A DNA stretch of 64,000 nt, taken from assembly GCA_029577135.1 (NCBI GenBank), contig JARQPW010000005.1:1-64000 (forward strand), in the 5' to 3' direction. A program made the position numbers and the translations under genes. The DNA is from Acidimicrobiales bacterium (GTDB lineage Bacteria; Actinomycetota; Acidimicrobiia; Acidimicrobiales; MedAcidi-G1). Within the stretch, counting starts at the first letter, position 1. Every line of letters starts with the position of its first letter. The notes under the pieces are model-generated. The model worked only from the letters and a program-made list of their open reading frames with translations, searched no databases and was not told where the DNA came from. Shown in pieces: positions 1-64,000 of this stretch.

Positions 1-687
1 CTTGAGCCGGCGCATCCGCAATCCGGGCGGACCGAGTGCGGCCACGGCCTCGGGCGCCGTTCCCCGAACGCAGACGGCCGTCGATGTCCCGTCGGACTCT
101 GTCGTCCAGGTGCGCACGAGGTCGCGCAGCGCCTCGGTGCCGGGGTCGGCCACCGGCGTGCCGGCTTCTGGCAGGTCCGTGACCTCGAGGGCACCTGCCG
201 GCGGCACCGGGTCCTCGATGGCGTAGGGACCGATCACCGGGCCGTCACAGGCCGGTTCCCAGGAGGCCAGCCGGAGTGGCAGCCCGAGTGGGTCAACGTC
301 GAGGGACATGCCCGACAGGTCCTCGCCCCGTGCCACCCGTTCGTGGGCGACGGTCGCCCGCAGCGGCCCGTCCGGCAGGTGGTCGGCCAGGTCCGACCAC
401 CGGTGCGCCGACGCGGCGACCTCGGCCAGCGGTGCGATGCCGAAGCGGGTGGTGTCGCGTCCCACGGCCCGGGCCGAGTGGGCCGGCGGTGCCTGGAGGG
501 CGAGGCGGTGCTCGGCGTGGTCGGCGGCCGGCCAGAGCTGGTGGCCCCGTTCGACAGCCGGTCGCGAGCGCTCGGCCACCTGTTCCACGGTCGCCCAGTC
601 GCCAGCCGCGCAGGCGTCGTCGATGAGCCGCAGCAGGCCGTCGAGGTCGCCCTTCGCCAGGAGGTCGTCGAGGGCTGTGCCGCTCAC
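1..687 (-). CDS. Uncharacterised protein, C-terminus cut by the left edge
   Basis: An open frame of 229 codons starts at GTG 687 and runs off the window. It begins VSGTALDDLLAKGDLDGLLR and continues with a helical, Ala/Asp/Arg-rich N-terminal third (LLRLIDDACAAGDWATVEQVAERS, roughly residues 16-40, looks like a TPR-like helix pair) followed by a Pro-rich segment. The codons are strongly G/C in third position, like the neighbours, so I take it as real. It starts 7 bp after the stop of the SCO1664-family gene, in the same direction, and is probably the last cotranscribed member of that cluster. In other actinobacteria this position is often mshC (mycothiol ligase), but nothing here resembles a class I tRNA-synthetase fold. 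I do not recognise the family. Confidence 0.6.
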   Translation of the reverse strand, partial: MSGTALDDLLAKGDLDGLLRLIDDACAAGDWATVEQVAERSRPAVERGHQLWPAADHAEHRLALQAPPAHSARAVGRDTTRFGIAPLAEVAASAHRWSDLADHLPDGPLRATVAHERVARGEDLSGMSLDVDPLGLPLRLASWEPACDGPVIGPYAIEDPVPPAGALEVTDLPEAGTPVADPGTEALRDLVRTWTTESDGTSTAVCVRGTAPEAVAALGPPGLRMRRLK

Positions 688-694
688 GATCCAC

Positions 695-1465
695 TCACAG
701 CAGCGGCCAGGGGATGCGTCGACCGGTGGGGTCGAACGGGAGCACCCCGTCTTGGCCCAGGGCGGCGGCCCGGGTCAGCACGGCGTCGCGCTCGAACGGG
801 TCGAGCAGGGTGGCCAGCGGCTCCGAGAGGCCGTCGTCGGCGAGGCGGCCCAGGTCGGCCAGCAGATCGTCGGCCAACGGCTCGCCACCCCAGTCCCAGA
901 TCACGGTCCGGACCTTGAACTGGTGGTGGAAGCAGAGGGCGTTGTCGACCGCCCAGACTCCACCGTCGTCGCCGAGCAGCACGTGGCCGCCCTTCCGGTC
1001 GGCACTGTTGGCGACGAGGTCGAACGCCGCCAGGCGCTGCAGCGCCGCGACGTGATCCGGGTCGTCACGCAGTGTGAAGAAGTGGTGGTCGTAGTCGCAC
1101 GGGATGTACAGCTGGATGGATCCCTCGCCGAGCGGGCCGTCGCGCACGACGGTCGGTGGGATCAGTCCCCAGCCGAGTTGTCGGGCCAGCTCCCAGGCGG
1201 CCGCCTCCCGGCGGAAGAGGCCGGGCGGGAAGTCGTGCAGCGGGCGTTCGCCGCGACCGGGCTTGTAGACGCCCTGCAGGAGGTGGTCGCCGCGCCGCAC
1301 GTCGACGAGGAAGGTGGCGTTCGACGACCACGGCATCCGACCGAGGACGTCGACCTCGCCGCAGCGGAGTACCTCCTCGGCGTCGGAATCGTCGATCGGC
1401 GGACGGGACCGGAACGGGCTTCCGGTGGCTTCGGTGCCGGCCCCCGAACCACCCTCAGTTGGCAC
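695..1465 (-). CDS. SCO1664 family protein (PI3K/PI4K-like fold)
   Basis: This 256-residue protein matches the actinobacterial SCO1664 family, which is distantly related to phosphatidylinositol 3/4-kinase catalytic domains; no substrate is established. Seen here: a nucleotide-loop-like YKPGRGERPL near residue 67, the catalytic-loop-like FDLVANSADRKGGHVLL near 150-166, and the metal-site-like AVDNALCFH near 171-179. Length is normal for the family. The ATG start overlaps the end of the upstream DUF3090 gene by 11 bp, so translation is probably coupled. Family genes usually sit with DUF3090 and an MSMEG_4193-type phosphomutase, as here; a joint biochemical role is inferred from that linkage only. 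Confidence 0.85.
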   Translation of the reverse strand: MPTEGGSGAGTEATGSPFRSRPPIDDSDAEEVLRCGEVDVLGRMPWSSNATFLVDVRRGDHLLQGVYKPGRGERPLHDFPPGLFRREAAAWELARQLGWGLIPPTVVRDGPLGEGSIQLYIPCDYDHHFFTLRDDPDHVAALQRLAAFDLVANSADRKGGHVLLGDDGGVWAVDNALCFHHQFKVRTVIWDWGGEPLADDLLADLGRLADDGLSEPLATLLDPFERDAVLTRAAALGQDGVLPFDPTGRRIPWPLL

Positions 1466-1952
1466 AGGGGCACCAGCCCTCGTTGGCCGCCTCGAGGGGG
1501 GCGCCGCACCACAGGCACGGCGGCCGGCCGGCGGCCACGAGCTCCCGGGCCCGGACCACGAAGGCCATGACCTGGTCGCGCCGCAGGGGGAACCGCGCCT
1601 CGGCCGGGACGGCGTCCTCGTCCCGGAGCAGCTCCTGCACCGTCAGTACCAGCCGGTCGGTGGTCTGCTGGTAGGCGACGCCGAGGTTGCCGACCACCCA
1701 GGCCGGCTCGTCGGGTTCGAGGAACTCCGGGGCGTCATCGGGGTCGTCCGGTGGCTCGGGAACCTCGGGAAGGTCCTCGAGGAGGCCATCCAGGAACTCG
1801 GCCAGGCCCGCCACCTGCTGCTTCTCGATCTTGAGCGTCACGACCTCGTTGCCCCGTCGGGCCTGGAGGAAGAAGACGCGACGACCCTGGGGCCCGACGG
1901 TGCCTGCCGTGAAGGCGTCGGTGTCGTCCCAGTCGATCTCGGGTCGTTCCAT
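1455..1952 (-). CDS. DUF3090 family protein with C-terminal Cys-rich knuckle
   Basis: A 165-residue acidic protein beginning MERPEIDWDDTDAFTAGTVG. It has the family pattern: an RRVFFLQARRGNEVVTLKIEKQQV beta segment around residues 25-48, a central Asp/Glu/Pro-rich stretch (EVPEPPDDPDD), and a C-terminal CLWCG...CPC metal-knuckle-like motif at about residues 146-163. Function is unknown. It lies 11 bp downstream of the MBL-fold gene and overlaps SCO1664, so it is part of the same minus-strand transcript. The start is the ATG at 1952, because longer frames upstream run into the MBL gene. Confidence 0.85.
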   Translation of the reverse strand: MERPEIDWDDTDAFTAGTVGPQGRRVFFLQARRGNEVVTLKIEKQQVAGLAEFLDGLLEDLPEVPEPPDDPDDAPEFLEPDEPAWVVGNLGVAYQQTTDRLVLTVQELLRDEDAVPAEARFPLRRDQVMAFVVRARELVAAGRPPCLWCGAPLEAANEGWCPCAN

Positions 1953-1963
1953 CGCAGGCGACG

Positions 1964-3376
1964 CTATCCCTGGTCCGGAGCCCGGTCCGGCGTCGGCTCG
2001 GCCCTCATCTGCAGGGCGCGGGCGGCGCCCATCTGGTCGAGGTAGACCAGCATCTCCTGGGTGTTCGACGCCGGGTCGAGGATGCGTGCCCGGTAGGCGT
2101 CGATCACCACCTGCTCGACGGCCGGGTCGTCCGGGTCGGCCAGCCAGGCCCAGTCGGCGAGGTGGCAGGCCTGGACCACGTCGGCTTCCAGGCGGTCCCG
2201 GGCGGCCGCCACGAGTGCCCCGGTGCCTCCGGCCAGGTCGGCGATCGTCTGTGCCTGGTCGGCGAGCGGGGCGGGCGACCAGTGCGAGGGGATGTCGTCC
2301 CACCAGCCGGTCCAGCGTTTGATGACCATCTTGGCGATGTCCTGCGGCGTCACGTACTGGACCTTGAGCGTGGCGTGGCCGGCGAAGCGCTCGGGCCAGT
2401 CGAGCGTGTCCACGATGAGGTCCTTGCGGAGGCGCCGGTTCAGCCCGTCGACGACGTGGTCGATGATGTGTTCGATGGCATCGGCGTGGATGCCCAGCTC
2501 CGACCTGATGAGGTCCGGGTCGGTGATCTCGCCGCCGTGGCCGGGGAACAGGAGGAGCGGCCCGAGGTCCGCCATTTCGCGTAGCGCCGCGACCCATTCG
2601 TCCGTGCCGCGCTGGACCCGCTTGCCGTTGCCGAGGTTCGGGAGGAAGCCCTGGTAGTAGTCGGCGCTGTAGAGGGCCCGGCGGTCGGGGAGCCAAACGT
2701 ATGCCTGGTCGTCGGTCTCCGCCGGGTGGTGGACGACGTGGACCGGTTCCCCCCCGACCTCGAGTTCGATGCGGTCCCTGAACTCGACCGTCGGCCACAC
2801 GAAGTCGTCCCGACCGGCCGGGAGGTGGGCGGGTGGCTGGTTCATGTACCTCGCAACCATCCCGCGGAGGCGCGTGTAGTAGCCGAACCTCCGGGCGACG
2901 CCCTCGTGGGCGACGATCCGGGGGCCTCCGGCGACGATGGTGGCCTCGTCCTCCATGAGGGCCCAGGTGCCGTAGGCGTGGTCGACGTGGCCGTGGCTGT
3001 AGACGATCGTGTGGATCGGGGCATCGGACACCGACCGGATCGCCTCGAGCAGCGCCGGACCCCCGGGTGCCATGGCGGTGTCGCAGACCACGAGCCCCTC
3101 GTCGGTCTCGAAGACCGCCGAGTTGACGATCGGCAGGCGCACCAGCCACGACCGGGGGGCGACCTCGACGACCCGGGTCTTGGCCCTGAGGTCCTCGACG
3201 GCCGGCTGGTGGTCCCTCTTGAACATCGCCGTGGCGGCGGACCGGGAGTAGTCGCCGCCGAACGCTCCTCCCTCTGCGATGCGGCTCAGGAGCTCCGGGT
3301 CGGCCAGGGCGAGGTCGATGCGTGCCGCCGTGCAGGCCTCGAGGTCGAGTTCGATGAGGTCGTCGGGGTCGGTCAT
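1964..3376 (-). CDS. MBL-fold hydrolase with alkyl-sulfatase-type dimerisation domain
   Basis: A 470-residue metallo-beta-lactamase fold protein of the alkyl-sulfatase/linear-primary-alkylsulfatase group. The metal motif is YSHGHVDHAYG at about residues 127-137 (canonical THxHxDH), with a later LLFPGHGGEI at about 274-283 and HHPAETDDQAYVWLPD carrying further ligands. The C-terminal third (from about residue 300) has the helical dimerisation region seen in SdsA1-like enzymes. A complete SdsA1 also has an SCP2-like C-terminal domain, which is not evident, so the substrate may not be an alkyl sulfate. It separates the phosphomutase-like gene (19 bp upstream) from DUF3090 (11 bp downstream), an unusual insertion into that conserved trio. 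Confidence 0.8.
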   Translation of the reverse strand: MTDPDDLIELDLEACTAARIDLALADPELLSRIAEGGAFGGDYSRSAATAMFKRDHQPAVEDLRAKTRVVEVAPRSWLVRLPIVNSAVFETDEGLVVCDTAMAPGGPALLEAIRSVSDAPIHTIVYSHGHVDHAYGTWALMEDEATIVAGGPRIVAHEGVARRFGYYTRLRGMVARYMNQPPAHLPAGRDDFVWPTVEFRDRIELEVGGEPVHVVHHPAETDDQAYVWLPDRRALYSADYYQGFLPNLGNGKRVQRGTDEWVAALREMADLGPLLLFPGHGGEITDPDLIRSELGIHADAIEHIIDHVVDGLNRRLRKDLIVDTLDWPERFAGHATLKVQYVTPQDIAKMVIKRWTGWWDDIPSHWSPAPLADQAQTIADLAGGTGALVAAARDRLEADVVQACHLADWAWLADPDDPAVEQVVIDAYRARILDPASNTQEMLVYLDQMGAARALQMRAEPTPDRAPDQG

Positions 3377-3395
3377 CGGTTGTTCCGGATCCCGC

Positions 3396-4037
3396 TCACG
3401 AGGGGGCCAGGCCGGTGAGCGGCCCGTGGGTGTTGACCGTCAGCACGATCGGATGGTCGCCGGTGTGGAGTACGGCGCTGATCGCGCAGGTACCGACGGT
3501 GAGGCGTTGGAACAGGTCGAGCGGGGTGCCGAGCGACGACGCCAGGGCCGCCTTGATGGTGTCGGCGTGTGAGACGCAGACGATGGTGCTGCCGGGATGG
3601 GCGGCGACGAGGTCGGCGACCTGGCCGGTCATGCGGGCCTGCATCTCGGCAAACGACTCGCCACCGGGAAACCGGAACTGCGACGGCTGGCGTTGCACGG
3701 TTCTCCAGGCCTTCAACCTGGAGAGGTCCCTGAGACGGCGGCCGGTCCACCTGCCGAAGTCGCATTCGTTCAGTCCTCGTGCGGTGCGCACCCGCAGGCC
3801 GAGTGCCCGGGCGATCGGCGCAGCGGTCTCGCGGGCCCGCTCCAACGGCGAGGCGTAGACGGCGGCAACGCCCCCGCCAGGGAGTCGGTGGGCGGCATCG
3901 GCGAGGTGGCCGGCGACGGTTGCCGCCTGTTCGACTCCCTCGTCGGAGAGGTGCAGGCCGGGGGCGCGACCCGGCAGCCGGGTGCCCGTGGTGGGGGTCC
4001 GGCCGTGGCGGACGTACAGCACGAGCGTCGATGGCAT
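3396..4037 (-). CDS. MSMEG_4193-family histidine phosphatase / phosphomutase-like protein
   Basis: A 213-residue histidine-phosphatase-superfamily protein. The catalytic RHG box is LYVRHGRTPTTG (residues 7-18), followed by SPLERARETAAPIARALGL near 60 and a second catalytic His in VCVSHADTIK near 155. The DFGRWTGRRLRDL and FPGGESFAEMQ segments are typical of the actinobacterial MSMEG_4193 family. Start: ATG 4037; GTG 4043 two codons earlier is also in frame. A TAGGTT hexamer lies 8 nt before the ATG, so the mRNA is probably leaderless. This is the first gene of the cluster that continues leftwards to the window edge. The substrate is unknown. Confidence 0.85.
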   Translation of the reverse strand: MPSTLVLYVRHGRTPTTGTRLPGRAPGLHLSDEGVEQAATVAGHLADAAHRLPGGGVAAVYASPLERARETAAPIARALGLRVRTARGLNECDFGRWTGRRLRDLSRLKAWRTVQRQPSQFRFPGGESFAEMQARMTGQVADLVAAHPGSTIVCVSHADTIKAALASSLGTPLDLFQRLTVGTCAISAVLHTGDHPIVLTVNTHGPLTGLAPS

Positions 4038-4045
4038 GGCCACCC

Positions 4046-4051
4046 AACCTA
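4046..4051 (-). promoter_or_regulatory. -10 element TAGGTT, leaderless promoter of the phosphatase gene
   Basis: TAGGTT on the minus strand ends 8 nt before ATG 4037, placing the start of transcription at or next to the start codon. It shares two base pairs with the oppositely directed TACATT at 4050-4055. Confidence 0.5.
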
Positions 4052-4055
4052 CATT
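4050..4055 (+). promoter_or_regulatory. -10 element TACATT, leaderless promoter of the uracil-DNA glycosylase
   Basis: TACATT ends 6 nt before GTG 4062. There is no Shine-Dalgarno sequence between them, which fits a leaderless transcript. Confidence 0.5.
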
Positions 4056-4061
4056 GCAGCC

Positions 4062-4736
4062 GTGGACCGACTCCGAGCCCTGGCCGACCTGCACGACGAG
4101 GTCGTCTCCTGCCGCGCCTGTCCGCGGCTGGTGGAGTGGCGGGAGCAGGTTGCCGCCGAGAAGCGGGCCGCCTACCGGGACGACGACTACTGGGGGCGCC
4201 CCGTGCCGGGCTTCGGCGACCCCGGGGCCCGCATCCTGATCGTGGGACTCGCCCCGGGCGCCCACGGCGCCAACCGGACCGGTCGGGTCTTCACCGGCGA
4301 CCGGTCCGGCGACTTCCTCTTCTCGGCGCTGCACCGGGCCGGCCTCGCCAACCAACCCGGGTCCGACCACGTGGACGACGGCCTCGCGCTCACCGACGTG
4401 TTCATCACGGCGCCGGTGAAGTGCGTGCCGCCGGCCAACAAGCCGACGGGAGAAGAGCGGTCGGCCTGCCGGCCCTTCTTCGTCCGGGAGGTGGATGCGC
4501 TCGCCGACGTGAAGGTCATCGTGGTGCTCGGGCAGATCGGCTACGTGGCCGCCGCGGCAGAGTTCGGCCTGTCGCCCCGGCCGAAGTTCGGCCACGGCCT
4601 CGAGGCGCCGCTGCCCGACGGACGAACCATCCTCTGCTCGTTCCACGTGTCGCAGCAGAACACGTTCACCGGGCGCCTCACCGAGGAGATGTTCGACGCC
4701 GTGCTCGACCGGGCCCTGGCGCTCGCTGCCGTATGA
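4062..4736 (+). CDS. Family 5 (UdgB-type) uracil-DNA glycosylase
   Basis: A 224-residue DNA-repair glycosylase that removes uracil (and, in this family, other deaminated bases) from DNA. Diagnostic features: the four-Cys iron-sulfur cluster family signature beginning SCRACPRLVEWRE near residue 14; the catalytic/uracil-binding loop VGLAPGAHGANRTGRVFTGD near 61-80, where family 5 has no polar catalytic Asp/Asn of the UNG type; VKCVPPANKP near 121; and the C-terminal SFHVSQQN loop near 196-203. GTG 4062 is chosen because the family N-terminus aligns there and a -10 hexamer lies just upstream. It is divergent from the phosphatase gene, with only 24 bp between start codons. Confidence 0.9.
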   Translation: MDRLRALADLHDEVVSCRACPRLVEWREQVAAEKRAAYRDDDYWGRPVPGFGDPGARILIVGLAPGAHGANRTGRVFTGDRSGDFLFSALHRAGLANQPGSDHVDDGLALTDVFITAPVKCVPPANKPTGEERSACRPFFVREVDALADVKVIVVLGQIGYVAAAAEFGLSPRPKFGHGLEAPLPDGRTILCSFHVSQQNTFTGRLTEEMFDAVLDRALALAAV

Positions 4737-4764
4737 GGCCCACCGTGGCGTGGGTCGTCGCCGG

Positions 4765-4770
4765 TAGCCT
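4765..4770 (+). promoter_or_regulatory. -10 element TAGCCT before the small lipoprotein gene
   Basis: TAGCCT ends 7 nt before GTG 4778 (10 nt before ATG 4781). This supports an independent leaderless transcript starting inside the short gap after the glycosylase gene. Confidence 0.45.
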
Positions 4771-4777
4771 CCTGCCC

Positions 4778-5149
4778 GTGATGCGCCGCACCCGACCCCC
4801 TTCCACGCCTGCCCGCCTGTCTGCCCTCGCCCTCGCCGGGCTGCTGCTGGTCGGTTGTGCCAACTCGGGCGTCCCGGAGGGTTGGGACGACCAGCCCGAC
4901 GAGATCGGCCGGGGACTGGCGGAGCGCAACTTCATCGATGCCTGCATGGAGGCCAACGACGACCTGAGCGAGTCGAGAGCCTCGTCGTTGTGCGAATGCG
5001 TCCTCGACGAGGTGCAGGGAAGCGCCTCCTACGATGACTACGAGCGACTCGACGACCACTTCAAGGACAAAGGCGACGAGGCCACCGAGAGCGGCCTGCG
5101 TGACCTGTTCGCCTGGTTCACCGACGCCGTCGACGCCTGCAACACCTGA
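4778..5149 (+). CDS. Small secreted lipoprotein, function unknown
   Basis: A 123-residue protein with a clear type II signal peptide: an Arg-rich start (MRRTRPPSTPARL), a hydrophobic core (ALALAGLLLVG) and the lipobox LVGC with the lipidated Cys near residue 27. The mature part is acidic and has three or four Cys (DACMEAND, SLCECVLDE, VDACNT), suggesting one or two disulfides. GTG 4778 is favoured over ATG 4733, which overlaps the previous stop, because it gives a normal signal peptide and fits the -10 hexamer. Small Cys-rich lipoproteins of this shape are common in Acidimicrobiia, but I cannot assign a family. Confidence 0.75.
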   Translation: MMRRTRPPSTPARLSALALAGLLLVGCANSGVPEGWDDQPDEIGRGLAERNFIDACMEANDDLSESRASSLCECVLDEVQGSASYDDYERLDDHFKDKGDEATESGLRDLFAWFTDAVDACNT

Positions 5150-5165
5150 GCCGACTGCCCGGGAC

Positions 5166-6026
5166 GTGAGCGGCTTCCCGGCGTTCCCCCGTGGGCTGGT
5201 CGCACCGGTCCTCACCCCGTTCGAGGACGACGGCACGGTCTCGTACGGTCGCTACGTCGATCACGCCCAGCGACTGCTCGACGGGGGGTGCGTGGCCCTG
5301 GCGCCCTTCGGCACCACCGGTGAGGCCCTGTCCGTCGGCATCGACGAGCGCACTGCCGCCCTCGAGGCGCTGGTGGACGGCGGCATCGACCCTTCGGTCC
5401 TGATGCCCGGCACCGGGCTCTCCAACGTCCCTGACACGGTCCACCTCACCCGGCACGCCGTCGGGACGGGCTGCACCGCCGTGCTGGTGCTGCCGCCCTT
5501 CTACGTGAAGGACCCGTCCGACCAGGGGCTCGTCGACCACCTCGAGGCGCTGGTCGACGGCGTCGCCGACGACCGCCTCCGCATCGTCCTGTACCACATC
5601 CCCCAGGTGGCCGGCGTGGGCTGGCCGGTCGACGTCGTCCGACGCCTCCACGACGCCCACCCCGACACGGTCGTCGGCATCAAGGACTCGTCCGGCGACT
5701 GGGGCACCACGGCCGCGTACTTCGACATCGACGGGCTGGCGGTGTGGCCGGGCTCCGAGGCCTGGCTGCTCGACGGCCTGGGCGAGGGGGGACCGGGGTG
5801 CATCTCGGCGACCGCCAACGTGAATGCGCCGGCCATCTCGGAGGTCGTCGCCCTGCACCTGGACGGCCGCCACGACGAGGCCGCCGACGCCCTGCGCGTG
5901 GCACGCGACTGGCGGGCCGGACTCGGTGAGCCGCTCGTTCCCGCCATGAAGCGCCTGCTTGCTCAGCGCCTCGACGACCCGACTTGGGCGAACGTGCGCC
6001 CGCCCTTCGAGGTGGCGCCCGCGTAG
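5166..6026 (+). CDS. DapA-like aldolase (dihydrodipicolinate synthase family)
   Basis: A 286-residue class I aldolase of the DapA/NanA/KDG-aldolase family. The pyruvate-binding GTTGEA motif is at residues 49-54, the active-site tyrosine lies in LYHIPQVAG near 140, and the Schiff-base lysine in GIKDSSGDW near 172. It is slightly short for the family (about 290-300). It is not next to other lysine genes (lysA is 15 kb away), and the PFYVKDPS and YHIP segments differ from classical DapA. It could therefore be the lysine enzyme or a keto-acid aldolase of another pathway. Start GTG 5166 is inferred from family alignment; the upstream gene ends 16 bp earlier. Confidence 0.8.
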   Translation: MSGFPAFPRGLVAPVLTPFEDDGTVSYGRYVDHAQRLLDGGCVALAPFGTTGEALSVGIDERTAALEALVDGGIDPSVLMPGTGLSNVPDTVHLTRHAVGTGCTAVLVLPPFYVKDPSDQGLVDHLEALVDGVADDRLRIVLYHIPQVAGVGWPVDVVRRLHDAHPDTVVGIKDSSGDWGTTAAYFDIDGLAVWPGSEAWLLDGLGEGGPGCISATANVNAPAISEVVALHLDGRHDEAADALRVARDWRAGLGEPLVPAMKRLLAQRLDDPTWANVRPPFEVAPA

Positions 6027-6037
6027 GTCGACTGGCG

Positions 6038-7228
6038 CTACGGGGCGGCCCTGACCGGCAGGCCCACCCGGGCCGACGGGTTGGCCCACTCGGGCCAGCG
6101 GGCCCGGCTCTTGGCGGCCAACTTGTGCATCAGGGCGATGGCGCCGGGGTCGCTGTCGCCGGGTCGGGACTCGATCACGCCCTCGTCGACCATGGTCGAG
6201 ATGATGTGGCGCCCCAGTTCGGTGCGGACGATCGTGAGCGTCCAGTCGTTGTGCTCGCCGATACCGCCCGTCGAGATGTCAGCGTGCTCCGCGGCGAAGT
6301 CGGGGCAGAGGTTGCAGCCCTCCCGGGTCCAGGCGTGGCACTCCTTGAGCGGCACCTCGTGGTAGTCGCCGTTCTCCATCCAGACCTGGAAGACGCCCTT
6401 GATGTTCATCTTCACGATCTCCTCCTTGCGGAGGCGGTACTTGGCCTCGAACAGTTCCTCGAAGATCGAGTCGTCGAACGACTTGGAGCAGAGCAGCCCG
6501 ATGTTGAGCTTGATGGGCCTGCCGGACTTGCCCACCTTGCGGTGCCACATGACGGGGCCGATCGACGTCTGGCAGCTCATGCCGACCAGCGCCAGGGACT
6601 TCAGCCCCTTCTCGCGGGCCTCGGTGATGGCCAGCGTGTTGGCCGAGTAGGTGTAGCGGCTGCCCGCTCCGGCGAGCACCGAGGCGCGGTCGGTGGCGAG
6701 GGCGGGAACCGCCTGCCAGCCCCCGCCGTCTCCCCCGAGGTGGGAGACGAGTGCGCCGTCGATGACCCCGTTGTCGAGGCACCAGATGAGGATGGCCGAG
6801 ACCAGCCCACCGTCCTGGCCCTGTTCGTGGACGGTCTGGTCGCTGGCCCGGGTGAGGAGGATGTCGCGGTAGATGCCGGACACCTCGTCGGGCCGGCGCT
6901 CGCGGGCGAAGAGGTGCCGGTCGGCCTCGGCCTCCCAGTCGCGGAATCGGGGGCAGGCCCGGGTGCAGGAGGTGCAGCCCTTGACGCCGTGGACGCAGTC
7001 GTCGGCACCGAGTTCGTCCTCGAGGTGGAACGGCTTGTAGGCACCGGGCAGGTGCTCGTAGCCGATTACATCGTGGGGGCAGGCGATCACGCAGCCGGCA
7101 CAGCCCGTGCACAGGCCTGTGTCGATGACCTCCTCGTAGAGCTCCTTCCACTGGTGCGGCCAGGCCTTCCTGGCCCTCGCCGCTGGCGGGTCTGTGGCAG
7201 GTGGAGCGGTCGTGGATGCGTCGGCCAT
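6038..7228 (-). CDS. FrhB-like iron-sulfur protein (coenzyme F420 hydrogenase/dehydrogenase beta-subunit family)
   Basis: A 396-residue protein of the FrhB/FdhB family, whose members bind FAD, iron-sulfur clusters and often F420. N-terminal ferredoxin segment: CTGCAGCVIACP (about residues 40-51) plus a second Cys set, CVHGVKGCTSCTRACP, near 78-93. The C-terminal FrhB part contains DGGLVSAILIWCLDNG near 139 and GMSCQTS near 213; TREGCNLCPDF near 313 supplies another cluster ligand set. ATG 7228 follows a TAGGGT hexamer by 8 nt, so a leaderless start is likely. No partner hydrogenase or dehydrogenase subunit lies next to it, so the electron acceptor and substrate are open. Confidence 0.82.
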   Translation of the reverse strand: MADASTTAPPATDPPAARARKAWPHQWKELYEEVIDTGLCTGCAGCVIACPHDVIGYEHLPGAYKPFHLEDELGADDCVHGVKGCTSCTRACPRFRDWEAEADRHLFARERRPDEVSGIYRDILLTRASDQTVHEQGQDGGLVSAILIWCLDNGVIDGALVSHLGGDGGGWQAVPALATDRASVLAGAGSRYTYSANTLAITEAREKGLKSLALVGMSCQTSIGPVMWHRKVGKSGRPIKLNIGLLCSKSFDDSIFEELFEAKYRLRKEEIVKMNIKGVFQVWMENGDYHEVPLKECHAWTREGCNLCPDFAAEHADISTGGIGEHNDWTLTIVRTELGRHIISTMVDEGVIESRPGDSDPGAIALMHKLAAKSRARWPEWANPSARVGLPVRAAP

Positions 7229-7236
7229 CGATCGGG

Positions 7237-7242
7237 ACCCTA
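7237..7242 (-). promoter_or_regulatory. -10 element TAGGGT before the FrhB-like gene
   Basis: TAGGGT on the minus strand ends 8 nt before ATG 7228. No Shine-Dalgarno sequence lies between. Confidence 0.45.
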
Positions 7243-7260
7243 GCCCTCGCCCCTCCTGGT

Positions 7261-7275
7261 GACCCGGACCGGGTC
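7261..7275. promoter_or_regulatory. 15-bp perfect palindrome upstream of leuB, possible operator
   Basis: GACCCGG-A-CCGGGTC is a perfect inverted repeat. It lies just upstream of a TAACGT hexamer (7283-7288) that could be the leuB -10 element, a position typical of a repressor site. Such GC palindromes can occur by chance in this composition, so the call is tentative. Confidence 0.3.
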
Positions 7276-7336
7276 CGGGCGCTAACGTGCGCCGTCGCTC
7301 GTCGGCTGCAGGGGTTCGGACACAGGGAGTGTGGGC

Positions 7337-8304
7337 ATGGCGAGGATCGTGGTCATGGGCGGCGACGGGATCGGCCCCGAGGTGGTGGACGCCGCCTGCG
7401 CCGTGCTCGACCGGGTCGCCGGTCGGCTGGGCTTCGACCTCGCGTCTGAGCACCACCTGTTGCACGGTGCCTGCTGGGACGTCCATGGAGAGTGGGTGCT
7501 CGACGAGACCGTCGAGGCCGCCCGCCGTGCCGACGCCGTGCTCGTCGGCGCCGAGGGCGGGCCGAAGTGGGGCTCTCGGGACCGTTGCAGGAGCGCAGCG
7601 GGCTGAGCCGCCTCCGTTACGACCTGGACCTCTACGCCAACCTGCGCCCGGCGAAGCCCTTCCCGGCGTTGTTCGACGAGACGCCGTTCAAGCCCGAGGT
7701 GGTTCGCGACGTCGACCTTGTGATCCTGCGGGAGCTCTGTGGCGGTGTGTACTTCGGGCTCCCCAAGGGGATCCAGGTGCTCGACGACGGCACCCGGCGG
7801 GGCGTCGACACGCAGGTGTACAGCGAGGCCGAGATCCAGCGCATCGTGCGCTACGGGTTCGAGTCGGCCCGCAGCCGCAGGGGACGCCTCTGCTCTGTCG
7901 AGAAGTCGAACGTGATGGAGAGCGGCGTGTTGTGGCGGGAGGTCGCCACCCGGATCCACGCAGACTTCCCCGACGTCGACCTGGTGCACCAGTTGGCCGA
8001 CAACACCGCCATGCAGCTCGTCCGCGACCCGGCGCAGTTCGACGTGATCGTTGCCGACAACCTCTTCGCTGACCTGCTCTCCGACCAGGCCGGGATGGTC
8101 TGCGGGTCGCTCGGGATGCTGCCCTCGGCCTCGTTCGGCGACCCGCTGCCCGACGGTCACCGACCCGCCATCTACGAGCCCGTCCACGGCGCCGCCCCGG
8201 ACATCGCCGGACGGGACCTCGCCAATCCGATCGGAGCGATCCTGTCGGTCGCCATGATGCCCACTGAAGTTCGATGGCCAAACCGTGGGCGCGGTCGGCG
8301 TTAG
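7337..8304 (+). pseudogene. leuB: 3-isopropylmalate dehydrogenase gene, frameshifted and missing its C-terminus
   Basis: The encoded enzyme would oxidise 3-isopropylmalate in leucine synthesis. The N-terminal part (ARIVVMGGDGIGPEVVDAA... to GAEGGPKWG) is read from ATG 7337, which has a GGGAG ribosome site at 7324-7328. At the TGGGGC run near 7568-7572 the frame shifts; the family sequence resumes in another frame as LSGPLQERSGLSRLRY. Adding one G would restore it. Family motifs follow: YANLRPAKPFP, LRELCGGVYFG, SVEKSNVM, DNTAMQLVRDP, DNLFADLLSD and EPVHGAAPDIAG. Homology stops after NPIGAILSVAMM (8259), about 40 residues before a normal end. Beyond that the frame runs into unrelated sequence and stops at 8304. 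Non-functional as written; an indel error plus a misjoin is an alternative. Confidence 0.85.
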
Positions 8305-8383
8305 CGGCAGTCAGTACGAACAAGACGCCGAGGTCGCTCAGGCCGTCGTTGATGCTTTCGACGCCCTCGTGGCGAATGGGTGA
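8261..8383 (+). pseudogene. C-terminal fragment of a GlcG/HbpS (DUF336) family gene
   Basis: In a frame different from leuB, about 40 codons encode PLKFDGQTVGAVGVSGSQYEQDAEVAQ and end at TGA 8381-8383. The PLxxDGxxVGAxGVSGxxxEQDxxxA pattern is the conserved C-terminus of GlcG/HbpS heme-binding proteins (usually about 135-145 residues). Everything before it is missing; the fragment begins exactly where leuB homology ends. It marks a breakpoint near 8259-8261, either a deletion/recombination scar or an assembly chimera. Confidence 0.65.
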
Positions 8384-8841
8384 TGGCAAATGAGTGATGG
8401 CGAGACTGGTGTGGCACACGGTGTCACCGAGTCCGTCGTAGCGGGGGTCGGGTCGCGGCCAGCCCGATGATCGGCGAACTCGATTGGTTGCCGGAACGGG
8501 CCGTCGGCGTCCAAGGGCTTCCAGGGCACAGCGGAACCGCGTTCGACCGCTGCTGCGCCAGATATTAGGGCTGCGCAGGAGCCTGAACCATCGGTGAGCC
8601 TGGAGAGATGACTCTCGACGCTCTGTTCGAGGACTATTCGATGACCAAGCCCCATGTGGCGACCTCTGCGCTGTAGTTGGTCGAATGTGGCGGACTCGTA
8701 TTGGACGAGCCTGCGGGCCCAAGACCAGACCGTTGTACGAAGATCTTTGACCCAATCCCTGTCCAAGGCCGGCGGGAATCCGCGGGGATCAGGGCGATTC
8801 CTTGTAGGCAGAATTCCCCGTGACCATGTGGTGCTTTCAGG
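8384..8841. other. Gene-free stretch between the leuB/glcG scar and tRNA-Arg
   Basis: About 460 bp with visibly lower GC and more A/T-rich words (for example GCGCCAGATATTAGGG near 8558) than the flanks. I see no frame with convincing codon use, no transposase or integrase remnant and no clear repeat of the tRNA 3' end. Its position at the 3' end of a tRNA gene is a classic insertion place, so degraded foreign DNA is possible but unproven. Confidence 0.5.
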
Positions 8842-8913
8842 CGCCCCTGGCGGGACTCGAACCCACGCACACGGCTCCGGAGGCCGATGCTCTATCCGCT
8901 GAGCTACAGGGGC
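8842..8913 (-). tRNA. tRNA-Arg (anticodon CCG)
   Basis: Read on the minus strand, the 72-nt cloverleaf starts GCCCCTGTAGCTCAGCGGAT and ends with the matching acceptor strand CAGGGGC plus discriminator G. The anticodon loop is CTCCGGA (anticodon CCG, decoding CGG), and the T-loop is GGTTCGAGTCC. CCA is not encoded. The CGG codon is common in this GC-rich DNA. Confidence 0.95.
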
Positions 8914-9037
8914 AGGATGTGCTCGAGGGCAGGCTACGTCCGCCACCCGCCTCCGGCACGGTCCCCACCCGGGCCGAAGGGCCGGTGACCACCAGTCGGG
9001 GCTAGCGTCTGCACGGGCACGACGACGGGGGCGACTC

Positions 9038-10381
9038 ATGGGACGAACGGACAGGGGCCGGCTCACCGGACGCCTCCTGGCCCTCGGGTTCCTCGTGTTG
9101 GTGGCGGCCTGTGGCGGCGAAACCGATATCGCCCCGGCCACGACCACCACGGCGGCACCTACGACTACGACCACCACGACGACCACGGCGGCACCTACGA
9201 CTACGACCACCACGACGACCACGGCGGCGCCTACGACTACGACCACCACGACGACCACGGCGGCGCCTACGACTACGACCACCACGACGGCACCCACGAC
9301 CACGACGACCACAACCACCACGACGACCACAACCACCACGACCACCACGACCACCACGACTACGCTTCCCCCGGAACCCGAGGTGTTCGCGATGCCCGGG
9401 GACTACGACGCCGGGGTCACGACGATCGACCTCGGAGACCGGCTCGTCGAGGTCTGGTACCCGATCGGGGCGGGAACCGCCGAGGGACCAACGGCGCTCG
9501 TCGAACCGGCCGAGGTGCTCCCCGAGTTCCTCCTCGAACTCCTCCCGGCGTCGCTGACCGAGCCGTTCGACACGGGCGCCTATCGGGACGCAGAGGCCGC
9601 CGAAGGCCCGTTCCCGGTGGTCTTCTACAGCCACGGCTTCGGCGGCTACCGACTGGTCGCCACGACCTACGCCACCCACCTGGCCTCCCACGGGTTCGTC
9701 GTGGCAGCCATCGACCACCTCGAGCGGGGCCTCGTCGCCCAGGTCAGCGGCCAACTCGTGGCCGCTCCGGGGCAGGAGGTCATCGACTTCAACCGGACGA
9801 TCGACGTCCTCGAGGCCCGAACCTCCGGCGCAGAAGACCTCCTTGCCGGAGTGGTCGACACCACGCTTGTGGCCGTGGTCGGACATTCCGCTGGCGGCGG
9901 TGCCGCCAACCAGGCCGCTTCCGAACCGTGGATGGATGCCGCCGTGAGCATCGCATCGGGTGCCGGAGGCCTCGAGGCGACCGACACGCCATACCTCGTG
10001 GTGGCCGGCGAACGCGACGGCGTCGTCTCACCTGCCGGTAGTTACGGGCTCTACGAGGTGCTCACCGGACCGCGGATCTACCTCGAGATCGCCGCGGCCG
10101 GCCACAACAGCTTCACCGACGTCTGCCCGCTCCTCTACGAATCCGGTGAGGTGGCGGAACTCGAGGCCCTGATCGGCCCCGAACAGACCGCCCGGGCCGC
10201 CGACGGCTGCACGAAGGAGTTCGTGGATCCCTCGGCGGTGCAGGACCTGGTGGAACACGCGACCGTCGCCTTCCTCGTGCACCACTTCGGCATCGCCGAT
10301 GTCGCCGACTCGCTCGACGAAGACGTACTCACCGCGATCGGAGCAGCGGTCCCGAGCCGGTTCGAGTCCGACGGGCCCTAA
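9038..10381 (+). CDS. Secreted lipoprotein alpha/beta-hydrolase on a threonine-rich stalk
   Basis: A 447-residue protein in three parts. (1) Type II signal peptide ending LVLVAAC, lipid Cys near residue 25. (2) A Thr/Ala/Pro stalk, about residues 34-110, encoded by tandem repeats. (3) An alpha/beta-hydrolase domain like PAF-acetylhydrolase/dienelactone hydrolase relatives: oxyanion VVFYSHGFGGYR near 196-207, nucleophile elbow VVGHSAGGG near 281, acid in VVAGERDGVV near 325, and His in AAGHNSF near 353. The stalk would hold the enzyme away from the membrane. ATG 9038 is preceded by GGGGG at 9026-9030. Substrate is not predictable; esters or lipids are likely. Confidence 0.85.
   Translation: MGRTDRGRLTGRLLALGFLVLVAACGGETDIAPATTTTAAPTTTTTTTTTAAPTTTTTTTTTAAPTTTTTTTTTAAPTTTTTTTAPTTTTTTTTTTTTTTTTTTTTTTTLPPEPEVFAMPGDYDAGVTTIDLGDRLVEVWYPIGAGTAEGPTALVEPAEVLPEFLLELLPASLTEPFDTGAYRDAEAAEGPFPVVFYSHGFGGYRLVATTYATHLASHGFVVAAIDHLERGLVAQVSGQLVAAPGQEVIDFNRTIDVLEARTSGAEDLLAGVVDTTLVAVVGHSAGGGAANQAASEPWMDAAVSIASGAGGLEATDTPYLVVAGERDGVVSPAGSYGLYEVLTGPRIYLEIAAAGHNSFTDVCPLLYESGEVAELEALIGPEQTARAADGCTKEFVDPSAVQDLVEHATVAFLVHHFGIADVADSLDEDVLTAIGAAVPSRFESDGP
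9149..9292 (+). repeat. Four tandem 36-bp repeats coding the threonine-rich stalk
   Basis: Copies start at 9149, 9185, 9221 and 9257. Each 36-bp unit begins ACGGCGGC(A/G)CCTACGACTA and encodes TAAPTTTTTTTT. A shorter-period ACC/ACG tract continues to about 9362. The copies are nearly identical, so length variation by slippage is expected. Confidence 0.9.
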
Positions 10382-10394
10382 GGGCGTACCGGCC

Positions 10395-11744
10395 CTAGAA
10401 CAGCGACAGGTAGGTGTCGAGCTCCGCCGAGGTCACCTGGTCGGTGATGGTGCGGAATTCGTCGCGCTTGATCCGGGCGAAGTAGTCCACGTAGTCGCCG
10501 TCCCGGCCGGTGCCGAGGGCGGCACGCAGCACGTCGTCGGCCACCAACTTGTCGGCAGCGTGCAGCAGCGTCGGCGGCAGGGCCTCGATGCCCCGCGCGG
10601 CGATCTCGTCGAGCGGCAGCGTGTAGAGGTTGTCCATGTTGGGGTCACCCGGGTCGAGCCCACGTGACACGCCGTCGAGGCCGGCGCCCAGCAGAGCGGC
10701 GAATGACAGGTACGGGTTCGCGGCACCGTCGGGGACGCGCAATTCGAAGCGGCCACCCTCGGGCACCCGGATCATCTGGGTCCGGTTGTTGCCGCCGTAC
10801 ACGGCGTAGGCGGGTGCCCAGGTGGCGCCGGAGTCGGGCGGGCCGACGCCGATGCGCTTGTACGAGTTCACGGTCGGGCAGAGGATCGCCGTGAGCGCCT
10901 GGGCGTGGTCGAGCACGCCGCCGAGGAACTGGTAGGCGAGCTCGCTGAGCCCGAGCCCGCGGGGGTCGTCGTCGGTTTCGAACAGCGGTTCGTCGCCGTC
11001 GGCCGACCAGAGGCTGACGTGCATGTGGAGCCCGTTGCCGGTCTTGTCGGCGAACGGTTTCGGCATGAACGTGGCGTACAGTCCCTGTCGGCGGGCCAGC
11101 GTGTGCATCATCAGCCGCAGCAGGATGAGTCGGTCGGCTGTGGTGAGGGCGTCCGAGTACTGGAAGTTCTGTTCGAACTGGCCGTTGGCGTCCTCGTGGT
11201 CGTTGGCGTAGTTGCCCCAACCCATGGCGTCCATGTGGCGCGACACGGTCGTGAGGTGGTCGAGCATGGACGTGAGCCCGCGGGCGTCGTAGCAGGGGAG
11301 CTTCGAGGTGTCCCGCTCGTCGGCCGGGCGAAACGAGCCGTCGTCGTTGCGGTGCAGCATCGAGTACTCGGCCTCCACGCCTGCCTTGAGCACGAGGTTC
11401 TGCTCGGCTGCCCGGGCGACCGCCCGCTTGAGGATCACCCGTGGCGCGTACGGCCACTCCTCGCCCTCGACCGTGGCGTCGCACTGAATCGCCGCCACGT
11501 TCGGCTGCCACGGCAGCACCGTGTACGAGGCCGGGTCGGGCAACGCCATGATGTCCGGGTCGGCGGGCGTCTGGCTGATGGGCCCGGCGGCGAACCCGGC
11601 GAATCCGGCGCCGACCTCGAGCAGGTCGTCGATCGCCGTCACCGGCACCAGCTTGGCGCACGGCTTGCCGTGCATCTCCACGAACATGGCGTAGATGAAC
11701 TCGACGCCGTCGTCGGCGATGCGTGCCTTGAGTTCTTCGGTCAC
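10395..11744 (-). CDS. Glutamine-synthetase-family ligase (GlnT/type III-annotated, 449 aa)
   Basis: The fold catalyses ATP-dependent gamma-glutamyl-amine formation. Motifs: beta-grasp FVEMHGKPCAKLVP at 21-34, metal-binding GVEAEYSML near 136, glutamate/metal loop GNGLHMHVSLW near 250, ATP loop PTVNSYKRIG near 310, and RFELRVPDGAANPYL near 365. The adenylylation Tyr region of GlnA-I is not evident. At 449 residues it fits GlnT or the GlnA2-4-type gamma-glutamylamine ligases, not hexadecameric housekeeping GS. GTG 11744 has an AGGGGGAA ribosome site. It starts 27 bp after the ROK kinase gene, suggesting one transcript with the ABC importer. An amine-conjugating catabolic role is an inference from this context; plain nitrogen assimilation is the alternative. 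Confidence 0.85.
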   Translation of the reverse strand: MTEELKARIADDGVEFIYAMFVEMHGKPCAKLVPVTAIDDLLEVGAGFAGFAAGPISQTPADPDIMALPDPASYTVLPWQPNVAAIQCDATVEGEEWPYAPRVILKRAVARAAEQNLVLKAGVEAEYSMLHRNDDGSFRPADERDTSKLPCYDARGLTSMLDHLTTVSRHMDAMGWGNYANDHEDANGQFEQNFQYSDALTTADRLILLRLMMHTLARRQGLYATFMPKPFADKTGNGLHMHVSLWSADGDEPLFETDDDPRGLGLSELAYQFLGGVLDHAQALTAILCPTVNSYKRIGVGPPDSGATWAPAYAVYGGNNRTQMIRVPEGGRFELRVPDGAANPYLSFAALLGAGLDGVSRGLDPGDPNMDNLYTLPLDEIAARGIEALPPTLLHAADKLVADDVLRAALGTGRDGDYVDYFARIKRDEFRTITDQVTSAELDTYLSLF

Positions 11745-11771
11745 GATGCGTTCCCCCTTCGTCGGGCGTCG

Positions 11772-12758
11772 CTACCCGGGTGCGAATCGTGGCACATGCG
11801 GCGAGCGCTCGTCACCAGCGGGATCAGCCCTCCCCGCGGCGGCCAGCAGGGCGGCGCCGAGGGCTCCGGCGTCGTCTCCCAACTCGGCCAGTCGGACCTC
11901 GACGGCCGGCCGATACTCGGCGCCTGGCAACCGGTCGCCCAGGTGGCCGTCGATGCCCGCCCGCAACGACTCACCGATGTCGGCGAGTCCGCCGCCGATG
12001 ACGATGCGCCCGAGGTCGAGGATGAGCACCAGGTTGGCCACGCCACGGGCGACTTCCCGGCAGAAACCGTCGAAGACCGAGGCGGCGTCGGCATCGCCCT
12101 CGGCAAGCGCCGCAGCCACGTGGTGGCCGGTGACGTCATCGGCCGAACCGGCCAGCTCGAGGGCACGGTCGAAGCGGCCCGTCCCGGCGGCCTCTCGGCC
12201 CATGCGGCCCAGCGCCGACCCCGAGGCGAAGTATTCCCACGGGCCCTGCTGCCCCGTGATGTGCGTGGGGCCGTGGGCGTCGACGACCGTGTGGCCCGCC
12301 TCGCCGGCGAAGCCGTGCGCCCCCTCGAGCAGGCGGCCGTCCAGCACGAACCCGGTCCCGATACCGGTCCCGAGCGTGACGAGGCCGAAGTGGTCGCTGC
12401 CCCGGCCGGCGCCCAGGAGGGCCTCGGCCCAGGTTGCCGCAGTGGCGTCGTTGACGACCGTGACTGGCACGCCGACGACCCCCTCGAGCTCGGAACCGAT
12501 CGAAAAACCGAGCAGGTTGGGCAGGTTCGGGGAGTAGAACAGCGTCCCGGTTCGGTCAGTCAGCCCGGCGATGCCGAGCCCAACGGCGTCGACCGTCCCC
12601 TCGACGCGCAACTCGTCGACCATTCCGACGATGCCGCGTACCAGTGCCTGTCCGTCGCCGGCGCTCGACGACCGACGCCTTCCGAGCACCCCTCCCGTGG
12701 CGGAGTCGACCAGCAGCGCCCGGGCGTTGGTTCCCCCGACGTCGATGCCGACGATCAC
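11772..12758 (-). CDS. ROK-family sugar kinase with a degenerate zinc motif
   Basis: A 328-residue ROK protein. The phosphate-binding N-terminus is MIVGIDVGGTNARALLVD, with VGLGIAGLTDR near 70, VNDATAATWAEA near 110 (catalytic Asp) and GTGIGTGFVLDG near 138, then EAGHTVVDA near 160. The expected ROK zinc signature CxCGxxGCxE is replaced by HITGQQGPWE, so all three metal cysteines are gone while the Gly and Glu positions remain. The protein is therefore a kinase-like ROK member, not a DNA-binding repressor (no N-terminal HTH), with altered structure near the sugar site. GTG 12758 overlaps the end of the upstream permease gene by 4 bp. Substrate unknown; it may act on whatever the importer brings in. 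Confidence 0.8.
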   Translation of the reverse strand: MIVGIDVGGTNARALLVDSATGGVLGRRRSSSAGDGQALVRGIVGMVDELRVEGTVDAVGLGIAGLTDRTGTLFYSPNLPNLLGFSIGSELEGVVGVPVTVVNDATAATWAEALLGAGRGSDHFGLVTLGTGIGTGFVLDGRLLEGAHGFAGEAGHTVVDAHGPTHITGQQGPWEYFASGSALGRMGREAAGTGRFDRALELAGSADDVTGHHVAAALAEGDADAASVFDGFCREVARGVANLVLILDLGRIVIGGGLADIGESLRAGIDGHLGDRLPGAEYRPAVEVRLAELGDDAGALGAALLAAAGRADPAGDERSPHVPRFAPG

Positions 12759-13648
12759 CGTCGGAACCCGGTCAGGTCGGCCAGGGCCTCGGCATTGCGG
12801 TCGGCGTCGAGATCGGGTCCGCTGGTGCGTGCGGCGCCGGCGATGATCCGTCGGCGCACGGTCGCCGACATCGTGTCGATCGTGAGCACTACCAGAACCG
12901 TGATACCGAGCACGGCCCCGACGGCCGGGAAGTTGCGGAACATGAGCTGCGACACAAGCTCGGCGCCGACTCCGCCAGCGCCGATCATGCCGAGAACCGC
13001 TGAGGCACGCACGTTGATCTCGAAGCGGAACAGCCAGAACGAGGCAACGATCGGCATGATCTGGGGCAGGATGCCCCACCGCATCCCGGACACCCAGCGC
13101 CCACCAGTCGCCTCGATCGCCTCGAGCGGGCCGGTGTCGACGCCCTCGATCGCCTCGGTGGCCCACTTCCCGAGGGTGCCCACCGAGTGCAGGCCGATCG
13201 CGAGGGTGCCGGCCCACGGGCCGAGGCCGGTGATCGGAATGAAGATCACGGCGACGATGAGCTCGGGTACGGCCCGGATGGCGTTGAACAACTGGCGCAC
13301 CGGAATCCTGATCCAGCGAGGAGCCACGTTGGTGGCGGCGAGGAACGCCAGTGGCAGCGAGAGGATCGCTCCGATGATCGTGCCGATCCAGGCGATGTAG
13401 ACCGACTCGAACACCTTGCCGACGACTCCCCGGTCGAGCGCCTCGTCCATCGCCGGTGGCCAGAGCTGCTTGAAGATGTCCCAGACATCGGCTGGTGCTC
13501 CCAGCACCCGGGCAAGTGTGATGTCGAGGCCGGTCAGCGACCACGCGCCGCCGATGACGAGGGCGAGGGCGATGAGGGCCCGTCGGCGCCGGACGCCGGT
13601 GGGTGGGGAGGGCCGGGGAACTGTTGAGGGAGTGTGCGTCGCTGTCAT
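12755..13648 (-). CDS. phnE: PhnE-type ABC transporter permease (second copy)
   Basis: A 297-residue inner-membrane permease of a phosphonate-type ABC importer. It begins with a short cytoplasmic tail, one transmembrane helix (ALIALALVIGGAWSL) and, from about residue 85, the binding-protein-dependent permease domain. The EAA loop is EAIEATGGRWVSGMRWGILPQIMP near 195-218, and INVRASAVLGMIGAGGVG is the conserved phosphonate-permease segment. ATG 13648 lies 1 bp after the stop of the first permease, and its end overlaps the ROK gene. Together the two PhnE proteins would form the heterodimeric channel. Confidence 0.88.
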   Translation of the reverse strand: MTATHTPSTVPRPSPPTGVRRRRALIALALVIGGAWSLTGLDITLARVLGAPADVWDIFKQLWPPAMDEALDRGVVGKVFESVYIAWIGTIIGAILSLPLAFLAATNVAPRWIRIPVRQLFNAIRAVPELIVAVIFIPITGLGPWAGTLAIGLHSVGTLGKWATEAIEGVDTGPLEAIEATGGRWVSGMRWGILPQIMPIVASFWLFRFEINVRASAVLGMIGAGGVGAELVSQLMFRNFPAVGAVLGITVLVVLTIDTMSATVRRRIIAGAARTSGPDLDADRNAEALADLTGFRR

Positions 13649-13649
13649 G

Positions 13650-14444
13650 TCACACCAGCCGCTTTCGAATCGCCACGCTGACCTGCTCGATGACGAACAC
13701 GACCACGAAGACGATGATGAGCATGCCCAGCACCCGGTCGAATCGGAAGAACTGCCGCTGGGCCTCGAGTACCCGGCCGATGCCGCCGGCGCCGACGAGC
13801 CCCAGGACGATCGATGCCCGGATGTTGAGTTCGAACACGTAGAGGGCGTACGCCACGTACTCGGGAAGCACCGTGGGGAGCACGCCGATTCGGATCGCCG
13901 GCAGGTGCCGGGAGCCCGTGGCTCGGGCGGCCTCGAGCGGGCGCGGGTCGGCGTTGTCGATCGTCTCACTGAACAACTTCACCATCACGGCCAGCGAGAA
14001 GACGCTCAGGGCCCAGGTGCCGGCGAAGGCGCCGATTCCGACCGCGGTGACGAGCAACTTGGCCCAGAACAGGTCGGGGACGGCCCGCACCACGTTCATC
14101 ACGGACCGGGTCACCAGGTAGGTGGGCCGGTTGGGTGTGGTAAGGCGCGACATGGCGAACGAGATCGGCAGGGCCAGGCCACAACCGATGATCGTCGCGA
14201 GGATGGCGATCTGGAATGTCTCGACGAATGGGTCGATCACGTTGGAACGGTCGAGGACCCAGTCCCACGGGACCGGCCAGAACTTCTCCCAGAGCGGGTT
14301 TTTCCACACTTCCCAGAAGGTCGAAATGGCGAATTTGACTTCTCTGGCGGCGAAGACGGTGAACGCGAGGAGCCCGGCGGTGATGCCGAGCGTGCGCAGG
14401 CGGGGCCGGGGGCGAACCGGCCGGGCAATACCGCCTTCACTCAC
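13650..14444 (-). CDS. phnE: PhnE-type ABC transporter permease (first copy)
   Basis: A 264-residue permease. Predicted helices include LGITAGLLAFTVFAA near the N-terminus and IAILATIIGCGLALPISF near 82. The EAA loop is EAARATGSRHLPAIRIGVLPTVLP near 169-192, followed by ELNIRASIVLGLVGAGGIG, the same signature as in the second copy. The start ATG overlaps the PhnC stop (ATGA), and the end abuts the second permease. Roughly 30% alike in the shared core by eye, so the two copies are old paralogues, not a recent duplication. Confidence 0.88.
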   Translation of the reverse strand: MSEGGIARPVRPRPRLRTLGITAGLLAFTVFAAREVKFAISTFWEVWKNPLWEKFWPVPWDWVLDRSNVIDPFVETFQIAILATIIGCGLALPISFAMSRLTTPNRPTYLVTRSVMNVVRAVPDLFWAKLLVTAVGIGAFAGTWALSVFSLAVMVKLFSETIDNADPRPLEAARATGSRHLPAIRIGVLPTVLPEYVAYALYVFELNIRASIVLGLVGAGGIGRVLEAQRQFFRFDRVLGMLIIVFVVVFVIEQVSVAIRKRLV

Positions 14445-15220
14445 GTCAGGTCGTCCTCGGCGCCCACCAGGTCGTCGTCGCGGATCGCCCGGCCGTAGAT
14501 CTCCATGAAGGTGTCGTCGTCGACGTCGGCGATATCGCCGTCAAAGACCAACACGCCGTCGCGGAGCCCGACCAGGCGGCTGCCGAACTCTCGGGCCAGG
14601 TCGAGGTAGTGCAGGTTGACGATCGTGGTGATCCCGAGGTCCCGGTTTATGCGTTGGAGGTCGCTCATCACCTGTCGGCTGGTGACCGGGTCGAGCGAGG
14701 CAACCGGTTCGTCTGCCAGCATCACAGATGGTTCCTGGACGAGCGCCCGGGCGATGCCGACCCGCTGCTGTTGGCCACCTGAGAGGTTCGAGGCCCGGAC
14801 ATAGGCCTTCTCGACGATGCCGACCCGTTCGAGGGCCTGCATCGCCCGCTCCCTGTCATCGGCCGGCCAGAGCCCGAGAGTGGAACGCCAGGCGGGAACG
14901 GTGCCGAGCCGGCCCATGAGGACGTTGTTCAACACCGAGGTGCGGTTCACCAGATTGAAGGTCTGGAAGATCATCCCGATCTGTGATCGGAGAGTACGCA
15001 GTTCGGCGGCCGAGGCGCCGACGACCTCGGTGTCGTCGACGGTGATGGAACCACCGGTGGCAGGAACCAGTCCGTTCAAGGCACGCAACAGGGTGGACTT
15101 GCCGGCGCCGGACAACCCGACGATGACGATGAATTCGCCGTCCTCGATTGTCAGGTCCAGGCCGCGCAGTGCCTGTACGCCCCCTCGGTAGGTGACCGAG
15201 ACATCCTCGAACCGGATCAT
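14441..15220 (-). CDS. phnC: Phosphonate-type ABC transporter ATP-binding protein
   Basis: A 259-residue ATPase that would drive the two PhnE permeases. Walker A GLSGAGKST is at residues 34-42, Q-loop IGMIFQTFNLV near 80-90, signature LSGGQQQRVGIARAL near 142-156 and Walker B VMLADEPVASLDP near 161-173. The C-terminal LHYLDLAREFGSRLVGLRDG supplies the switch His. Phosphonate, phosphite or another organophosphorus anion is the family's usual cargo. ATG 15220 follows a TACCCT hexamer by 6 nt, so phnC has its own leaderless promoter behind the hairpin that follows the damaged phnD. Confidence 0.9.
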   Translation of the reverse strand: MIRFEDVSVTYRGGVQALRGLDLTIEDGEFIVIVGLSGAGKSTLLRALNGLVPATGGSITVDDTEVVGASAAELRTLRSQIGMIFQTFNLVNRTSVLNNVLMGRLGTVPAWRSTLGLWPADDRERAMQALERVGIVEKAYVRASNLSGGQQQRVGIARALVQEPSVMLADEPVASLDPVTSRQVMSDLQRINRDLGITTIVNLHYLDLAREFGSRLVGLRDGVLVFDGDIADVDDDTFMEIYGRAIRDDDLVGAEDDLT

Positions 15221-15226
15221 TCGGAC

Positions 15227-15232
15227 AGGGTA
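15227..15232 (-). promoter_or_regulatory. -10 element TACCCT before phnC
   Basis: TACCCT on the minus strand ends 6 nt before ATG 15220 with no Shine-Dalgarno sequence. It would give expression of phnC-phnE-phnE-ROK-glnA independent of phnD. Confidence 0.45.
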
Positions 15233-15260
15233 GGCGCAGACGTCGGATAGGCAACACTGG

Positions 15261-15287
15261 GCCGGCGCCCCCTGGAGGGACGCCGGC
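15261..15287 (-). terminator. Stem-loop between phnD and phnC
   Basis: GCCGGCG (15261-15267) pairs with CGCCGGC (15281-15287), and inner CCC/GGG bases can extend the stem. There is no U-tract. Such hairpins after binding-protein genes of ABC operons commonly stabilise the upstream mRNA end and reduce read-through; partial termination is inferred. Confidence 0.5.
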
Positions 15288-15306
15288 GCGCTGGAACGAG
15301 GTCTGG

Positions 15307-15698
15307 TCAGCCCGGTGGCTCGGTGATGCCGAGCGCCTTGGCGGCGTCCCGGACGATGTCGAACTCCGAGTCGGTGGTCCGGCGAACGCTCGTCCAGTCG
15401 TAGATCTCGTCGAACATCGCCTCGCCTTCGTCGGTCTCGAGATGGGCGTCGATGACGGCCTTGAGGTCGTCCGGGATTTCCGTGCGAACCGCCACGATGT
15501 CGTTGGGGATCTCGCCGGTGATGTTGAACACGATCACCTTGTCGCCCACGTCGGGGTTCGTCTTACGGATCGAGTGGCGGACGTCGTCGTAGGAGAGGCC
15601 GATATCGGCATCGCCCTGGTACCGCCGTCGTCGCTGCCACAGGCTCCTGTTATGAGGAGTAGCGCGAAAAATGCCATCAACGGTCGTAGGAATTTCAT
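15307..15698 (-). pseudogene. phnD: phnD-type substrate-binding lipoprotein gene with internal deletion
   Basis: Two pieces of a PhnD-like binding protein meet out of frame near 15621. The first, from ATG 15698 with an upstream GAGGGG ribosome site, encodes a lipoprotein signal peptide (MKFLRPLMAFFALLLITGAC, then GSDDGG). The second encodes a C-terminal periplasmic-binding segment (YQGDADIGLSYDDVRHSIRK ... VFNITGEIPNDIVAVRT ... ITEPPG) ending at 15307. Normal proteins are about 300 residues; roughly the middle half is absent, including most of the ligand site. The N-terminal piece has lower-GC codons than the rest (AAA, CTA, TTT, ATA). Either a deletion/recombination event or an assembly misjoin; as written, the importer lacks its binding protein. 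Confidence 0.8.
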
Positions 15699-15803
15699 GG
15701 AACCCACCCCTCAACTTCGCTGTCGCTAACGCCGCGAACGAAGCCCACGCCGGGGCGCTCTCGCCACTGCGCATCGGTTGGAGCCGTTGGAAGGCGAAGC
15801 CCC

Positions 15804-15809
15804 TAGGGT
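15804..15809 (+). promoter_or_regulatory. -10 element TAGGGT before the DMT permease
   Basis: TAGGGT ends 8 nt before ATG 15818, with no ribosome-binding sequence in between. Confidence 0.45.
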
Positions 15810-15817
15810 GCGCGGCC

Positions 15818-16702
15818 ATGGTGGCCACTGAGGAACGGAGCGGGCTGGGACGCCTTTCGGCGTTGGCCGGGGTGTCGTGCTGGTCGGCGGGCAACATCAT
15901 GGTGGCCCGCTTCGACATGCCGGGGCTGTGGATCGGGTTCTGGCGGCTCACGATCGGGGCGGTGATCTACGGCCTGGCCCTCCACCTGGGCGGCCGCCGC
16001 ATCAGCCTCGCCACCCTGCGCCTGGTGGCGCCGGCGGCGATCGTCATCGCCTGCGAGATCGGCATCTTCTTCACCGCCCTGCGCACCACCACGGTCGCCA
16101 ACGCCACGATCATCGGCGCCCTCCAACCGATCGTCCTCCTGGCCGTGGCCTCCCGCCGCTACCGGGAGTCGGTCACCGCCTGGTTGGTCGGAACCACCCT
16201 GGTGGCCGTTGCCGGGATCGCCCTCGTGGTACAGGGCTCCTCGTCACAGTCGGACTGGAGCCTGCACGGCGACGTCCTGGCCTTCGTCGCCATGTTCTTC
16301 TTCTCGGCCTACTTCGTGCTCGTGAAGGAGATCCGGCACAGGGTCGACACCTTCACGCTCCAGACGGCCTCGATGGCGATCGGAGGCGTGGTGCTGTACC
16401 CGATGGCCGCCATCCACGCCGGCACACCCGCCGTTCCCTTCCCGACGTGGGGCCAGTGGGCCTGGCTCCTGGCACTTCTGGCGGTCCCCGGCACCGGCCA
16501 CTTCCTCATGAACTGGGCGCACCTGCACGTGTCGCTGAGCCTCACCGGCCTCCTCACGTTGGCCATCCCGGTGATCTCGGGGATCGGCGCCTGGTTCGCC
16601 CTCGACGAGCGGGTCACCCCGGTCCAGGGGTTCGGCATGGCCGTGGTGCTGGCGGTCCTGGTGGTCGTGATCGTCCGCGATGCCCGCCTCGCCCGGACGT
16701 GA
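15818..16702 (+). CDS. EamA/DMT-superfamily membrane transporter
   Basis: A 294-residue integral membrane protein with about ten hydrophobic helices arranged as two EamA repeats, each about 130 residues (first: ARFDMPGLWIGFWRLTIG ... GALQPIVLLAVASRRY; second: GDVLAFVAMFFFSAYFVLVKE ... LLTLAIPVISGIGAWFALDERV). The conserved repeat ends ALQPIVLLA and AIPVISGIGAWFALDE are typical of metabolite exporters. Cargo cannot be read from sequence. It is transcribed away from the phn region from its own leaderless promoter and is followed by a hairpin. Confidence 0.85.
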   Translation: MVATEERSGLGRLSALAGVSCWSAGNIMVARFDMPGLWIGFWRLTIGAVIYGLALHLGGRRISLATLRLVAPAAIVIACEIGIFFTALRTTTVANATIIGALQPIVLLAVASRRYRESVTAWLVGTTLVAVAGIALVVQGSSSQSDWSLHGDVLAFVAMFFFSAYFVLVKEIRHRVDTFTLQTASMAIGGVVLYPMAAIHAGTPAVPFPTWGQWAWLLALLAVPGTGHFLMNWAHLHVSLSLTGLLTLAIPVISGIGAWFALDERVTPVQGFGMAVVLAVLVVVIVRDARLART

Positions 16703-16720
16703 CGCCGGCCCTTCCGGCGT
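16702..16720 (+). terminator. Stem-loop after the DMT permease gene
   Basis: ACGCCGG (16702-16708) and CCGGCGT (16714-16720) form a perfect 7-bp stem with a CCCTT loop, starting at the stop codon. There is no U-tract, as is usual for actinobacterial terminators. Confidence 0.5.
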
Positions 16721-16768
16721 CTACGGTCGTGGCAAGACATTCAGTCCCTACACGGAGGCACACGAACC

Positions 16769-17065
16769 ATGAGCGTCGACGGAACCTGGAACGTCACGAT
16801 GCAGACCCCGATGGGAGCCCAGGCGGGCACCCTCACCTTCGTCACCGACGGTGGCACCCTCACCGGTGAGATGGGCGGCGCCCAAGGCAACCTCGCCCTC
16901 GAGGAGGGAACCTGCGATGGCAACGACCTGTCGTGGGTGGTCAACATGACCTCTCCCATGCCCATCAAGGTGGAGGCCACCGCCACGGTCGATGGCGACT
17001 CGATCAGCGGCGAGGCCAAGTTGGGCGCCTTCGGCACCGCCACCTTCGAGGGGAGCAGGGCCTGA
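16769..17065 (+). CDS. Small beta-rich protein, function unknown
   Basis: A 98-residue protein beginning MSVDGTWNVTMQTPMGAQAG. Alternating hydrophobic strands (GTLTFVTDGGTLTGEMGG, VEATATVDGDSISGEAKLG) suggest a small lipocalin-like or beta-barrel fold of the sort often annotated as a 'TWN' or lipocalin-like domain. There is no signal peptide. A GGAGG ribosome site lies 10 nt before ATG 16769. The stop overlaps the start of the YbjQ-like gene (TGATG), so the pair is cotranscribed. No function can be assigned. Confidence 0.75.
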   Translation: MSVDGTWNVTMQTPMGAQAGTLTFVTDGGTLTGEMGGAQGNLALEEGTCDGNDLSWVVNMTSPMPIKVEATATVDGDSISGEAKLGAFGTATFEGSRA

Positions 17066-17385
17066 TGGACGTCACCACGACCGACTCGCTGCCCGGTCGT
17101 CGGATCACCGCGGTGAAGGGCGTGGCGCTCGGCTCGACGGTCCGGTCGAAGAACATCGGCAAGGACATCGGTGCAGGCCTCAAGTCAATCATCGGTGGCG
17201 AGCTCAAGAACTATTCGGACATGCTCGTCGAAGCGCGGACCGAGGCGCTCTCCCGCATGGAGGCGAACGCCGCCGAACTCGGCGCCGACTCGGTGGTCAA
17301 CCTCCGGTTCATGACGTCGGCCGTTGCCGCCGGCGCCTCCGAGATCCTCGCCTACGCCACCGCTGTCACTACGGAGCCCGCCTGA
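17065..17385 (+). CDS. YbjQ/UPF0145-like family protein
   Basis: A 106-residue protein with the YbjQ/UPF0145 pattern: TDSLPGRRITAVKGVALGST near the N-terminus, KDIGAGLKSIIGGELKNYSDM in the middle, and AEARTEALSRMEANAAELGADSVVNLRF with the GAD(S/A)VVN segment near residue 78. Members are small pentameric proteins sometimes called heavy-metal-binding, but their role is not established. The start is set by the TGATG overlap with the preceding gene. Confidence 0.85.
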   Translation: MDVTTTDSLPGRRITAVKGVALGSTVRSKNIGKDIGAGLKSIIGGELKNYSDMLVEARTEALSRMEANAAELGADSVVNLRFMTSAVAAGASEILAYATAVTTEPA

Positions 17386-17428
17386 CCGACGGTGCGCCGC
17401 GTCGTGCTGGGCGACGGGTGCGCGGGGA

Positions 17429-18652
17429 TCAGCAGGTGATCGTAAGGGTCGCCGCCACGCCGGCGTGGTCGGCGGCCCACCAGAGGTCCTCGACCGGCTC
17501 GGACAATGGCCCGTCGGCCCAGTGCCGGGCGTCGTCCACGGCCACGCTGCAGCCGGATCCGGGCCGGAACAGGACGAAGTCGATGCGCTCGTCCATCGAC
17601 TGATCGGGGTCGTCGAGGCCGTCGAGGGGCGCCGGGCCGTCGACACAGCAGGTGCAGCCGATGCCGGTCACCGGATCACACTCCGGGAGGCCGGCGGCCA
17701 GGTACGCATCGGCGAAGCCGGCATCGGTGAGCGTGGTGATCCGGGAATCGTCGATCGGGGCGTTGAGGTCCCCGACCACGAACTGCAGGACGGCATCGTC
17801 GGCAAGGGGTTCGAGGATCGCCAGCGTCTGGCGGGGGTGGCAGTCCCCGAAGTCGTCGCCGTCGGCGCAGGTGGTGGTGCATCCGAACGTGCCCAACTCG
17901 CATTCGAGGTTGAAGCTGCTGCTGGCGTAGTGGGTGGCGAAAACGTCGACCGGCCCGAGGTCGGTTGCCAGGCGGGCCCGGTGCGCCGACCAGATCGGGG
18001 TGCCGGCCAACTCGACGTAGGCGTGGTCAAGCACCGGGAGCGTCGTCAGGATCATCTCCTGGTCGGGAAGGTCGCGGTTGTCGACCAGCAGTTCGTAGCC
18101 GCCGCCGCAGAGGTCGCCCAGCATCGTCGGCACCAGTTCCTGCTGACGGGGGCTGATCTCCTGGAACGCCACGACATCGGGGCAGTCGAGGTCGTCCTCG
18201 AGTAGCCCCCAGAGCAGGCCCATGCGGGCCGGGGCACGGCACTGGTCGGTCTCGGCCGCACAGTCGCTGGCCACCTCGAGCCCATGCAGCAGGTTGATCG
18301 TCGCCACGTCGAAGGCGGTGGTCGGCGGCTCGGTGGTCGTGGTGGTCGTGGTGGTCGTGGTGGTCGTCGTGGTCGTGGTGGTCGTCGTGGTGGGCGCGAC
18401 CGTGGTCGTGGTGGTCGTGGTGGTCGTGGTGGTGGGCGCGACCGTGGTCGTGGTGGTGGGCGCGACCGTGGTCGTGGTGGTCGTGGTGGTGGGCGCGACC
18501 GTGGTCGTGGTGGTGGGCGCGACCGTGGTTGTGGGCGCGACCGTCGTCGTGGTGGAGGTCGTGGACGGAACCGAAGTGGGCGCGACCGACGATCCACCGC
18601 CCGAGCAGGCACCCGACACCAGAGCGACCAGGATCAGCATCGAGCACCGCAT
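17429..18652 (-). CDS. Secreted lipoprotein endonuclease/exonuclease/phosphatase-fold protein on a threonine-rich stalk
   Basis: A 407-residue protein. The signal peptide MRCSMLILVALVSGAC gives a lipid Cys at residue 16, followed by a Thr/Val/Ala/Pro stalk to about residue 108. The rest is a DNase I-like (EEP) domain: VATINLLHG near 115, catalytic FQEISP near 161, GDLNAPIDDSR near 281 and a C-terminal DHAGV (catalytic Asp-His pair). Cys pairs (CELGTFGCTTTC; CDPVTGIGCTCC) suggest disulfides outside the membrane. Possible substrates are DNA, RNA, sphingomyelin or inositol phosphates. Its stalk resembles that of the hydrolase at 9038-10381, though on the opposite strand. ATG 18652 gives the best signal peptide. 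Confidence 0.85.
   Translation of the reverse strand: MRCSMLILVALVSGACSGGGSSVAPTSVPSTTSTTTTVAPTTTVAPTTTTTVAPTTTTTTTTVAPTTTTTVAPTTTTTTTTTTTVAPTTTTTTTTTTTTTTTTTTTTEPPTTAFDVATINLLHGLEVASDCAAETDQCRAPARMGLLWGLLEDDLDCPDVVAFQEISPRQQELVPTMLGDLCGGGYELLVDNRDLPDQEMILTTLPVLDHAYVELAGTPIWSAHRARLATDLGPVDVFATHYASSSFNLECELGTFGCTTTCADGDDFGDCHPRQTLAILEPLADDAVLQFVVGDLNAPIDDSRITTLTDAGFADAYLAAGLPECDPVTGIGCTCCVDGPAPLDGLDDPDQSMDERIDFVLFRPGSGCSVAVDDARHWADGPLSEPVEDLWWAADHAGVAATLTITC
18333..18560 (-). repeat. Simple-sequence tract coding the threonine-rich stalk
   Basis: On the plus strand this is GTGGTCGTGGTGG-type repetition broken by GGGCGCGACC (coding VAPT). The period is a mix of 3, 9 and longer units, and the tract codes the Thr-rich linker of the EEP lipoprotein. 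The opposite reading, poly-Val, is not a gene. Confidence 0.85.
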
Positions 18653-18830
18653 GCCGCGACGATAGTGCCGGTCCCCCGGCAGGAAGGACCCCGGAGCGTC
18701 ACCGCGCCATCCGGGCTTCGCACCGGTTATGCATCGGGCCCGCACCTGTGTGCCCGTTAGCATCGGCGCAGCGGCCGTTTCCCGGGCGCGACCCTTCGAG
18801 CCCTGTATTCCCCGACCCCCCGGTATCCCC

Positions 18831-20459
18831 ATGGACGTGCGCGACATCCTGATCGAGGCCGTGCGTGCCGCCCTTGTCGGCCTCGGCGTCGAACCACCCG
18901 GGGCCGTGCAACTCGAGCGGCCGGCCAACCCCGACCACGGCGACTGGTCGACCAACGCAGCCCTGGCCTCTGCGAAGGCCGCCGGTCGCAACCCCCGTGA
19001 GCTCGGGGCCGAGTTGGCCGCCCGCCTCGGGGCCGATCCGCCGGCACACGTCACCGGGGTCGAGGTGGCCGGCCCGGGCTTCGTCAACTTCCGCCTGGCC
19101 GACACCTGGCTCCACGACGTCCTGCGCGACGTGGTGGCCGGCGGTGAGGACCGGTTCGCCCGCCACGACGCGGGAGCAGGGGAACGGGTCATCGTCGAGT
19201 TCGTGAGCGCCAACCCGACCGGCCCGCTCCACGCCGGCCACGGTCGGGGCGCCTGCTTCGGCGACTCGGTGGCACGCCTGTACGAACGCATCGGGCACCC
19301 CGTGCAGCGCGAGTTCTACATCAACGACCGCGGCACCCAGATGCAGCTCTACGCCGATTCGCTGGCCGCCCGGGCCGCCGGCGACGAGGTCCCCGACGGC
19401 GGCTACAACGGCCAATACATCGTGGACTGGGCCGCCGCGATGCCCGGCGATGCCGATCCGCTCGAGTGGGGCTATGCCCGGGCGCTTGCCGACCAGCGCG
19501 AGGTGCTCGAGTCGCTCCACATTCGGTTCGACACCTGGTTCAGCGAGCGGTCGATGATCGGGTCGGGCGCCGTCGACGCCACCCTCGCCGACCTGCGGGC
19601 CGCCGACGCCGCCTACGACGAGGAGGGAGCGGTCTGGTTGCGCAGCAGCGACCACGGCGACGACAAGGACCGTGTGCTCGTCAAGTCCGACGGCGAGTTC
19701 ACCTACCTGCTGCCGGACATCGCCTACCACCGCGACAAGTTCGCCAGGGCCGACCGCCTCGTGAACGTCCTGGGTGCCGACCACCACGGCTACGTGGCGC
19801 GCGTGCACGCCGCCATGCACGCCCTCGGCTACGACCCCTCCGAGCTCGAGGTCACCATCACCCAGTTGGTCAACCTCCAACGGGACGGCCAGGAGGTGAG
19901 GCTCTCGAAGCGCACCGGCGACATCGTCGAACTGGCCGAGGTGGTGGCCGAGGTGGGTGCCGACGCCGCCCGCTTCACCTACCTGCTGCAGTCGGTCGAC
20001 TCGGCGCAGGCCTTCGACCTCGAACTGGTCGCCAGCCAGGTCAACGAGAACCCCGTCTTCTACGTCCTGTACGCCAACGCCCGCATCCACTCGATCGCCC
20101 GACGGGCAGCAGAGGCCGCTGTCGTGCGCCCCGACCTGGTCGACACGGACCTCTCGGTCCTCGGTCACCCCCGCGAGCTGCGGCTGCTCCGCGCCCTGCA
20201 CGAACTGCCCGACACGGTGCTGCGGGCGGCAAGTGAGCGCGCCCCCCACCAGGTCACCACCTGGGTCCGGGACCTGGCGGCCGACTTCCACGGCTTCTAC
20301 CACGACTGCCGCGTCATGGGCGACGGCGTGGACGCTGGCCTCACCGCCGCCAGACTCTGGCTGGTCGAGACCGTCCGCATCGGACTCGCCGTCGCCCTCG
20401 ACCTGCTGGGCATCGACGCCCCGGAGCAGATGTGGCGCGACGGCGGGGAGGACGACTGA
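18831..20459 (+). CDS. argS: Arginyl-tRNA synthetase
   Basis: A 542-residue class I synthetase charging tRNA-Arg. It has the N-terminal Add-1 domain (DILIEAVRAALVGLGVEPPG; HGDWSTNAAL), the HIGH box as SANPTGPLHAGHGRG near 125-139, the YINDRGTQM segment near 160, the KMSKS equivalent VRLSKRTGD near 355-363, and the C-terminal DALR anticodon-binding domain (NPVFYVLYANARIHSI ... WRDGGEDD). Length is normal. ATG 18831 is supported by the family N-terminus; no Shine-Dalgarno is visible. A TAGCAT hexamer at 18758-18763 could start an mRNA with a leader of about 60 nt. lysA follows with a TGATG overlap, an argS-lysA arrangement known from actinobacteria. Confidence 0.95.
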   Translation: MDVRDILIEAVRAALVGLGVEPPGAVQLERPANPDHGDWSTNAALASAKAAGRNPRELGAELAARLGADPPAHVTGVEVAGPGFVNFRLADTWLHDVLRDVVAGGEDRFARHDAGAGERVIVEFVSANPTGPLHAGHGRGACFGDSVARLYERIGHPVQREFYINDRGTQMQLYADSLAARAAGDEVPDGGYNGQYIVDWAAAMPGDADPLEWGYARALADQREVLESLHIRFDTWFSERSMIGSGAVDATLADLRAADAAYDEEGAVWLRSSDHGDDKDRVLVKSDGEFTYLLPDIAYHRDKFARADRLVNVLGADHHGYVARVHAAMHALGYDPSELEVTITQLVNLQRDGQEVRLSKRTGDIVELAEVVAEVGADAARFTYLLQSVDSAQAFDLELVASQVNENPVFYVLYANARIHSIARRAAEAAVVRPDLVDTDLSVLGHPRELRLLRALHELPDTVLRAASERAPHQVTTWVRDLAADFHGFYHDCRVMGDGVDAGLTAARLWLVETVRIGLAVALDLLGIDAPEQMWRDGGEDD

Positions 20460-21730
20460 TGGCCGGCCCGCTGCCCCACGCCCTGCTGCCCGACACCGCC
20501 GAAGTCGGCGCCGACGGAGGCACCTCGATCGGTGGCTGCGACCTGGTCGACCTGGCCGACGAGTTCGGCACGCCGCTGTTCGTCTACGACGAGGTGCACC
20601 TCCGTGCCCGCTGCCGCGAGGCAGTTGCCGCCTTCGGCGAGGGAGTCGCCTACGCCGGCAAGGCGTTCCTCTGCGGCGCCATGGCGCGCCTCGTGGTCGA
20701 GGAGGGCATGCACCTCGACGTGGCCACCGGCGGCGAGCTCTACATGGCCCGCCATGCCGGCATTCAGGCCGACCGCCTCGTCCTGCACGGCAACAACAAG
20801 AGCGAGCGCGAGCTCGAGATGGCGATCGAGGAGGGCGTCGGCCGCATCGTCGTCGACTCGTTCGACGAACTCGACCGCCTCGACGCATTGCATGCGGCCA
20901 CCGGTGCCGTCCCGAGGGTGTTGCTCCGGGTCACGCCCGGCGTCGAGGCGCACACCCACGAGTACGTCACCACCGGCCAGGACGACTCCAAGTTCGGGTT
21001 CACGGTCTCGACGGGCCTGGCCGCCGCAGCCGTCGAGCGTGCACTCACCTCGGGGACCGTCGACCTGGTCGGCGTCCACGCCCACATCGGCAGCCAGGTC
21101 TTCGAGGTCGGCTCGTTCGGCCGCGCCCTCGAGGTCCTGGCCGGGTTCGCCGCCCCCTACGACCTGGCCGAGCTCTCGGTCGGAGGCGGCCTCGGCGTCG
21201 CCTACGTCGAGGGCGAGAGTGCACCCTCGATCACCCAGTGGGGCGAGGTCGTTCGTAGCGCCTGCGAGGTCCTCGGGGTCACAGCGCGTGTATCGGCGGA
21301 GCCGGGCCGGGCGATCGCCGCCGCTGCTGCCGTCACCCTGTACCGGGTGGGCACGATCAAGGACCTCGAGGGCATCCGCACCTACGTCGCCGTCGACGGA
21401 GGCATGAGCGACAACCCCCGCCCGGTCCTCTACGGGTCCGGCTACGAGACGTTCCTGCCGAGGGCCGTGGCAGCCGAGCGCAGGCGGCCGGTCCGGGTGG
21501 TGGGCAAGCACTGCGAGTCCGGCGACCTGCTGGTCCGCGAGGGCTGGGTGCCCGACGACCTGGCGGTGGGCGACGTCCTCGCCACGCCGGTCACCGGCGC
21601 CTACGGCCACTCGATGGGCTCCAACTACAACCAGGTGCTGCGACCCGCCGTCGTGTTCGTCGCCGACGGCGAGGCGACCAGGGTGGTCCGGCGGGAGACC
21701 TACGAGGACCTCGTCCGCCGCGAGGCCTGA
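20459..21730 (+). CDS. lysA: Diaminopimelate decarboxylase
   Basis: A 423-residue fold-type III PLP enzyme that makes lysine from meso-diaminopimelate. PLP lysine is in VAYAGKAFLC near residue 68; HIGSQVFEVGSF near 208 and GGGLGVAYVEGE near 245 bind the cofactor phosphate; GKHCESGDLL near 346 supplies the active-site Cys from the partner subunit; GAYGHSMGSNYN near 380 is the C-terminal signature. The start ATG overlaps the argS stop, so it is translationally coupled. A palindromic sequence follows the stop. Confidence 0.95.
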   Translation: MAGPLPHALLPDTAEVGADGGTSIGGCDLVDLADEFGTPLFVYDEVHLRARCREAVAAFGEGVAYAGKAFLCGAMARLVVEEGMHLDVATGGELYMARHAGIQADRLVLHGNNKSERELEMAIEEGVGRIVVDSFDELDRLDALHAATGAVPRVLLRVTPGVEAHTHEYVTTGQDDSKFGFTVSTGLAAAAVERALTSGTVDLVGVHAHIGSQVFEVGSFGRALEVLAGFAAPYDLAELSVGGGLGVAYVEGESAPSITQWGEVVRSACEVLGVTARVSAEPGRAIAAAAAVTLYRVGTIKDLEGIRTYVAVDGGMSDNPRPVLYGSGYETFLPRAVAAERRRPVRVVGKHCESGDLLVREGWVPDDLAVGDVLATPVTGAYGHSMGSNYNQVLRPAVVFVADGEATRVVRRETYEDLVRREA

Positions 21731-21746
21731 GCGCACGGTTATCGAA

Positions 21747-21768
21747 CGGGTGCCGCATGCCGCACCCG
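21747..21768. promoter_or_regulatory. Palindrome between lysA and hom
   Basis: CGGGTGC (21747-21753) is inverted as GCACCCG (21762-21768) around an inner GCATGC. It occupies the expected -35/spacer region of the hom -10 element at 21770-21775, so it may be an operator for hom-thrC or a terminator hairpin for argS-lysA. The sequence cannot separate these. Confidence 0.4.
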
Positions 21769-21769
21769 G

Positions 21770-21775
21770 TACCGT
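21770..21775 (+). promoter_or_regulatory. -10 element TACCGT before hom
   Basis: TACCGT ends 7 nt before ATG 21783, the leaderless layout. Confidence 0.5.
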
Positions 21776-21782
21776 GAAGCCC

Positions 21783-23078
21783 ATGGAAGACCTCCTCTCC
21801 AGCTCACCGGTGCGCGTGGGCCTCCTCGGCTGCGGCAACGTCGGTGCAGCCCTGGCGGTCCTGGTCGCCGAGCAGCGCGACGACGTCGCCCGGCGCACCG
21901 GCCTGTGGTTCGAGGTGGCGTCAGTCGCCGTGCGCGACACGGCCATCGACCGAGGCGTGCCCCTGCCCGCCGAGGCGTTTACCACCGACGCAGCGGCAAT
22001 CGTCGCCGACCCCGACATCGACGTGGTCGTCGAGGTCATGGGAGGTATCGAGCCCGCCCGCGAGTTGATCGTGGCGGCGCTCAAGAACGGCAAGCCGGTG
22101 GTCACCGCCAACAAGGAGTTGCTGGCCCGGCACGGGGCCGAGCTCTACTCGGTCGCCGAGGCCGCCGGTGTCGACCTGCTGTTCGAGGCCGCCGTGGCGG
22201 GGGCCATTCCCATCATGCGGCCGCTGCGCGAGTCGTTCGCCGGCGAGCCGATCACCCGGGTGATGGGCATCATCAATGGAACCACCAACTTCATACTCAC
22301 GAAGATGTCCGAGGAGGGCGCCGCCTACGCCGATGCCCTCGCCGAGGCCCAGCGCCTGGGGTATGCCGAGGCCGACCCGACCGCCGACATCGAGGGCCAC
22401 GACGCCGGGGCAAAGGTCGCCATCATCGCCACCCTGGCCTTCGGGGCCGAGGTGGTCGCCGACGACGTCTACCTCGAGGGCATCTCCGGGGTCAGCGCCG
22501 CAGACATCGAGGCCGCTGCCCACCTCGGCCACTGCATCAAACTTCTCGCCGTGGCCGAACGTCGAGGCGACGAGATCGGCGTGCGCGTGCACCCGACGCT
22601 CGTGCCGAACGACCACCCGCTGGCGGCCGTCAACGACAGCTTCAACGCGGTCTTCGTCGAGGGCGACGCCATCGGCGAGGTCATGCTCTACGGGCGGGGT
22701 GCCGGCGGCCGTCCGACCGCCTCGGCCGTCTTCGGCGACCTCATCGACGCCGCCGACAACAACGCCCGTGGCCACGGAGCGTCCATCGGCTCGCTCGAAA
22801 GGGCCCGCATCTCGCCCATGGCCGACCTCGAGACCGCCTACTACCTGGCCGTCGATGTCGACGACCGACCCGGAGTGCTGGCCCGCGTGGCCGCAGTGTT
22901 CGGCGACCACAGCGTGTCGATCCGCTCGATGGAGCAGTCGGGACTGGGGGGTGAGGCCCGGCTGGTGTTCATCACGCACCGCGCCCGCGAGCGCGACGTG
23001 CAGGCCACTCTCCATGATCTGCGCAACCTCGACGCCGTGCGCAACGTCGGTAGCGTGCTGCGCGCCCTCGGCGACTGA
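21783..23078 (+). CDS. hom: Homoserine dehydrogenase
   Basis: A 431-residue enzyme reducing aspartate semialdehyde to homoserine, the branch to threonine and methionine. NAD(P)-binding GLLGCGNVGAAL is near residues 11-22; catalytic-domain segments include KPVVTANKELLARHG near 103, AAVAGAIPIMRPLRESFAG near 139, GIINGTTNFILTKM near 162 and ADPTADIEGHDAGAK near 197. A C-terminal ACT domain (YYLAVDVDDRPGVLARVAAVF ... SIRSMEQSG) from about residue 352 indicates feedback control, probably by threonine. ATG 21783 is preferred over an earlier in-frame ATG because of the -10 hexamer. thrC follows after 20 bp. Confidence 0.95.
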   Translation: MEDLLSSSPVRVGLLGCGNVGAALAVLVAEQRDDVARRTGLWFEVASVAVRDTAIDRGVPLPAEAFTTDAAAIVADPDIDVVVEVMGGIEPARELIVAALKNGKPVVTANKELLARHGAELYSVAEAAGVDLLFEAAVAGAIPIMRPLRESFAGEPITRVMGIINGTTNFILTKMSEEGAAYADALAEAQRLGYAEADPTADIEGHDAGAKVAIIATLAFGAEVVADDVYLEGISGVSAADIEAAAHLGHCIKLLAVAERRGDEIGVRVHPTLVPNDHPLAAVNDSFNAVFVEGDAIGEVMLYGRGAGGRPTASAVFGDLIDAADNNARGHGASIGSLERARISPMADLETAYYLAVDVDDRPGVLARVAAVFGDHSVSIRSMEQSGLGGEARLVFITHRARERDVQATLHDLRNLDAVRNVGSVLRALGD

Positions 23079-23098
23079 CCGCCGGGTCCCGTTCCGGC

Positions 23099-24478
23099 AT
23101 GCGCTACGTCAGCACCCGTGGGGCCGCACCGATCCTCGGCTTCGGCGACGTCCTGCTCGCCGGGTTGGCCGACGACGGGGGCCTCTACGTCCCCGAGTCG
23201 TGGCCGAAGCTTGCGGCGGGCGGCACCGGCGACTACGTCGCAACCGCCCTGGAGGTGATGGCGCCCTTCGTCGGAGGTGCCATCGCACCGGGCGCCTTCG
23301 CCGACATGGTCAGGGAGGCCTATGCCACGTTCGAGGCCGACGACGTGACGCCGCTGATCGACCTGGGCGACGGCCTGCACCTGCTCGAGCTCTTCCACGG
23401 ACCCACGCTCGCCTTCAAGGACGTTGCCCTGCAGTTGGTCGGTCGCCTCTTCGACCACGAACTGTCGCGACGGGAAGAGCGCGTCACCATCGTCGGCGCC
23501 ACCTCGGGCGACACTGGCCCGGCTGCCATCGACGCCTGCCGCGACCGGGAGTCCATGGACATCGTCATCTTGCACCCGGCCGACCGGGTCTCGGAGGTGC
23601 AGCGTCGCCAGATGACCACCGTCTCGTCGGCCAACGTCCACAACGTGGCCGTCGAGGGCACCTTCGACGACTGTCAGGACCTCGTGAAGGCCATGTTCGC
23701 CGACGTGCCGTTCCGGCAGCGGATGCGCCTGTCGGCGGTCAACTCCATCAACTGGGCCCGGGTCATGGCACAGGTCGTCTACTACGTCGTCGCCGCCGAA
23801 CGGCTCGGTGGCCGCCACGTTCCGGTCGCCTTCTCGGTACCCACCGGCAACTTCGGCAACGCCTTCGCCGGGCATGTCGCCCGCCACATGGGACTCGACA
23901 TGCCGCAGCTCGTCATCGGGTCGAACAGCAACGACATCCTGACCCGCTTCTTCGCCGGCGGCACGATGGCACTCGACGAGGTCGCGCCCACGCTCTCACC
24001 CAGCATGGACATCCAGGTGTCGTCCAACCTCGAGCGGCTGCTGTTCGAGTTGTTCAACCGCGATGGGGCCGCCGTGGCCGCCCTGCTCGACGACTTCCGG
24101 GCCACGGGCACCACCGCCCTCGACCCGGTGCTCCATGCCCGGCTCGGCGACGCCTGGACGGCCGCCAGCTTCCCCGACGATGCCGTGCTGCGATGCATCG
24201 CCGAGGAGGCCGACCGGTCGGGCGTGGTCCTCGATCCGCACTCCGCCGTGGGCGTGCTCGCCGCGCGCCGGTGCCGTCGTGACCCTTCGGTGCCGATGGT
24301 GTCCCTGGCGACGGCCCACCCCGCCAAGTTCCCCGACGCCGTCGAGTCGTCCACGGGAGTGCGGCCGGTTCTTCCCGAGCGGTTGGGCGATCTCTTCGAA
24401 AGGCCGGAGCGCTGCGCCCGCCTGCCCAATGACCTGTTGGCGGTCCAGGCACACGTCGAGGCCTGCGCCGCCACCTGA
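23099..24478 (+). CDS. thrC: Threonine synthase
   Basis: A 459-residue PLP enzyme converting O-phosphohomoserine to threonine. It belongs to the longer (E. coli/yeast-like) class, with an N-terminal MRYVSTRGAAPILGFGDVLLAGLADDGGLYVPE segment. The PLP lysine is in FHGPTLAFKDVALQ near residues 99-112; VGATSGDTGPAAI near 132 and FSVPTGNFGNAFAGH near 243 are the phosphate- and cofactor-binding loops. No classical thrB (GHMP kinase) is beside it; the next gene encodes a COG3635-type protein instead. Confidence 0.95.
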   Translation: MRYVSTRGAAPILGFGDVLLAGLADDGGLYVPESWPKLAAGGTGDYVATALEVMAPFVGGAIAPGAFADMVREAYATFEADDVTPLIDLGDGLHLLELFHGPTLAFKDVALQLVGRLFDHELSRREERVTIVGATSGDTGPAAIDACRDRESMDIVILHPADRVSEVQRRQMTTVSSANVHNVAVEGTFDDCQDLVKAMFADVPFRQRMRLSAVNSINWARVMAQVVYYVVAAERLGGRHVPVAFSVPTGNFGNAFAGHVARHMGLDMPQLVIGSNSNDILTRFFAGGTMALDEVAPTLSPSMDIQVSSNLERLLFELFNRDGAAVAALLDDFRATGTTALDPVLHARLGDAWTAASFPDDAVLRCIAEEADRSGVVLDPHSAVGVLAARRCRRDPSVPMVSLATAHPAKFPDAVESSTGVRPVLPERLGDLFERPERCARLPNDLLAVQAHVEACAAT

Positions 24479-24532
24479 TGCACGGGAAGTCGCTGCGGGA
24501 ACCGTGGCGGGGTCTGGCAGGATGACCGTCCT

Positions 24533-25678
24533 GTGAAGTACGTGATCTGCGTCCCCGACGGCTGTGCCGACCTGCCCGTTCCCGAACTGGACGGCCGCAC
24601 CCCGCTCGAGGTCGCCCAGACGCCCAACCTCGACGCCCTCGCCGCCATGGCAACCGTCGGTCGGGCCGCGGTGATCCCCGAAGGCATGCCGCCCGGCAGC
24701 GACGTCGGCAACATGTCGATCTTCGGGTTCGACCCGGCCGAGCACCACACGGGTCGGGCGCCGATCGAGGCGGCGGCGCTGGGCCTGTCCCTGAGCCCCG
24801 ACCAGACCGCCTTCCGCTGCAACCTCGTGACGGTGTCCCCCGACGGCGTCATGCTCGACTATGCGGGCGGCAACCCGTCGTCGGAGTCGGCCGCCGAGGT
24901 CATCGCCCGGATCGACCGCGAACTCGGGGGCGACGGCGTGTCGTTCCACGCCGGTGTGAGCTTCCGCCATGCGATGGTCGGCCCGGGGGAGTGGCTCGAC
25001 GCCGACTGCACCCCGCCCCACGACCTCTCGGGTGACCAGGTCGTGGTGCCCGCCGGGCCGATGGGTGGTCCGCTGTGCGACCTCATGGAGGCCTCGAAGG
25101 ACGTACTCGTCGCCTCGGACCTGGAGGCGACGCAGATCTGGTTGTGGGGGCAGGGCTTCCAGCCGCAACTGCCCTCGTTCCGCGAGGCCCACGGCGTCGA
25201 CGCCGGTCTTGTCACGGCTGTCGACCTCGTCCGGGGACTCGGCGTCCTCACCGGTATGGAGGTCTGCGACATCCCGGGCGCCACTGGCTGGTACGACACC
25301 GACTACGAGGGCAAGCGCGACATCGCACTGCAGAGGTTGGCCGACGGCCTCGACCTGTTCATCATCCACGTGGAGGCCACGGACGAGGCCGGCCACGCCG
25401 GTGACGTCGCTCAGAAGGTCGAGGCCCTCGAGTTCTGGGACCGGCGCATCCTCGCCGACCTGGTCCCGGGCCTCGACGCACTGGGGCCGTGGCGGCTGCT
25501 GATGCTGCCTGACCACGCCACCCCGCTCACCACCCGCACCCACACGCCCGACCCGGTGCCCTACCTGCTGGTCGACTCCGAGGTCGATGGTCCGGGCGGC
25601 GTGTTCACCGAGCCCGGTGTCGTGGACGCCCCGTTGGTGCCGGGCCACTCCCTGATGCCCACGCTCCTGTCCCGCTGA
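24533..25678 (+). CDS. ApgM-type phosphoglycerate mutase homologue; candidate homoserine kinase
   Basis: A 381-residue member of the alkaline-phosphatase superfamily, archaeal-type cofactor-independent phosphoglycerate mutase group (COG3635). Metal and nucleophile sites: VCVPDGCADLP near residue 4, MPPGSDVGNMSIFGFDP near 54 (Ser nucleophile region), HAMVG near 146, HVEATDEAGHAGD near 280 and LPDHATPLTTRTHTPDP near 325. Comparative-genomics work proposed that bacterial members clustered with hom and thrC replace ThrB as homoserine kinase; the 54-bp spacing to thrC and lack of thrB nearby support that here. Glycolytic mutase activity remains the alternative. Start GTG 24533 has no ribosome site. 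Confidence 0.8.
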   Translation: MKYVICVPDGCADLPVPELDGRTPLEVAQTPNLDALAAMATVGRAAVIPEGMPPGSDVGNMSIFGFDPAEHHTGRAPIEAAALGLSLSPDQTAFRCNLVTVSPDGVMLDYAGGNPSSESAAEVIARIDRELGGDGVSFHAGVSFRHAMVGPGEWLDADCTPPHDLSGDQVVVPAGPMGGPLCDLMEASKDVLVASDLEATQIWLWGQGFQPQLPSFREAHGVDAGLVTAVDLVRGLGVLTGMEVCDIPGATGWYDTDYEGKRDIALQRLADGLDLFIIHVEATDEAGHAGDVAQKVEALEFWDRRILADLVPGLDALGPWRLLMLPDHATPLTTRTHTPDPVPYLLVDSEVDGPGGVFTEPGVVDAPLVPGHSLMPTLLSR

Positions 25679-25702
25679 TCAGGCACAGGAGGGACGACGG
25701 CC

Positions 25703-26125
25703 TCAGCCGCAACAGGGTGTCGTGTCGACGGACCCACCGAGGACGACGTTGTCGAGCTGTTCGCTGTCGGCGGTCTTGACGTACCACTCCCAGCGGATGT
25801 CGTCGGGGGCCTCGACCCAGGTCTCGGTCTTCTCGGCGAAGCAGCAAGCGGTGTCCTCGACACCTGTGGTGTCGAGGTTGGCGCCCGAGAGTCGGGCCTC
25901 GGCGGCCACGACCTCGGCGGGGGTATCGGCCTCGACGCCGAGGTGGTTGATGGTGCCGCCGCCGTCGGGGCTCTCGAACAGCACCAGCTTGAGGGGCGGG
26001 TCGGCGATGGCGAAGTTGGCGTAGCCGGGACGAACCTTGGTCGGTTCGGTGGCGAACAGGCGGGTGTAGAAGTCGATGGCCTCGTCGAGGTCGCTGACGT
26101 CGAGGGCGAGTTGCAGGCGGCTCAT
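25703..26125 (-). CDS. ArsI/CadI family glyoxalase-fold metalloprotein
   Basis: A 140-residue vicinal-oxygen-chelate protein. Visible signatures are LALDVSDLDEAIDFYTRLF at 6-24, NHLGVEADT near 61 and DTACCFAEKTETWVEAPDD near 92-110, with the Cys pair characteristic of ArsI C-As lyases and CadI cadmium-induced proteins; the tail ends TTPCCG. ArsI cleaves the carbon-arsenic bond of trivalent organoarsenicals; CadI binds cadmium. No ars genes flank it except possibly the divergent MFS exporter. A GGAGG ribosome site is 5 nt before ATG 26125. Confidence 0.85.
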   Translation of the reverse strand: MSRLQLALDVSDLDEAIDFYTRLFATEPTKVRPGYANFAIADPPLKLVLFESPDGGGTINHLGVEADTPAEVVAAEARLSGANLDTTGVEDTACCFAEKTETWVEAPDDIRWEWYVKTADSEQLDNVVLGGSVDTTPCCG

Positions 26126-26174
26126 CGGAACCTCCGGGTGTCGTGGAGAAGGTCGGTGCGCTCCAGACTACGGA

Positions 26175-27341
26175 ATCACACGCACTCGACCGACAGCCAG
26201 GTTCGGCGTACTCGTCCTCGGCATCGCCACGATCACCTCGTACGGGTCGTGGCTGTATTCATTCGGCGTGCTCATCGGGCCGATCCAGGACGACGTCGGC
26301 TGGGGAACGACGATGCTCGGCGTCACCTTCGGCGCCGGCTTCGTCATCAACGGAGCGGCCTCGGTCGTCGGTGGCCGCCTTCTCGACCGCTACGGCTGCC
26401 GGGGCCCCTTCCTCCTCCAGGCGGTGGCGGGAGGTGGCTGCCTGCTGGCGGCGACCTGGGCGACCGACCAGGTCGTCTTCGGCGTCCTCTACGCCCTCGG
26501 GGCCGGAATCATCGGTGCGACGGGCTTCTACCACGTGACCACGGCGGCGGTGGCCCGTCTCCGTCCGGACCGTCCCGACCGGGCGATCGCCCGGTTGACG
26601 ATGGTCGGGGCCTTCTGCAGCGCGATCTACCTGCCGACGACCGCCTGGCTGGTGGAGGCCTGGGGATGGCGGGCCACCGGTCGGGTGCTGGCCCTGTCGG
26701 CTGTCGCCGGTGCCCTCCTGGCTGTCTCGCTGGGCAGCGCCGGTCGCGGCGAGGAGGTCGCCTCGGACAATCCGTGGAGGGCGATGGGCAACGCACTCGA
26801 CCGACCGGCCATCCGGCGAATGCTCCTGGTCTTCTTCCTCGTCTGGCTGGCGTACACCACGATTCTCGGCTACCAGGTGCCGATCCTGACGAGCGCCGGG
26901 CTGGGTCTCGGCATCGCCGGCACCATCGGAGGCCTACGCGGCTTCGGGCAACTCTTCGGGCGGATCGGACTGACCGGCCTCGTCGAACGATTCGGTGCCG
27001 ACCGCCTGCTGCGGCTCGCCTACGCGGTGAGTGCCGTGGGCTTGACATTCCTGCTTGTCGGCACGGTGCCTGCGGGAATCGCCTACGCTGTCGTGGCCGG
27101 AGCTTCGCTCGGCGCCACCAGTCCTCTCCAGGCGATGTACGCCCGCGCCCGCTTCGATGCCCGCGACCTGGGCCTGCTCATGGGACTGCAGGGTGTTGCG
27201 GTCGGTGCAGCCGGCGGTCTCGGACTGACACTCGGCGGCCTGATGCACGACCTGACGGGCTCCTGGACCCCTACCGTGCTGCTGGCCGTGGCGGTCCTCG
27301 CGTTCAGCACCCTGTTGCTCGGGAACGGGTCGAAACCCTGA
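26175..27341 (+). CDS. Major facilitator superfamily transporter, start codon unclear
   Basis: About 389 residues with twelve predicted helices and an MFS A-like loop after helix 2 (GGRLLDRYGCRG). The second half repeats the pattern (LFGRIGLTGLVERFGADRL). The family-like N-terminus reads ITRTRPTARFGVLVLGIATITSYGSW, but the codon at its head is ATC (26175) and no in-frame ATG, GTG or TTG lies nearby. The next upstream ATG (26076) would run through the divergent arsI-like gene. Possibilities are a non-standard start, a start further inside, or a base error. Divergence from arsI-like with about 50 bp between suggests shared control and possibly export of an organoarsenical or metal, which is inference. 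Confidence 0.75.
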   Translation: MTRTRPTARFGVLVLGIATITSYGSWLYSFGVLIGPIQDDVGWGTTMLGVTFGAGFVINGAASVVGGRLLDRYGCRGPFLLQAVAGGGCLLAATWATDQVVFGVLYALGAGIIGATGFYHVTTAAVARLRPDRPDRAIARLTMVGAFCSAIYLPTTAWLVEAWGWRATGRVLALSAVAGALLAVSLGSAGRGEEVASDNPWRAMGNALDRPAIRRMLLVFFLVWLAYTTILGYQVPILTSAGLGLGIAGTIGGLRGFGQLFGRIGLTGLVERFGADRLLRLAYAVSAVGLTFLLVGTVPAGIAYAVVAGASLGATSPLQAMYARARFDARDLGLLMGLQGVAVGAAGGLGLTLGGLMHDLTGSWTPTVLLAVAVLAFSTLLLGNGSKP

Positions 27342-27602
27342 TGATTTCCCGACTTTTCGAGGGTGGTTGCTTCCGTCTGGTCACTTTCGGTACGATGACG
27401 GGGTCGTCGGGCGGGGACTGACGGCCCCCGTTCTTCCCGTCGACAGGCTGGTACCTCCTCCGATTTCGGTGGTCACCCCGTCAGGTGGCTCCGGCCGGAT
27501 CAGTACCGCCACCCCCACTCCCCCGTGAGTGTTTGTCTCCGGCCGACGAGGCCGGAACCGATGACGGGCGATTCCGCCCGCGGAAACCGAGGTGTCTGAG
27601 AC
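27342..27602 (+). promoter_or_regulatory. rho promoter and structured leader
   Basis: TTGCTT (27367-27372) and TACGAT (27391-27396) with 18-bp spacing form the best conventional promoter in the window. They would give a leader of about 200 nt before rho. The leader contains hairpins CCGGCC-GACGA-GGCCGG (27539-27555) and CGGGCG-ATTC-CGCCCG (27565-27580) close to the start codon, and C-rich unstructured stretches that could bind Rho. Autoregulation of rho through its leader is known in other bacteria; here it is inferred. Confidence 0.55.
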
Positions 27603-29345
27603 ATGGACTCCACCCAACTCGAACGCGATGCCCTCGTGGGCAAGGACCGCGACGAGCTCACCACGATCGCCACGGCGCTCGGCGGCAAGCCGGGCTCGCG
27701 TGTCCGCAAGGCTGAGATCGTCGACCTGATCCTCGACCTGGCCGGCGTCGAGACGTCGTCCAACGGGTCCAGCCCGTCGACCGGTGCGGCTCCGGCAGAA
27801 GAGCTCACCGAGGAGCCACCTGCCGAATGGGAGGTCGCCGTGTCCGAAGAGTCCGGCGATACCGAGGCATCGACCGACGACGGGTCCGGACAGGGTGGCG
27901 AAGCCAAGTCCGAAGCCGAGTCCGAGTCCGAGTCCGAGTCCGAAGCCGAGTCCGAGTCCGAAGCCGAGTCCGAAGCCGAGTCCGAGTCCGAAGCCGAGTC
28001 CGAAGCCAAGTCCGAAGCCGAGTCCGAGTCCAGGTCCGATCGTCAGGGCCAACAGGGCGGCCGGGGCCAGCAGGGCGGCCGGGGCCAGCAGGGCGGCCGG
28101 GGCCAGCAGGGCCAGCACGACGGTGGTGAGCTCGGCAACCGTCGTCGTCGACGCCGCGGTCGCGGCCAGAGCGAGGGCCCGGAAGAGCAGTGGGACGGCG
28201 AGCCCGTCGATGTCGAGGGCTACCTCGACATGCGCGACGAGGGCTACGGCTTCCTCCGCACCAGCGGCTACAAGCCCTCCAAGTCCGACGCCTACGTGTC
28301 GGTCAAGCAGGCCCGCCAATTCGGGCTACGCAAGGGCGACCACCTCACCGGCGCCTCCCGTCCGCCCAACCGCAGCGAGAAGAACCCGGCACTGCTGCGG
28401 ATCGACACCGTCAACGGCGGCAAGCCCGAGGACGCCAAGGGGCGCCCCCGCTTCGAGGACCTCACACCGCTGTTCCCCGACGAACCGCTCAAGATGGAGA
28501 CCCCCGACGACCCCTCCAACATGACGGCCCGCATCGTCGACCTGTTGTGCCCGATCGGCAAGGGCCAGCGTGGCCTCCTCGTTTCGCCGCCGAAGGCCGG
28601 CAAGACCACGATCCTGAAGCAGATCGCCCGGTCGATCGAGGTCAACAATCCCGAGGTGAAGCTCATCGTCCTCCTGGTCGACGAGCGCCCGGAAGAGGTC
28701 ACCGACATGCGCCGCTGGCTGCAGAACGGCGAGGTGGCGGCCTCCACCTTCGACCGCCCCAGCGACGAGCACACCCACATCGCCGAGATCACCATCGAAC
28801 GGGCCAAGCGGATGGTCGAGTCCGGCCAGGACGTCGTGATCCTGCTGGACGGCATCACCCGCCTCTCCCGCGCCTACAACCTGGCGGCCCCCGCCACCGG
28901 TCGGATCATGTCCGGTGGCCTCGACAGCGGCGCCCTCTACCCACCGAAGCGCTTCTTCGGTGCGGCCCGCAACGTCGAGGAGGGCGGCTCGTTGACCATC
29001 CTCGCCACCGCCCTCGTCGAGACCGGCTCCAAAATGGACGACGTCATCTTCGAGGAGTTCAAGGGAACCGGCAACATGGAACTGCGCCTCGACCGGCGCA
29101 TAGCCGAACGGCGCGTGTACCCGGCCATCGACGTCAACGCCTCGTCGACCCGGCACGAGGAGCTCCTTTTCGAGCGCAAGCAGCTCAACCAGGTCTGGAA
29201 GCTGCGGCGGGTCCTCAACGGCCTCGCCGGTGACGATGGCAACAACGGGGCCGCCGGCCTCGAACTGCTCATCGACCGGCTCAAGACCTTCAAAGACAAC
29301 GACGAGTTCCTGGCGGAGATCGCCAAGGGCCCGAACCTGGGCTGA
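27603..29345 (+). CDS. rho: Transcription termination factor Rho with a low-complexity acidic/GQ-rich insertion
   Basis: A 580-residue hexameric RNA-dependent ATPase. Order: N-terminal Rho-N helix-bundle ([27 protein letters not shown]) to about residue 45; a disordered insertion, about 50-185, with SEAESESE-type acidic repeats (about 99-142) then repeated QGGRGQ; RNA-binding cold-shock domain ([20 protein letters not shown]) near 198; Walker [18 protein letters not shown] near 327; Walker [17 protein letters not shown] near 410; R-loop/arginine finger region [20 protein letters not shown]. Actinobacterial Rho proteins commonly carry such insertions, which extend RNA binding. ATG 27603 follows GAGGTG. 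Confidence 0.95.
27901..28115 (+). repeat. Low-complexity repeats within rho
   Basis: GAGTCCGA(G/A)(T/G)CC-type hexamers coding (SE/SEAE)n run to about 28030. They are followed by near-perfect 21-bp units of GGCCAGCAGGGCGGCCGGGG type coding GRGQQGG. These are slippage-prone and likely length-variable between strains. Confidence 0.85.
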
Positions 29346-29409
29346 GCGCCCGAACCATCCTCCGCCGCGGGTTGCCGACGCCCGTCGCGACCCGCAGACT
29401 GGACCCGCC

Positions 29410-29664
29410 ATGAAGCCCGACATCCACCCCACCTACCGCGAAGTGGTCTTCCAGGACGCTTCCGAGGGCACCCTCTTCCTCACCCGGTCCACGATGGAGA
29501 CCAGCGAGACCATCACCCTCGACGACGGCAACGAGTATCCGCTCGCCAAGGTCGAGATCTCGTCCGCCAGCCACCCGTTCTTCACGGGCACGATGAAGAT
29601 CGTCGACACTGCCGGTCGCGTCGAGCGCTTCGAGCGCCGCTACGGCAAGCGCCGCCAGGCCTGA
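29410..29664 (+). CDS. rpmE: 50S ribosomal protein L31 (type B-like)
   Basis: An 84-residue ribosomal protein beginning [20 protein letters not shown], the L31 type B pattern, with the [26 protein letters not shown]-terminus. It has no Cys of the zinc-binding L31 (C+) form, so it belongs to the zinc-independent C- form, which bacteria use under zinc limitation or, as in many actinobacteria, as the only copy. Location just after rho matches the common rho-rpmE-prfA order. ATG 29410 is 64 bp beyond the rho stop; there is no evident ribosome site. Confidence 0.93.
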
Positions 29665-29705
29665 ACCTCCCCGCCGCGGACACCGCGCCTGCGTCGCAGA
29701 CAGCC

Positions 29706-30686
29706 GTGGGCCTCGATCCAGAGCAGCGGGCCTCCCTCCTGGGCGCCAAACTGCGCGTCCTGGCCACCGACCTCGGCCTTCCATGCGCCGGTGAACCGGT
29801 CGCCCTCGGCGGGGGATCGGCGATCATCGAGGTTGGCACGGTCGTCGCCCTCGCCGGTGACGACATCCCCGAGCGGACTCTGGGCGGTGCCCTGTTGCTG
29901 GCCGCCCGCCACGACGCCGCCCGACTCGTGCTCTTCCACGACGACGCTGAAATTGCCTCGATCGACGCCCGTCGGGCGACCGCACTCGATCCTGCGCCAG
30001 AGGTGCGCCTGGTCGTCGGTACCGGCTCCGAGGCCGCCGAACCGGCGGCGGTTCTGCCACCCGGCGAGCCGCCACCCATCCCGGACCGATTCGAGGACCT
30101 CTGCCGCGGAGCCGGCGTCGAACCGATCGTCGAGCACGGCATCTGGCGTGGCGAGGTGCTCGGCCTCGAGGTGGTCCGGGCCACCGACGCCGGCTTCGAG
30201 ACCGGTGTGGGACGCTTCGACCGGGAGGCCTCGGCCCTGTTGCACGGCGACCTGCCGACCACCGAGTCGCTCGCCGCAGCCGCCGACCAGGTTCGGGCCC
30301 AGCGCCGGGAGGGCGCCGGCGCCCATCCATTGGCCACCCTCGCCCGTGAGCGGTGGCTGCGCCACGACCTGCTGGCCGATCCGGGACGGGTGGGCCTCGC
30401 CGACCTGACGGCAGTGGACCCGGCTGTCGAGCGCGGCGGCCTGCGCGCCCCCGCCCCCGCCCCGGCCGTCGGCACCGGACCCGACGACGAGCGGGTACTG
30501 GTCGTCTGCTCGGTCGGCGTCGACACCGAACTCGTGCCCGCCACCGCCGATCTGGTGCTACGCGAGCAGCCCGACCGGGTGATCGTCGTGGTCCCGTCCC
30601 GCGACGTCATGGCACCGGTCGAAGAGGCGGTCGCCCGGATGGCCGTGCAGGCAACGATCGTCGGCGTCGAGGGCGGCTGGACCTGA
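29706..30686 (+). CDS. Uncharacterised protein between rpmE and prfA
   Basis: A 326-residue soluble protein from GTG 29706 (MGLDPEQRASLLGAKLRVLATDLG). The N-terminal half resembles a beta-rich domain with VVALAGDDIPERTLGGALLLAARHDAARLVLFHDDAEIASIDARR. The C-terminal part, after a Pro/Ala linker (APAPAPAV near residue 255), reads ERVLVVCSVGVDTELVPATADLVLREQPDRVIVVVPSRD, a Rossmann-like alternation. Codon use is host-typical. In many actinobacteria a DUF1385 gene occupies this slot; this is not one. Family unknown; a translation-related role would rest on position alone. Confidence 0.75.
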   Translation: MGLDPEQRASLLGAKLRVLATDLGLPCAGEPVALGGGSAIIEVGTVVALAGDDIPERTLGGALLLAARHDAARLVLFHDDAEIASIDARRATALDPAPEVRLVVGTGSEAAEPAAVLPPGEPPPIPDRFEDLCRGAGVEPIVEHGIWRGEVLGLEVVRATDAGFETGVGRFDREASALLHGDLPTTESLAAAADQVRAQRREGAGAHPLATLARERWLRHDLLADPGRVGLADLTAVDPAVERGGLRAPAPAPAVGTGPDDERVLVVCSVGVDTELVPATADLVLREQPDRVIVVVPSRDVMAPVEEAVARMAVQATIVGVEGGWT

Positions 30687-30728
30687 ACGCTCTCCCTCGT
30701 CCACCTCAGGGCGGCGGGACCCCACCGC

Positions 30729-30734
30729 TACCCT
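30729..30734 (+). promoter_or_regulatory. -10 element TACCCT before prfA
   Basis: TACCCT ends 7 nt before ATG 30742 with no Shine-Dalgarno sequence. Confidence 0.5.
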
Positions 30735-30741
30735 GAGCCGC

Positions 30742-31803
30742 ATGCTGGAGCGAATCGAGGCCCTCGAGGCCGAGTTGACGGAGACCGGGGGGCGCCTGTC
30801 CGACCCCGTGGTCCTGGGCGACCAGCACCTGCTCCGGTCCGTGGGCCGCCGGTTCAAGGAGCTCGAGGAGGTCCTCGCCGTCGGCCGCCCGTTGCGCCAG
30901 GCCCACGACGACCTCGAGGCGGCACGCGAGATGGCTGCCGAGGCCGAGGGCGACGAACGCGACGAGCTCCGGGCCGAGATCGGCGACCTCGAAGCCTCGA
31001 TCGCCGACCTCGAGGAGCGGTTCCGGCTCCTGCTCCTGCCGCGCGACCCGAACGACGGCCGCAACGTCATCGTCGAGATCCGCGGCGCCGAGGGGGGCGA
31101 GGAGGCCAACCTCTTCGCCCGCGACCTCCACGACATGTACCAGGCCTTCGCCGCCACCCACGGTTGGAAGACAGAGTCGCTCGATGCCCGCGACTCCGAC
31201 ATGGGCGGCTTCACCGAGGTCTCGTTCCTCATCAGGGGCGACGATGCGTGGACCCGTCTCAAGTACGAGGGCGGTGTGCACCGCGTACAGCGGGTGCCGG
31301 TCACCGAGTCGCAGGGCCGCGTCCACACGTCGTCGGCGACCGTGATCGTCCTGCCCGAGGCCGACGAGGTCGACGTCCAGATCGACGACAGCGACCTGCA
31401 GGTCGATGTCTACCGGTCGTCGGGTCCCGGTGGACAGTCGGTCAACACCACCGACTCGGCCGTGCGCGTCACGCACCTGCCCACGGGCCTGGTCGTCGCC
31501 ATGCAGGACGAGAAGAGCCAGCTCCAGAACAAGGTCAAGGCCCTGCGGGTGCTCCGCTCCCGCCTCCTCCAGATCGAACAGGACCGCCAGCGGGAGGAGG
31601 CCTCGGTCGCCCGCAGGGACCAGGTCGGGCGTGGCGGCCGGTCCGAGAAGATCCGCACCTACAACTTCAAGGAGAACCGGGTCACCGACCACCGCATCGG
31701 GCTCACGCTCTACCGGCTCGACCGGGTCCTGGCCGGCGACCTCGACGAGGTCACGGACGGGCTGCTGGCCGACGAGCGCACCCGGCAGCTCGCCGATGGT
31801 TGA
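30742..31803 (+). CDS. prfA: Peptide chain release factor 1
   Basis: A 353-residue factor releasing peptides at UAA/UAG. It has an N-terminal helical domain ([17 protein letters not shown]), the PCRF region with [17 protein letters not shown] near 114, the anticodon-like tripeptide in [15 protein letters not shown] (PVT near 188-190, the RF1 PxT type, not RF2 SPF) and the peptidyl-transferase loop [22 protein letters not shown] with GGQ near 230. Downstream prmC methylates that Gln. The leaderless-type promoter and the 8-bp overlap with prmC suggest a prfA-prmC-tsaC transcript. Confidence 0.96.
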
Positions 31804-32686
31804 GGCGGGCGACGCCGGCTCGATCGCCTGGCGGGAGGTCCTCGCAGAGACCACTGCCCGCATCGACCGGGCCGGGCTGCCGACCGTCGAGGCCCGTTGG
31901 ATCGTCGAGGAGGCCGGTGGCCTCGACCCCACCGACGAAGGCTCAGGACTCGACGACCTGGTGACCGAACGCGGCATGGCCCGCCACGACGACCTGCTGC
32001 GACGCCGCCTGGCGGGGGAGCCGCTGCAGTACGTGCTCGGCCACTGGTCGTTCCGGACCCTCGACCTGATGGTCGACCCGCGGGTCCTGATCCCTCGCCC
32101 TGAGACCGAGGCAGTCGTGGGCCACGCCCTCGATGAGTTCGACCGGGTAGCGACGGGGCGCAGCGACGGGGTTCGGGTTGCCGACCTCGGTACCGGCTCC
32201 GGGGCCATCGGCCTGTCGATCGCCGTCGAGCGGACCGCCGCCCACGTGGTGTGCACCGACCGGTCGCCCGACGCACTGGCGGTTGCCCGGGCCAACCTGA
32301 CGGGCCTCGGCCGCCCCGCCCGGCGGGTGGCCCTGGTGGAGGGCTCCTGGTTCGACGCCCTGCCCGGGGAGCTACGGGGTCGGATCGACCTGCTGGTCTC
32401 CAACCCGCCCTACGTGGGAGCCGGCGAACCGCTTCCGCCCGAGGTGGTCGACTGGGAGCCCCACGCAGCGCTGGTGCCGGGCATCGATGGCACCGAGGAC
32501 CTCGACCTCCTCGTCGACGGTGCTCCCGCATGGCTCGCCCGCGGGGGCGCCCTCGTCCTCGAACTCGACCCCCGCCAGGTCGACCGGTTGGGGCAGCGGG
32601 CAGCGGCGGTGGGCCTCGTCGACGTGGAGGCACGCCCCGACCTGGCCGGTCGCGACCGGGCGCTCGTCGCCAGGATGCCTGGATGA
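31796..32686 (+). CDS. prmC: Release factor glutamine methyltransferase
   Basis: A 296-residue SAM-dependent enzyme that N5-methylates the GGQ glutamine of release factors. It has an N-terminal helical domain ([58 protein letters not shown] near 80-110), the SAM loop [18 protein letters not shown] near 131-148 and the catalytic NPPY motif in [12 protein letters not shown] near 202. The ATG lies inside the prfA end (8-bp overlap), and the stop overlaps the next start (ATGA). Confidence 0.95.
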
Positions 32687-33315
32687 CCGGGCAGGTGGTC
32701 GACGCCGTCGCCGACCCGGCCGGTGCCGTGACTCTGGCGGTCGCCGAACTCCGGGCCGGGCGACCGGTCGTGCTCCCGACCGACACCGTCTACGGGGTGG
32801 CGGCACTGGTCGCCGAGGCCGCCGCAGTAGGGGACGTCTTCCGACGGAAGGGGCGTGACGGAGCGAAGCCGATGGCGGTCCTCGTGGCCGATGTGACCCA
32901 GGCCGAGGCCCTCACCGACGCCGACCTCGACGTCCTTGTCGACCTCTGGCCGGGACCCCTGACCGTCGTCGTGCACCGGGCGCCGGGCGTCGAACTCCAC
33001 CTCGGCCCTGGAGCAGAACGGCTCGGCACCGTCGGCCTGCGCTGTCCCGACCACGACCTGGTCCGGGCGCTGGCCGCCGAGGTCGGCCCGCTGGCCACCA
33101 CGTCGGCCAATCGGTCGGGCCGGCCCACGCCGACCGCCGCCGCCGCGGCGGCTGCCGCCCTGGGCGGCGACCTGCTGGTCCTCGACGGCGGGGCCTGCAC
33201 CGGAACGCCGTCGACCGTCGTGGACCTGACCCTCGTGCCAGCCCGCATCCTCCGGGAGGGCGCCCTCGACGCCTCGGCGCTCTCTGCCGCCGGGCTGGAA
33301 GTTGGCCCCCGGTAG
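32683..33315 (+). CDS. tsaC: L-threonylcarbamoyladenylate synthase (Sua5/YciO/YrdC family)
   Basis: A 210-residue enzyme making threonylcarbamoyl-AMP for t6A37 in ANN-decoding tRNAs. It shows [14 protein letters not shown] near residues 29-42, the [16 protein letters not shown] substrate loop near 58 (usual KxRxxxxP), [11 protein letters not shown] near 84, [15 protein letters not shown] near 114 and [13 protein letters not shown] near 137. It is a short TsaC-type protein without the Sua5 C-terminal domain. It is coupled to prmC by an ATGA overlap; the prfA-prmC-tsaC order is widely conserved. Confidence 0.93.
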
Positions 33316-33318
33316 CAT
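33313..33318 (+). promoter_or_regulatory. -10 element TAGCAT before rpiB
   Basis: TAGCAT overlaps the tsaC stop codon and ends 7 nt before ATG 33326, giving rpiB a leaderless start of its own. Confidence 0.5.
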
Positions 33319-33325
33319 CGGCGCC

Positions 33326-33766
33326 ATGTCCCGCATCGCCGTCGGCTCCGACCACGCCGGCTTCGCCCTCAAGCAGCAACTCGCCGACGTCCTGCGCCAC
33401 CTCGGCCACGAGGTCAGCGACCTCGGCGCCCACTCGGCCGACCGGGTCGACTACCCGGACTTCGGTGAGGCCGTCGGCCGGGCGGTGGCCGGCGGCGAGG
33501 CCGACCTCGGCGTGTGCGTCTGCGGTTCGGGCCTCGGCATCGCCATGGCCGCCAACAAGGTGGCCGGTGTCCGGGCGGCGCCGGTCCCCGACGTGGTGTC
33601 GGCGCAACTCGCCAGGCAGCACAACGACGCCAACGTGCTGTGCCTCGGCGAGCGCCTGATCGATCCGGGTGTTGCCGTCGAGGCGATGACGGCCTGGCTG
33701 GACGCCGAGTTCGAGGGCGGCCGCCACGAAGGCCGCGTCGCCAAGCTCGACGCCCTTGACGGCTGA
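33326..33766 (+). CDS. rpiB: Ribose-5-phosphate isomerase B
   Basis: A 146-residue isomerase interconverting ribose-5-P and ribulose-5-P in the pentose phosphate pathway. [21 protein letters not shown] is at 3-23; the base Cys is in [16 protein letters not shown] near 64-79 (mycobacterial RpiB uses Glu here; the VCGSGLG form resembles the E. coli type); the [14 protein letters not shown] segment is near 101-114. Length is normal. DUF3039 follows 10 bp later with a good ribosome site. Confidence 0.93.
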
Positions 33767-33776
33767 GGGAGAAGGC

Positions 33777-34028
33777 ATGTCCGACCTTGAGACGACCACG
33801 CCCGTCGAGACCCGACCGTCCGATCCGCTGCTCGACGACGGCGACCACGACCGCTTCTCGCACTACGCCCGCAAGTCCGACATCGTCAAGTCGACGGTGA
33901 CCGGGAGGCCAATCGTGTCGCTCTGCGGCAAGGTCTGGGTCCCGGACCGCGACCCCGACCGCTATCCGGTGTGCCCGCGCTGCAAGGAGCTGTTCCAGGA
34001 GAAGCGCTCGAGGGAGAGGGGCGGCTGA
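33777..34028 (+). CDS. DUF3039 family protein
   Basis: An 83-residue actinobacterial protein. The conserved core is DHDRFSHYARKSDIVKSTVTGRPIVSLCGKVWVPDRDPDRYPVCPRC, with Cys residues in SLCGKVW and CPRCKELF that probably form a small zinc knuckle. Function unknown. ATG 33777 has GAGGGAGAAGG just upstream. The stop overlaps the start of the next gene (TGATG). Confidence 0.88.
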   Translation: MSDLETTTPVETRPSDPLLDDGDHDRFSHYARKSDIVKSTVTGRPIVSLCGKVWVPDRDPDRYPVCPRCKELFQEKRSRERGG

Positions 34029-35254
34029 TGGGCATGCTGAGGACGCTGCGGTCGGTCGTCCGGCTGCGGCGCCCGGAGCGCGACCGCACGGTCCGACGGC
34101 TACGTGCGGCGGCAGCCGTCGACGACCTGCGGCGCCTGGCGAAGAAGCGGCTCCCCGGCGGGGTGTTCGACTACATCGACGGGGGCGCCGAGGACGAGAT
34201 CACGCTGGGCCGCAACGTCGAGGCATATCGACGCTGCGAATTCCGTCCCCGCGTCCTTCGGGGCGTGGACGACCCCGACCCGTCGACGACCCTGCTCGGC
34301 CGACCCGTCGCCTTCCCGTACGTGACGGCCCCGATCGGCTTCACCCGCATCGCCGACCCCGATGGAGAATTGGCCGTGGTGCGGGCCGCCGGACGGGCCG
34401 GGGTGCCGTTCACGCTCTCGACCATGGGCACCCGGTCGATCGAGGAGTGCGCCGAGGTAGCCGGCGAAGGCGCCCGGCTCTGGTTCCAGGTGTACGTGTG
34501 GCACGACCGGGACCACATCCGGAGCCTGGTCGAACGGGCGGCGGCCTGTGGCTACGAGGCGATCGTGCTGACCGTCGACCTGGCGGTGCTCGGACGGCGC
34601 GAGCGCGACATCCGTCGGGGATTCACCCTGCCGCCCGAGATCGGACCCGGAACCTTCCTCGACGGGATGCGCCATCCGGGCTGGACCCTTCGGCTGCTGC
34701 GCTCCGAACCGATCCGGTTCTCGAGTGCAGTGGGCAGCGACGCCGGCGACGGCACCGATGCGGTCTCGCTGGCAGCGCACACCGCCAACCTGTTCGACCC
34801 GGGCCTGTCGTGGCGTGACCTCGAGTGGCTGCAGTCGATCTGGGACGGACCGATCGTGCTCAAGGGCATCCAGACCGTGGCCGACGCCCGCCTGGCGGTC
34901 GACGCCGGCGTGGCCGCCATCGCCGTGTCGAACCACGGTGGCCGGCAACTCGACACCGCCCCCGTGCCGTTCGAACTGCTCCCCGAGGTCGTCGAAGCCG
35001 TCGGCCACCGCATCGAGGTCATCTGCGACGGGGGCGTGCGTCGCGGTAGCGACATCGTGAAGGCCTGTGCGCTCGGCGCAACGGCAGTGATGGCCGGGCG
35101 CCCCCACATGTACGCCCTCGGGGCTGCGGGGGAACGGGGCGTCGACCACATGCTGGAGCTCATGCGATCGGGAATGGAGAACACGATGGCGCTCGTGGGC
35201 GCACCGACGGTCGCCGACCTCGACCCGTCCCTGGTTCGGCTCCCCCCGAGGTAG
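34028..35254 (+). CDS. FMN-dependent alpha-hydroxy-acid oxidase/dehydrogenase
   Basis: A 408-residue TIM-barrel flavoprotein of the lactate/glycolate/mandelate oxidase family (LldD-like). Features: KKRLPGGVFDYIDGGAEDE near 36-54, VTAPIGFTR near 98, FQVYVWHDRDH near 156, EAIVLTVDLAVLGRRERD near 180, KGIQTVADARLAVDAGVAAIAVSNHGGRQLD near 277-307 (catalytic His, substrate Arg) and CDGGVRRGSDIVKACALGATAVMAGRPHMYAL near 330. Likely oxidises L-lactate or a related 2-hydroxyacid with electron transfer to O2 or the quinone pool. The start is coupled to DUF3039. Confidence 0.87.
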   Translation: MGMLRTLRSVVRLRRPERDRTVRRLRAAAAVDDLRRLAKKRLPGGVFDYIDGGAEDEITLGRNVEAYRRCEFRPRVLRGVDDPDPSTTLLGRPVAFPYVTAPIGFTRIADPDGELAVVRAAGRAGVPFTLSTMGTRSIEECAEVAGEGARLWFQVYVWHDRDHIRSLVERAAACGYEAIVLTVDLAVLGRRERDIRRGFTLPPEIGPGTFLDGMRHPGWTLRLLRSEPIRFSSAVGSDAGDGTDAVSLAAHTANLFDPGLSWRDLEWLQSIWDGPIVLKGIQTVADARLAVDAGVAAIAVSNHGGRQLDTAPVPFELLPEVVEAVGHRIEVICDGGVRRGSDIVKACALGATAVMAGRPHMYALGAAGERGVDHMLELMRSGMENTMALVGAPTVADLDPSLVRLPPR

Positions 35255-35264
35255 CGCCCGGGCC

Positions 35265-35270
35265 TACCAT
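35265..35270 (+). promoter_or_regulatory. -10 element TACCAT before the first sulfatase gene
   Basis: TACCAT ends 8 nt before ATG 35279 and only 2 nt before the alternative GTG 35273, so it decides the start in favour of the ATG. Confidence 0.5.
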
Positions 35271-35278
35271 CGGTGCCG

Positions 35279-36745
35279 ATGGGCCGACCGAACCTGCTGC
35301 TGTTCACACCGGACCAGCTCCGGGCGGACGCCCTCGGGTGCTTCGGGAACCCGGTGGCGCAGACCCCCCACCTCGACGCTCTTGCCGGGCAGGGCACCCG
35401 GTTCCACTCGGCCTGGTCGCAGCACTCCGTCTGCGGCCCCAGTCGGGTGTCGATCATGACCGGCTGGTACCCGCACACGGCCGGCCATCGCACCCTCGAC
35501 CACCTGCTCAAGCCCTGGGAGCCCAACCTGCTGCGCTGCCTGAAGGACGCCGGCTACGACGTGGCAATGCCCGGCAACCGGGGCGACGTCTTCGCCCCGG
35601 GCGTCACGGAGGCCAGCACCGACTTCTGTGGCAACCTCGTCGAGCCCACGTGGACGTGGGGCGACATGAGGATCGCCGTTGACCAGGACCACCCGCTCTA
35701 CCGGGGCTTCTGGTTCGGGAGCCAGGGCGACGAACCCCGGCTCGACGGCGACGAGGCCACCGTGCAGACGGCGATCCGGTGGCTCGAGGGGCGCACCGAC
35801 GAGCGGCCGTGGGCGATGTGGGTGCCGTTGCTCGCCCCGCACCCGCCGTTCATGGTCGAGGAGCCCTGGTTCTCGATGCACGACCGGGCCGACATGCCCG
35901 CTCCGGTCCCCATGGAGGCCGGCCTCGGCAAGCCGGGGTTCATGGACGAGTACCGGCGTCGCTACGGTTGGGACGACCTCACCGACGGGCACCTGGCCGA
36001 GATCGCCGCCACCTACTACGGGATGGTCAGCCGGGTCGATGACCAGTTGGGGCGACTCCTGGCGGCCGTCGACCGCACCGGCCACGGCGAGGACACCGTC
36101 ACCTTCTGCTTCAGCGACCACGGCGAGTACCTCGGCGACTACCGACTGGTCGAGAAGTGGCCGTCGGGGCTGGACCCCAGCCTCGTGCGGAACCCGCTCA
36201 TCGCCGCCGGCCCCGGGGTGGGGGAGCACAAGGTGGCCTTCGGCGAGGTCGAGATGGTCGACCTGCTGCCCACCTGCCTGGAACTGGCGGAGGCCGAGGC
36301 CTCGCACACCCACTTCGGGTGCAGCCTCACCGGGCTGTTCGCCGACCCGACCGCGCCACACCGGGACGCCGCCTTCTGCGAGGGCGGGTTCAACCCCGCC
36401 GACGAGCCCCTGCTGGAGGTCGCCGGGTGGATCTACCGGCACAAGTCGGAGATCCAGCACGACCTGCCGCACCTCGTCGGCAAGGCAGAGTGCGTGCGCA
36501 CCCCCGAATGGACGTACGTGTACCGGCACGAGGAGCGGGACGAGCTCTACGACCGGTCGGCCGATCCCGCCGAGACCACGAACCTGCTGGCCACCGACCG
36601 GGCGGGTGGAGACGACGTGGTCGCGGTGGTGGCCGGACTCCGCGACCGGCTGCTGGCCTGGCTGGTCGAGACCAGCGACGTCATCCCGTGGGAGGCCGAC
36701 CCCCGGTTCCCCGAGATCCCGCACGGCTGGCGGGACCAGGACTGA
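35279..36745 (+). CDS. Sulfatase (formylglycine type)
   Basis: A 488-residue alkaline-phosphatase-superfamily sulfatase. The metal site is NLLLFTPDQLRAD near residue 5. The modification motif is CGPSR in HSVCGPSRVSIMTGWYPHTAGH near 49-68; the Cys would become formylglycine. Further metal ligands are in FCFSDHGEYLGD near 279-290, and VEKWPSGLDPSLVRNPLIA provides the Lys. There is no signal peptide, so it acts in the cytoplasm or is exported another way. No formylglycine-generating enzyme is in the window. Substrate is not deducible; choline-sulfate or carbohydrate sulfate relatives share this form. Confidence 0.87.
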   Translation: MGRPNLLLFTPDQLRADALGCFGNPVAQTPHLDALAGQGTRFHSAWSQHSVCGPSRVSIMTGWYPHTAGHRTLDHLLKPWEPNLLRCLKDAGYDVAMPGNRGDVFAPGVTEASTDFCGNLVEPTWTWGDMRIAVDQDHPLYRGFWFGSQGDEPRLDGDEATVQTAIRWLEGRTDERPWAMWVPLLAPHPPFMVEEPWFSMHDRADMPAPVPMEAGLGKPGFMDEYRRRYGWDDLTDGHLAEIAATYYGMVSRVDDQLGRLLAAVDRTGHGEDTVTFCFSDHGEYLGDYRLVEKWPSGLDPSLVRNPLIAAGPGVGEHKVAFGEVEMVDLLPTCLELAEAEASHTHFGCSLTGLFADPTAPHRDAAFCEGGFNPADEPLLEVAGWIYRHKSEIQHDLPHLVGKAECVRTPEWTYVYRHEERDELYDRSADPAETTNLLATDRAGGDDVVAVVAGLRDRLLAWLVETSDVIPWEADPRFPEIPHGWRDQD

Positions 36746-36761
36746 CCCCGACTCTGGATGG

Positions 36762-37445
36762 TTAGCCGGGTGTGGTGATCGACCGGAGTCGACCGGGCCA
36801 CGAGACGTCGGGGGCGCCGCGCATGGGGCCTCCGGCCGTCGTGCGATCGGCGTCGAAGTGGCCGGTCTCGTTGGCCGAGACGATGTGTCCGTGCAGGGTT
36901 CCGTCCTCCTCGACGAAGACGTCGACCCGACTGATCCCCGCATAGTCCGTCCGGAACGAGGCCATCGGGTTGCCGACGATCGCCGCCAGGATCACGCGCA
37001 CCGTTCCCCCGTGGCACGACACGAGGACCCGCTCGCCGGGGGCACGTCGACAGAGCCCCTCCCAGGCAGCCGTGACCCGGGCGTTGAAGACCTCAGGGGT
37101 GTCCCAGCCGACCTCGGTGAAGTTGCCGGCGACCACCTGGTCCCACAGCACCTTCCCCTCGGTCTGGAGGATCTCGGTTCCGTAGTACGAGTGGCAGAAG
37201 CGGTCGATCTCGTCGAGGTCGTCGACGACCTCGTTGACGAGGCCCCGGGCGTCGCACACCGCCTGTACGGTCTCGATGGCCCTCCGTTTCGGGCTGGTGA
37301 CGACGTGGTCGATCTCCTCGCAGGCCAGCCAGTTGGCCAGCCGGGCTGCCTGCCACACGCCCAGTTCGGCGAGGCCGGGGTCGGCGACGGTCGGGGAGTC
37401 GACCACGACCTCGGGTCGGGCGTGGCGGACGAGGATGACGTGCAC
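36762..37445 (-). CDS. Histidine phosphatase family protein
   Basis: A 227-residue phosphoglycerate-mutase-like phosphatase. The catalytic LVRHARPEVVVDS (residues 5-17) has RHA in place of RHG, with TSPKRRAIETVQAVC near 49 and the second His in VLVSCHGGTVRVILAAIVG near 140. GTG 37445 is chosen because TACCCT ends 8 nt upstream. It converges on the sulfatase gene with a 16-bp gap and is divergent from nothing nearby. The substrate is unknown. Confidence 0.82.
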   Translation of the reverse strand: MHVILVRHARPEVVVDSPTVADPGLAELGVWQAARLANWLACEEIDHVVTSPKRRAIETVQAVCDARGLVNEVVDDLDEIDRFCHSYYGTEILQTEGKVLWDQVVAGNFTEVGWDTPEVFNARVTAAWEGLCRRAPGERVLVSCHGGTVRVILAAIVGNPMASFRTDYAGISRVDVFVEEDGTLHGHIVSANETGHFDADRTTAGGPMRGAPDVSWPGRLRSITTPG

Positions 37446-37453
37446 GGAGGCCG

Positions 37454-37459
37454 AGGGTA
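37454..37459 (-). promoter_or_regulatory. -10 element TACCCT before the histidine phosphatase gene
   Basis: TACCCT on the minus strand ends 8 nt before GTG 37445. Confidence 0.45.
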
Positions 37460-37468
37460 GCGGCGGGC

Positions 37469-38092
37469 CTAGGCAGGGAGCGTGGCGGGTGTCCCGAGAA
37501 CCCCGGTCAGCATGTCGGTGAGGTTCGCCTCGTAGTCGATGCCGTTGAGTTCGGTATGGCCGCCGGTGTCCAACAGGCGGGCCCGTTCGGCCAGCGACGA
37601 CGTCATGAGCTGCATCATGGCGACGAGCCGCTCGCGGCGCACCGCCTCCGGGAGGTGGGCCGGCCGTCGTTCGAGCAGGTCGAGGGCCCGGAGCAGGTGG
37701 TGGTGCTCGAGCCCGGCCCGGGCCTCGCGCCACATCGGGAACCGGCTCGCCAGCTGCGCCACGATCCGCAGGTAGCGGCGACCGCGCACGTCGGCCAGCC
37801 GGGCGGACATGGGCCGGACCAGGGCGTCCAGGACGGCGTGTGTGGGTGGGTCGTCGCCGAGTCCCTCGAGTAGCTCGCCGCGATGGACGTCGACGGGTTC
37901 CTCGTGCTCGGCGAGGATCCGGTCGAGGACGCCCTCCCGGGAACCGAAGTGGTACGTCAGCGCCGAGGCGTTGCGCTGGCCCGCGGCGGCGACGATCTCG
38001 CCGACTCCGGCCTGCCACACGCCCTGTTCGGCGAACAGGCGCTCGGCTTCGACCTGCAGCCGGGCCCTGGTCTCGGTGCTGTCACGCGGCAC
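37469..38092 (-). CDS. TetR/AcrR family transcriptional regulator
   Basis: A 207-residue repressor. The N-terminal HTH is RARLQVEAERLFAEQGVWQAGVGEIVAAAGQRNASALTYHFGSREGVLDRIL (residues 8-60), with the usual recognition helix near NASALTYHFGS. The helical ligand-binding domain follows (LRIVAQLASRFPMW; VAMMQLMTSSLAERARLLD). GTG 38092 is 14 bp after the luciferase-like gene, so the two are cotranscribed. The perfect palindrome at 39345-39363, in front of that gene and the divergent acyl-CoA ligase gene, is its most likely operator. Confidence 0.85.
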   Translation of the reverse strand: MPRDSTETRARLQVEAERLFAEQGVWQAGVGEIVAAAGQRNASALTYHFGSREGVLDRILAEHEEPVDVHRGELLEGLGDDPPTHAVLDALVRPMSARLADVRGRRYLRIVAQLASRFPMWREARAGLEHHHLLRALDLLERRPAHLPEAVRRERLVAMMQLMTSSLAERARLLDTGGHTELNGIDYEANLTDMLTGVLGTPATLPA

Positions 38093-38106
38093 GTGGTGCC
38101 CGATCC

Positions 38107-39318
38107 CTAGGCCAGCGGCAGCAGCGCCGTAGTGGGCAGGACCTCGACGTCGATGCCATCCGGGATCGGGTACTGGAAGTCCGGGAAGCGGCGCTCGGCG
38201 GTGGCCCGGTAGTGGTCGGTGGAGTGGGTGCGGTCCAGGTCGTACTCGGGGATCACGTGGTCGCCGAACAGCTCGATCATCTCGAGGTGCTGCTCGTGGC
38301 TCATGCCCTCGACGGGGAGGCCGAACACGACCTGGTCGCAGCCGACCTCCTGGTAGCGGGCGACCTGCTCGCAGACCTCCTCGGGGTTGCCGCAGAGCAT
38401 GTAGCCGCCGTCGATCGCCCAGTCCAGGAGCTCGTCGGTCCAACCCGGGTCGTTCGGCGGGTTCGGCCAGACGATGGCGTCGGGCGACTTGGGCATCGTG
38501 TCGTGGTACAGGTTGACCATCGTGACGAGGTAGCCGCGGCCCTTCGACTTGGCGATGGCACGGGCCTCCTCGCGGTTCTCGAGGCAGATGCACGAGTTGG
38601 TCATCATCACGTTGTCGTTCTTGAACTGGCCGACCTGCTCCACGGGATCCTGGATGGCCTCCTTGTACGCCTCGACGCGGCCCTTGAGGTTGTGGATCGG
38701 CTCGAAGTTGAAGGCGATGGCGCCGATGCCGAGCGAGCCGGCCTTGGCGAACGTGGGCGGGTTGCCGCAGGCCACCCAGAGCGGCGGGTGGCCCTGCCCG
38801 TAGGGCTTGGGGAGGATGTTGTGCGGGGTCGGGACGGTGAAGAACTCGCCGTCGAAGTCGTAGTCCTTCTGCTCCCACATGCGCGGGATCTCGCGTATGA
38901 CCTCGTCCCACTGGGCCTTGGTCACGCTCGGGTCCATCACGTTGAAGGCGCGCAGCTCGTGGCTGCCGGCACCCCGGCCCGTGCCGAACTCGAAGCGGCG
39001 GTTGGTGACGTGGTCGAGCATGGCGGCACGTTCGGCGATGCGGACCGGGTGCTCCTTGTTGGTGGGGAGGCTCGTGATGGCGGAGCCGATGTGGATGTAG
39101 TCGGTCTGGGCGGCCACCCAGCCCATGAGGGGCGAGGGCGCCGACATGTGGCTGTACTCGGTCAGGCCGTGGTGCTCGCCGAACCAGAGGTACTTCCAGT
39201 TGTGCTTGTCGGCGGCGACGCCGAACTCCGCCTCCCGCAGGAGCTCGAAGTGCTCGCTCTCGCTGTCGTGGGCGGCGGGGCCGGGGGTGTAGCCGTTGGC
39301 GAAGATGCCGAACTCCAT
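38107..39318 (-). CDS. Luciferase-like (LLM class) flavin-dependent oxidoreductase
   Basis: A 403-residue bacterial-luciferase-fold enzyme: MEFGIFANGYTPG at the N-terminus, WFGEHHGLTEYSHMSAPSPLMGWVAAQT near 45-72, IGSAITSLPTNKEHPVRIAERAAMLDHVTNRRFEFGTGRG near 77-116, and a C-terminal GYMLCGNPEEVCEQVARYQEVGCDQVVFG near 313-341. Such enzymes use FMN or F420 for monooxygenation or hydride transfer. The family is abundant in actinobacterial lipid and steroid catabolism. AGGAG lies 6 nt before ATG 39318. It shares a bidirectional control region with the acyl-CoA ligase gene. Confidence 0.87.
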   Translation of the reverse strand: MEFGIFANGYTPGPAAHDSESEHFELLREAEFGVAADKHNWKYLWFGEHHGLTEYSHMSAPSPLMGWVAAQTDYIHIGSAITSLPTNKEHPVRIAERAAMLDHVTNRRFEFGTGRGAGSHELRAFNVMDPSVTKAQWDEVIREIPRMWEQKDYDFDGEFFTVPTPHNILPKPYGQGHPPLWVACGNPPTFAKAGSLGIGAIAFNFEPIHNLKGRVEAYKEAIQDPVEQVGQFKNDNVMMTNSCICLENREEARAIAKSKGRGYLVTMVNLYHDTMPKSPDAIVWPNPPNDPGWTDELLDWAIDGGYMLCGNPEEVCEQVARYQEVGCDQVVFGLPVEGMSHEQHLEMIELFGDHVIPEYDLDRTHSTDHYRATAERRFPDFQYPIPDGIDVEVLPTTALLPLA

Positions 39319-39344
39319 CGGGGACTCCTGGTCTGGGGATAGGA

Positions 39345-39363
39345 ACTAATGGAAGCCATTAGT
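39345..39363. promoter_or_regulatory. 19-bp perfect palindrome, probable TetR operator
   Basis: ACTAATGG-AAG-CCATTAGT lies between the divergent luciferase-like and acyl-CoA ligase genes. It is AT-rich in a GC-rich background and of TetR-operator size. The TetR gene two cistrons away is the likely partner. Confidence 0.7.
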
Positions 39364-39408
39364 ATTGATCCTCGTCCGGCGTTCGTCAAGTCGGGATGTT
39401 CCGGGGGC

Positions 39409-39414
39409 TACCGT
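39409..39414 (+). promoter_or_regulatory. -10 element TACCGT before the acyl-CoA ligase gene
   Basis: TACCGT ends 7 nt before GTG 39422. Confidence 0.5.
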
Positions 39415-39421
39415 CGCCGTG

Positions 39422-40948
39422 GTGAGCACCGCTGCGCCCCCGCCGTGGGCCGTCCACCTCCCCGAGGGGGCGGCCTTCGACCTGCCGGCGCCCGGAACCC
39501 TCGTCGGTGCCTGCACGGAGCGACTCGCCGACGAACCGGACCGGCCCCTCCTGCACACCGACGGCGCCTGGACCACCCGGGGGGAGTTCCTCGAACAGAC
39601 ATCGGCCGCGGCCGGACGGCTGGCCACCGCGGGGCTCGTCGCCGGTGACCGGGTGCTGGTCTCGGGTCCGTCGTCGCTCGACCTGGCCGTCGCCCACGTG
39701 GCCTGCCTGCGGCTGGGCCTCGTCGTCGTGCCGGTCAACGGCGCCTACACCGGCGGCGAACTGGCCCACATCGTCGCCGACTGCCGGCCGGCGGCGGCGC
39801 TCGTCGACCATGACGGCTGGGCCGACCTCCTGCTCGGCTTCGACGACGGCCTGATCGTCGCCACGACGGCGGCCGACCTGGCGGACGGGACGACGCCTCC
39901 GCTGGACGGCTCTGCGCCCGAGGATCCGGCGGTCATCGGCTACACGTCGGGCACCACCGGCGCGCCCAAGGGGGCGGTCCTGACCCAGGCGAACCTGCTG
40001 GCGGGCGCCGAGTCGGTGTGCCTGGCCTGGCGCTGGACCGACGTCGACCGGCTGCTGCTCTGCCTGCCGCTGTTCCACATGCACGGCCTCGGCGTGGGCC
40101 TCCACGGGACCCTGCTGGCGGGGGGCTCGGCGGTGCTCCAGCCGGGCTTCGCCCCGGACCGGGTGCTGGACGGCATCGCCGAACAAGGCTGCAGCATGTT
40201 CTTCGGGGTGCCGACCATGTACCACCGGCTGGTCGACCACGACGGGGCGGCAGAACTCGGCCGCCTGCGCCTCTGCGTGGCAGGTTCGGCGCCGCTCCCG
40301 CCGGCGCTGCACGCACGCTTCGCCGACATCGGCGTGTCGGTCCTCGAGCGGTACGGCATGACCGAGACGGTGATGCTGGTGTCGAACCCCTACGAGGGCG
40401 AGCGCCGGGCGGGCAGCGTCGGCTTCCCGCTGCCCGGGGTCGACCTGCGCCTCGATCCCTCCACGTCGGAGGTACAGGTGCGCGGGCCGAACGTGTTCAG
40501 CGGTTACTGGGAGCGTCCCGACGCCACCGCCGGAGCGTTCGTCGCCGACGGAGGTGACGGCGCAGCCTGGTTCCGGACCGGTGACCTCGGGTCGGTCGAC
40601 GACGACGGCTATGTCACGATCACCGGCCGCGCCAAGGAACTGATCATCACCGGCGGGTTCAACGTGTCCCCCGGAGAGGTCGACGAGGTGCTCGCCGCCC
40701 ATCCGGCCGTCGCCGAGGTCGCCGTCGCTGGAGCCCCTTCGGAGGAATGGGGCGAGGAGGTCGTGGCGTTCGTCGTGGCGGTCGACGGCCACGCCTGCCC
40801 GACCGTCGACGACCTCCGGGAGTTCGCCCGGGGCCGACTGGCCCCGCACAAGCTGCCCCGCCGGATGGTGCCTGTCGATGCGCTGCCCCGCAATTCGCTC
40901 GGCAAGGTGCTCCGCCACGAGTTGCGCGAGGCTCTCCGCGATGACTGA
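39422..40948 (+). CDS. AMP-forming acyl-CoA synthetase (class I adenylate-forming enzyme)
   Basis: A 508-residue ligase activating a carboxylic acid as acyl-AMP and then acyl-CoA. P-loop GYTSGTTGAPKGAVLT near 178-193, LPLFHMHGLG near 218, YGMTETVM near 318 (A5), WFRTGDLGSVDDDGYVTITGRAKELIITGGFNVSPGEVDE near 382-421 (A7-A8), and the catalytic Lys in LPRNSLGKVLRHEL near 494. It resembles malonyl-CoA or fatty/aryl-acid ligases; the substrate is open. GTG 39422 fits the -10 hexamer, and the palindromic operator lies upstream. The 3' end overlaps the DsbA-like gene by 8 bp. Confidence 0.87.
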   Translation: MSTAAPPPWAVHLPEGAAFDLPAPGTLVGACTERLADEPDRPLLHTDGAWTTRGEFLEQTSAAAGRLATAGLVAGDRVLVSGPSSLDLAVAHVACLRLGLVVVPVNGAYTGGELAHIVADCRPAAALVDHDGWADLLLGFDDGLIVATTAADLADGTTPPLDGSAPEDPAVIGYTSGTTGAPKGAVLTQANLLAGAESVCLAWRWTDVDRLLLCLPLFHMHGLGVGLHGTLLAGGSAVLQPGFAPDRVLDGIAEQGCSMFFGVPTMYHRLVDHDGAAELGRLRLCVAGSAPLPPALHARFADIGVSVLERYGMTETVMLVSNPYEGERRAGSVGFPLPGVDLRLDPSTSEVQVRGPNVFSGYWERPDATAGAFVADGGDGAAWFRTGDLGSVDDDGYVTITGRAKELIITGGFNVSPGEVDEVLAAHPAVAEVAVAGAPSEEWGEEVVAFVVAVDGHACPTVDDLREFARGRLAPHKLPRRMVPVDALPRNSLGKVLRHELREALRDD

Positions 40949-41639
40949 TGCCTCCACTCCGACGAGGGTCGACTTCCACTTCGACGTGATCTGCCCCTGG
41001 GCCTACCAGACCTCCCACTGGATGCGCGAGGTCCGCGACCGCCTCGGGCTCGAGGTCGACTGGCGCTTCTTCAGCCTCGAGGAGGTCAACCGCCTGGAGG
41101 GCAAGAAGCACCCGTGGGAGCGGGAGTGGTCGTACGGCTGGTCCATGATGCGCGTCGGAGCCCTCCTCAAGCGCGAGGACCCAGAACTCAACGATGCCTG
41201 GTACCTGAAGGCCGGCACGGCGCTCCACGTCCAGGGTCGCAAGCCCCACGAGCCGGCCGTGGCCCGTGCCCTCCTCGCCGAGATGGACCTGGATCCGGGG
41301 ATCGTCGACGAGGCACTCGCCGACGAGACCACCCACGACGACGTCCGTGCAGACCACGAGCGGGTGATCGACCTCGGCGGCTGGGGCGTGCCGACGCTGG
41401 TCTTCCCCGGCGCCGACGACGACGAGTCCCTCAAGCTCTTCGGGCCGGTGCTCATCGAACCGCCCACCGGCGAGGCCGCCGACCGGCTCTGGGCGCTGGT
41501 CCTCGGCTGGCTCGAGTTCCCGCAGCTCTACGAGTTGCAGCGGCCCAAGACGCCCAACGACCTTGCTGCCATCGGCGAGGTCTTCCGGCCCTATCTGGAG
41601 GCCCGCGACTGGAACGCGGTCGCCAACCCGACTCCCTGA
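40941..41639 (+). CDS. DsbA-like thioredoxin-fold oxidoreductase
   Basis: A 232-residue cytoplasmic DSBA-domain protein: DFHFDVICPWAYQTSHWMREV (residues 9-29) carries the first Cys of a CxxC-like site but reads CPWA, so only one Cys remains. It ends its fold with VIDLGGWGVPTLVFPG near 134 (cis-Pro). This places it with the 2-hydroxychromene-2-carboxylate isomerase/mycothiol-dependent nitroreductase-like branch instead of periplasmic DsbA; there is no signal peptide. Coupled to the ligase gene upstream; the MDMPI gene follows in 13 bp, which makes a mycothiol connection plausible. Confidence 0.78.
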   Translation: MTDASTPTRVDFHFDVICPWAYQTSHWMREVRDRLGLEVDWRFFSLEEVNRLEGKKHPWEREWSYGWSMMRVGALLKREDPELNDAWYLKAGTALHVQGRKPHEPAVARALLAEMDLDPGIVDEALADETTHDDVRADHERVIDLGGWGVPTLVFPGADDDESLKLFGPVLIEPPTGEAADRLWALVLGWLEFPQLYELQRPKTPNDLAAIGEVFRPYLEARDWNAVANPTP

Positions 41640-41652
41640 ATCGGAGACGAAA

Positions 41653-42465
41653 ATGGACATCGACCGCGTACGAATCCTGACCGGACTGGCCGAGGCATGG
41701 GGCCAGTGGGACGCCTTCGCAGGTGGGCTCTCCGGCGACGACTGGGCCACGCCCAGCCGCTGTCCGGGCTGGACCGTCCAGGACAACCTGGCCCACATCA
41801 CCGGCACCGAGCTCATGCTGGACGGCCGCCCGATGCCGGACCTCGAGGTGAGCGGTGACCACATCAAGCATCCGATGGCCACCAACAACGAGAAGTGGGT
41901 CGAGTCGTTCCGGTCGGGATCGGGCGCCGCCGTGCTCGAGGCGTTTCGGGAGATCTCGGCGAAGCGCCTCGGGGTGCTGAACGCCATGTCGGACGAGGAG
42001 TTCCTCGCCGAGGGCTGGACGCCGATCGGAGAGGCCCCCTACGGCCGCTTCATGCACATCCGGGTCTACGACGCCTGGCTGCACCTCCAGGACTGCCGCC
42101 AGCCGTTGGGCATGCCCGGCGACGAGTCGGGGCTCCCGGCCGAGATGTCGATCGACGAGATCGGGACCGCCATCGGCTACATCATCGGCAAGAAGGGTGG
42201 CGCCCCCGACGGCAGCCGCGTCGAGGTCACGTTGACCGGTCCCGTCGAGCGGGTACTGCGGGTGGCGGTCGACGGCCGCGCGACGGCGGTCGACGAACTC
42301 GAGGGTGGTCCGACCGCCACGCTGGCCGTGTCGTCGACGGACTTCGCGGCCCTCACCGGCGGCCGTGCCGACCCGGGCCCCTACCTCGCCGACGGACGGG
42401 TCACGATCGGCGGCGACGAGGAACTGGCCCGCCAGTTGGCCATGAACCTGGCCTTCACGTTCTGA
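41653..42465 (+). CDS. Maleylpyruvate isomerase-family (DinB/MDMPI) protein, putative mycothiol-dependent
   Basis: A 270-residue protein with the N-terminal DinB/MDMPI four-helix metal-binding domain (LAEAWGQWDAFAGGLSGDDWATPSRCPGWTVQDNLAHITG near 10-49, where His48 is a likely metal ligand) and a second His cluster in PYGRFMHIRVYDAWLHLQD near 128-146. A sterol-carrier-like C-terminal domain follows (RVEVTLTGPVERVLRVAVDG; GRVTIGGDEELARQLAMNLAFTF). Family members use mycothiol in isomerase or transferase reactions. Start ATG 41653 has GGAGACGA upstream. Confidence 0.82.
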   Translation: MDIDRVRILTGLAEAWGQWDAFAGGLSGDDWATPSRCPGWTVQDNLAHITGTELMLDGRPMPDLEVSGDHIKHPMATNNEKWVESFRSGSGAAVLEAFREISAKRLGVLNAMSDEEFLAEGWTPIGEAPYGRFMHIRVYDAWLHLQDCRQPLGMPGDESGLPAEMSIDEIGTAIGYIIGKKGGAPDGSRVEVTLTGPVERVLRVAVDGRATAVDELEGGPTATLAVSSTDFAALTGGRADPGPYLADGRVTIGGDEELARQLAMNLAFTF

Positions 42466-42473
42466 ACCGGGCG

Positions 42474-42479
42474 TAGGCT
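42474..42479 (+). promoter_or_regulatory. -10 element TAGGCT before msrA
   Basis: TAGGCT ends 6 nt before ATG 42486. Confidence 0.5.
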
Positions 42480-42485
42480 CGCGAC

Positions 42486-43133
42486 ATGTCCTTTCGTGGC
42501 AGGCCACTCACGATCCCCGGACCCGACGAGGCGCTTGCGGGCCGCGACACGCCGATGCCGGTGCAGGACGCACACGTCGTCAACGGCCGGCCGATCGCCC
42601 CGCCGTATCCCGACGGGTTCGAGACGCTCGTCGTCGGCATGGGCTGCTTCTGGGGCGCCGAGCGCTGCCACTGGGAGACGCCCGGCGTGTGGACGACCGC
42701 CGTCGGCTACTCGGGCGGCCACACCCCCAATCCCGCCTACCAGGAGGTGTGCACCGGCCTGACCGGGCACAACGAGGCGGTGCTGGTCGTGTTCGACCCG
42801 GACGAGATCCCGCTCGAGGGGGTGCTCGGAGTGTTCTGGGACAACCACGACCCCACAATGGGGATGCGCCAGGGCAACGACGTCGGCACCCAGTACCGCT
42901 CGGGGATCTACGTCGCCGACGATGCCCAGCGGGCCGCCGCCGAGGCCACCCGTGATGCCTTCGCCCCGCTGCTGGCCGCCGCCCACTTCGATCCGATCAC
43001 GACCGAGATCGTCGACCGTGGTCCCTTCTACTTCGCCGAGGAGTACCACCAGCAGTACCTGGCGAGGAACCCGATGGGCTACTGCGGCCTCGGTGACACC
43101 GGCCTCACCTGCCCCACCGGCGTCCTGGGCTGA
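42486..43133 (+). CDS. msrA: Peptide methionine sulfoxide reductase A
   Basis: A 215-residue repair enzyme reducing methionine-S-sulfoxide in proteins. The catalytic Cys is in [21 protein letters not shown] near residues 49-69; [27 protein letters not shown] near 73 and [13 protein letters not shown] near 124 are family signatures; [16 protein letters not shown] near the end holds possible resolving Cys residues. Length is normal. It has its own leaderless-type promoter. Confidence 0.95.
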
Positions 43134-43154
43134 CGAACGGGGCGAACGCCCGGT

Positions 43155-44264
43155 TCAGCCCAGGAGTTCGGTGGCGATGAGGTCCTCGAGGTGGGTGTCG
43201 TCGTACCAGTTGAGCTGCCACGACTTGGCCCGCCGGAAGTAGAGCTGGGCGTCGCACTCGACGGTGAAGCCCAGGCCCCCGTGGATCTGGATCGTGGTGG
43301 AGGACACGTCCCGGCATGTCTGGGTGGCGAAGAGCTTGGCCATGGGGGCGAGCATGGCGATGTCCCGACCCTGGTCGCGGGTCCAGGCGGCCTGGTGGAG
43401 CAGCACCCTGCCGCCGTCGATGGCGGCGATGCCGTCGGCCAGGTAGTGGCTGATCGACTGGAACGAGCCGATGGGTTTGTCGAACTGGTGGCGCACCTTG
43501 GCGTACTCGGTGGCGAGCGTGTGCGAGGCCTCGGCGGCGCCGATGGCCTGGGCGGCGACCAGCACCACGGCGTCGAGCATGGCGGCGTGCCAGGTGTCCC
43601 AGCCGGTGCCGGGGGCGCCGATGCGGTCGGCGGCGGATACCCGGACCCCATCGAGGTCCACCCGGTACTGCGTGTCGGATGCGACGGTGAACTGCTGGGT
43701 GAGCGTGACGCCGTCGGCGGCCGGGTCCATGAGGAAGAGGCTGACGCCGGCGGGCTCACGCGCCGACACGATGAGCCGGTCGGCGGAGGAGGCGAAGGCC
43801 ACGTGGCGCTTGGCGCCGGTCAGCCCGATGTCGTCGCCGTCAGGCGCCGCGGCAAGTTGGACTCCCGCCGGGCCGGTGCCGTTGTCGGGCTCGAGGCAGG
43901 CCGGCGTGAGGATCGCCTCGCCGGCGGCGATGCGGGGCAGCCACTCGGCCTTCTGGTCGGCGGAGCCGCCGGTCTGGAGCACGCCTGCCGACACCACCGA
44001 CGACACGAAGTGGGGCGACGGCACGAGGCTGCGGCCCAACTCCTCGTAGACGATGGTGGCATCGAGCAGGCTCATCGCCGACCCGCCGTGCTCCTCGGGG
44101 ATCATCAGGCCGGTGAGGCCCATGGCGGCCAACTGCCTCCAGAAGCCGTCGTCGAATCCCTTGGAGTCGTTCTCGTAGGCGCGAACGGTGTCGGAGGCGC
44201 CGACGCAGAGGCCTGCCACCGCCTCCCGGAGCATGTGCTGTTCCTCGGTGAGGTCAAGGTCCAT
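43155..44264 (-). CDS. Acyl-CoA dehydrogenase (short ChsE1/FadE-like type)
   Basis: A 369-residue FAD enzyme: MDLDLTEEQHMLREAVAGL at the N-terminus, MIPEEHGGSAMSLLDATIVYEELGRSL near 54-80, ATEYAKVRHQFDKPIGSFQSISHYLAD near 250-276 and QIHGGLGFTVECDAQLYFRRAKSWQ near 327-351. The canonical catalytic Glu near the C-terminus is not clear. Short acyl-CoA dehydrogenases of this type often form alpha2beta2 heteromers with a second dehydrogenase, as in steroid side-chain degradation; the 397-residue enzyme at 46463 is a candidate partner. The start overlaps the hot-dog gene stop. Confidence 0.85.
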   Translation of the reverse strand: MDLDLTEEQHMLREAVAGLCVGASDTVRAYENDSKGFDDGFWRQLAAMGLTGLMIPEEHGGSAMSLLDATIVYEELGRSLVPSPHFVSSVVSAGVLQTGGSADQKAEWLPRIAAGEAILTPACLEPDNGTGPAGVQLAAAPDGDDIGLTGAKRHVAFASSADRLIVSAREPAGVSLFLMDPAADGVTLTQQFTVASDTQYRVDLDGVRVSAADRIGAPGTGWDTWHAAMLDAVVLVAAQAIGAAEASHTLATEYAKVRHQFDKPIGSFQSISHYLADGIAAIDGGRVLLHQAAWTRDQGRDIAMLAPMAKLFATQTCRDVSSTTIQIHGGLGFTVECDAQLYFRRAKSWQLNWYDDTHLEDLIATELLG

Positions 44265-44758
44265 CAGCCTGCGCCTCCGTCGCCGGGGCGCCAGCCCTGA
44301 CCGCTGCGGGCCCAGGGGTTGTCGTCATCGTGGGTCGGGAGCGCCACCCGTACGGCACAGGTGGTGGTGGCCACGTCTCCGACCATGAGCGCCACGTCCA
44401 GGTCGACCCAGCCGCAGCCGGCTGCGTCGACGTCGGTTCCGGTGACGGTGGCGTCGAACACCATGTGGTCGCCCGGGAACACCGAGGTGTTCATGCGGAA
44501 GGTCATGCGCCCCAGCCGTCCGGTCGGGCCGGTCCAGTCGGTGACGTAGCGCTCGAACCAGGCGGCCTGGTTGGGGGTGTTGAGGAAGATGTCCTTCGTG
44601 CCGTTGCGCTCGACGGCGAAGTCCTTGTCGTGGTGCATCGGGCGCCAGTCGCGCGAGGCGAGGGCGCCCAGCACCACCGTCGTGGCGGTCACGTCGACCC
44701 CGAGTTCGGGGAGCGTGTCGCCGACCGCCACGTCGCCGTGCAGGAGTCGGGCGGTCAC
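44264..44758 (-). CDS. MaoC-like hot-dog dehydratase/hydratase
   Basis: A 164-residue hot-dog protein. The hydratase loop is VVLGALASRDWRPMHHDKDFAVERNGTKDIFLNTP near residues 28-62, where D37 and H41/H42 match the MaoC catalytic Asp-His arrangement. The second half (FERYVTDWTGPTGRLGRMTFRMNTSVFPGDHMVFDATVTG) completes the fold. It would hydrate enoyl-CoA together with the neighbouring FAS1-like protein, as heteromeric hydratases do. The gene is overlapped at both ends. Confidence 0.83.
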   Translation of the reverse strand: MTARLLHGDVAVGDTLPELGVDVTATTVVLGALASRDWRPMHHDKDFAVERNGTKDIFLNTPNQAAWFERYVTDWTGPTGRLGRMTFRMNTSVFPGDHMVFDATVTGTDVDAAGCGWVDLDVALMVGDVATTTCAVRVALPTHDDDNPWARSGQGWRPGDGGAG

Positions 44759-45291
44759 GATGCCTCCCGCCGGTAGCCGAAGGCCGTGTAGGACTCGACG
44801 CCGAGCAGGGCGTCGTCCTGGTTCAGGTACTCGACGTCGATCACCCAGAAGCGGCCCCGCCCCAGCTTCGTGGTCTTGGGGTCGCTGACCGACCGCAGTA
44901 CCTGGCGGGAGCGGACCCGGTCACCGATGCGGACCGGGTCGTGGAAGGTGATCGTGTTTGACGAGATGATCGCTTCGGGCAGGTCGAGGTCGTCCTTGAG
45001 GTCGAAGTGGGCCTGCAGGGGCACAGCCGGCTCGGTGCGGCCCGGCGACCAGTGGTGCGGCCGGAACCAGACCGACAGCATCGTGGGCGGGGCGATGGGC
45101 ACGTCGGTGAGCTGGGCGGCGACCTCGTCGTCCCAGAACAGTGGGTTGCCGTTCTCGACGGCGGCGCAGGTGGTCCAGATGTAGCCGTGCTCGACCGGGA
45201 AGCCGCCTTCCTCCTCGTACTGGACCTGTCCGATCCGGGCGAGGACGTCGTCGGGGACCTCTGCGAGGTCGGTGGTGGGCGCGCCGCTCAT
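44755..45291 (-). CDS. FAS1-like/MaoC-N hot-dog dehydratase subunit
   Basis: A 178-residue protein of the N-terminal-MaoC (FAS1-like dehydratase) group: GFPVEHGYIWTTCAAVENGNPLFWDDEVAA near residues 30-59, IAPPTMLSVWFRPHHW near 69-84, FHDPVRIGDRVRSRQVLRSVSDPKTTKLGRGRFWVIDVEYLNQD near 119-162. In paired MaoC systems this half is usually non-catalytic and shapes the substrate tunnel. Its end overlaps the catalytic half by 4 bp, and its start ATGA overlaps the CoA-transferase stop. Confidence 0.83.
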   Translation of the reverse strand: MSGAPTTDLAEVPDDVLARIGQVQYEEEGGFPVEHGYIWTTCAAVENGNPLFWDDEVAAQLTDVPIAPPTMLSVWFRPHHWSPGRTEPAVPLQAHFDLKDDLDLPEAIISSNTITFHDPVRIGDRVRSRQVLRSVSDPKTTKLGRGRFWVIDVEYLNQDDALLGVESYTAFGYRREAS

Positions 45292-46454
45292 GCGATCGCC
45301 CCCGCGGCCCGCCATGCCTCGAGCGTGTCGGCATCGATCCCGATCGAGGCGAGGACCTCGTCGGTGTCGGGCTCGGCGAAGTCGGGGATGGCGAGCGTGG
45401 TGGCGTCGACCTGTCCGGCCAACGGAGCGGCCACCTGTCGCAGGGGGCCCGCCGTCGGGTGCTCGGCATCGACGAACGAACCGCGTGCTCCGAACTGCTC
45501 GTCGGCCACGACCTCGGGGATGTCGAGCACCGCCGACACGCAGGTGTCGGCCGGTCCCAGGTCGGCGGCCCACTCGTCGCGGGTGCGGGTGGCGAAGGCA
45601 GTGGCGAAGTCGCCGCGCATGGCGTCGACGGCGTCGTCGTCGTACTGGTGGTCGACCCACTGCTCGCAGCCGAGTGCCCGGCAGAGGTTGGCGAAGAAGC
45701 GCGGTTCGATGGCGCCCACGGCCAGCCAGCCGCCGTCGGATGCCTCGTAGAGGTCGTACCAGGCGTAACGGCCGGTGAGGAGGCCGTGGCGGGGGCCGGG
45801 TTCGACGCCTTCGGCGAGGTACTCGTCGACTGCCAGGGACATGAGTGACAGCACGCCGTCGGCGATCGAGACGTCGAGGTGGGCGCCTTCTCCGGTGGTG
45901 GCCCGTGCGGTGAGCGCAGCGCAGATGGCGGCCACGGCCTGGAGCCCGCCGCCGGCCGAGTCGGCGATCGTGGCACCGGCCAACACCGGTGCGCCCCGTC
46001 CGTCGCGGCCCGAGCAGTGCAGATAACCGCTGACGGCCAGGTAGTTGATGTCATGTCCGGCCCATGCAGACCTGGGGCCGGTCTGGCCGAATCCGGTCGT
46101 CGAGCACAGCACGATGCCGGGGTTGGCGGCCCGCAGTGCGTCGTAGCCGATGCCCAGACGGTCCATCACGCCGGGACGAAAGCTCTCGATGACGACGTCG
46201 GCGCTGGCGGCGAGCCGCAGGAAGGCGTCGCGGCCGGCATCCGACTTGAGGTCCAGCATCACCCGGCGCATGCCGCGGTGGGCGCCGTAGGCGTAGGCGG
46301 GTGGTGTGACCTGGAGGTTGCCGTCGGCCGGCACCGGCCCGACCTTGACCACGGTTGCACCCCAGTCGGCCAACCAGCGTGTTGCCCGCACGGCCGGGCC
46401 CACGGAGGCCAGGTCCAGCACCGTGATTCCCTCGAGCAGCGGTCGGTCGGCCAC
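45288..46454 (-). CDS. CaiB/BaiF family CoA-transferase (first)
   Basis: A 388-residue class III CoA-transferase. VADRPLLEGITVLDLASVGPAVRATRWLADWGATVVKV at the N-terminus, DLKSDAGRDAFLRLAASADVVIESFRPGVMDRLGIGYDAL near 90-129, and FGQTGPRSAWAGHDINYLAVSGYL near 145 (the catalytic-Asp region, with D in AGHDINY). It moves CoA from an acyl-CoA donor to a free acid, or acts as a racemase in related branches. GTG 46454 is 8 bp downstream of the acyl-CoA dehydrogenase gene. Confidence 0.86.
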   Translation of the reverse strand: MADRPLLEGITVLDLASVGPAVRATRWLADWGATVVKVGPVPADGNLQVTPPAYAYGAHRGMRRVMLDLKSDAGRDAFLRLAASADVVIESFRPGVMDRLGIGYDALRAANPGIVLCSTTGFGQTGPRSAWAGHDINYLAVSGYLHCSGRDGRGAPVLAGATIADSAGGGLQAVAAICAALTARATTGEGAHLDVSIADGVLSLMSLAVDEYLAEGVEPGPRHGLLTGRYAWYDLYEASDGGWLAVGAIEPRFFANLCRALGCEQWVDHQYDDDAVDAMRGDFATAFATRTRDEWAADLGPADTCVSAVLDIPEVVADEQFGARGSFVDAEHPTAGPLRQVAAPLAGQVDATTLAIPDFAEPDTDEVLASIGIDADTLEAWRAAGAIA

Positions 46455-46462
46455 GGTCGTGC

Positions 46463-47656
46463 CTAGAAGTTCTTCGGGAGGCCGAGGCCCCGACGGGTGA
46501 TGATGTTCTTCTGCACCTCGGAGGTGCCGCCCCCGATGGTGTCGAGCACCGTGTAGCGGTAGGTCGACTCGGCCCGGCCATCCATGGGGGCCTCCTCGGT
46601 GCCGACCCGTAGTTGAGTGCCGGGTCCGCCGAGGTCCATCGAGGCATCGGCGAGGACCTTGGAGAACTCGGTCGTGAAGAGCTTGTACTCCGACGACTCG
46701 ACGGTGGGTGGGGGGCCGCCGCCGTGTTCGGCCTTCATCGTGGCGTCGACCACCCGCAGGCCCAGGCCCCGTGCCACTTCGGCGGTGGTGGCCAGGCGGG
46801 CGATGCGCGAACGCACCCGGGGGTCCTCCTTCAGGGGCTGTCCGTCGCGGGTGGCGGTGCGGACATGGTCGAACAACAGGTCGAGGCGCTGTCCGATCGG
46901 CGAGAACGTGAACATCGTGAAGCGCTCGAGGTCGAGGGCCTGGGAGATGTACTGGAAGCCGTGGTTCAACTCTCCGACCACGTACTCGTCGGGCACGAAC
47001 ACGTCGTCGAAGAACACGTCGTTGGTGATCTCGTCGCCCATCGTCATGATCCCCTGGACCGTGATGCCCGGGTGGTGGAACGGTACGAGGAACAGCGTGA
47101 TGCCGAAGTGCTTGGCGGCGTCGGGGTCGGTGCGGGCGCCGACCCAGTACCACTCGGCGAAGTGGGCCGAGGTGGTCCAGGTCTTCTGGCCGTTGAGGAT
47201 CCAGCCGCCGTCGGTTTCGACGGCCTTGAGATTCATGGCGGCGGCGTCGGAGCCGGCCTCCGGCTCGCTGTAGCCGATGGCGAACTCGACCTCGTTGGAG
47301 AGGATCTTGGGGAGGAACTCCTCCTTGAGGATCTCGGAGCCGTGGGCGATGAGGGTCTTGCCGATGATGCCGACGCCCTTGCCGATCTGGGGCCCGCCGC
47401 GGGCGGCCAGTGCCTCGTTGAGCAGGTACTCGTAGACGCCCTCGCCCTCCTGGCCGCCGTATTCCTTCGGCCAGGTGATGCCGAGCCAGCCCTGTTCGCC
47501 GATCTTCTTCATGAGGGCCCGGCGCTTGGGCGTGTCGACGATCTGGGCCATGTTCTCCCGGGTGGGGTCGAACACCTCGGGGTCGTCGTTGGCGTCGAGG
47601 AAGGCCTCGACCTCGGCGAGGAAGGCCTGCTGCTCGGGGGAGAAGTCGAAGTCCAT
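46463..47656 (-). CDS. Acyl-CoA dehydrogenase (long type)
   Basis: A 397-residue FAD enzyme: MDFDFSPEQQAFLAEVEAFLD, WPKEYGGQEGEGVYEYLLNEALAARGGP near 62-89, FAIGYSEPEAGSDAAAMNLKA near 124-144 (flavin-binding SEPxAGSD), GQKTWTTSAHFAEWYWVGART near 155, and C-terminal YRYTVLDTIGGGTSEVQKNIITRRGLGLP. It oxidises an acyl-CoA to enoyl-CoA. ATG 47656 lies 26 bp from a palindrome (47682-47698) that likely controls it; transcription proceeds through the CoA-transferase, hot-dog and short dehydrogenase genes. Confidence 0.88.
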   Translation of the reverse strand: MDFDFSPEQQAFLAEVEAFLDANDDPEVFDPTRENMAQIVDTPKRRALMKKIGEQGWLGITWPKEYGGQEGEGVYEYLLNEALAARGGPQIGKGVGIIGKTLIAHGSEILKEEFLPKILSNEVEFAIGYSEPEAGSDAAAMNLKAVETDGGWILNGQKTWTTSAHFAEWYWVGARTDPDAAKHFGITLFLVPFHHPGITVQGIMTMGDEITNDVFFDDVFVPDEYVVGELNHGFQYISQALDLERFTMFTFSPIGQRLDLLFDHVRTATRDGQPLKEDPRVRSRIARLATTAEVARGLGLRVVDATMKAEHGGGPPPTVESSEYKLFTTEFSKVLADASMDLGGPGTQLRVGTEEAPMDGRAESTYRYTVLDTIGGGTSEVQKNIITRRGLGLPKNF

Positions 47657-47681
47657 AGGCTGTTTCGGGTGGTCCAGAGAA

Positions 47682-47698
47682 TCTGACGGTGTGTCAGA
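47682..47698. promoter_or_regulatory. Palindrome TCTGAC-N5-GTCAGA upstream of the acyl-CoA dehydrogenase operon
   Basis: TCTGAC (47682-47687), spacer GGTGT and GTCAGA (47693-47698). It is preceded by AA and is related to the site at 49038-49052 (shared AATCTGACGG left arm). Confidence 0.6.
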
Positions 47699-47739
47699 AA
47701 CCAACTCTAGCCCCGGCGACCACCAGGCCACCAATGGGG

Positions 47740-48990
47740 TCAGTCGGAGATGACGCCTTCGGCGCGCAGTCGGGCCAGTTCGTCGCTGTCGAGGCCCAGT
47801 TCGGTGGCGAGGAGTTCGGCGGTGTGCTCGCCCACCCACGGCACCCGGGTCTCGGGGCCCTCGGCCACCCGCGACATCTTGAGTGGGTTGCCGGGGACGA
47901 GGACCGGCGGTTCGACGCCGTCCGTGCGGGGCATGGCGACCACCATGTTGCGGGCGGCCAGGTGCGGGTCGGCCACCACTTCATCGGAGGTGAGCGACGG
48001 CCCGGCCACCAGGTTCTCGGCGGCGAGGGCGGCGGCCACCTCGACCCGGCTGCGCCCGTCGGCCCAGGCCTCGATGGCCGGGAGGATCACGTCGGCCAGG
48101 TGGAGGCCCCAACCGGTGCGGTCGGCGAAGCGTGGGTCGTCCTTCCACCCGGGGCAGCCGATCAGGTCGGCCAGGCGCTCGAACTGGTGCTCGCGCACGA
48201 ACTGGAGCACGACGTAGCCGTCGCTGCAGCGCACCGGGGTGATCACGAACGGGGCCGGAACGGGGTTGCGCGGGATCCCGAGCGACTGGAAGTTCACGAC
48301 CAGGTCGGCGAGCGCCACGGTCGTGTCGAACATGGCCAGGTCGATGTACTGGCCCAGGCCCGTGGTCTCGCGGTGGCGGAGTGCAGAGAGGATGCCGATG
48401 GCGGCGAAGAGTCCGGCGGTGATGTCGGCGACAGCGCCCATCGGGTTGACCCTCGGCGGTCCGTCGGCCGGCCGCATGTAGTCGTAGATGCCCGACATGG
48501 CCTCGACGATCGAGTTGTAGGCGGGCCAGTCCCGGTAGGGAGATTCGCCGGTGTTGCCGAACCCCGAGATCGAGACGACGACGGCTCCCGGATGGGCGGC
48601 GGTGATGTCGTCGTAGCCGAGGCCGAACTTCGCCATCGTCCCCGCCTTGAAGTTGTCGGCCACGACGTCGAAGCGGGGGACAAGGCGCAGGAAGAGGTCG
48701 CGGCCGTCATCGCTGCGCAGGTCGAGCCCCAGGCTGCGCTTGTTGAAGTTGTTGCGCAGGAACGTGGCGCCCACGTCACGGCCCTCTGGATCGGCCATCG
48801 CCGGTGTGGAGCCGCGACCCGACTCGCCGTGCACCGGGTGCTCGATCTTGACCACGTCGGCGCCGAGCCGGGCCAGCAGTTGGGTGGCGAACGGAAGCGA
48901 CTGCATCTGCTCGGCGGCGAGGATGCGCACGCCGTCCAACGGCTTGCCGTGGGGGGTGGCGTCGGGGTTCCCGATTTCGCCGAGCTGCAT
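47740..48990 (-). CDS. CaiB/BaiF family CoA-transferase (second)
   Basis: A 416-residue class III CoA-transferase: GKPLDGVRILAAEQMQSLPFATQLLARLGADVVKIEHP near residues 14-51, NNFNKRSLGLDLRSDDGRDLFLRLVPRFDVVADNFKAGTMAKFGLGYDDI near 79-128, SISGFGNTGESPYRDWPAYNSIVEAMSGIYDYM near 139 (catalytic Asp region). It is not a close copy of the first CoA-transferase. ATG 48990 has GGAGAG 5 nt upstream and faces the divergent HMG-CoA-synthase-like gene across the second palindrome. Confidence 0.87.
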   Translation of the reverse strand: MQLGEIGNPDATPHGKPLDGVRILAAEQMQSLPFATQLLARLGADVVKIEHPVHGESGRGSTPAMADPEGRDVGATFLRNNFNKRSLGLDLRSDDGRDLFLRLVPRFDVVADNFKAGTMAKFGLGYDDITAAHPGAVVVSISGFGNTGESPYRDWPAYNSIVEAMSGIYDYMRPADGPPRVNPMGAVADITAGLFAAIGILSALRHRETTGLGQYIDLAMFDTTVALADLVVNFQSLGIPRNPVPAPFVITPVRCSDGYVVLQFVREHQFERLADLIGCPGWKDDPRFADRTGWGLHLADVILPAIEAWADGRSRVEVAAALAAENLVAGPSLTSDEVVADPHLAARNMVVAMPRTDGVEPPVLVPGNPLKMSRVAEGPETRVPWVGEHTAELLATELGLDSDELARLRAEGVISD

Positions 48991-49037
48991 GTGCTCTCCT
49001 GTGGTGCCGAGCGTCCGCGGACACCCTAGGCTGGAAT

Positions 49038-49052
49038 CTGACGGACCGTCAG
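49038..49052. promoter_or_regulatory. Perfect palindrome CTGACGG-A-CCGTCAG between divergent catabolic genes
   Basis: A 15-bp perfect inverted repeat between the CoA-transferase (minus) and the HMG-CoA-synthase-like gene (plus), 37 bp before ATG 49075. It adjoins a CTAGGCT -10-like sequence. Same core as the site at 47682-47698, so the two probably bind one regulator. Confidence 0.65.
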
Positions 49053-49074
49053 GTTCTGGCTTTGAGGACGTGAA

Positions 49075-50478
49075 ATGACCGAAACCAGGGGGATTCTCGC
49101 CTACGGCGCCCACGTGCCGTACTGCCGCCTCGACCGGGCGGCGATCTCGGGCGTCATGGGTTCGGGTGGGGGCCGGGGGTGGCGTGCCGTCGCCTCGTTC
49201 GACCAGGACACCACCACGATGGGCGTCGAGGCCGCCCGTCAGGCGCTCGGCTCGACCGACCTTGTCCCGGAGGCACTCTGGTTCTCGACGGTCGCCCCCG
49301 CGTATGTCGACAAGACCAACGCCACCACGGTCCATGCGGCGCTGCGACTCGACGCAGCGGTGCCCGCCCTCGACCTCGGTGGCGCCGTCCGGTCGGCTGT
49401 CGGTTCCCTGCGGGCTGCCCTCGTCGGCCCGGGACGCACCCTCGTGGTGGCGTCCGACCTGCGCGTCGGCCTGCCGACCTCCGCCGATGAGTCCGCAGGT
49501 GGCGATGCCGCAGCCGCCGTCCTCACCGGTTCCGCCACCGACGGTTCCCTCCTCGCCGAATACCTCGGCGGCGCCTCGGCCACCGCCGAGTTCCTCGACC
49601 GCTGGCGCGTCCCCGGCGACGCCACCTCCCGCACCTGGGAGGAGCGCTTCGGAGAGCAGGCATACGGGCCACTCGTCGACCGGGCCTGGGCCGCCGCCCT
49701 CGCCGACACCGGCCTCGACGCCGACGACATCGACACCGCCATCGTCACCGGCCTCCACGGCCGGGCGGTCGAGCGACTCGCTGGCAGGCTCGGCGTGACC
49801 GTCGCCGGCAACCTCGCCGACACGGTCGGCAACAGCGGCGCCGCCCACCCCGCCCTGCTCCTCGCCCACACCCTCGACACCGCCGAGGCCGGACGGGTGC
49901 TCGCCCTCGTCGTGCTCGCCGACGGGGTCGAGGTGCTGTTGTTCCGCACCACCGGCGCCCTCGCCGACGGGCGCCCCTCCCGCAGCGTCGCCGTCCAGGT
50001 CGAGGACCGTGCCGATGTCGCCTACCCGACCTACCTCGCCTGGCGGGGCCTGCTCGAGGTCCAGCCGCCCAACCGCCCGGCCCCCAATCGGCCGTCGGCC
50101 TCCGCCGCCTTGCGCCGCTCCGACTGGAAGCACGGCTTCGTCGGCTCGAAGGACGCCACCACCGGCATCACGCACCTGCCGCCCTCCCGGGTAGGCATCG
50201 GCGGTGGCGCCGTCGACGACATGGAGCCGGCCCCCATGGCCGACACCGGGGGCACCGTCGTCACGTTCACCGTCGACCGGTTGGCCTACTCGCCCAGCCC
50301 GCCCATCGTGTTCGCCGTCGTCGACTTCGACGGCGGCGGCCGCATGCCCGTCGAACTCACCGACGTCGACCCGGCCGAGGTGGCCGTCGGAGGCAGGGTC
50401 GCCATGACCTTCCGGCGGCTCCACACCGCCGACGGCATCCACAACTACTTCTGGAAGGCCCGCCCCGTCCGGGGCTGA
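49075..50478 (+). CDS. HMG-CoA synthase/KAS III-like protein fused to a DUF35 (OB-fold) domain
   Basis: A 467-residue protein. The N-terminal thiolase-fold part (GILAYGAHVPYCRLDR; FDQDTTTMGVEAARQALGS; VGNSGAAHPALLLAHTL near 258) resembles bacterial HMG-CoA-synthase-like proteins. From about residue 345 a DUF35-type segment follows (SDWKHGFVGSKDATTGITHLPPSRVGIGG, then an OB-fold with VTFTVDRLAYSPSPPIVFAVVDFDGGGRMPVELTDVDP). The CxxCG...C zinc-ribbon cysteines expected in DUF35 are absent. These proteins typically team with the adjacent thiolase. ATG 49075 is preceded by GAGGACG; the thiolase starts 11 bp later. Confidence 0.83.
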   Translation: MTETRGILAYGAHVPYCRLDRAAISGVMGSGGGRGWRAVASFDQDTTTMGVEAARQALGSTDLVPEALWFSTVAPAYVDKTNATTVHAALRLDAAVPALDLGGAVRSAVGSLRAALVGPGRTLVVASDLRVGLPTSADESAGGDAAAAVLTGSATDGSLLAEYLGGASATAEFLDRWRVPGDATSRTWEERFGEQAYGPLVDRAWAAALADTGLDADDIDTAIVTGLHGRAVERLAGRLGVTVAGNLADTVGNSGAAHPALLLAHTLDTAEAGRVLALVVLADGVEVLLFRTTGALADGRPSRSVAVQVEDRADVAYPTYLAWRGLLEVQPPNRPAPNRPSASAALRRSDWKHGFVGSKDATTGITHLPPSRVGIGGGAVDDMEPAPMADTGGTVVTFTVDRLAYSPSPPIVFAVVDFDGGGRMPVELTDVDPAEVAVGGRVAMTFRRLHTADGIHNYFWKARPVRG

Positions 50479-50489
50479 GGAGGCGCACG

Positions 50490-51683
50490 ATGGCTTCGCA
50501 CGGGATCCGGGACCGGGTGGCGATCGTCGGGATGGGCTGCACGCCCTTCCGCGAGCACTGGGACAGGTCGCTCGACGACCTCCTCATCGACGCCGCAGGC
50601 CTCGCCCTCGACTCGGCGGGCGTCACGAAGGACGACCTCGATGCGTACTGGTTCGGCACCTCCCAGTCGGCCGCCTCCGGCATCGCGCTGGCCACGCCGC
50701 TGCGCCTGTCCGGCAAGCCCGTCACCCGCGTCGAGAACTACTGCGCCACCGGCTCCGAGGCGCTGCGGCAGGCCTGCTACGCGGTGGCGTCGGGTGCCTA
50801 CGACTCGGCCATGGCCATCGGCGCCGAGAAGGCCAAGGACGGCGGCTACCAGGGGCTCAACGCCTTCCCGATCCCCACCGACGGCACCAACCGGACGCTC
50901 ACCGCAGCCGCCATGTTCAGCCTCATCATCCCCGCCTACGCCGAGCGCTACGGGGTCGACGAGGACGAGCTGCGCCGGGTCGTCGCACGCATCGCCGAGA
51001 AGAACCACTTCAACGGCGCCCGCAACCCGCTGGCCCAGTTCCGGCGTGAGACCTCCGCCGACGCCATCTGCGAGATGCCGGCGATCGCCGGACGCCTCTC
51101 GGTGTTCGACTGCGCCGGCGTCGCCGACGGTGCCGCCGCCGCCATCGTGGTGCGGGCCGAGGACGCCCTCCGCTACACCGACACGCCCCTCTACGTGAAG
51201 GCGCTTGCGCTGGTCGCCGGCGACAGCAGCGGCCTCATCGACCCCGACTACGACTTCACGACCCTGCCCGAGTGTGCCGCGGCCGCCGCCGACGCCTACG
51301 CCCAGGCCGGCATCACCGACCCGCGTGCCGAACTGGCCCTGGCCGAAGTGCACGACTGCTTCACGCCCACCGAACTGGTGCTCATGGAGGACCTCGGCTT
51401 CAGCGAGCCCGGCACCGCGTGGCGCGATGTCCTCGACGGCACGTTCGACCTCGACGGGGAACTACCCGTCAACACCGACGGCGGCCTCAAGAGCTTCGGG
51501 CACCCCGTCGGCGCCAGCGGCCTACGGATGCACTACGAAGCCTGGATCCAGCTCCGCGACCGGGCTCCCGAAGAACGGCGAGTGAATTTACGTGGCCGCA
51601 CGAAGGCGTTGATCCACAATCTCGGTGGGTATCCAGGCGAAATGCTCTCTTTTGTCGGCATCGTCGGGACTGGGCTGGACTAG
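50490..51683 (+). CDS. Thiolase-family acyl-CoA acyltransferase/lyase (SCP-x/Ltp-like)
   Basis: A 397-residue thiolase-fold enzyme: RVAIVGMGCTPFREHWDRSLDDLL at the N-terminus, nucleophile Cys in VENYCATGSEALRQACYAV near 85-103, EVHDCFTPTELVLMEDLG near 285 and SFGHPVGASGLRMHYE near 333 (GHPxGxSG). Members act as thiolases or retro-aldol lyases when paired with DUF35 proteins, as in steroid side-chain removal. The last about 35 codons contain AAT, TTA, TAT, TCT, TTT and ACT, unlike the rest of the gene, while the protein sequence (RTKALIHNLGGYPGEMLSFVGIVG) stays family-like. GAGG precedes ATG 50490. Confidence 0.87.
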   Translation: MASHGIRDRVAIVGMGCTPFREHWDRSLDDLLIDAAGLALDSAGVTKDDLDAYWFGTSQSAASGIALATPLRLSGKPVTRVENYCATGSEALRQACYAVASGAYDSAMAIGAEKAKDGGYQGLNAFPIPTDGTNRTLTAAAMFSLIIPAYAERYGVDEDELRRVVARIAEKNHFNGARNPLAQFRRETSADAICEMPAIAGRLSVFDCAGVADGAAAAIVVRAEDALRYTDTPLYVKALALVAGDSSGLIDPDYDFTTLPECAAAAADAYAQAGITDPRAELALAEVHDCFTPTELVLMEDLGFSEPGTAWRDVLDGTFDLDGELPVNTDGGLKSFGHPVGASGLRMHYEAWIQLRDRAPEERRVNLRGRTKALIHNLGGYPGEMLSFVGIVGTGLD

Positions 51684-51692
51684 CCCATTCTT

Positions 51693-51970
51693 GTTTCTGT
51701 CCGGGCGACGGCGGCGGCGTCGCAACTCGCTCCGGTCAGACGCTCACGCTCGCTCGCCGTCGACGCTGTTTGAGCGCCGCTGTGTGTGATGCCAACGTCC
51801 CCGCAGAGCGGGAGTCGAGACAACCCCGGAGGGGTGGGATCGAGGGGTTGGGGGGTCGTGGCGCCGGGCTCCCTTGTGCGGGAGGGGCCGGGACGTCGGG
51901 GTGGTTTGCGAACGACGTTGTGCCAGCCGGAGGAGCAGGCTGCCCCGGCGGCCCGGCCCCGGACAGAAAC
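51693..51970. repeat. Non-coding 278-bp segment bounded by 13-bp inverted repeats
   Basis: GTTTCTGTCCGGG (51693-51705) and its exact reverse complement (51958-51970) bound the gap between the convergent thiolase and MDMPI genes. The inside is G-rich with internal hairpins (CCCGC-AGA-GCGGG; CCCC-GGA-GGGG). No frame looks coding, and no target-site duplication is evident. It could be a small non-autonomous element, a structured RNA or a terminator array for both genes. Confidence 0.5.
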
Positions 51971-51979
51971 AGAGAGCCT

Positions 51980-52696
51980 CTACGGCGCCACTGAAGACCA
52001 GGCGTCGAGCAACTCCTCGTCGCCGAAGCACTCGAGGGTGGCGCGGCCCCTTCCCCAGAGGTAGAGGAGGAGGTCGGAGGCAGATCCCCGTGCGGCGGCG
52101 TCGCCCTTGGCGTGCTCGAACGACACCACCAACTCGCCGTCGACGTTCGCCAGGAGCCACTCGCCCTCGCCGTCAGTGCGGTGCAGGTGCAGCGAGCCCT
52201 CCGGGTACTCGATGGCCCCGCTGCTGCGCAGGCGGGAGCGCAGGCCGACCTCGATCAGTTCGGTGATCCCGTCCGTCGCCAGGTCGGCGTCGATCGGCTC
52301 GCCCGTACCCGCAGCCTCCTGGGCGTCCCAGCGGTGCACCGAGGTCTCATGGGCCATGCGGCGGCACCACCAGCCGGCCCGCTGGTCGTCGGTCCAGTTC
52401 CACGCCGGAGCATCGTGGTCGACGTCACTCAGGAAGGCGACAGCCCGGTCGAGCAGGTCGGACATCGACTCGTCGGGGTCGGGGGAGGGCCGCTGGGGAC
52501 CACTCACGTCGCCGGACTCGACCTGGCTGATGGCGAAGTTCCAGACCATTGCCACGTGCTCGGCCAGTCCGGTATTCGTCCACTCGGGGCACGCCACCAC
52601 CTGGGCCTCGGGTGCGGCCTCGACAGCGGCGATCAGTGCCCGGCCGTCGGTGCTGAGGTGGGCGAGGTAGGCGTCGTTGGTGAGCTGATGGTCCAT
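51980..52696 (-). CDS. Maleylpyruvate isomerase-family (MDMPI) protein
   Basis: A 238-residue DinB-like protein: MDHQLTNDAYLAHLSTDGRALIAAVEAAP, VVACPEWTNTGLAEHVAMVWNFAISQVESG near 33-62 (His metal ligand), WWCRRMAHETSVHRWDAQEAAG near 112-133 with the ExxxHRWDA metal motif. A short beta-rich C-terminal MDMPI domain follows (LHLHRTDGEGEWLLANVDGELVVSFEHAKGDAAARGSASDLLLYLWGR). A mycothiol-linked activity is the family expectation. ATG 52696 is used; ATG 52708 four codons earlier is also in frame. Confidence 0.83.
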   Translation of the reverse strand: MDHQLTNDAYLAHLSTDGRALIAAVEAAPEAQVVACPEWTNTGLAEHVAMVWNFAISQVESGDVSGPQRPSPDPDESMSDLLDRAVAFLSDVDHDAPAWNWTDDQRAGWWCRRMAHETSVHRWDAQEAAGTGEPIDADLATDGITELIEVGLRSRLRSSGAIEYPEGSLHLHRTDGEGEWLLANVDGELVVSFEHAKGDAAARGSASDLLLYLWGRGRATLECFGDEELLDAWSSVAP

Positions 52697-52724
52697 GGCG
52701 TGGATCATGGCCGCCCCGTCGGCG

Positions 52725-53606
52725 TCAGGACGGATCGGACCCGCCCGACGGCCGGTCCTGTTCCCGGAGGAACGCCTCGAACTCGGCGGCCAGGTCGTCG
52801 CCGCTGGGCAGCATCTCCTCGGTCTCGTCGGCCTCGGTCTCCAGTCTCTGGACGTACTCGGAGATCTCGGCATCGACGTTGACGGCGGCTTCGACATGTC
52901 GCTGCCACTCGGCGGACGGACCGTCGAGGTCTGCATAGCCGGTCTCGACCCCCGTGACCTGCTCGAAGCGTCGCAGCAGGGCGCGGGTCGCCTTCGGGTT
53001 GGGCGTGTCCGGCACGTAGTGGGGGACCGACACCCGTAGCGAGATCACCGGGATGCCGGCTCGGTCCAGGGCGTCGTGAAGCACGCCGATCAGCCCCGTG
53101 GGACCCTGGTATGAGGGGCGGTCGAGGCTGAGGCGCTCGGCCAGTCGGGGGTTGGTCGAACTGGCGACGACGCCGAGGGGCCGCGTGTGGGGCGCCATGC
53201 CGGCCATGGCGCCCATGGTCACCACCGACTCGGCGCCGGTGTGCCCGACCACCTCGACCAGTGTCTCTGCGAACGTGCGCCAGCGCAGGTGCGGCTCGAC
53301 GCCGGACATGAGGACGAGGTCACGGGGGGCCTCGTCGCCGTGTGCCACCAGCACCTCGTTCGCCGGCCAGTGCAGGCGTCGTTTCCCCGCGTCGTCGAAC
53401 TTGACGACCGGTCGCTCCTGGGTGAAGTCGTAGAACGTCTCGGGGTCGACATCGCCGACGATGGCGGCATCGAACCGGTCGGCCATCCACGTCACCGCAG
53501 CAGTCGCCGCACCGGAGGCGTCGAAGAGGCCGCGGTAGGCGACGGCCACGATCGGCCGGTCCAGGTCCCCACGCAGGTCATCGACCTGCCAGCGCAACTC
53601 CTCCAT
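52725..53606 (-). CDS. PAC2 family protein (proteasome-assembly-chaperone-like)
   Basis: A 293-residue actinobacterial PAC2 protein: MEELRWQVDDLRGDLDRPIVAVAYRGLFDASGAATAAVTWMADRFDAAIVGDVDPETFYDFTQERPVV over the first 70 residues, VLMSGVEPHLRWRTFAETLVEVVGHTGAESVVTMGAMAGMAPHTRP near 96-141, RVSVPHYVPDTPNPKATRALLRRFEQVTG near 191. Relatives chaperone proteasome assembly in eukaryotes and archaea; the role in bacteria is open. The start is set by family alignment at ATG 53606. The MDMPI gene follows 28 bp later. Confidence 0.87.
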   Translation of the reverse strand: MEELRWQVDDLRGDLDRPIVAVAYRGLFDASGAATAAVTWMADRFDAAIVGDVDPETFYDFTQERPVVKFDDAGKRRLHWPANEVLVAHGDEAPRDLVLMSGVEPHLRWRTFAETLVEVVGHTGAESVVTMGAMAGMAPHTRPLGVVASSTNPRLAERLSLDRPSYQGPTGLIGVLHDALDRAGIPVISLRVSVPHYVPDTPNPKATRALLRRFEQVTGVETGYADLDGPSAEWQRHVEAAVNVDAEISEYVQRLETEADETEEMLPSGDDLAAEFEAFLREQDRPSGGSDPS

Positions 53607-53699
53607 CCGGACACACTCGCGCACTTGTACAGGGCCTGACCACTACTCGCGGCTGTGCCGGGCACGTCCAGTGTCATGCCGTCGTGGGACGATGCGCCG

Positions 53700-54974
53700 A
53701 TGGACGCCCCGGACCGCGATTCCCCGGGACCGTCGGGGCGTCCCGGCCGGTGGGTGCTGTTCGCCGGGGTCTACGCCGTCTACTTCGCCTTCGGTGTCGT
53801 GGCGTTGTCGATCCCGCCCCTGGTCGGGGAGGTGCGAGCCGACCTGGGCCTCAGCCGTGCCGGCATGGGGCTCGCCCTCGGCGCCTGGCAGCTCGTGTAC
53901 CTGGGATCGGCACCGCCGGCCGGTCGTCTTGTCGACCGACTCGGGGTCCGCCGGGCGATGGTGATCGGCGCACTCGTCGTCATCGCCAGTGGACTCCTCC
54001 GGGCTGCCGCCGGCAACCTGCTGGCACTGTGGGCCGCCATCGCCCTGTTCGGCGTCGGCGGGCCGCTGATCTCGGCAGGTGCCCCCCGGGCGGTTGCCCT
54101 CTGGTTCGACGACCGGCGCGAGCGCCGGGTCGCCGTCGGCGTCTACAGCACCGCACCGGCGCTGGGCGGCATGGTCACGCTGGTGTTGTCCAACTCGGTG
54201 CTCATGCCGCTCACCGGATCATGGCGCTGGACGGTCGTGATCGAGACCGGCTCGATGGCCCTGGCGCTGGTCGCCTGGCTCGTCGTCACGGGCCGCATCC
54301 GGGCGCCGATGTCGAGCAGCGAGGCCGACGAGGCCGGTGCGGCCGGCGCCTGGCGGGTGCTCGTACGCGATCCCCGGATCCGGCTGGTCCTGGCGCTCGG
54401 CCTGGGCGTCTTCTTCGTCACCCACGGCCTCGGTGGCTGGATGCCTGCCCTGTTGCGCACCCACAGCGGCTTCTCGTCGATGGCGGCCGCCAACTGGGTG
54501 GCGGTCGGCAGCGGTGTCGGCGTCGTCGTCTCGCTCTGGTTGCCCGGGAAGGCCGACGGCCGACGGCTCCCGTTCATCCTGTCCGGGGTGCTGTTGTTCG
54601 TTTCGGTGGCGCTGCTCGTAGTCCTGGTCGCCCCGACGGTGTTCGACCCGCTGCCCGTGGCCGCCGCCGGCGTCCGTGCGGTGCTGGTGCCACTGGTGCT
54701 CGTCGCCCTCATGGAGTCGAAGGCGGTCGGCCCCCACAACATGGGCATCGCCTACGGCCTGTGGTTCGCGGTCGCCGAGTTGGGCGGCGTCTCCGGTCCG
54801 CTGGCGATGGGCTGGGTGGCCGACACCGACCTCGGGTTCGGCGGTGCGCTGGTGCTCATGTCGGTGGCCTGCGTGTTCGTGGCCATAGTGGCGACGCGGC
54901 TGCGCGGCGCCGGGGGCCCGGAAGTAGGTTCGGTGTCGTCCGCCGCAGACGTGCCGGCCGAGGAGCGCCCGTGA
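53700..54974 (+). CDS. Major facilitator superfamily transporter
   Basis: A 424-residue permease with twelve hydrophobic helices. MFS signature after helix 2: GRLVDRLGVRRAMVIGA near 80-96, and WFDDRRERRVAVGVYSTAPALGGM near 141-164 (helix 4-5 loop and motif C-like segment). The C-terminal half begins VLVRDPRIRLVLALGLGVFF. It resembles CynX/NarK-type and organic-anion permeases. Its end overlaps the sulfatase GTG start by 4 bp, so it may import that enzyme's sulfated substrate (inference). ATG 53700 is chosen by family alignment. Confidence 0.83.
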   Translation: MDAPDRDSPGPSGRPGRWVLFAGVYAVYFAFGVVALSIPPLVGEVRADLGLSRAGMGLALGAWQLVYLGSAPPAGRLVDRLGVRRAMVIGALVVIASGLLRAAAGNLLALWAAIALFGVGGPLISAGAPRAVALWFDDRRERRVAVGVYSTAPALGGMVTLVLSNSVLMPLTGSWRWTVVIETGSMALALVAWLVVTGRIRAPMSSSEADEAGAAGAWRVLVRDPRIRLVLALGLGVFFVTHGLGGWMPALLRTHSGFSSMAAANWVAVGSGVGVVVSLWLPGKADGRRLPFILSGVLLFVSVALLVVLVAPTVFDPLPVAAAGVRAVLVPLVLVALMESKAVGPHNMGIAYGLWFAVAELGGVSGPLAMGWVADTDLGFGGALVLMSVACVFVAIVATRLRGAGGPEVGSVSSAADVPAEERP

Positions 54975-57292
54975 CCGACCAGGATCCGACTCAGCCGTAC
55001 GCCGGCTTCGAGGGCGAGGTGGGCCGCGTGCTCGCCGCATCGACCCCGTGGTGGCCCGGGCAGCCGACCGCCCCGACCGGCGCCCCGAACGTGGTCGTCA
55101 TGCTGTGCGACGACCTGGGCTTCGCCGACATCGGCTGCTACGGCTCCGAGATCGACACGCCCCACCTCGACCGGCTCGCCGACGAGGGCCTGCGCTACAC
55201 CAACTTCCACGTCAACCCGATGTGCTCGCCGACCCGGGCCTCGCTGTTGACCGGCCTCAACCACCACCTCGCCGGCCTCGCCACCGTCTGCCACCGCGAT
55301 CCCGGGTTCCCCGGCTACGCCATGGAGATCCGCGACAACGCCGTCACCATGGCTGAGGTCCTGCGGGACGCCGGTTGGGCCACGCTCATGGTCGGCAAGT
55401 GGCACCTCTGCAAGGACTCCAACCTCACCGAGGCCGGCCCGCGGCACGGCTGGCCCTGCCAGAAGGGGTTCGACCGCTTCTACGGGATCCTCGACGGCTT
55501 CACGAACTTCCACCAGCCGCACCGACTCTACGAGGACAACCACGTCGTCCAGGTCGACCAGTACCCCGACGACTACTACTTCACCGACGACCTCACCGAC
55601 CGTGCCCTCGACATGGTCCGCCAGGTGCGCTCCGGGCATCCCACCAAGCCGTGGTTCCTCTACTTCGCACACGGCGCCGTCCACGCACCACTCCAGGTAA
55701 AGGCCGCCGACGCCGAGAAGTACCGGGGCGACTACGCCGACGGCTGGGACGCCGTGCGACAGCGTCGCTTCGAGCGCCAGCAGGAACTGGGGGTGGTCCC
55801 GGAGGGCGCCGTGCTGCCGCCCCGCAACACGGAGCCGAACCACGCCGTCGAGGCATGGGACGACCTCACCGACATGGAGCGCGAGGTCTTCGCCCGCTAT
55901 CAGGAGGTCTACGCAGGAATGGTGGACAACGTCGACCAGAACTTCGGACGGCTGCGGGCCGAACTCGAGGCCATGGGGGAGTGGGACAACACCATCGTCG
56001 TGTTCACCTCCGACAACGGCGGGTCGCGTGAGGGCCAGGAGCGGGGCACCTCGTCCTACTTCCGCACCCTGCTGGCCCACACCCTGGGCTCCAGCCCGTT
56101 CGACGACCTCGAGGTGGACCACGCCCGCCTCGACCTCATAGGTGGTCCGCAGACACTTCCGCACTACCCGATGGGCTGGGCGATGGTGTCGGGCACGCCG
56201 TTCCGCCTCTACAAGATCAACACCCACCAGGGTGGCCACCAGGTCCCCTGCATCGTCTCGAAGGGCACTGGCCTGGTGGGCGGTGGCGGCCTGCGCACCC
56301 AGTACCAGCACGTCACCGACCTGCTGCCCACGGTGCTCGACCTCGTCGGCGTCGACCTGCCGACCACCAGGCACGGACAACCCCTCCCGGCGTCCGCCGG
56401 CTCGAGCTTCACGACGTCGCTCGCCGATCCCGACACGCCCTCGACGCACCCGGAGCAGTACTACGAACAGGCCGGCCACCGGGGCTTCTACCGGGACGGC
56501 TGGTCGGCCGTGACCTGCCACGGCCGGCGGAAGCCGTTCAGCGAGGACACCTGGGAGCTCCACCACCTCGCCGAGGATCCGACCGAGAGCCGTGACCTCG
56601 CCGACGAACACCCCGAGAAGCTGGCCGAACTCCAGGAGGCGTGGGAGCAGGCCGCCTGGGCCAACCAGGTCTTCCCCCTCGACGAGGGCAGCGGCGTCAA
56701 CTACATCCAGCGTCCGCCCTGGGAGGAGGTGCTGGCCGAACCGGCCACCTTCCTGCCCGGCACCCCGACCGTAGAGCGCTACCGGTCGGTGCAGTTCATC
56801 AACTTCCGCTCGTTCACCGTCGACGTGGCCCTCGAATACGCCGCCGGCGACGAGGGCGTCCTCGTGGCCCACGGCGACCAGGGCGGCGGCTACTCCCTCT
56901 ACGTCGAGGGCGGACACCTCTTCCTGGCATTCAACGGCTACGGGGTGATGACCGTGGTCGACGGCGGGCCGCTCTCCGCCGGCGCCTCGCTGGTCACCCT
57001 CGAGGTGGAAGCCCCCGGCGGCATGGTGCTCCACGCCACCCTCCGGGTCGACGGCGACGTGGTCGGCGAGGCACGGGACCTGCCGGCGCTCACCTCGATG
57101 GCGCCGTTCGAGGGCATCGACGTCGGCATCGACCGCCGGTCGCCGGTCTCGTGGGAGATCTATGGACGCCACGGCGCCTTCCCGTGGACCGGCACGCTCC
57201 ACTCGGTGACCTACACGCCCGGCGAACTCGCCCCGGACGCCGGAGCCCGCTGGCTCGACGTGCTCCGGGAGTCCGCCTCCCGGTACGAGTAG
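54971..57292 (+). CDS. Large arylsulfatase (formylglycine type, 773 aa)
   Basis: Sulfatase domain from about residue 35: NVVVMLCDDLGFADIGCYGSEIDTPHLDRLADEGLRYTNFH. The modification motif is CSPTR in NPMCSPTRASLLTG near residues 88-101, with VGKWHLCKDSNL near 139, FAHGAVHAP near 232 and FTSDNGGSREG near 345 giving further metal and sulfate ligands. The last about 160 residues form a beta-rich domain (VQFINFRSFTVDVALEYAAGDEGVLVAHGDQGGGYSLYVEGGHLFLAFN) common in the AtsA group. There is no signal peptide, so a cytoplasmic site paired with the permease is likely. GTG 54971 is coupled to the MFS gene. Confidence 0.9.
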   Translation: MTDQDPTQPYAGFEGEVGRVLAASTPWWPGQPTAPTGAPNVVVMLCDDLGFADIGCYGSEIDTPHLDRLADEGLRYTNFHVNPMCSPTRASLLTGLNHHLAGLATVCHRDPGFPGYAMEIRDNAVTMAEVLRDAGWATLMVGKWHLCKDSNLTEAGPRHGWPCQKGFDRFYGILDGFTNFHQPHRLYEDNHVVQVDQYPDDYYFTDDLTDRALDMVRQVRSGHPTKPWFLYFAHGAVHAPLQVKAADAEKYRGDYADGWDAVRQRRFERQQELGVVPEGAVLPPRNTEPNHAVEAWDDLTDMEREVFARYQEVYAGMVDNVDQNFGRLRAELEAMGEWDNTIVVFTSDNGGSREGQERGTSSYFRTLLAHTLGSSPFDDLEVDHARLDLIGGPQTLPHYPMGWAMVSGTPFRLYKINTHQGGHQVPCIVSKGTGLVGGGGLRTQYQHVTDLLPTVLDLVGVDLPTTRHGQPLPASAGSSFTTSLADPDTPSTHPEQYYEQAGHRGFYRDGWSAVTCHGRRKPFSEDTWELHHLAEDPTESRDLADEHPEKLAELQEAWEQAAWANQVFPLDEGSGVNYIQRPPWEEVLAEPATFLPGTPTVERYRSVQFINFRSFTVDVALEYAAGDEGVLVAHGDQGGGYSLYVEGGHLFLAFNGYGVMTVVDGGPLSAGASLVTLEVEAPGGMVLHATLRVDGDVVGEARDLPALTSMAPFEGIDVGIDRRSPVSWEIYGRHGAFPWTGTLHSVTYTPGELAPDAGARWLDVLRESASRYE

Positions 57293-57300
57293 GCACGATC

Positions 57301-57924
57301 ATGGCCGCCGTGGAACTGCACGAACTGGTCGATCCGGCGCACACCGTGCTGTGCGTCGTCGAATGTCAGAACGGGGTGATCGGTGCCGAGTCCGCCCTTC
57401 CGGCGCTCGCCGAGGCGGCCACCGGCATGCTCCCTGCGCTGGCCGCGCTCGTCGGTGCCGCCCGGGAGGCCGGCGTGAAGGTCGTCCACGCCACGGCCCA
57501 GGTGTTCCCTGACCGGTGGGGTGCCAACGACAACGCCCGCCTGTTCGGTGTGGCCCGCCGGTCGCCGGTGCAGCTGGTTGCCGGGACCGCAGCCGCCGAG
57601 CCGGTTCCCGAGTTGGGGTACGACCCTGCCACCGACGTGGTGGTGCCCCGGTTCCACGGCCTTTCGCCCTTCTCGGGCACCGAACTCGAGCACCTGCTGC
57701 GCAACGAGGGGATCACGACCGTCGTCCTCGCCGGGGTGTCGCTGAACGTGGCGATCCCGAATGCGGCCTTCGACCTGGTCAACGCCGGCTTCCAGGCGGT
57801 TGTCGCCACCGACTGCGTGGTCGCCACGCCCCCCGAGTACGGCGAATTGGTGCTGGCCAACACGCTCGCCTACGTCGGCACCCTCGCTGGTTCGGAGGAA
57901 CTGGCCTCCGCCTGGCGCGCCTAG
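57301..57924 (+). CDS. Isochorismatase/cysteine-hydrolase-fold protein lacking the usual catalytic residues
   Basis: A 207-residue protein of the isochorismatase-like fold. The Asp of the canonical D-K-C triad is replaced: VLCVVECQNGVIGA (residues 15-28) has Glu where VxDxQN is expected. The nucleophilic Cys region reads VVLAGVSLNVAIPNAAFDLVNAGFQ near 139-163, with Ala in place of Cys. Both changes occur together in a known actinobacterial subgroup, so a non-hydrolytic or altered chemistry is likely. It begins 9 bp after the sulfatase gene and shares a CTAG with the convergent SulP gene so that each reads TAG. Confidence 0.8.
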   Translation: MAAVELHELVDPAHTVLCVVECQNGVIGAESALPALAEAATGMLPALAALVGAAREAGVKVVHATAQVFPDRWGANDNARLFGVARRSPVQLVAGTAAAEPVPELGYDPATDVVVPRFHGLSPFSGTELEHLLRNEGITTVVLAGVSLNVAIPNAAFDLVNAGFQAVVATDCVVATPPEYGELVLANTLAYVGTLAGSEELASAWRA

Positions 57925-59168
57925 TCCCTGCTGTCGGCGGCCACCCGCTGGCGCCTGGCCCGCACGGCCAGTGCCAGCATGACCCCGACGAGTACCGCCC
58001 GGTCGACATGGGGCGCCAACGCGAGCGTCGCCACGAAGGTGCCGAGTGCCACGACACCGTCGCCCGCCGATGCGCGTGCCAGGCCGAGCAGCTTCCGGGG
58101 CTGGACCAGGACGATCACCGCTGCGATCACCACGCCGCCCAGCACGGCCCGGGGGAGCGCCTCGAGCACGTCGGCGAACGGCAGGAACGCCAGGACCAAG
58201 ACGCCGGTGACGAGCCCGGACCAGCGGGTGCGGGCGCCGGCCAGCCGGTTCAGCGACGATCGGCTGAACGAACCGCCCACGGGGAAGCCCCCGGCGACGG
58301 CTGCGGCCACGTTGGCCAGGCCCTGGCCGATGAACTCCCGGTCGGCCGACCAGGTCTGGCGCTCCGCGGCGGCGAACACCCGGGAGATCGACGCCGCCTC
58401 GGCGAAGCCCACGAGGGCGATCACGACACCGGCGACGACGACCGAGCCCAACTGGTCCCAGGGGAGGTCGAGGGCGATCCTCGGCAGGCCGGTGGGCACC
58501 TCGCCGACGACCGGGCCCCCGTAGCCGGTGGCCTCGGCGTAGGCGATGCCGCCGGTCACGGCCACGAGGGCGCCGGGGAAGAAGCGGTGGATCCGGCGCC
58601 CGCGCAGCAGCAGCGCAAGCGTCACCGCCGCCAACAGGATCGCCTGGAGCTCCCAGCCACCAGGGTGTCCCAAGGACCAGCCGGCGCGCCAGAGCACGCC
58701 GCCCTCCGGTGCCGACACCCCCAGCGCCTTCGGGAGCTGGGAGCACATGATGAGGATGGCGGCCGCCGAGGTGAAGCCCGTGACCACCGGATTCGTCATC
58801 AGGTAGGTGGCGAGGCCCAGCCGCAGCACGCCGAGCAGGAGCCGGGTGACGCCGACGACGAGGGCCAGGAGTGCGGCGAGTGCCACGTAGTCGGCCGACT
58901 CCGGCTGGGCAAGCCCCGTCAGCGCCCCGAAGGTGAGGAGGCTGGTCATTGCCACCGGCCCCGTCTGCAGGTAGGGCGACGAGGCGCAGAACGCAGCGGC
59001 GATGAGCGGCAGGGTCGAGGCGAAGAGGCCGATATGGGGCGGGAGCCCCGCCAGTTCGGCGTAGGCCATCGACTGGGGGATCAGGACCAGAGCGACGCTG
59101 ATGCCGGCCAGGAGGTCGGCGACGCCGGCCCTCGAGGGGGGGGACGTCAGCGGGGTGGGCTCCTCCAT
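57921..59168 (-). CDS. SulP family anion permease without STAS domain
   Basis: A 415-residue membrane protein with about ten to twelve helices: GVADLLAGISVALVLIPQSMAYAELAGLPPHIGLFASTLPLIAAAFCASSPYLQTGPVAMTSLL over the first 75 residues carries the SulP signature. Also FAEAASISRVFAAAERQTWSADREFIGQGLANVAAAVAGGFPVGGSFSRSSLNRLAGARTRWSG near 255-318. It ends just after the last helix (VGVMLALAVRARRQRVAADSRD), so the cytosolic STAS domain is absent. Cargo may be sulfate, fitting the two sulfatases, or bicarbonate. ATG 59168 follows TAGCCT by 6 nt. Confidence 0.86.
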   Translation of the reverse strand: MEEPTPLTSPPSRAGVADLLAGISVALVLIPQSMAYAELAGLPPHIGLFASTLPLIAAAFCASSPYLQTGPVAMTSLLTFGALTGLAQPESADYVALAALLALVVGVTRLLLGVLRLGLATYLMTNPVVTGFTSAAAILIMCSQLPKALGVSAPEGGVLWRAGWSLGHPGGWELQAILLAAVTLALLLRGRRIHRFFPGALVAVTGGIAYAEATGYGGPVVGEVPTGLPRIALDLPWDQLGSVVVAGVVIALVGFAEAASISRVFAAAERQTWSADREFIGQGLANVAAAVAGGFPVGGSFSRSSLNRLAGARTRWSGLVTGVLVLAFLPFADVLEALPRAVLGGVVIAAVIVLVQPRKLLGLARASAGDGVVALGTFVATLALAPHVDRAVLVGVMLALAVRARRQRVAADSRD

Positions 59169-59174
59169 CCGGCG

Positions 59175-59180
59175 AGGCTA
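59175..59180 (-). promoter_or_regulatory. -10 element TAGCCT before the SulP gene
   Basis: TAGCCT on the minus strand ends 6 nt before ATG 59168. Confidence 0.5.
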
Positions 59181-59254
59181 TGGGCCAGGGACGCGTAAAC
59201 CCGTCGGCACGAGGCCGAGGTTGCTCGGGGTGGACGGTGGGCGACCGGTCTGCG

Positions 59255-59693
59255 TCAGCCCTGTCCGCCGAGGTCCTCGCAGTAGGCCTCGAAGTCGATC
59301 GCCAGGGCACGGGACTCGTAACGTGCGGCGAGGCAGAGGATCTGGTCGAGGGTCTCGACGACGGTGGTGGCCGAACGACCGGGAGCGTGGAGCGAGGCAA
59401 GCAAGAGGGCGGTGAGCTCGTCGAGCTTGGAGCACTCGGCACCCAGGCGGCGGACCTGGATGAGGATGCGGGGCCCTCCACATGGCGTCGTGGTACAGGT
59501 TGTCCTCGACGATGGAGCGGGTGTGGTCGGCCAGCACGGCCTGGAAGTCGAGGAGGCCGGCCTCGACGTCGGCGAACCAGGCAGCCTCGTTGCTGCGATG
59601 GCGGACCAGGTGGTCGAGGAACTCGGCGGTTGGCACGAGGCCTGCTGCCGAGATGGTGACCGCCGAGATGGCGGCTTCGGCGATGATCGACAT
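59255..59693 (-). pseudogene. Small uncharacterised gene interrupted by a frameshift
   Basis: From ATG 59693 the frame encodes MSIIAEAAISAVTISAAGLV...VEDNLYHDAMWRA. At the CCCC run (59470-59473, minus strand) it shifts; host-like coding resumes as RILIQVRRLGAECSKLDELTALLLASL...IDFEAYCEDLGGQG and stops at 59255. Removing one C joins the two into a helical protein of about 145 residues. No family is recognised. The shift at a homopolymer makes an indel error as likely as a real mutation. Confidence 0.6.
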
Positions 59694-59856
59694 CGGAGTT
59701 CGTCCCCCGTTCTCGGTTCCCGGCGTCAACTCGCAGGAACGGTGGGTCGACGACGTTGTCGAACAGACACGGGGTACCCGTCGGGCATGACCGAAACCAG
59801 TGCAGGCGGCAGGGAGACCACTGTGAGTGGCTTGCCCTGACCACGGGGCGCGGGGA

Positions 59857-59862
59857 TACGGT
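59857..59862 (+). promoter_or_regulatory. -10 element TACGGT before the NUDIX gene
   Basis: TACGGT ends 9 nt before ATG 59872, at the long end of the spacing seen for other genes here. Confidence 0.35.
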
Positions 59863-59871
59863 CGGCGGGCG

Positions 59872-60738
59872 ATGATCCAGCCAGAGTCGGTACCCCCCGA
59901 CGAATACCCGAGGACCGACGACCTTCCGTCCGACGGGGTCCCCGTCCGTCCGGCGGCGACCCTGCTCCTGCTGGACGACCGCCCCGACCTGCACGTCCTG
60001 ACGCTGCGCCGCACCACCCGGTCCACCTTCGTGGCCGACCACACGCTGTTCCCGGGCGGCGCCCTCGACCCCGACGACGGCGACGCCCGCTGGCCGGACC
60101 TCGTCCGGGGTTGGACGCCAGCTTCTGCGGACGACGCACTCGGTACCGGGCCGGGGGCGTTGGCCTTCTGGATCGCCGCCGTGCGCGAGACCATCGAGGA
60201 GGTCGGCATCGCCGTCGGACTCGGCGGCGAAGTCGTCGCCCACCGCCACGACCTCGATGCCGGCCGGTCCCGGCTCAGCGACCTCGTGGGGAGCGATGGA
60301 CTGGACCTCTCGGGAGTCCACCCGGTCGCCCGCTGGGTGACGCCGACGGGTGGCCCGAAGCGCTACGACACGTTCTTCTTCGTCGCCGCAGCACCGCTGG
60401 GCGCCGAACCCGTGGCCGACGGCACCGAGGCCGTCGCCGTCGACTGGATGCGGCCCACCGAGGCGCTCGAACGTTGGCAGGCCGGGGAGTTGACCATGAT
60501 CAGCCCCACGATCTCGATGCTGCAGTGCCTCGGGGAATTCGGCACCACGGCCGAGGCACTGGCGGCTGCCGCCGTGGCGAACGGCGCCCCCCGCCGCCGG
60601 GCCAGGATCCTGGACGAGTCCAGCGACCTGGTGCGCTTCCCCGGTGATCCGGGCTACGAGGCGGTGGGTACGAGGGAGGCGCTCGGGTGGGTGTGGATCC
60701 CGTCGCATGAAGGGGGCTTCGGGACCCCGGAACCGTAG
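59872..60738 (+). CDS. NUDIX-fold hydrolase (NUDT19-like)
   Basis: A 288-residue NUDIX protein: VPVRPAATLLLLDDRPDLHVLTLRRTTRSTFVADHTLFPGGALDPDDGD near 23-71, then after an insertion AFWIAAVRETIEEVGIAVG near 98-116, together giving the split G-x5-E/REx2EExG box of the long NUDT19/RP2-type group. The later part (RWVTPTGGPKRYDTFFFVAAAP near 161) is typical of these coenzyme A or nucleotide diphosphatases. The Nudix glutamates in REtIEE are intact, so activity is plausible; the substrate is not certain. ATG 59872 is chosen by fit with the -10 hexamer. Confidence 0.83.
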   Translation: MIQPESVPPDEYPRTDDLPSDGVPVRPAATLLLLDDRPDLHVLTLRRTTRSTFVADHTLFPGGALDPDDGDARWPDLVRGWTPASADDALGTGPGALAFWIAAVRETIEEVGIAVGLGGEVVAHRHDLDAGRSRLSDLVGSDGLDLSGVHPVARWVTPTGGPKRYDTFFFVAAAPLGAEPVADGTEAVAVDWMRPTEALERWQAGELTMISPTISMLQCLGEFGTTAEALAAAAVANGAPRRRARILDESSDLVRFPGDPGYEAVGTREALGWVWIPSHEGGFGTPEP

Positions 60739-60741
60739 ATT
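60736..60741 (+). promoter_or_regulatory. -10 element TAGATT before the gene at 60749
   Basis: TAGATT ends 7 nt before GTG 60749, and its first bases overlap the NUDIX stop codon (TAG). Confidence 0.5.
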
Positions 60742-60748
60742 CCCCGTC

Positions 60749-61255
60749 GTGGGTGCTCCCTCCTTCGTTCCGACTCCAACGCTGCGTCCGACCGACGCTG
60801 CCTACCGGGGTCCTCTGCGACTCCTCGGTCCGTGGACCGCCGATCGTCCCGGCGAGGTCGTCGGCGAAGGCCAGCCCAACGGTGAGCGGCTCGGCGTCCA
60901 GGGTCCCGACCAGGGCTACGCTCTCCTGCTGGCCCGCACCCTGGTGCCGCGGCTGCGCCTGGCCGCCGGCGAGCACCTCGACGACGTCGTTGTCGGCTGT
61001 GTAGGCGTCGCCCTGAAGCGGTCCGCCCTGTTCGGCCGGGCCCCGGTCCTCGCCGACCTCGAGGTGGCCTTCGGCCTCTTCGGGTTCTTCGGGGACTCCG
61101 CGTCGGCTGCCCTGGTCGAGAAGCGGCGCGGGCTCTTCGCCGGTGTGGCACACCACCACCACTACGCGGCGGCGCGTTCCATCGCCGACCTCGTGTCCGA
61201 GGACCTGCTCCGGCTGGCACCGGACGACGCGGCATCGCAGGGCCTGCCGGCCTGA
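60749..61255 (+). CDS. Uncharacterised protein
   Basis: A 168-residue protein from GTG 60749 (VGAPSFVPTPTLRPTDAAYR). The middle reads NGERLGVQGPDQGYALLLARTLVPRLRLAAGEHLDDVVVGCVGVALKRSALFGRAPVLADLEVAFGLFGFFG, followed by RRGLFAGVAHHHHYAAARSIADLVSEDLL with a four-His run that could bind metal. There is no signal peptide or convincing membrane helix. Codon use is host-like and the leaderless promoter supports expression. I do not recognise the family. Confidence 0.7.
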   Translation: MGAPSFVPTPTLRPTDAAYRGPLRLLGPWTADRPGEVVGEGQPNGERLGVQGPDQGYALLLARTLVPRLRLAAGEHLDDVVVGCVGVALKRSALFGRAPVLADLEVAFGLFGFFGDSASAALVEKRRGLFAGVAHHHHYAAARSIADLVSEDLLRLAPDDAASQGLPA

Positions 61256-61302
61256 CCGGCCGGGCGCCCTCGACAGATCCCCGCTCCTGCCAGACTCCGT
61301 TG

Positions 61303-61971
61303 ATGGAGGAGCAGTCGGAGTTTCCGCCAGAGGGGCCATCCGAAGGTCCGCCCAGGGGGCGCACCCTCGACTCGGTCATGCCGATCGTGCTCTTCATCGG
61401 GCTGAACCGGCTGGCAGGCCTGGGATGGGCCGTGCTGGGTGCCACGGTGTGGAGCGTCAAGACGGCCGTCGGCCGTCTTCGGCGCGGGGAGGCCGTCGGG
61501 AAGTTCCTGCCGATCCTCGTCGGCTACCTGGTGGTGCGCGGCATCATCGGAATCCTGACCGACTCGGAGGCCGTCTACTTCGGCATCGGCATCGGCACGA
61601 AGGCCTGCATCGGCGTCGCCCTGATCGTCACCTCGTTGGTCGGCCGGCCCTTCCTCGGCCGGGTGCTCCACCTGGCCCTGCCCATCGACCGAACGACCCG
61701 TACGCACCCGGCCTACCTGCGGATGACCTCGCGGTTGACCGTGGCGCTGGGCGTCTGGCAGCTGATCACCTCGACATGGGACATCTGGCTGTTCAGGCAG
61801 ACCTCGGCCGGCGGCTACGTGCTCATCCGGGCGCTGGTCGGCTGGCCGACCGGGATCCTGCTGACCCTCCTCGGGTTCTGGTACGCCGACCGGGCGCTGC
61901 GGGCCGTCCCCGGCTTTCCGGGCCTGTTGCACCTGCTCGAGGAACGGGACGAGCGTCGCCGGAAGGGCTGA
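61303..61971 (+). CDS. VC0807/DUF3159-like membrane protein
   Basis: A 222-residue polytopic protein with about five or six helices: IVLFIGLNRLAGLGWAVLGATVWSV near 28-52, FLPILVGYLVVRGIIGILTDSEAVYFGIGIGTKACIGVALIVTSLVG near 67-113, LTVALGVWQLITSTWDIWLF near 146-165 and LIRALVGWPTGILLTLLGFWYAD near 175-197. The N-terminal tail is Pro/Glu-rich. The pattern matches actinobacterial VC0807-family proteins of unknown function. ATG 61303 is chosen over an adjacent TTG. Confidence 0.72.
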   Translation: MEEQSEFPPEGPSEGPPRGRTLDSVMPIVLFIGLNRLAGLGWAVLGATVWSVKTAVGRLRRGEAVGKFLPILVGYLVVRGIIGILTDSEAVYFGIGIGTKACIGVALIVTSLVGRPFLGRVLHLALPIDRTTRTHPAYLRMTSRLTVALGVWQLITSTWDIWLFRQTSAGGYVLIRALVGWPTGILLTLLGFWYADRALRAVPGFPGLLHLLEERDERRRKG

Positions 61972-62024
61972 CCGGCGACCGCCCCGGGTGCGGCTTGTCC
62001 GTTGTGATGGGCGAACATGGCTGC

Positions 62025-62861
62025 ATGGCAGACGGAGCACTCGCCGGTCTCGGCGTCCTCGTCACCGGCGGGGGCAGCGGCATCGGACGGGCCTGCGCAG
62101 CGGCGCTGGCAGCGGACGGAGCCGTCGTCACGATCTGTGGGCGGACCGAGGCGACGTTGGCCGAGTCGCAGGAGGTCATCCGCCCCGGCCATGGGGGAAG
62201 CGTCGGGTACGTCGTCGCCGACGTGACCGACGAGGCCTCGGTGCAGGTGGCGGTCGGGGCAGCTTTCGAGGTGGCGGGCAACCTGGCCGGGGTCGTGGCC
62301 AACGCCGGGGGCGGCGGCGGCATGGGGCCGTACCACGTCCAGGACACCGACGAGTTCCTTCGGGTCCTGCACCTCAACGTGCTCGGCACGATGCTGTGCG
62401 TCAAGCACGCCGTGCCGCACCTGGTTGCCAACGGCGGCGGCTCGTTCGTCGGGATGTCGTCGATCGCGGGACACGTCACGCATCCGAACTTCGGCGCCTA
62501 CCCGGTGGCCAAGGCCGGCATCGAGCAGATGATGCGCAACGCAGCCGACGAGTTCGGACGCTCGAACGTGCGGTTCAATGCCGTGCGGCCCGGCTTCATC
62601 GCCACCGAGATCATGAGCATGATCCCCACCGACAGCGACGTGTACGACAGCTACGTCCGCAACACTCCGATGGGCGACGTCGGGCAACCGGAGGACGTCG
62701 GCAGCCTGGTCCGGTTCCTGATCGGCCCCGAGTCCCGCTGGATCACCGGCACCTGCATCAACGTCGACGGCGGCAACGCCCTGCGGGCAGGTCCCGACTT
62801 CTCGCAGTTCGTGGCACCGTCCCTCGGCGACGACGTCATGTCCGGCAACCTGCCCGACTGA
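62025..62861 (+). CDS. SDR family oxidoreductase
   Basis: A 278-residue NAD(P)-dependent classical short-chain dehydrogenase: cofactor loop VLVTGGGSGIGRACAAALAADGA near residues 10-32, NAG motif VANAGGGGG near 90-98, catalytic Ser in VGMSSIAGH near 145, YPVAKAG (YxxxK) near 160-166, and C-terminal NVDGGNALRAG. The FGAYPVAKAGIEQMMRNAADEFGRSNVRFNAVRPGFIATEI segment is typical of actinobacterial steroid and lipid-alcohol dehydrogenases. ATG 62025 is used; ATG 62007 is an in-frame alternative. Confidence 0.87.
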   Translation: MADGALAGLGVLVTGGGSGIGRACAAALAADGAVVTICGRTEATLAESQEVIRPGHGGSVGYVVADVTDEASVQVAVGAAFEVAGNLAGVVANAGGGGGMGPYHVQDTDEFLRVLHLNVLGTMLCVKHAVPHLVANGGGSFVGMSSIAGHVTHPNFGAYPVAKAGIEQMMRNAADEFGRSNVRFNAVRPGFIATEIMSMIPTDSDVYDSYVRNTPMGDVGQPEDVGSLVRFLIGPESRWITGTCINVDGGNALRAGPDFSQFVAPSLGDDVMSGNLPD

Positions 62862-62870
62862 ACCGTCTGC

Positions 62871-64000
62871 TCAGGCCGGGTCGACCACCAGGTGGGCCTC
62901 CCGGAGGCCGTAGACGAAGGCGTTCGGCATCTCGACCGGCTCAGTGCCGGGGGCCAGGCGGGGGTTGCGGAAGCGCCGGGCGAACTCCTCGAAGAAGACC
63001 CGAATCTCGAGCCGGGCCAGCGCCGCCCCCAGGCAGAAGTGGGTGCCGTTGCCGAAGGCCAGGTGGTGGTTGGGATGGCGGGCGACGTCGAACGACTCGG
63101 GGTCCGCGAAGTGGGCCGGGTCCCGGTTGGCCGACGAGTACATGAGCAGCACCTGCTCGCCGGCGCCGACGGTCACGCCGCCGATCTCGATGTCCTCGGT
63201 CGCCACCCGGCACATGTTGTGGATCGGGGTGACCCAGCGGATGAACTCCTCGGTCGCCACGACCGGGTCGGCGCCATCGACGAGCGCCTGGAACTGGTCG
63301 GGGCGCCGGGTCAACTCCACGAGCGTGCGGGCGATCACCGTGCGGGTCGTCTCGGCTCCGCCGTCGAGCAGCAGGAGGCAGTCGGAGATGATCTCGTCGA
63401 GGCCGAACGGATAGTCGGCGAGACCCTCGACCTCCCGGTCGACCCAGACGTCCATGACGGTGTCGACCGGGCAGCCGCCGCCCGAACGCTCGGACTTCGT
63501 CGACTCGTAGACGTTCATGCAGGCCTCGGTGAACTCGAAGACCGCCATCACACCGTCCTCGTCGTGGTAGCGGGGGCCGCCACCGAGGGCGATGGTGCGC
63601 TCCGACCACTCCTTGAGCTGCGGCCAGGACTCGTGGGGGAAGCCCAGCAGCAGCCCAATCATCTGGGCCGGCAGCGGCGCTGCCAGCTGCGAAATGACCT
63701 CGGCCTCGCCGTTCTCGGCCAGGCTGTCCAGCAGGCTGGTGACGACGCCGCGCACGTGGTCCTCCCAGTTGCCGGCGGCCCGCGGCGTGAAGCGCCGGGA
63801 GACCAGGTTGCGGCGCACCGTGTGGTGCGGGTCGTCGAGGGCGATGATCGAGGTGTCGGCCGGGATGTTGGGCCGGTAGCCGCCCTTTTCGTTGCCCGAG
63901 TTGGTGAACCGGAACTTGTCGCGCTCGATCTCGATGATGTCCTCGTAGCGGGACACGCCCCAGAGTTCGTTGACCTCGTCCCAGTAGAAGGGCTCATGGT
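62871..64000 (-). CDS. Cytochrome P450 (CYP125/142-like), N-terminus cut by the right edge
   Basis: At least 376 residues are visible; the frame is open to the edge (HEPFYWDEVNELWGVSRYEDIIEIE at the visible start). I-helix oxygen-activation motif LLLLDGGAETTRTVIARTLVEL, K-helix ATEEFIRWVTPI (ExxR), heme loop HHLAFGNGTHFCLGAALARLEIRVFFEE with the thiolate Cys, and SANRDPAHFADPESFDVARHPN before it. The layout resembles actinobacterial steroid C26/C27 hydroxylases and terpenoid P450s, in line with the catabolic genes at 43155-51683. It converges on the SDR gene with a 9-bp gap. Confidence 0.88.
   Translation of the reverse strand, partial: HEPFYWDEVNELWGVSRYEDIIEIERDKFRFTNSGNEKGGYRPNIPADTSIIALDDPHHTVRRNLVSRRFTPRAAGNWEDHVRGVVTSLLDSLAENGEAEVISQLAAPLPAQMIGLLLGFPHESWPQLKEWSERTIALGGGPRYHDEDGVMAVFEFTEACMNVYESTKSERSGGGCPVDTVMDVWVDREVEGLADYPFGLDEIISDCLLLLDGGAETTRTVIARTLVELTRRPDQFQALVDGADPVVATEEFIRWVTPIHNMCRVATEDIEIGGVTVGAGEQVLLMYSSANRDPAHFADPESFDVARHPNHHLAFGNGTHFCLGAALARLEIRVFFEEFARRFRNPRLAPGTEPVEMPNAFVYGLREAHLVVDPA

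Follow-up and report, generated by a model that had tools for sequence, protein, structure and literature searches.

A 667-bp deletion that probably inactivated the binding-protein gene phnD beside intact phnC, phnE and phnE genes in an Acidimicrobiales bacterium

A 667-bp gap separates the phnD remnants from their intact relatives

From comparison with related genomes, the phnD gene of an Acidimicrobiales bacterium is very probably a pseudogene, created by one 667-bp deletion and then subject to decay, which would leave a phnCDE-type importer without its own binding protein. The window, which is the whole 64,000-nucleotide stretch of DNA that was analysed, corresponds to contig C45 of a metagenome-assembled genome (MAG; G000 hereafter) of 2.35 Mb in 68 contigs with 93% completeness. 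The named relatives are MAGs labelled Acidimicrobiales or "Candidatus Microthrix", and several are presumably marine, going by isolate name.

Two remnants of phnD are found in the window, both on the minus strand. The 5′ remnant (15622-15698) encodes a lipoprotein signal peptide that begins at 15698 (MKFLRPLMAFFALLLITGACGSDDGG), its Cys lipobox and the first linker residues; it aligns with residues 1 through 26 or 29 of the intact PhnD proteins of G005, G002 and G001 and is collinear with the last two, and its frame ends after 54 amino acids at a stop near 15534. The 3′ remnant (15307-15621) encodes the C-terminal ~104 residues in a different frame, as evident by a match of 15621-15307 to positions 154-241 of the 242-position Phosphonate-bd model in Pfam (PF12974; E 6e-9, above the curated cut-off) and by alignment with 27 relatives. 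In a search of the G000 genome with an intact PhnD of another genus member, only residues 1-29 (15698-15612) and 249-356 (15621-15310) of the query find a match. The Pfam match and this genome search confirm an earlier sequence-only reading of the locus, which had placed the signal peptide and the PhnD C-terminus in different frames, meeting at about 15621 inside an otherwise intact phnC-phnE-phnE operon. A functional PhnD holds two lobes in one exported chain, and the window copy, with its remnants in different frames, does not. The intact PhnD of the genus matches both lobes of the PhnD/PtxB/HtxB-type phosphonate or phosphite binding proteins (PF12974; PDB 5lv1, 5o2j, 5jvb, 3p7i), whereas the window retains the C-terminal match only, out of frame, and residues ~27-248 are gone.

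The nature of the lesion is evident from the relatives. A BLASTN comparison of window positions 11000-17400 with G002 yields two collinear blocks, 11000-15621 (86.7% identical) and 15622-17400 (89.7%), and in G002 these flanks of 4.6 kb and 1.8 kb are kept apart by exactly 667 bp (6473/7141 of locus L036). An identical surplus at the 15621/15622 junction is present in G001 (7803/7135 of L037), which like G002 belongs to the genus of the window and whose assembly is independent of that of G002. The missing DNA amounts to ~222 codons plus one base (667 = 3 x 222 + 1), and because 667 is not divisible by 3 the frame changes at the junction. In G002, G001 and G005 the extra DNA completes a 356-amino-acid PhnD, an intact orthologue at the same place, which in G002 matches PF12974 over its whole length. 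Nearly all relatives that carry this phnC have an intact PhnD of 351 to 356 amino acids, or a longer form, at the equivalent position.

The genes around the junction are otherwise preserved. Downstream on the minus strand lie phnC (14441-15220), encoding an intact ABC ATPase that is 97% identical in protein sequence to that of G004, and two phnE-type permease genes (13650-14444 and 12755 to ~13651) that are likewise intact. These are followed, in relatives also, by a gene at 11772-12758 (-) that is, from its N-terminal sequence, probably ROK-type sugar kinase-like. A divergent EamA-family transporter gene (15818-16702, +) adjoins phnD and has an equivalent neighbour in G002 and G001, and the order EamA, phnD, phnC, phnE, phnE, ROK-like gene is common to the window and G002. 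Beyond this region, window positions 17429-18669 (-) hold a lipoprotein-like open reading frame with a long threonine-rich linker (TTTTTVAPTTTT...), followed by a putative nuclease/phosphatase-type domain.

From these comparisons, we propose that one 667-bp deletion in the lineage of the window would have fused the linker that directly follows the lipobox to codon ~249 of 356 in a different frame. The regions of G005 that correspond to the two breakpoints (TTCCACGGC and TACAACGGC) form an imperfect short repeat, identical at 7 of 9 positions. Imperfect short repeats are a common setting for small deletions, and a short-repeat deletion is a plausible origin of the 667-bp loss. The N-terminal lobe would have been lost in this event, along with the greater part of the ligand site, and translation from the surviving start would produce only a 54-amino-acid lipopeptide and no binding protein.

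The remnant and its spacer carry further changes

Additional lesions are observed outside the junction. The C-terminal remnant has a 12-bp in-frame deletion that is not present in any of the 27 aligned relatives. Moreover, the remnant departs from the consensus at 6 of the 41 columns that are invariant in these relatives (A14V, R16H, A56V, a gap at Y58 that belongs to the 12-bp deletion, G79D and A86T), whereas each relative departs at one column at most. Two equally divergent sequences, L013 and L023, show 1 and 0 departures, respectively.

Rates of codon change are suggestive in the same direction. On the window branch, omega is 0.48 for the phnD remnant versus 0.20 for phnC, phnE and phnE combined, a contrast that involves too few changes to prove decay (bootstrap P 0.065; Fisher P 0.09; P 0.036 by a stricter codon count), and the corresponding phnD fragment in G004 also has a high omega of 0.59. 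These values point weakly toward relaxed constraint on the remnant.

The spacer between phnD and phnC (15221-15306, -) contains a strong hairpin. Five operons of the genus type conserve it, and paired changes occur at three positions of its outer stem. Several stem pairs are broken in the window alone. The hairpin, found here and in the spacers of L004-L008, is missing from the short phnD-phnC spacers of other genera, and it possibly serves as an mRNA-stabilising or attenuating element. The earlier proposal that phnC retained its own promoter found no support: a scan upstream of phnC for the sigma-70 consensus gave no match, and the genus-conserved hairpin occupies this region.

Alternative explanations for the junction

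The sequence-only reading had raised the possibility that the two halves of phnD differ in origin, or that distant contigs were misjoined at 15621, and had pointed to the lower GC content on the signal-peptide side. The composition was correctly noted (53% GC versus 64% on the C-terminal side), but its use as a hint of separate origins does not hold, because the contrast recurs in intact PhnD genes from the genus (56-61% versus 65-67%) and is therefore uninformative on origin. When each half was checked against the PhnD of related genomes, as had been suggested, both aligned to a single intact gene. Separate origins and a distant misjoin are excluded by the collinearity with G002 and G001 on both flanks (about 87% and 90% identity with G002), and the EamA gene adjoins phnD in relatives as well, within a conserved EamA-phnD-phnC-phnE-phnE order. 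We therefore regard either event as scarcely conceivable, and the junction appears from this comparison to be a local frame-breaking deletion.

A purely local assembly error is also unlikely, if less remote. According to this explanation, phnD is whole in the genome itself, and 667 bp were dropped during assembly or the assembler took up a minority variant, as could occur in a metagenome assembly with breakpoints that fall within a short imperfect repeat. However, with at most 7 of 9 bases in common, the repeat is much shorter than usual assembly word sizes. Furthermore, constraint on the C-terminal half would persist in an intact gene, and instead this half has acquired a second deletion and the six departures from invariant columns, while the hairpin has eroded too. 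Decay of this kind argues for a real pseudogene, such that the DNA of the cell would truly be in the deleted state.

It is very improbable that a shortened product is functional, for example a 214-amino-acid protein initiated at a GTG at 15951, or a frameshifted fusion to the signal peptide. The C-terminal frame is indeed open to ~15969, but the additional N-terminus would be antisense to the EamA gene and finds no match in intact PhnD, and the product would lack the N-terminal lobe of the PtxB and PhnD structures and looks decayed. An inactivating deletion with subsequent decay thus remains our preferred explanation, and the gap relative to collinear relatives, together with the state of the remnant, supports the earlier proposal that the binding protein of the importer was lost.

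An importer probably without its own binding protein

The loss of phnD is of an ordinary kind. Like other bacterial deletion pseudogenes, the window copy has one frame-breaking deletion and then more lesions; its only oddity compared with typical cases is that the partner genes are intact. The ATPase and both permeases expected of a phnCDE importer are present, in the order typical of such operons and of the relatives, the permeases are 93-95% identical to those of G004 in protein sequence, and omega for the three genes combined is 0.20 on the window branch versus 0.18 on the G004 branch. The transporter genes thus appear to be without sign of relaxation, although a recent loss of phnD would give the same picture.

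No other full PhnD is present in the G000 assembly, from which ~7% of the genome is missing, and plasmid records yielded only distant PhnD proteins. A Pfam search of G000 identified one further PhnD-like protein, on contig C21. This candidate was rejected as a replacement: it has no signal peptide, lies among unrelated genes and is present in four other members of the genus, three of which keep PhnD.

Possibly phnD was lost only recently, or a different binding protein supplies the importer. An importer in this condition could be heading for loss, or it could be served in trans. In G003, of the same genus, no copy of this phnC was found; either the system as a whole can be lost, or the gene sits in an unassembled part of that genome. 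The substrate of the lost protein could be phosphite or a phosphonate, as the solved structures nearest to the genus PhnD are PtxB and PhnD. Unlike phnCDE-type operons with an intact binding protein, the window operon has a broken one, and PhnJ of the C-P lyase was not found in the genus. The annotation should be corrected accordingly, in that a full PhnCDE importer should not be attributed to this genome. On a small scale, the locus is also a natural experiment on the survival of an importer after its binding protein is lost.

Binding domains fused into polyproteins

Less ordinary is the arrangement of binding domains in related genomes, where domains of different ABC importers, PhnD included, are concatenated in polyproteins and the modules differ between near-identical operons. 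In contigs C31 of G004 and C34 of G018, the operon PhnD has no signal peptide of its own and is fused behind other substrate-binding domains. The G004 fusion (L033 39-1904, +) is Bmp-PhnD and is cut by the contig end; that of G018 (L034 1637-6010, -) is Peripla_BP_6-OpuAC-Bmp-PhnD in a single frame of 1458 codons. From the PhnD module onward, L033 930-3540 and the reverse complement of L034 6233-8846 are 98.2% identical over 2614 bp. Upstream of this module there is no detectable DNA similarity, with unrelated modules in the same frame and a sharp swap at the linker. L034 is an 8.8-kb contig from another genus whose phn operon is ~98% identical to that of G004; G018 has its own copy on C16, and C34 represents either a recent transfer or a mis-binned contig.

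Across the family, single open frames of ~600 to 1460 codons join Peripla_BP_6, OpuAC, Bmp, SBP_bac_5, SBP_bac_3 and PhnD in an order that varies among genomes (L064, L066, L067, L068, L070, L071, L072, L076 and L077), with combinations that include Bmp-Bmp-SBP_bac_5, Peripla_BP_6-Bmp, OpuAC-Peripla_BP_6, Bmp-SBP_bac_3-OpuAC and OpuAC-OpuAC. A fusion that includes a beta-lactamase-type domain was seen once only (L078). A limited search of the open-access literature found no published description of such polyproteins.

It is conceivable, though we consider it a slim chance, that phnC-phnE-phnE is kept under selection and fed in trans, for example by a single module within a fused, multi-domain binding lipoprotein. 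PhnD would then be an exchangeable module. The left end of the window deletion falls in the linker at which the G004 and G018 contigs swap modules, and the deletion would be the trace of an exchange.

All genomes with fused binding proteins are MAGs, and many contigs end within fusions. G000 contigs also end inside binding-domain frames (Bmp, SBP_bac_5 and OpuAC-like), namely at the end of C1 (L061), both ends of C58 (L062) and the end of C14 (L063), and such frames are thus incompletely assembled in G000 also. A divergent OpuAC-OpuAC pair within a 195-kb contig (C2 of G033) argues that some fusions at least are real. Inside some open frames, a single binding domain is repeated as perfect tandem copies of 877 to 1017 bp, at L068 202-1218 (period 1011), L073 4681-5558 (period 885) and L087 110-986 (period 912), and short-read assembly may hide the true copy numbers.
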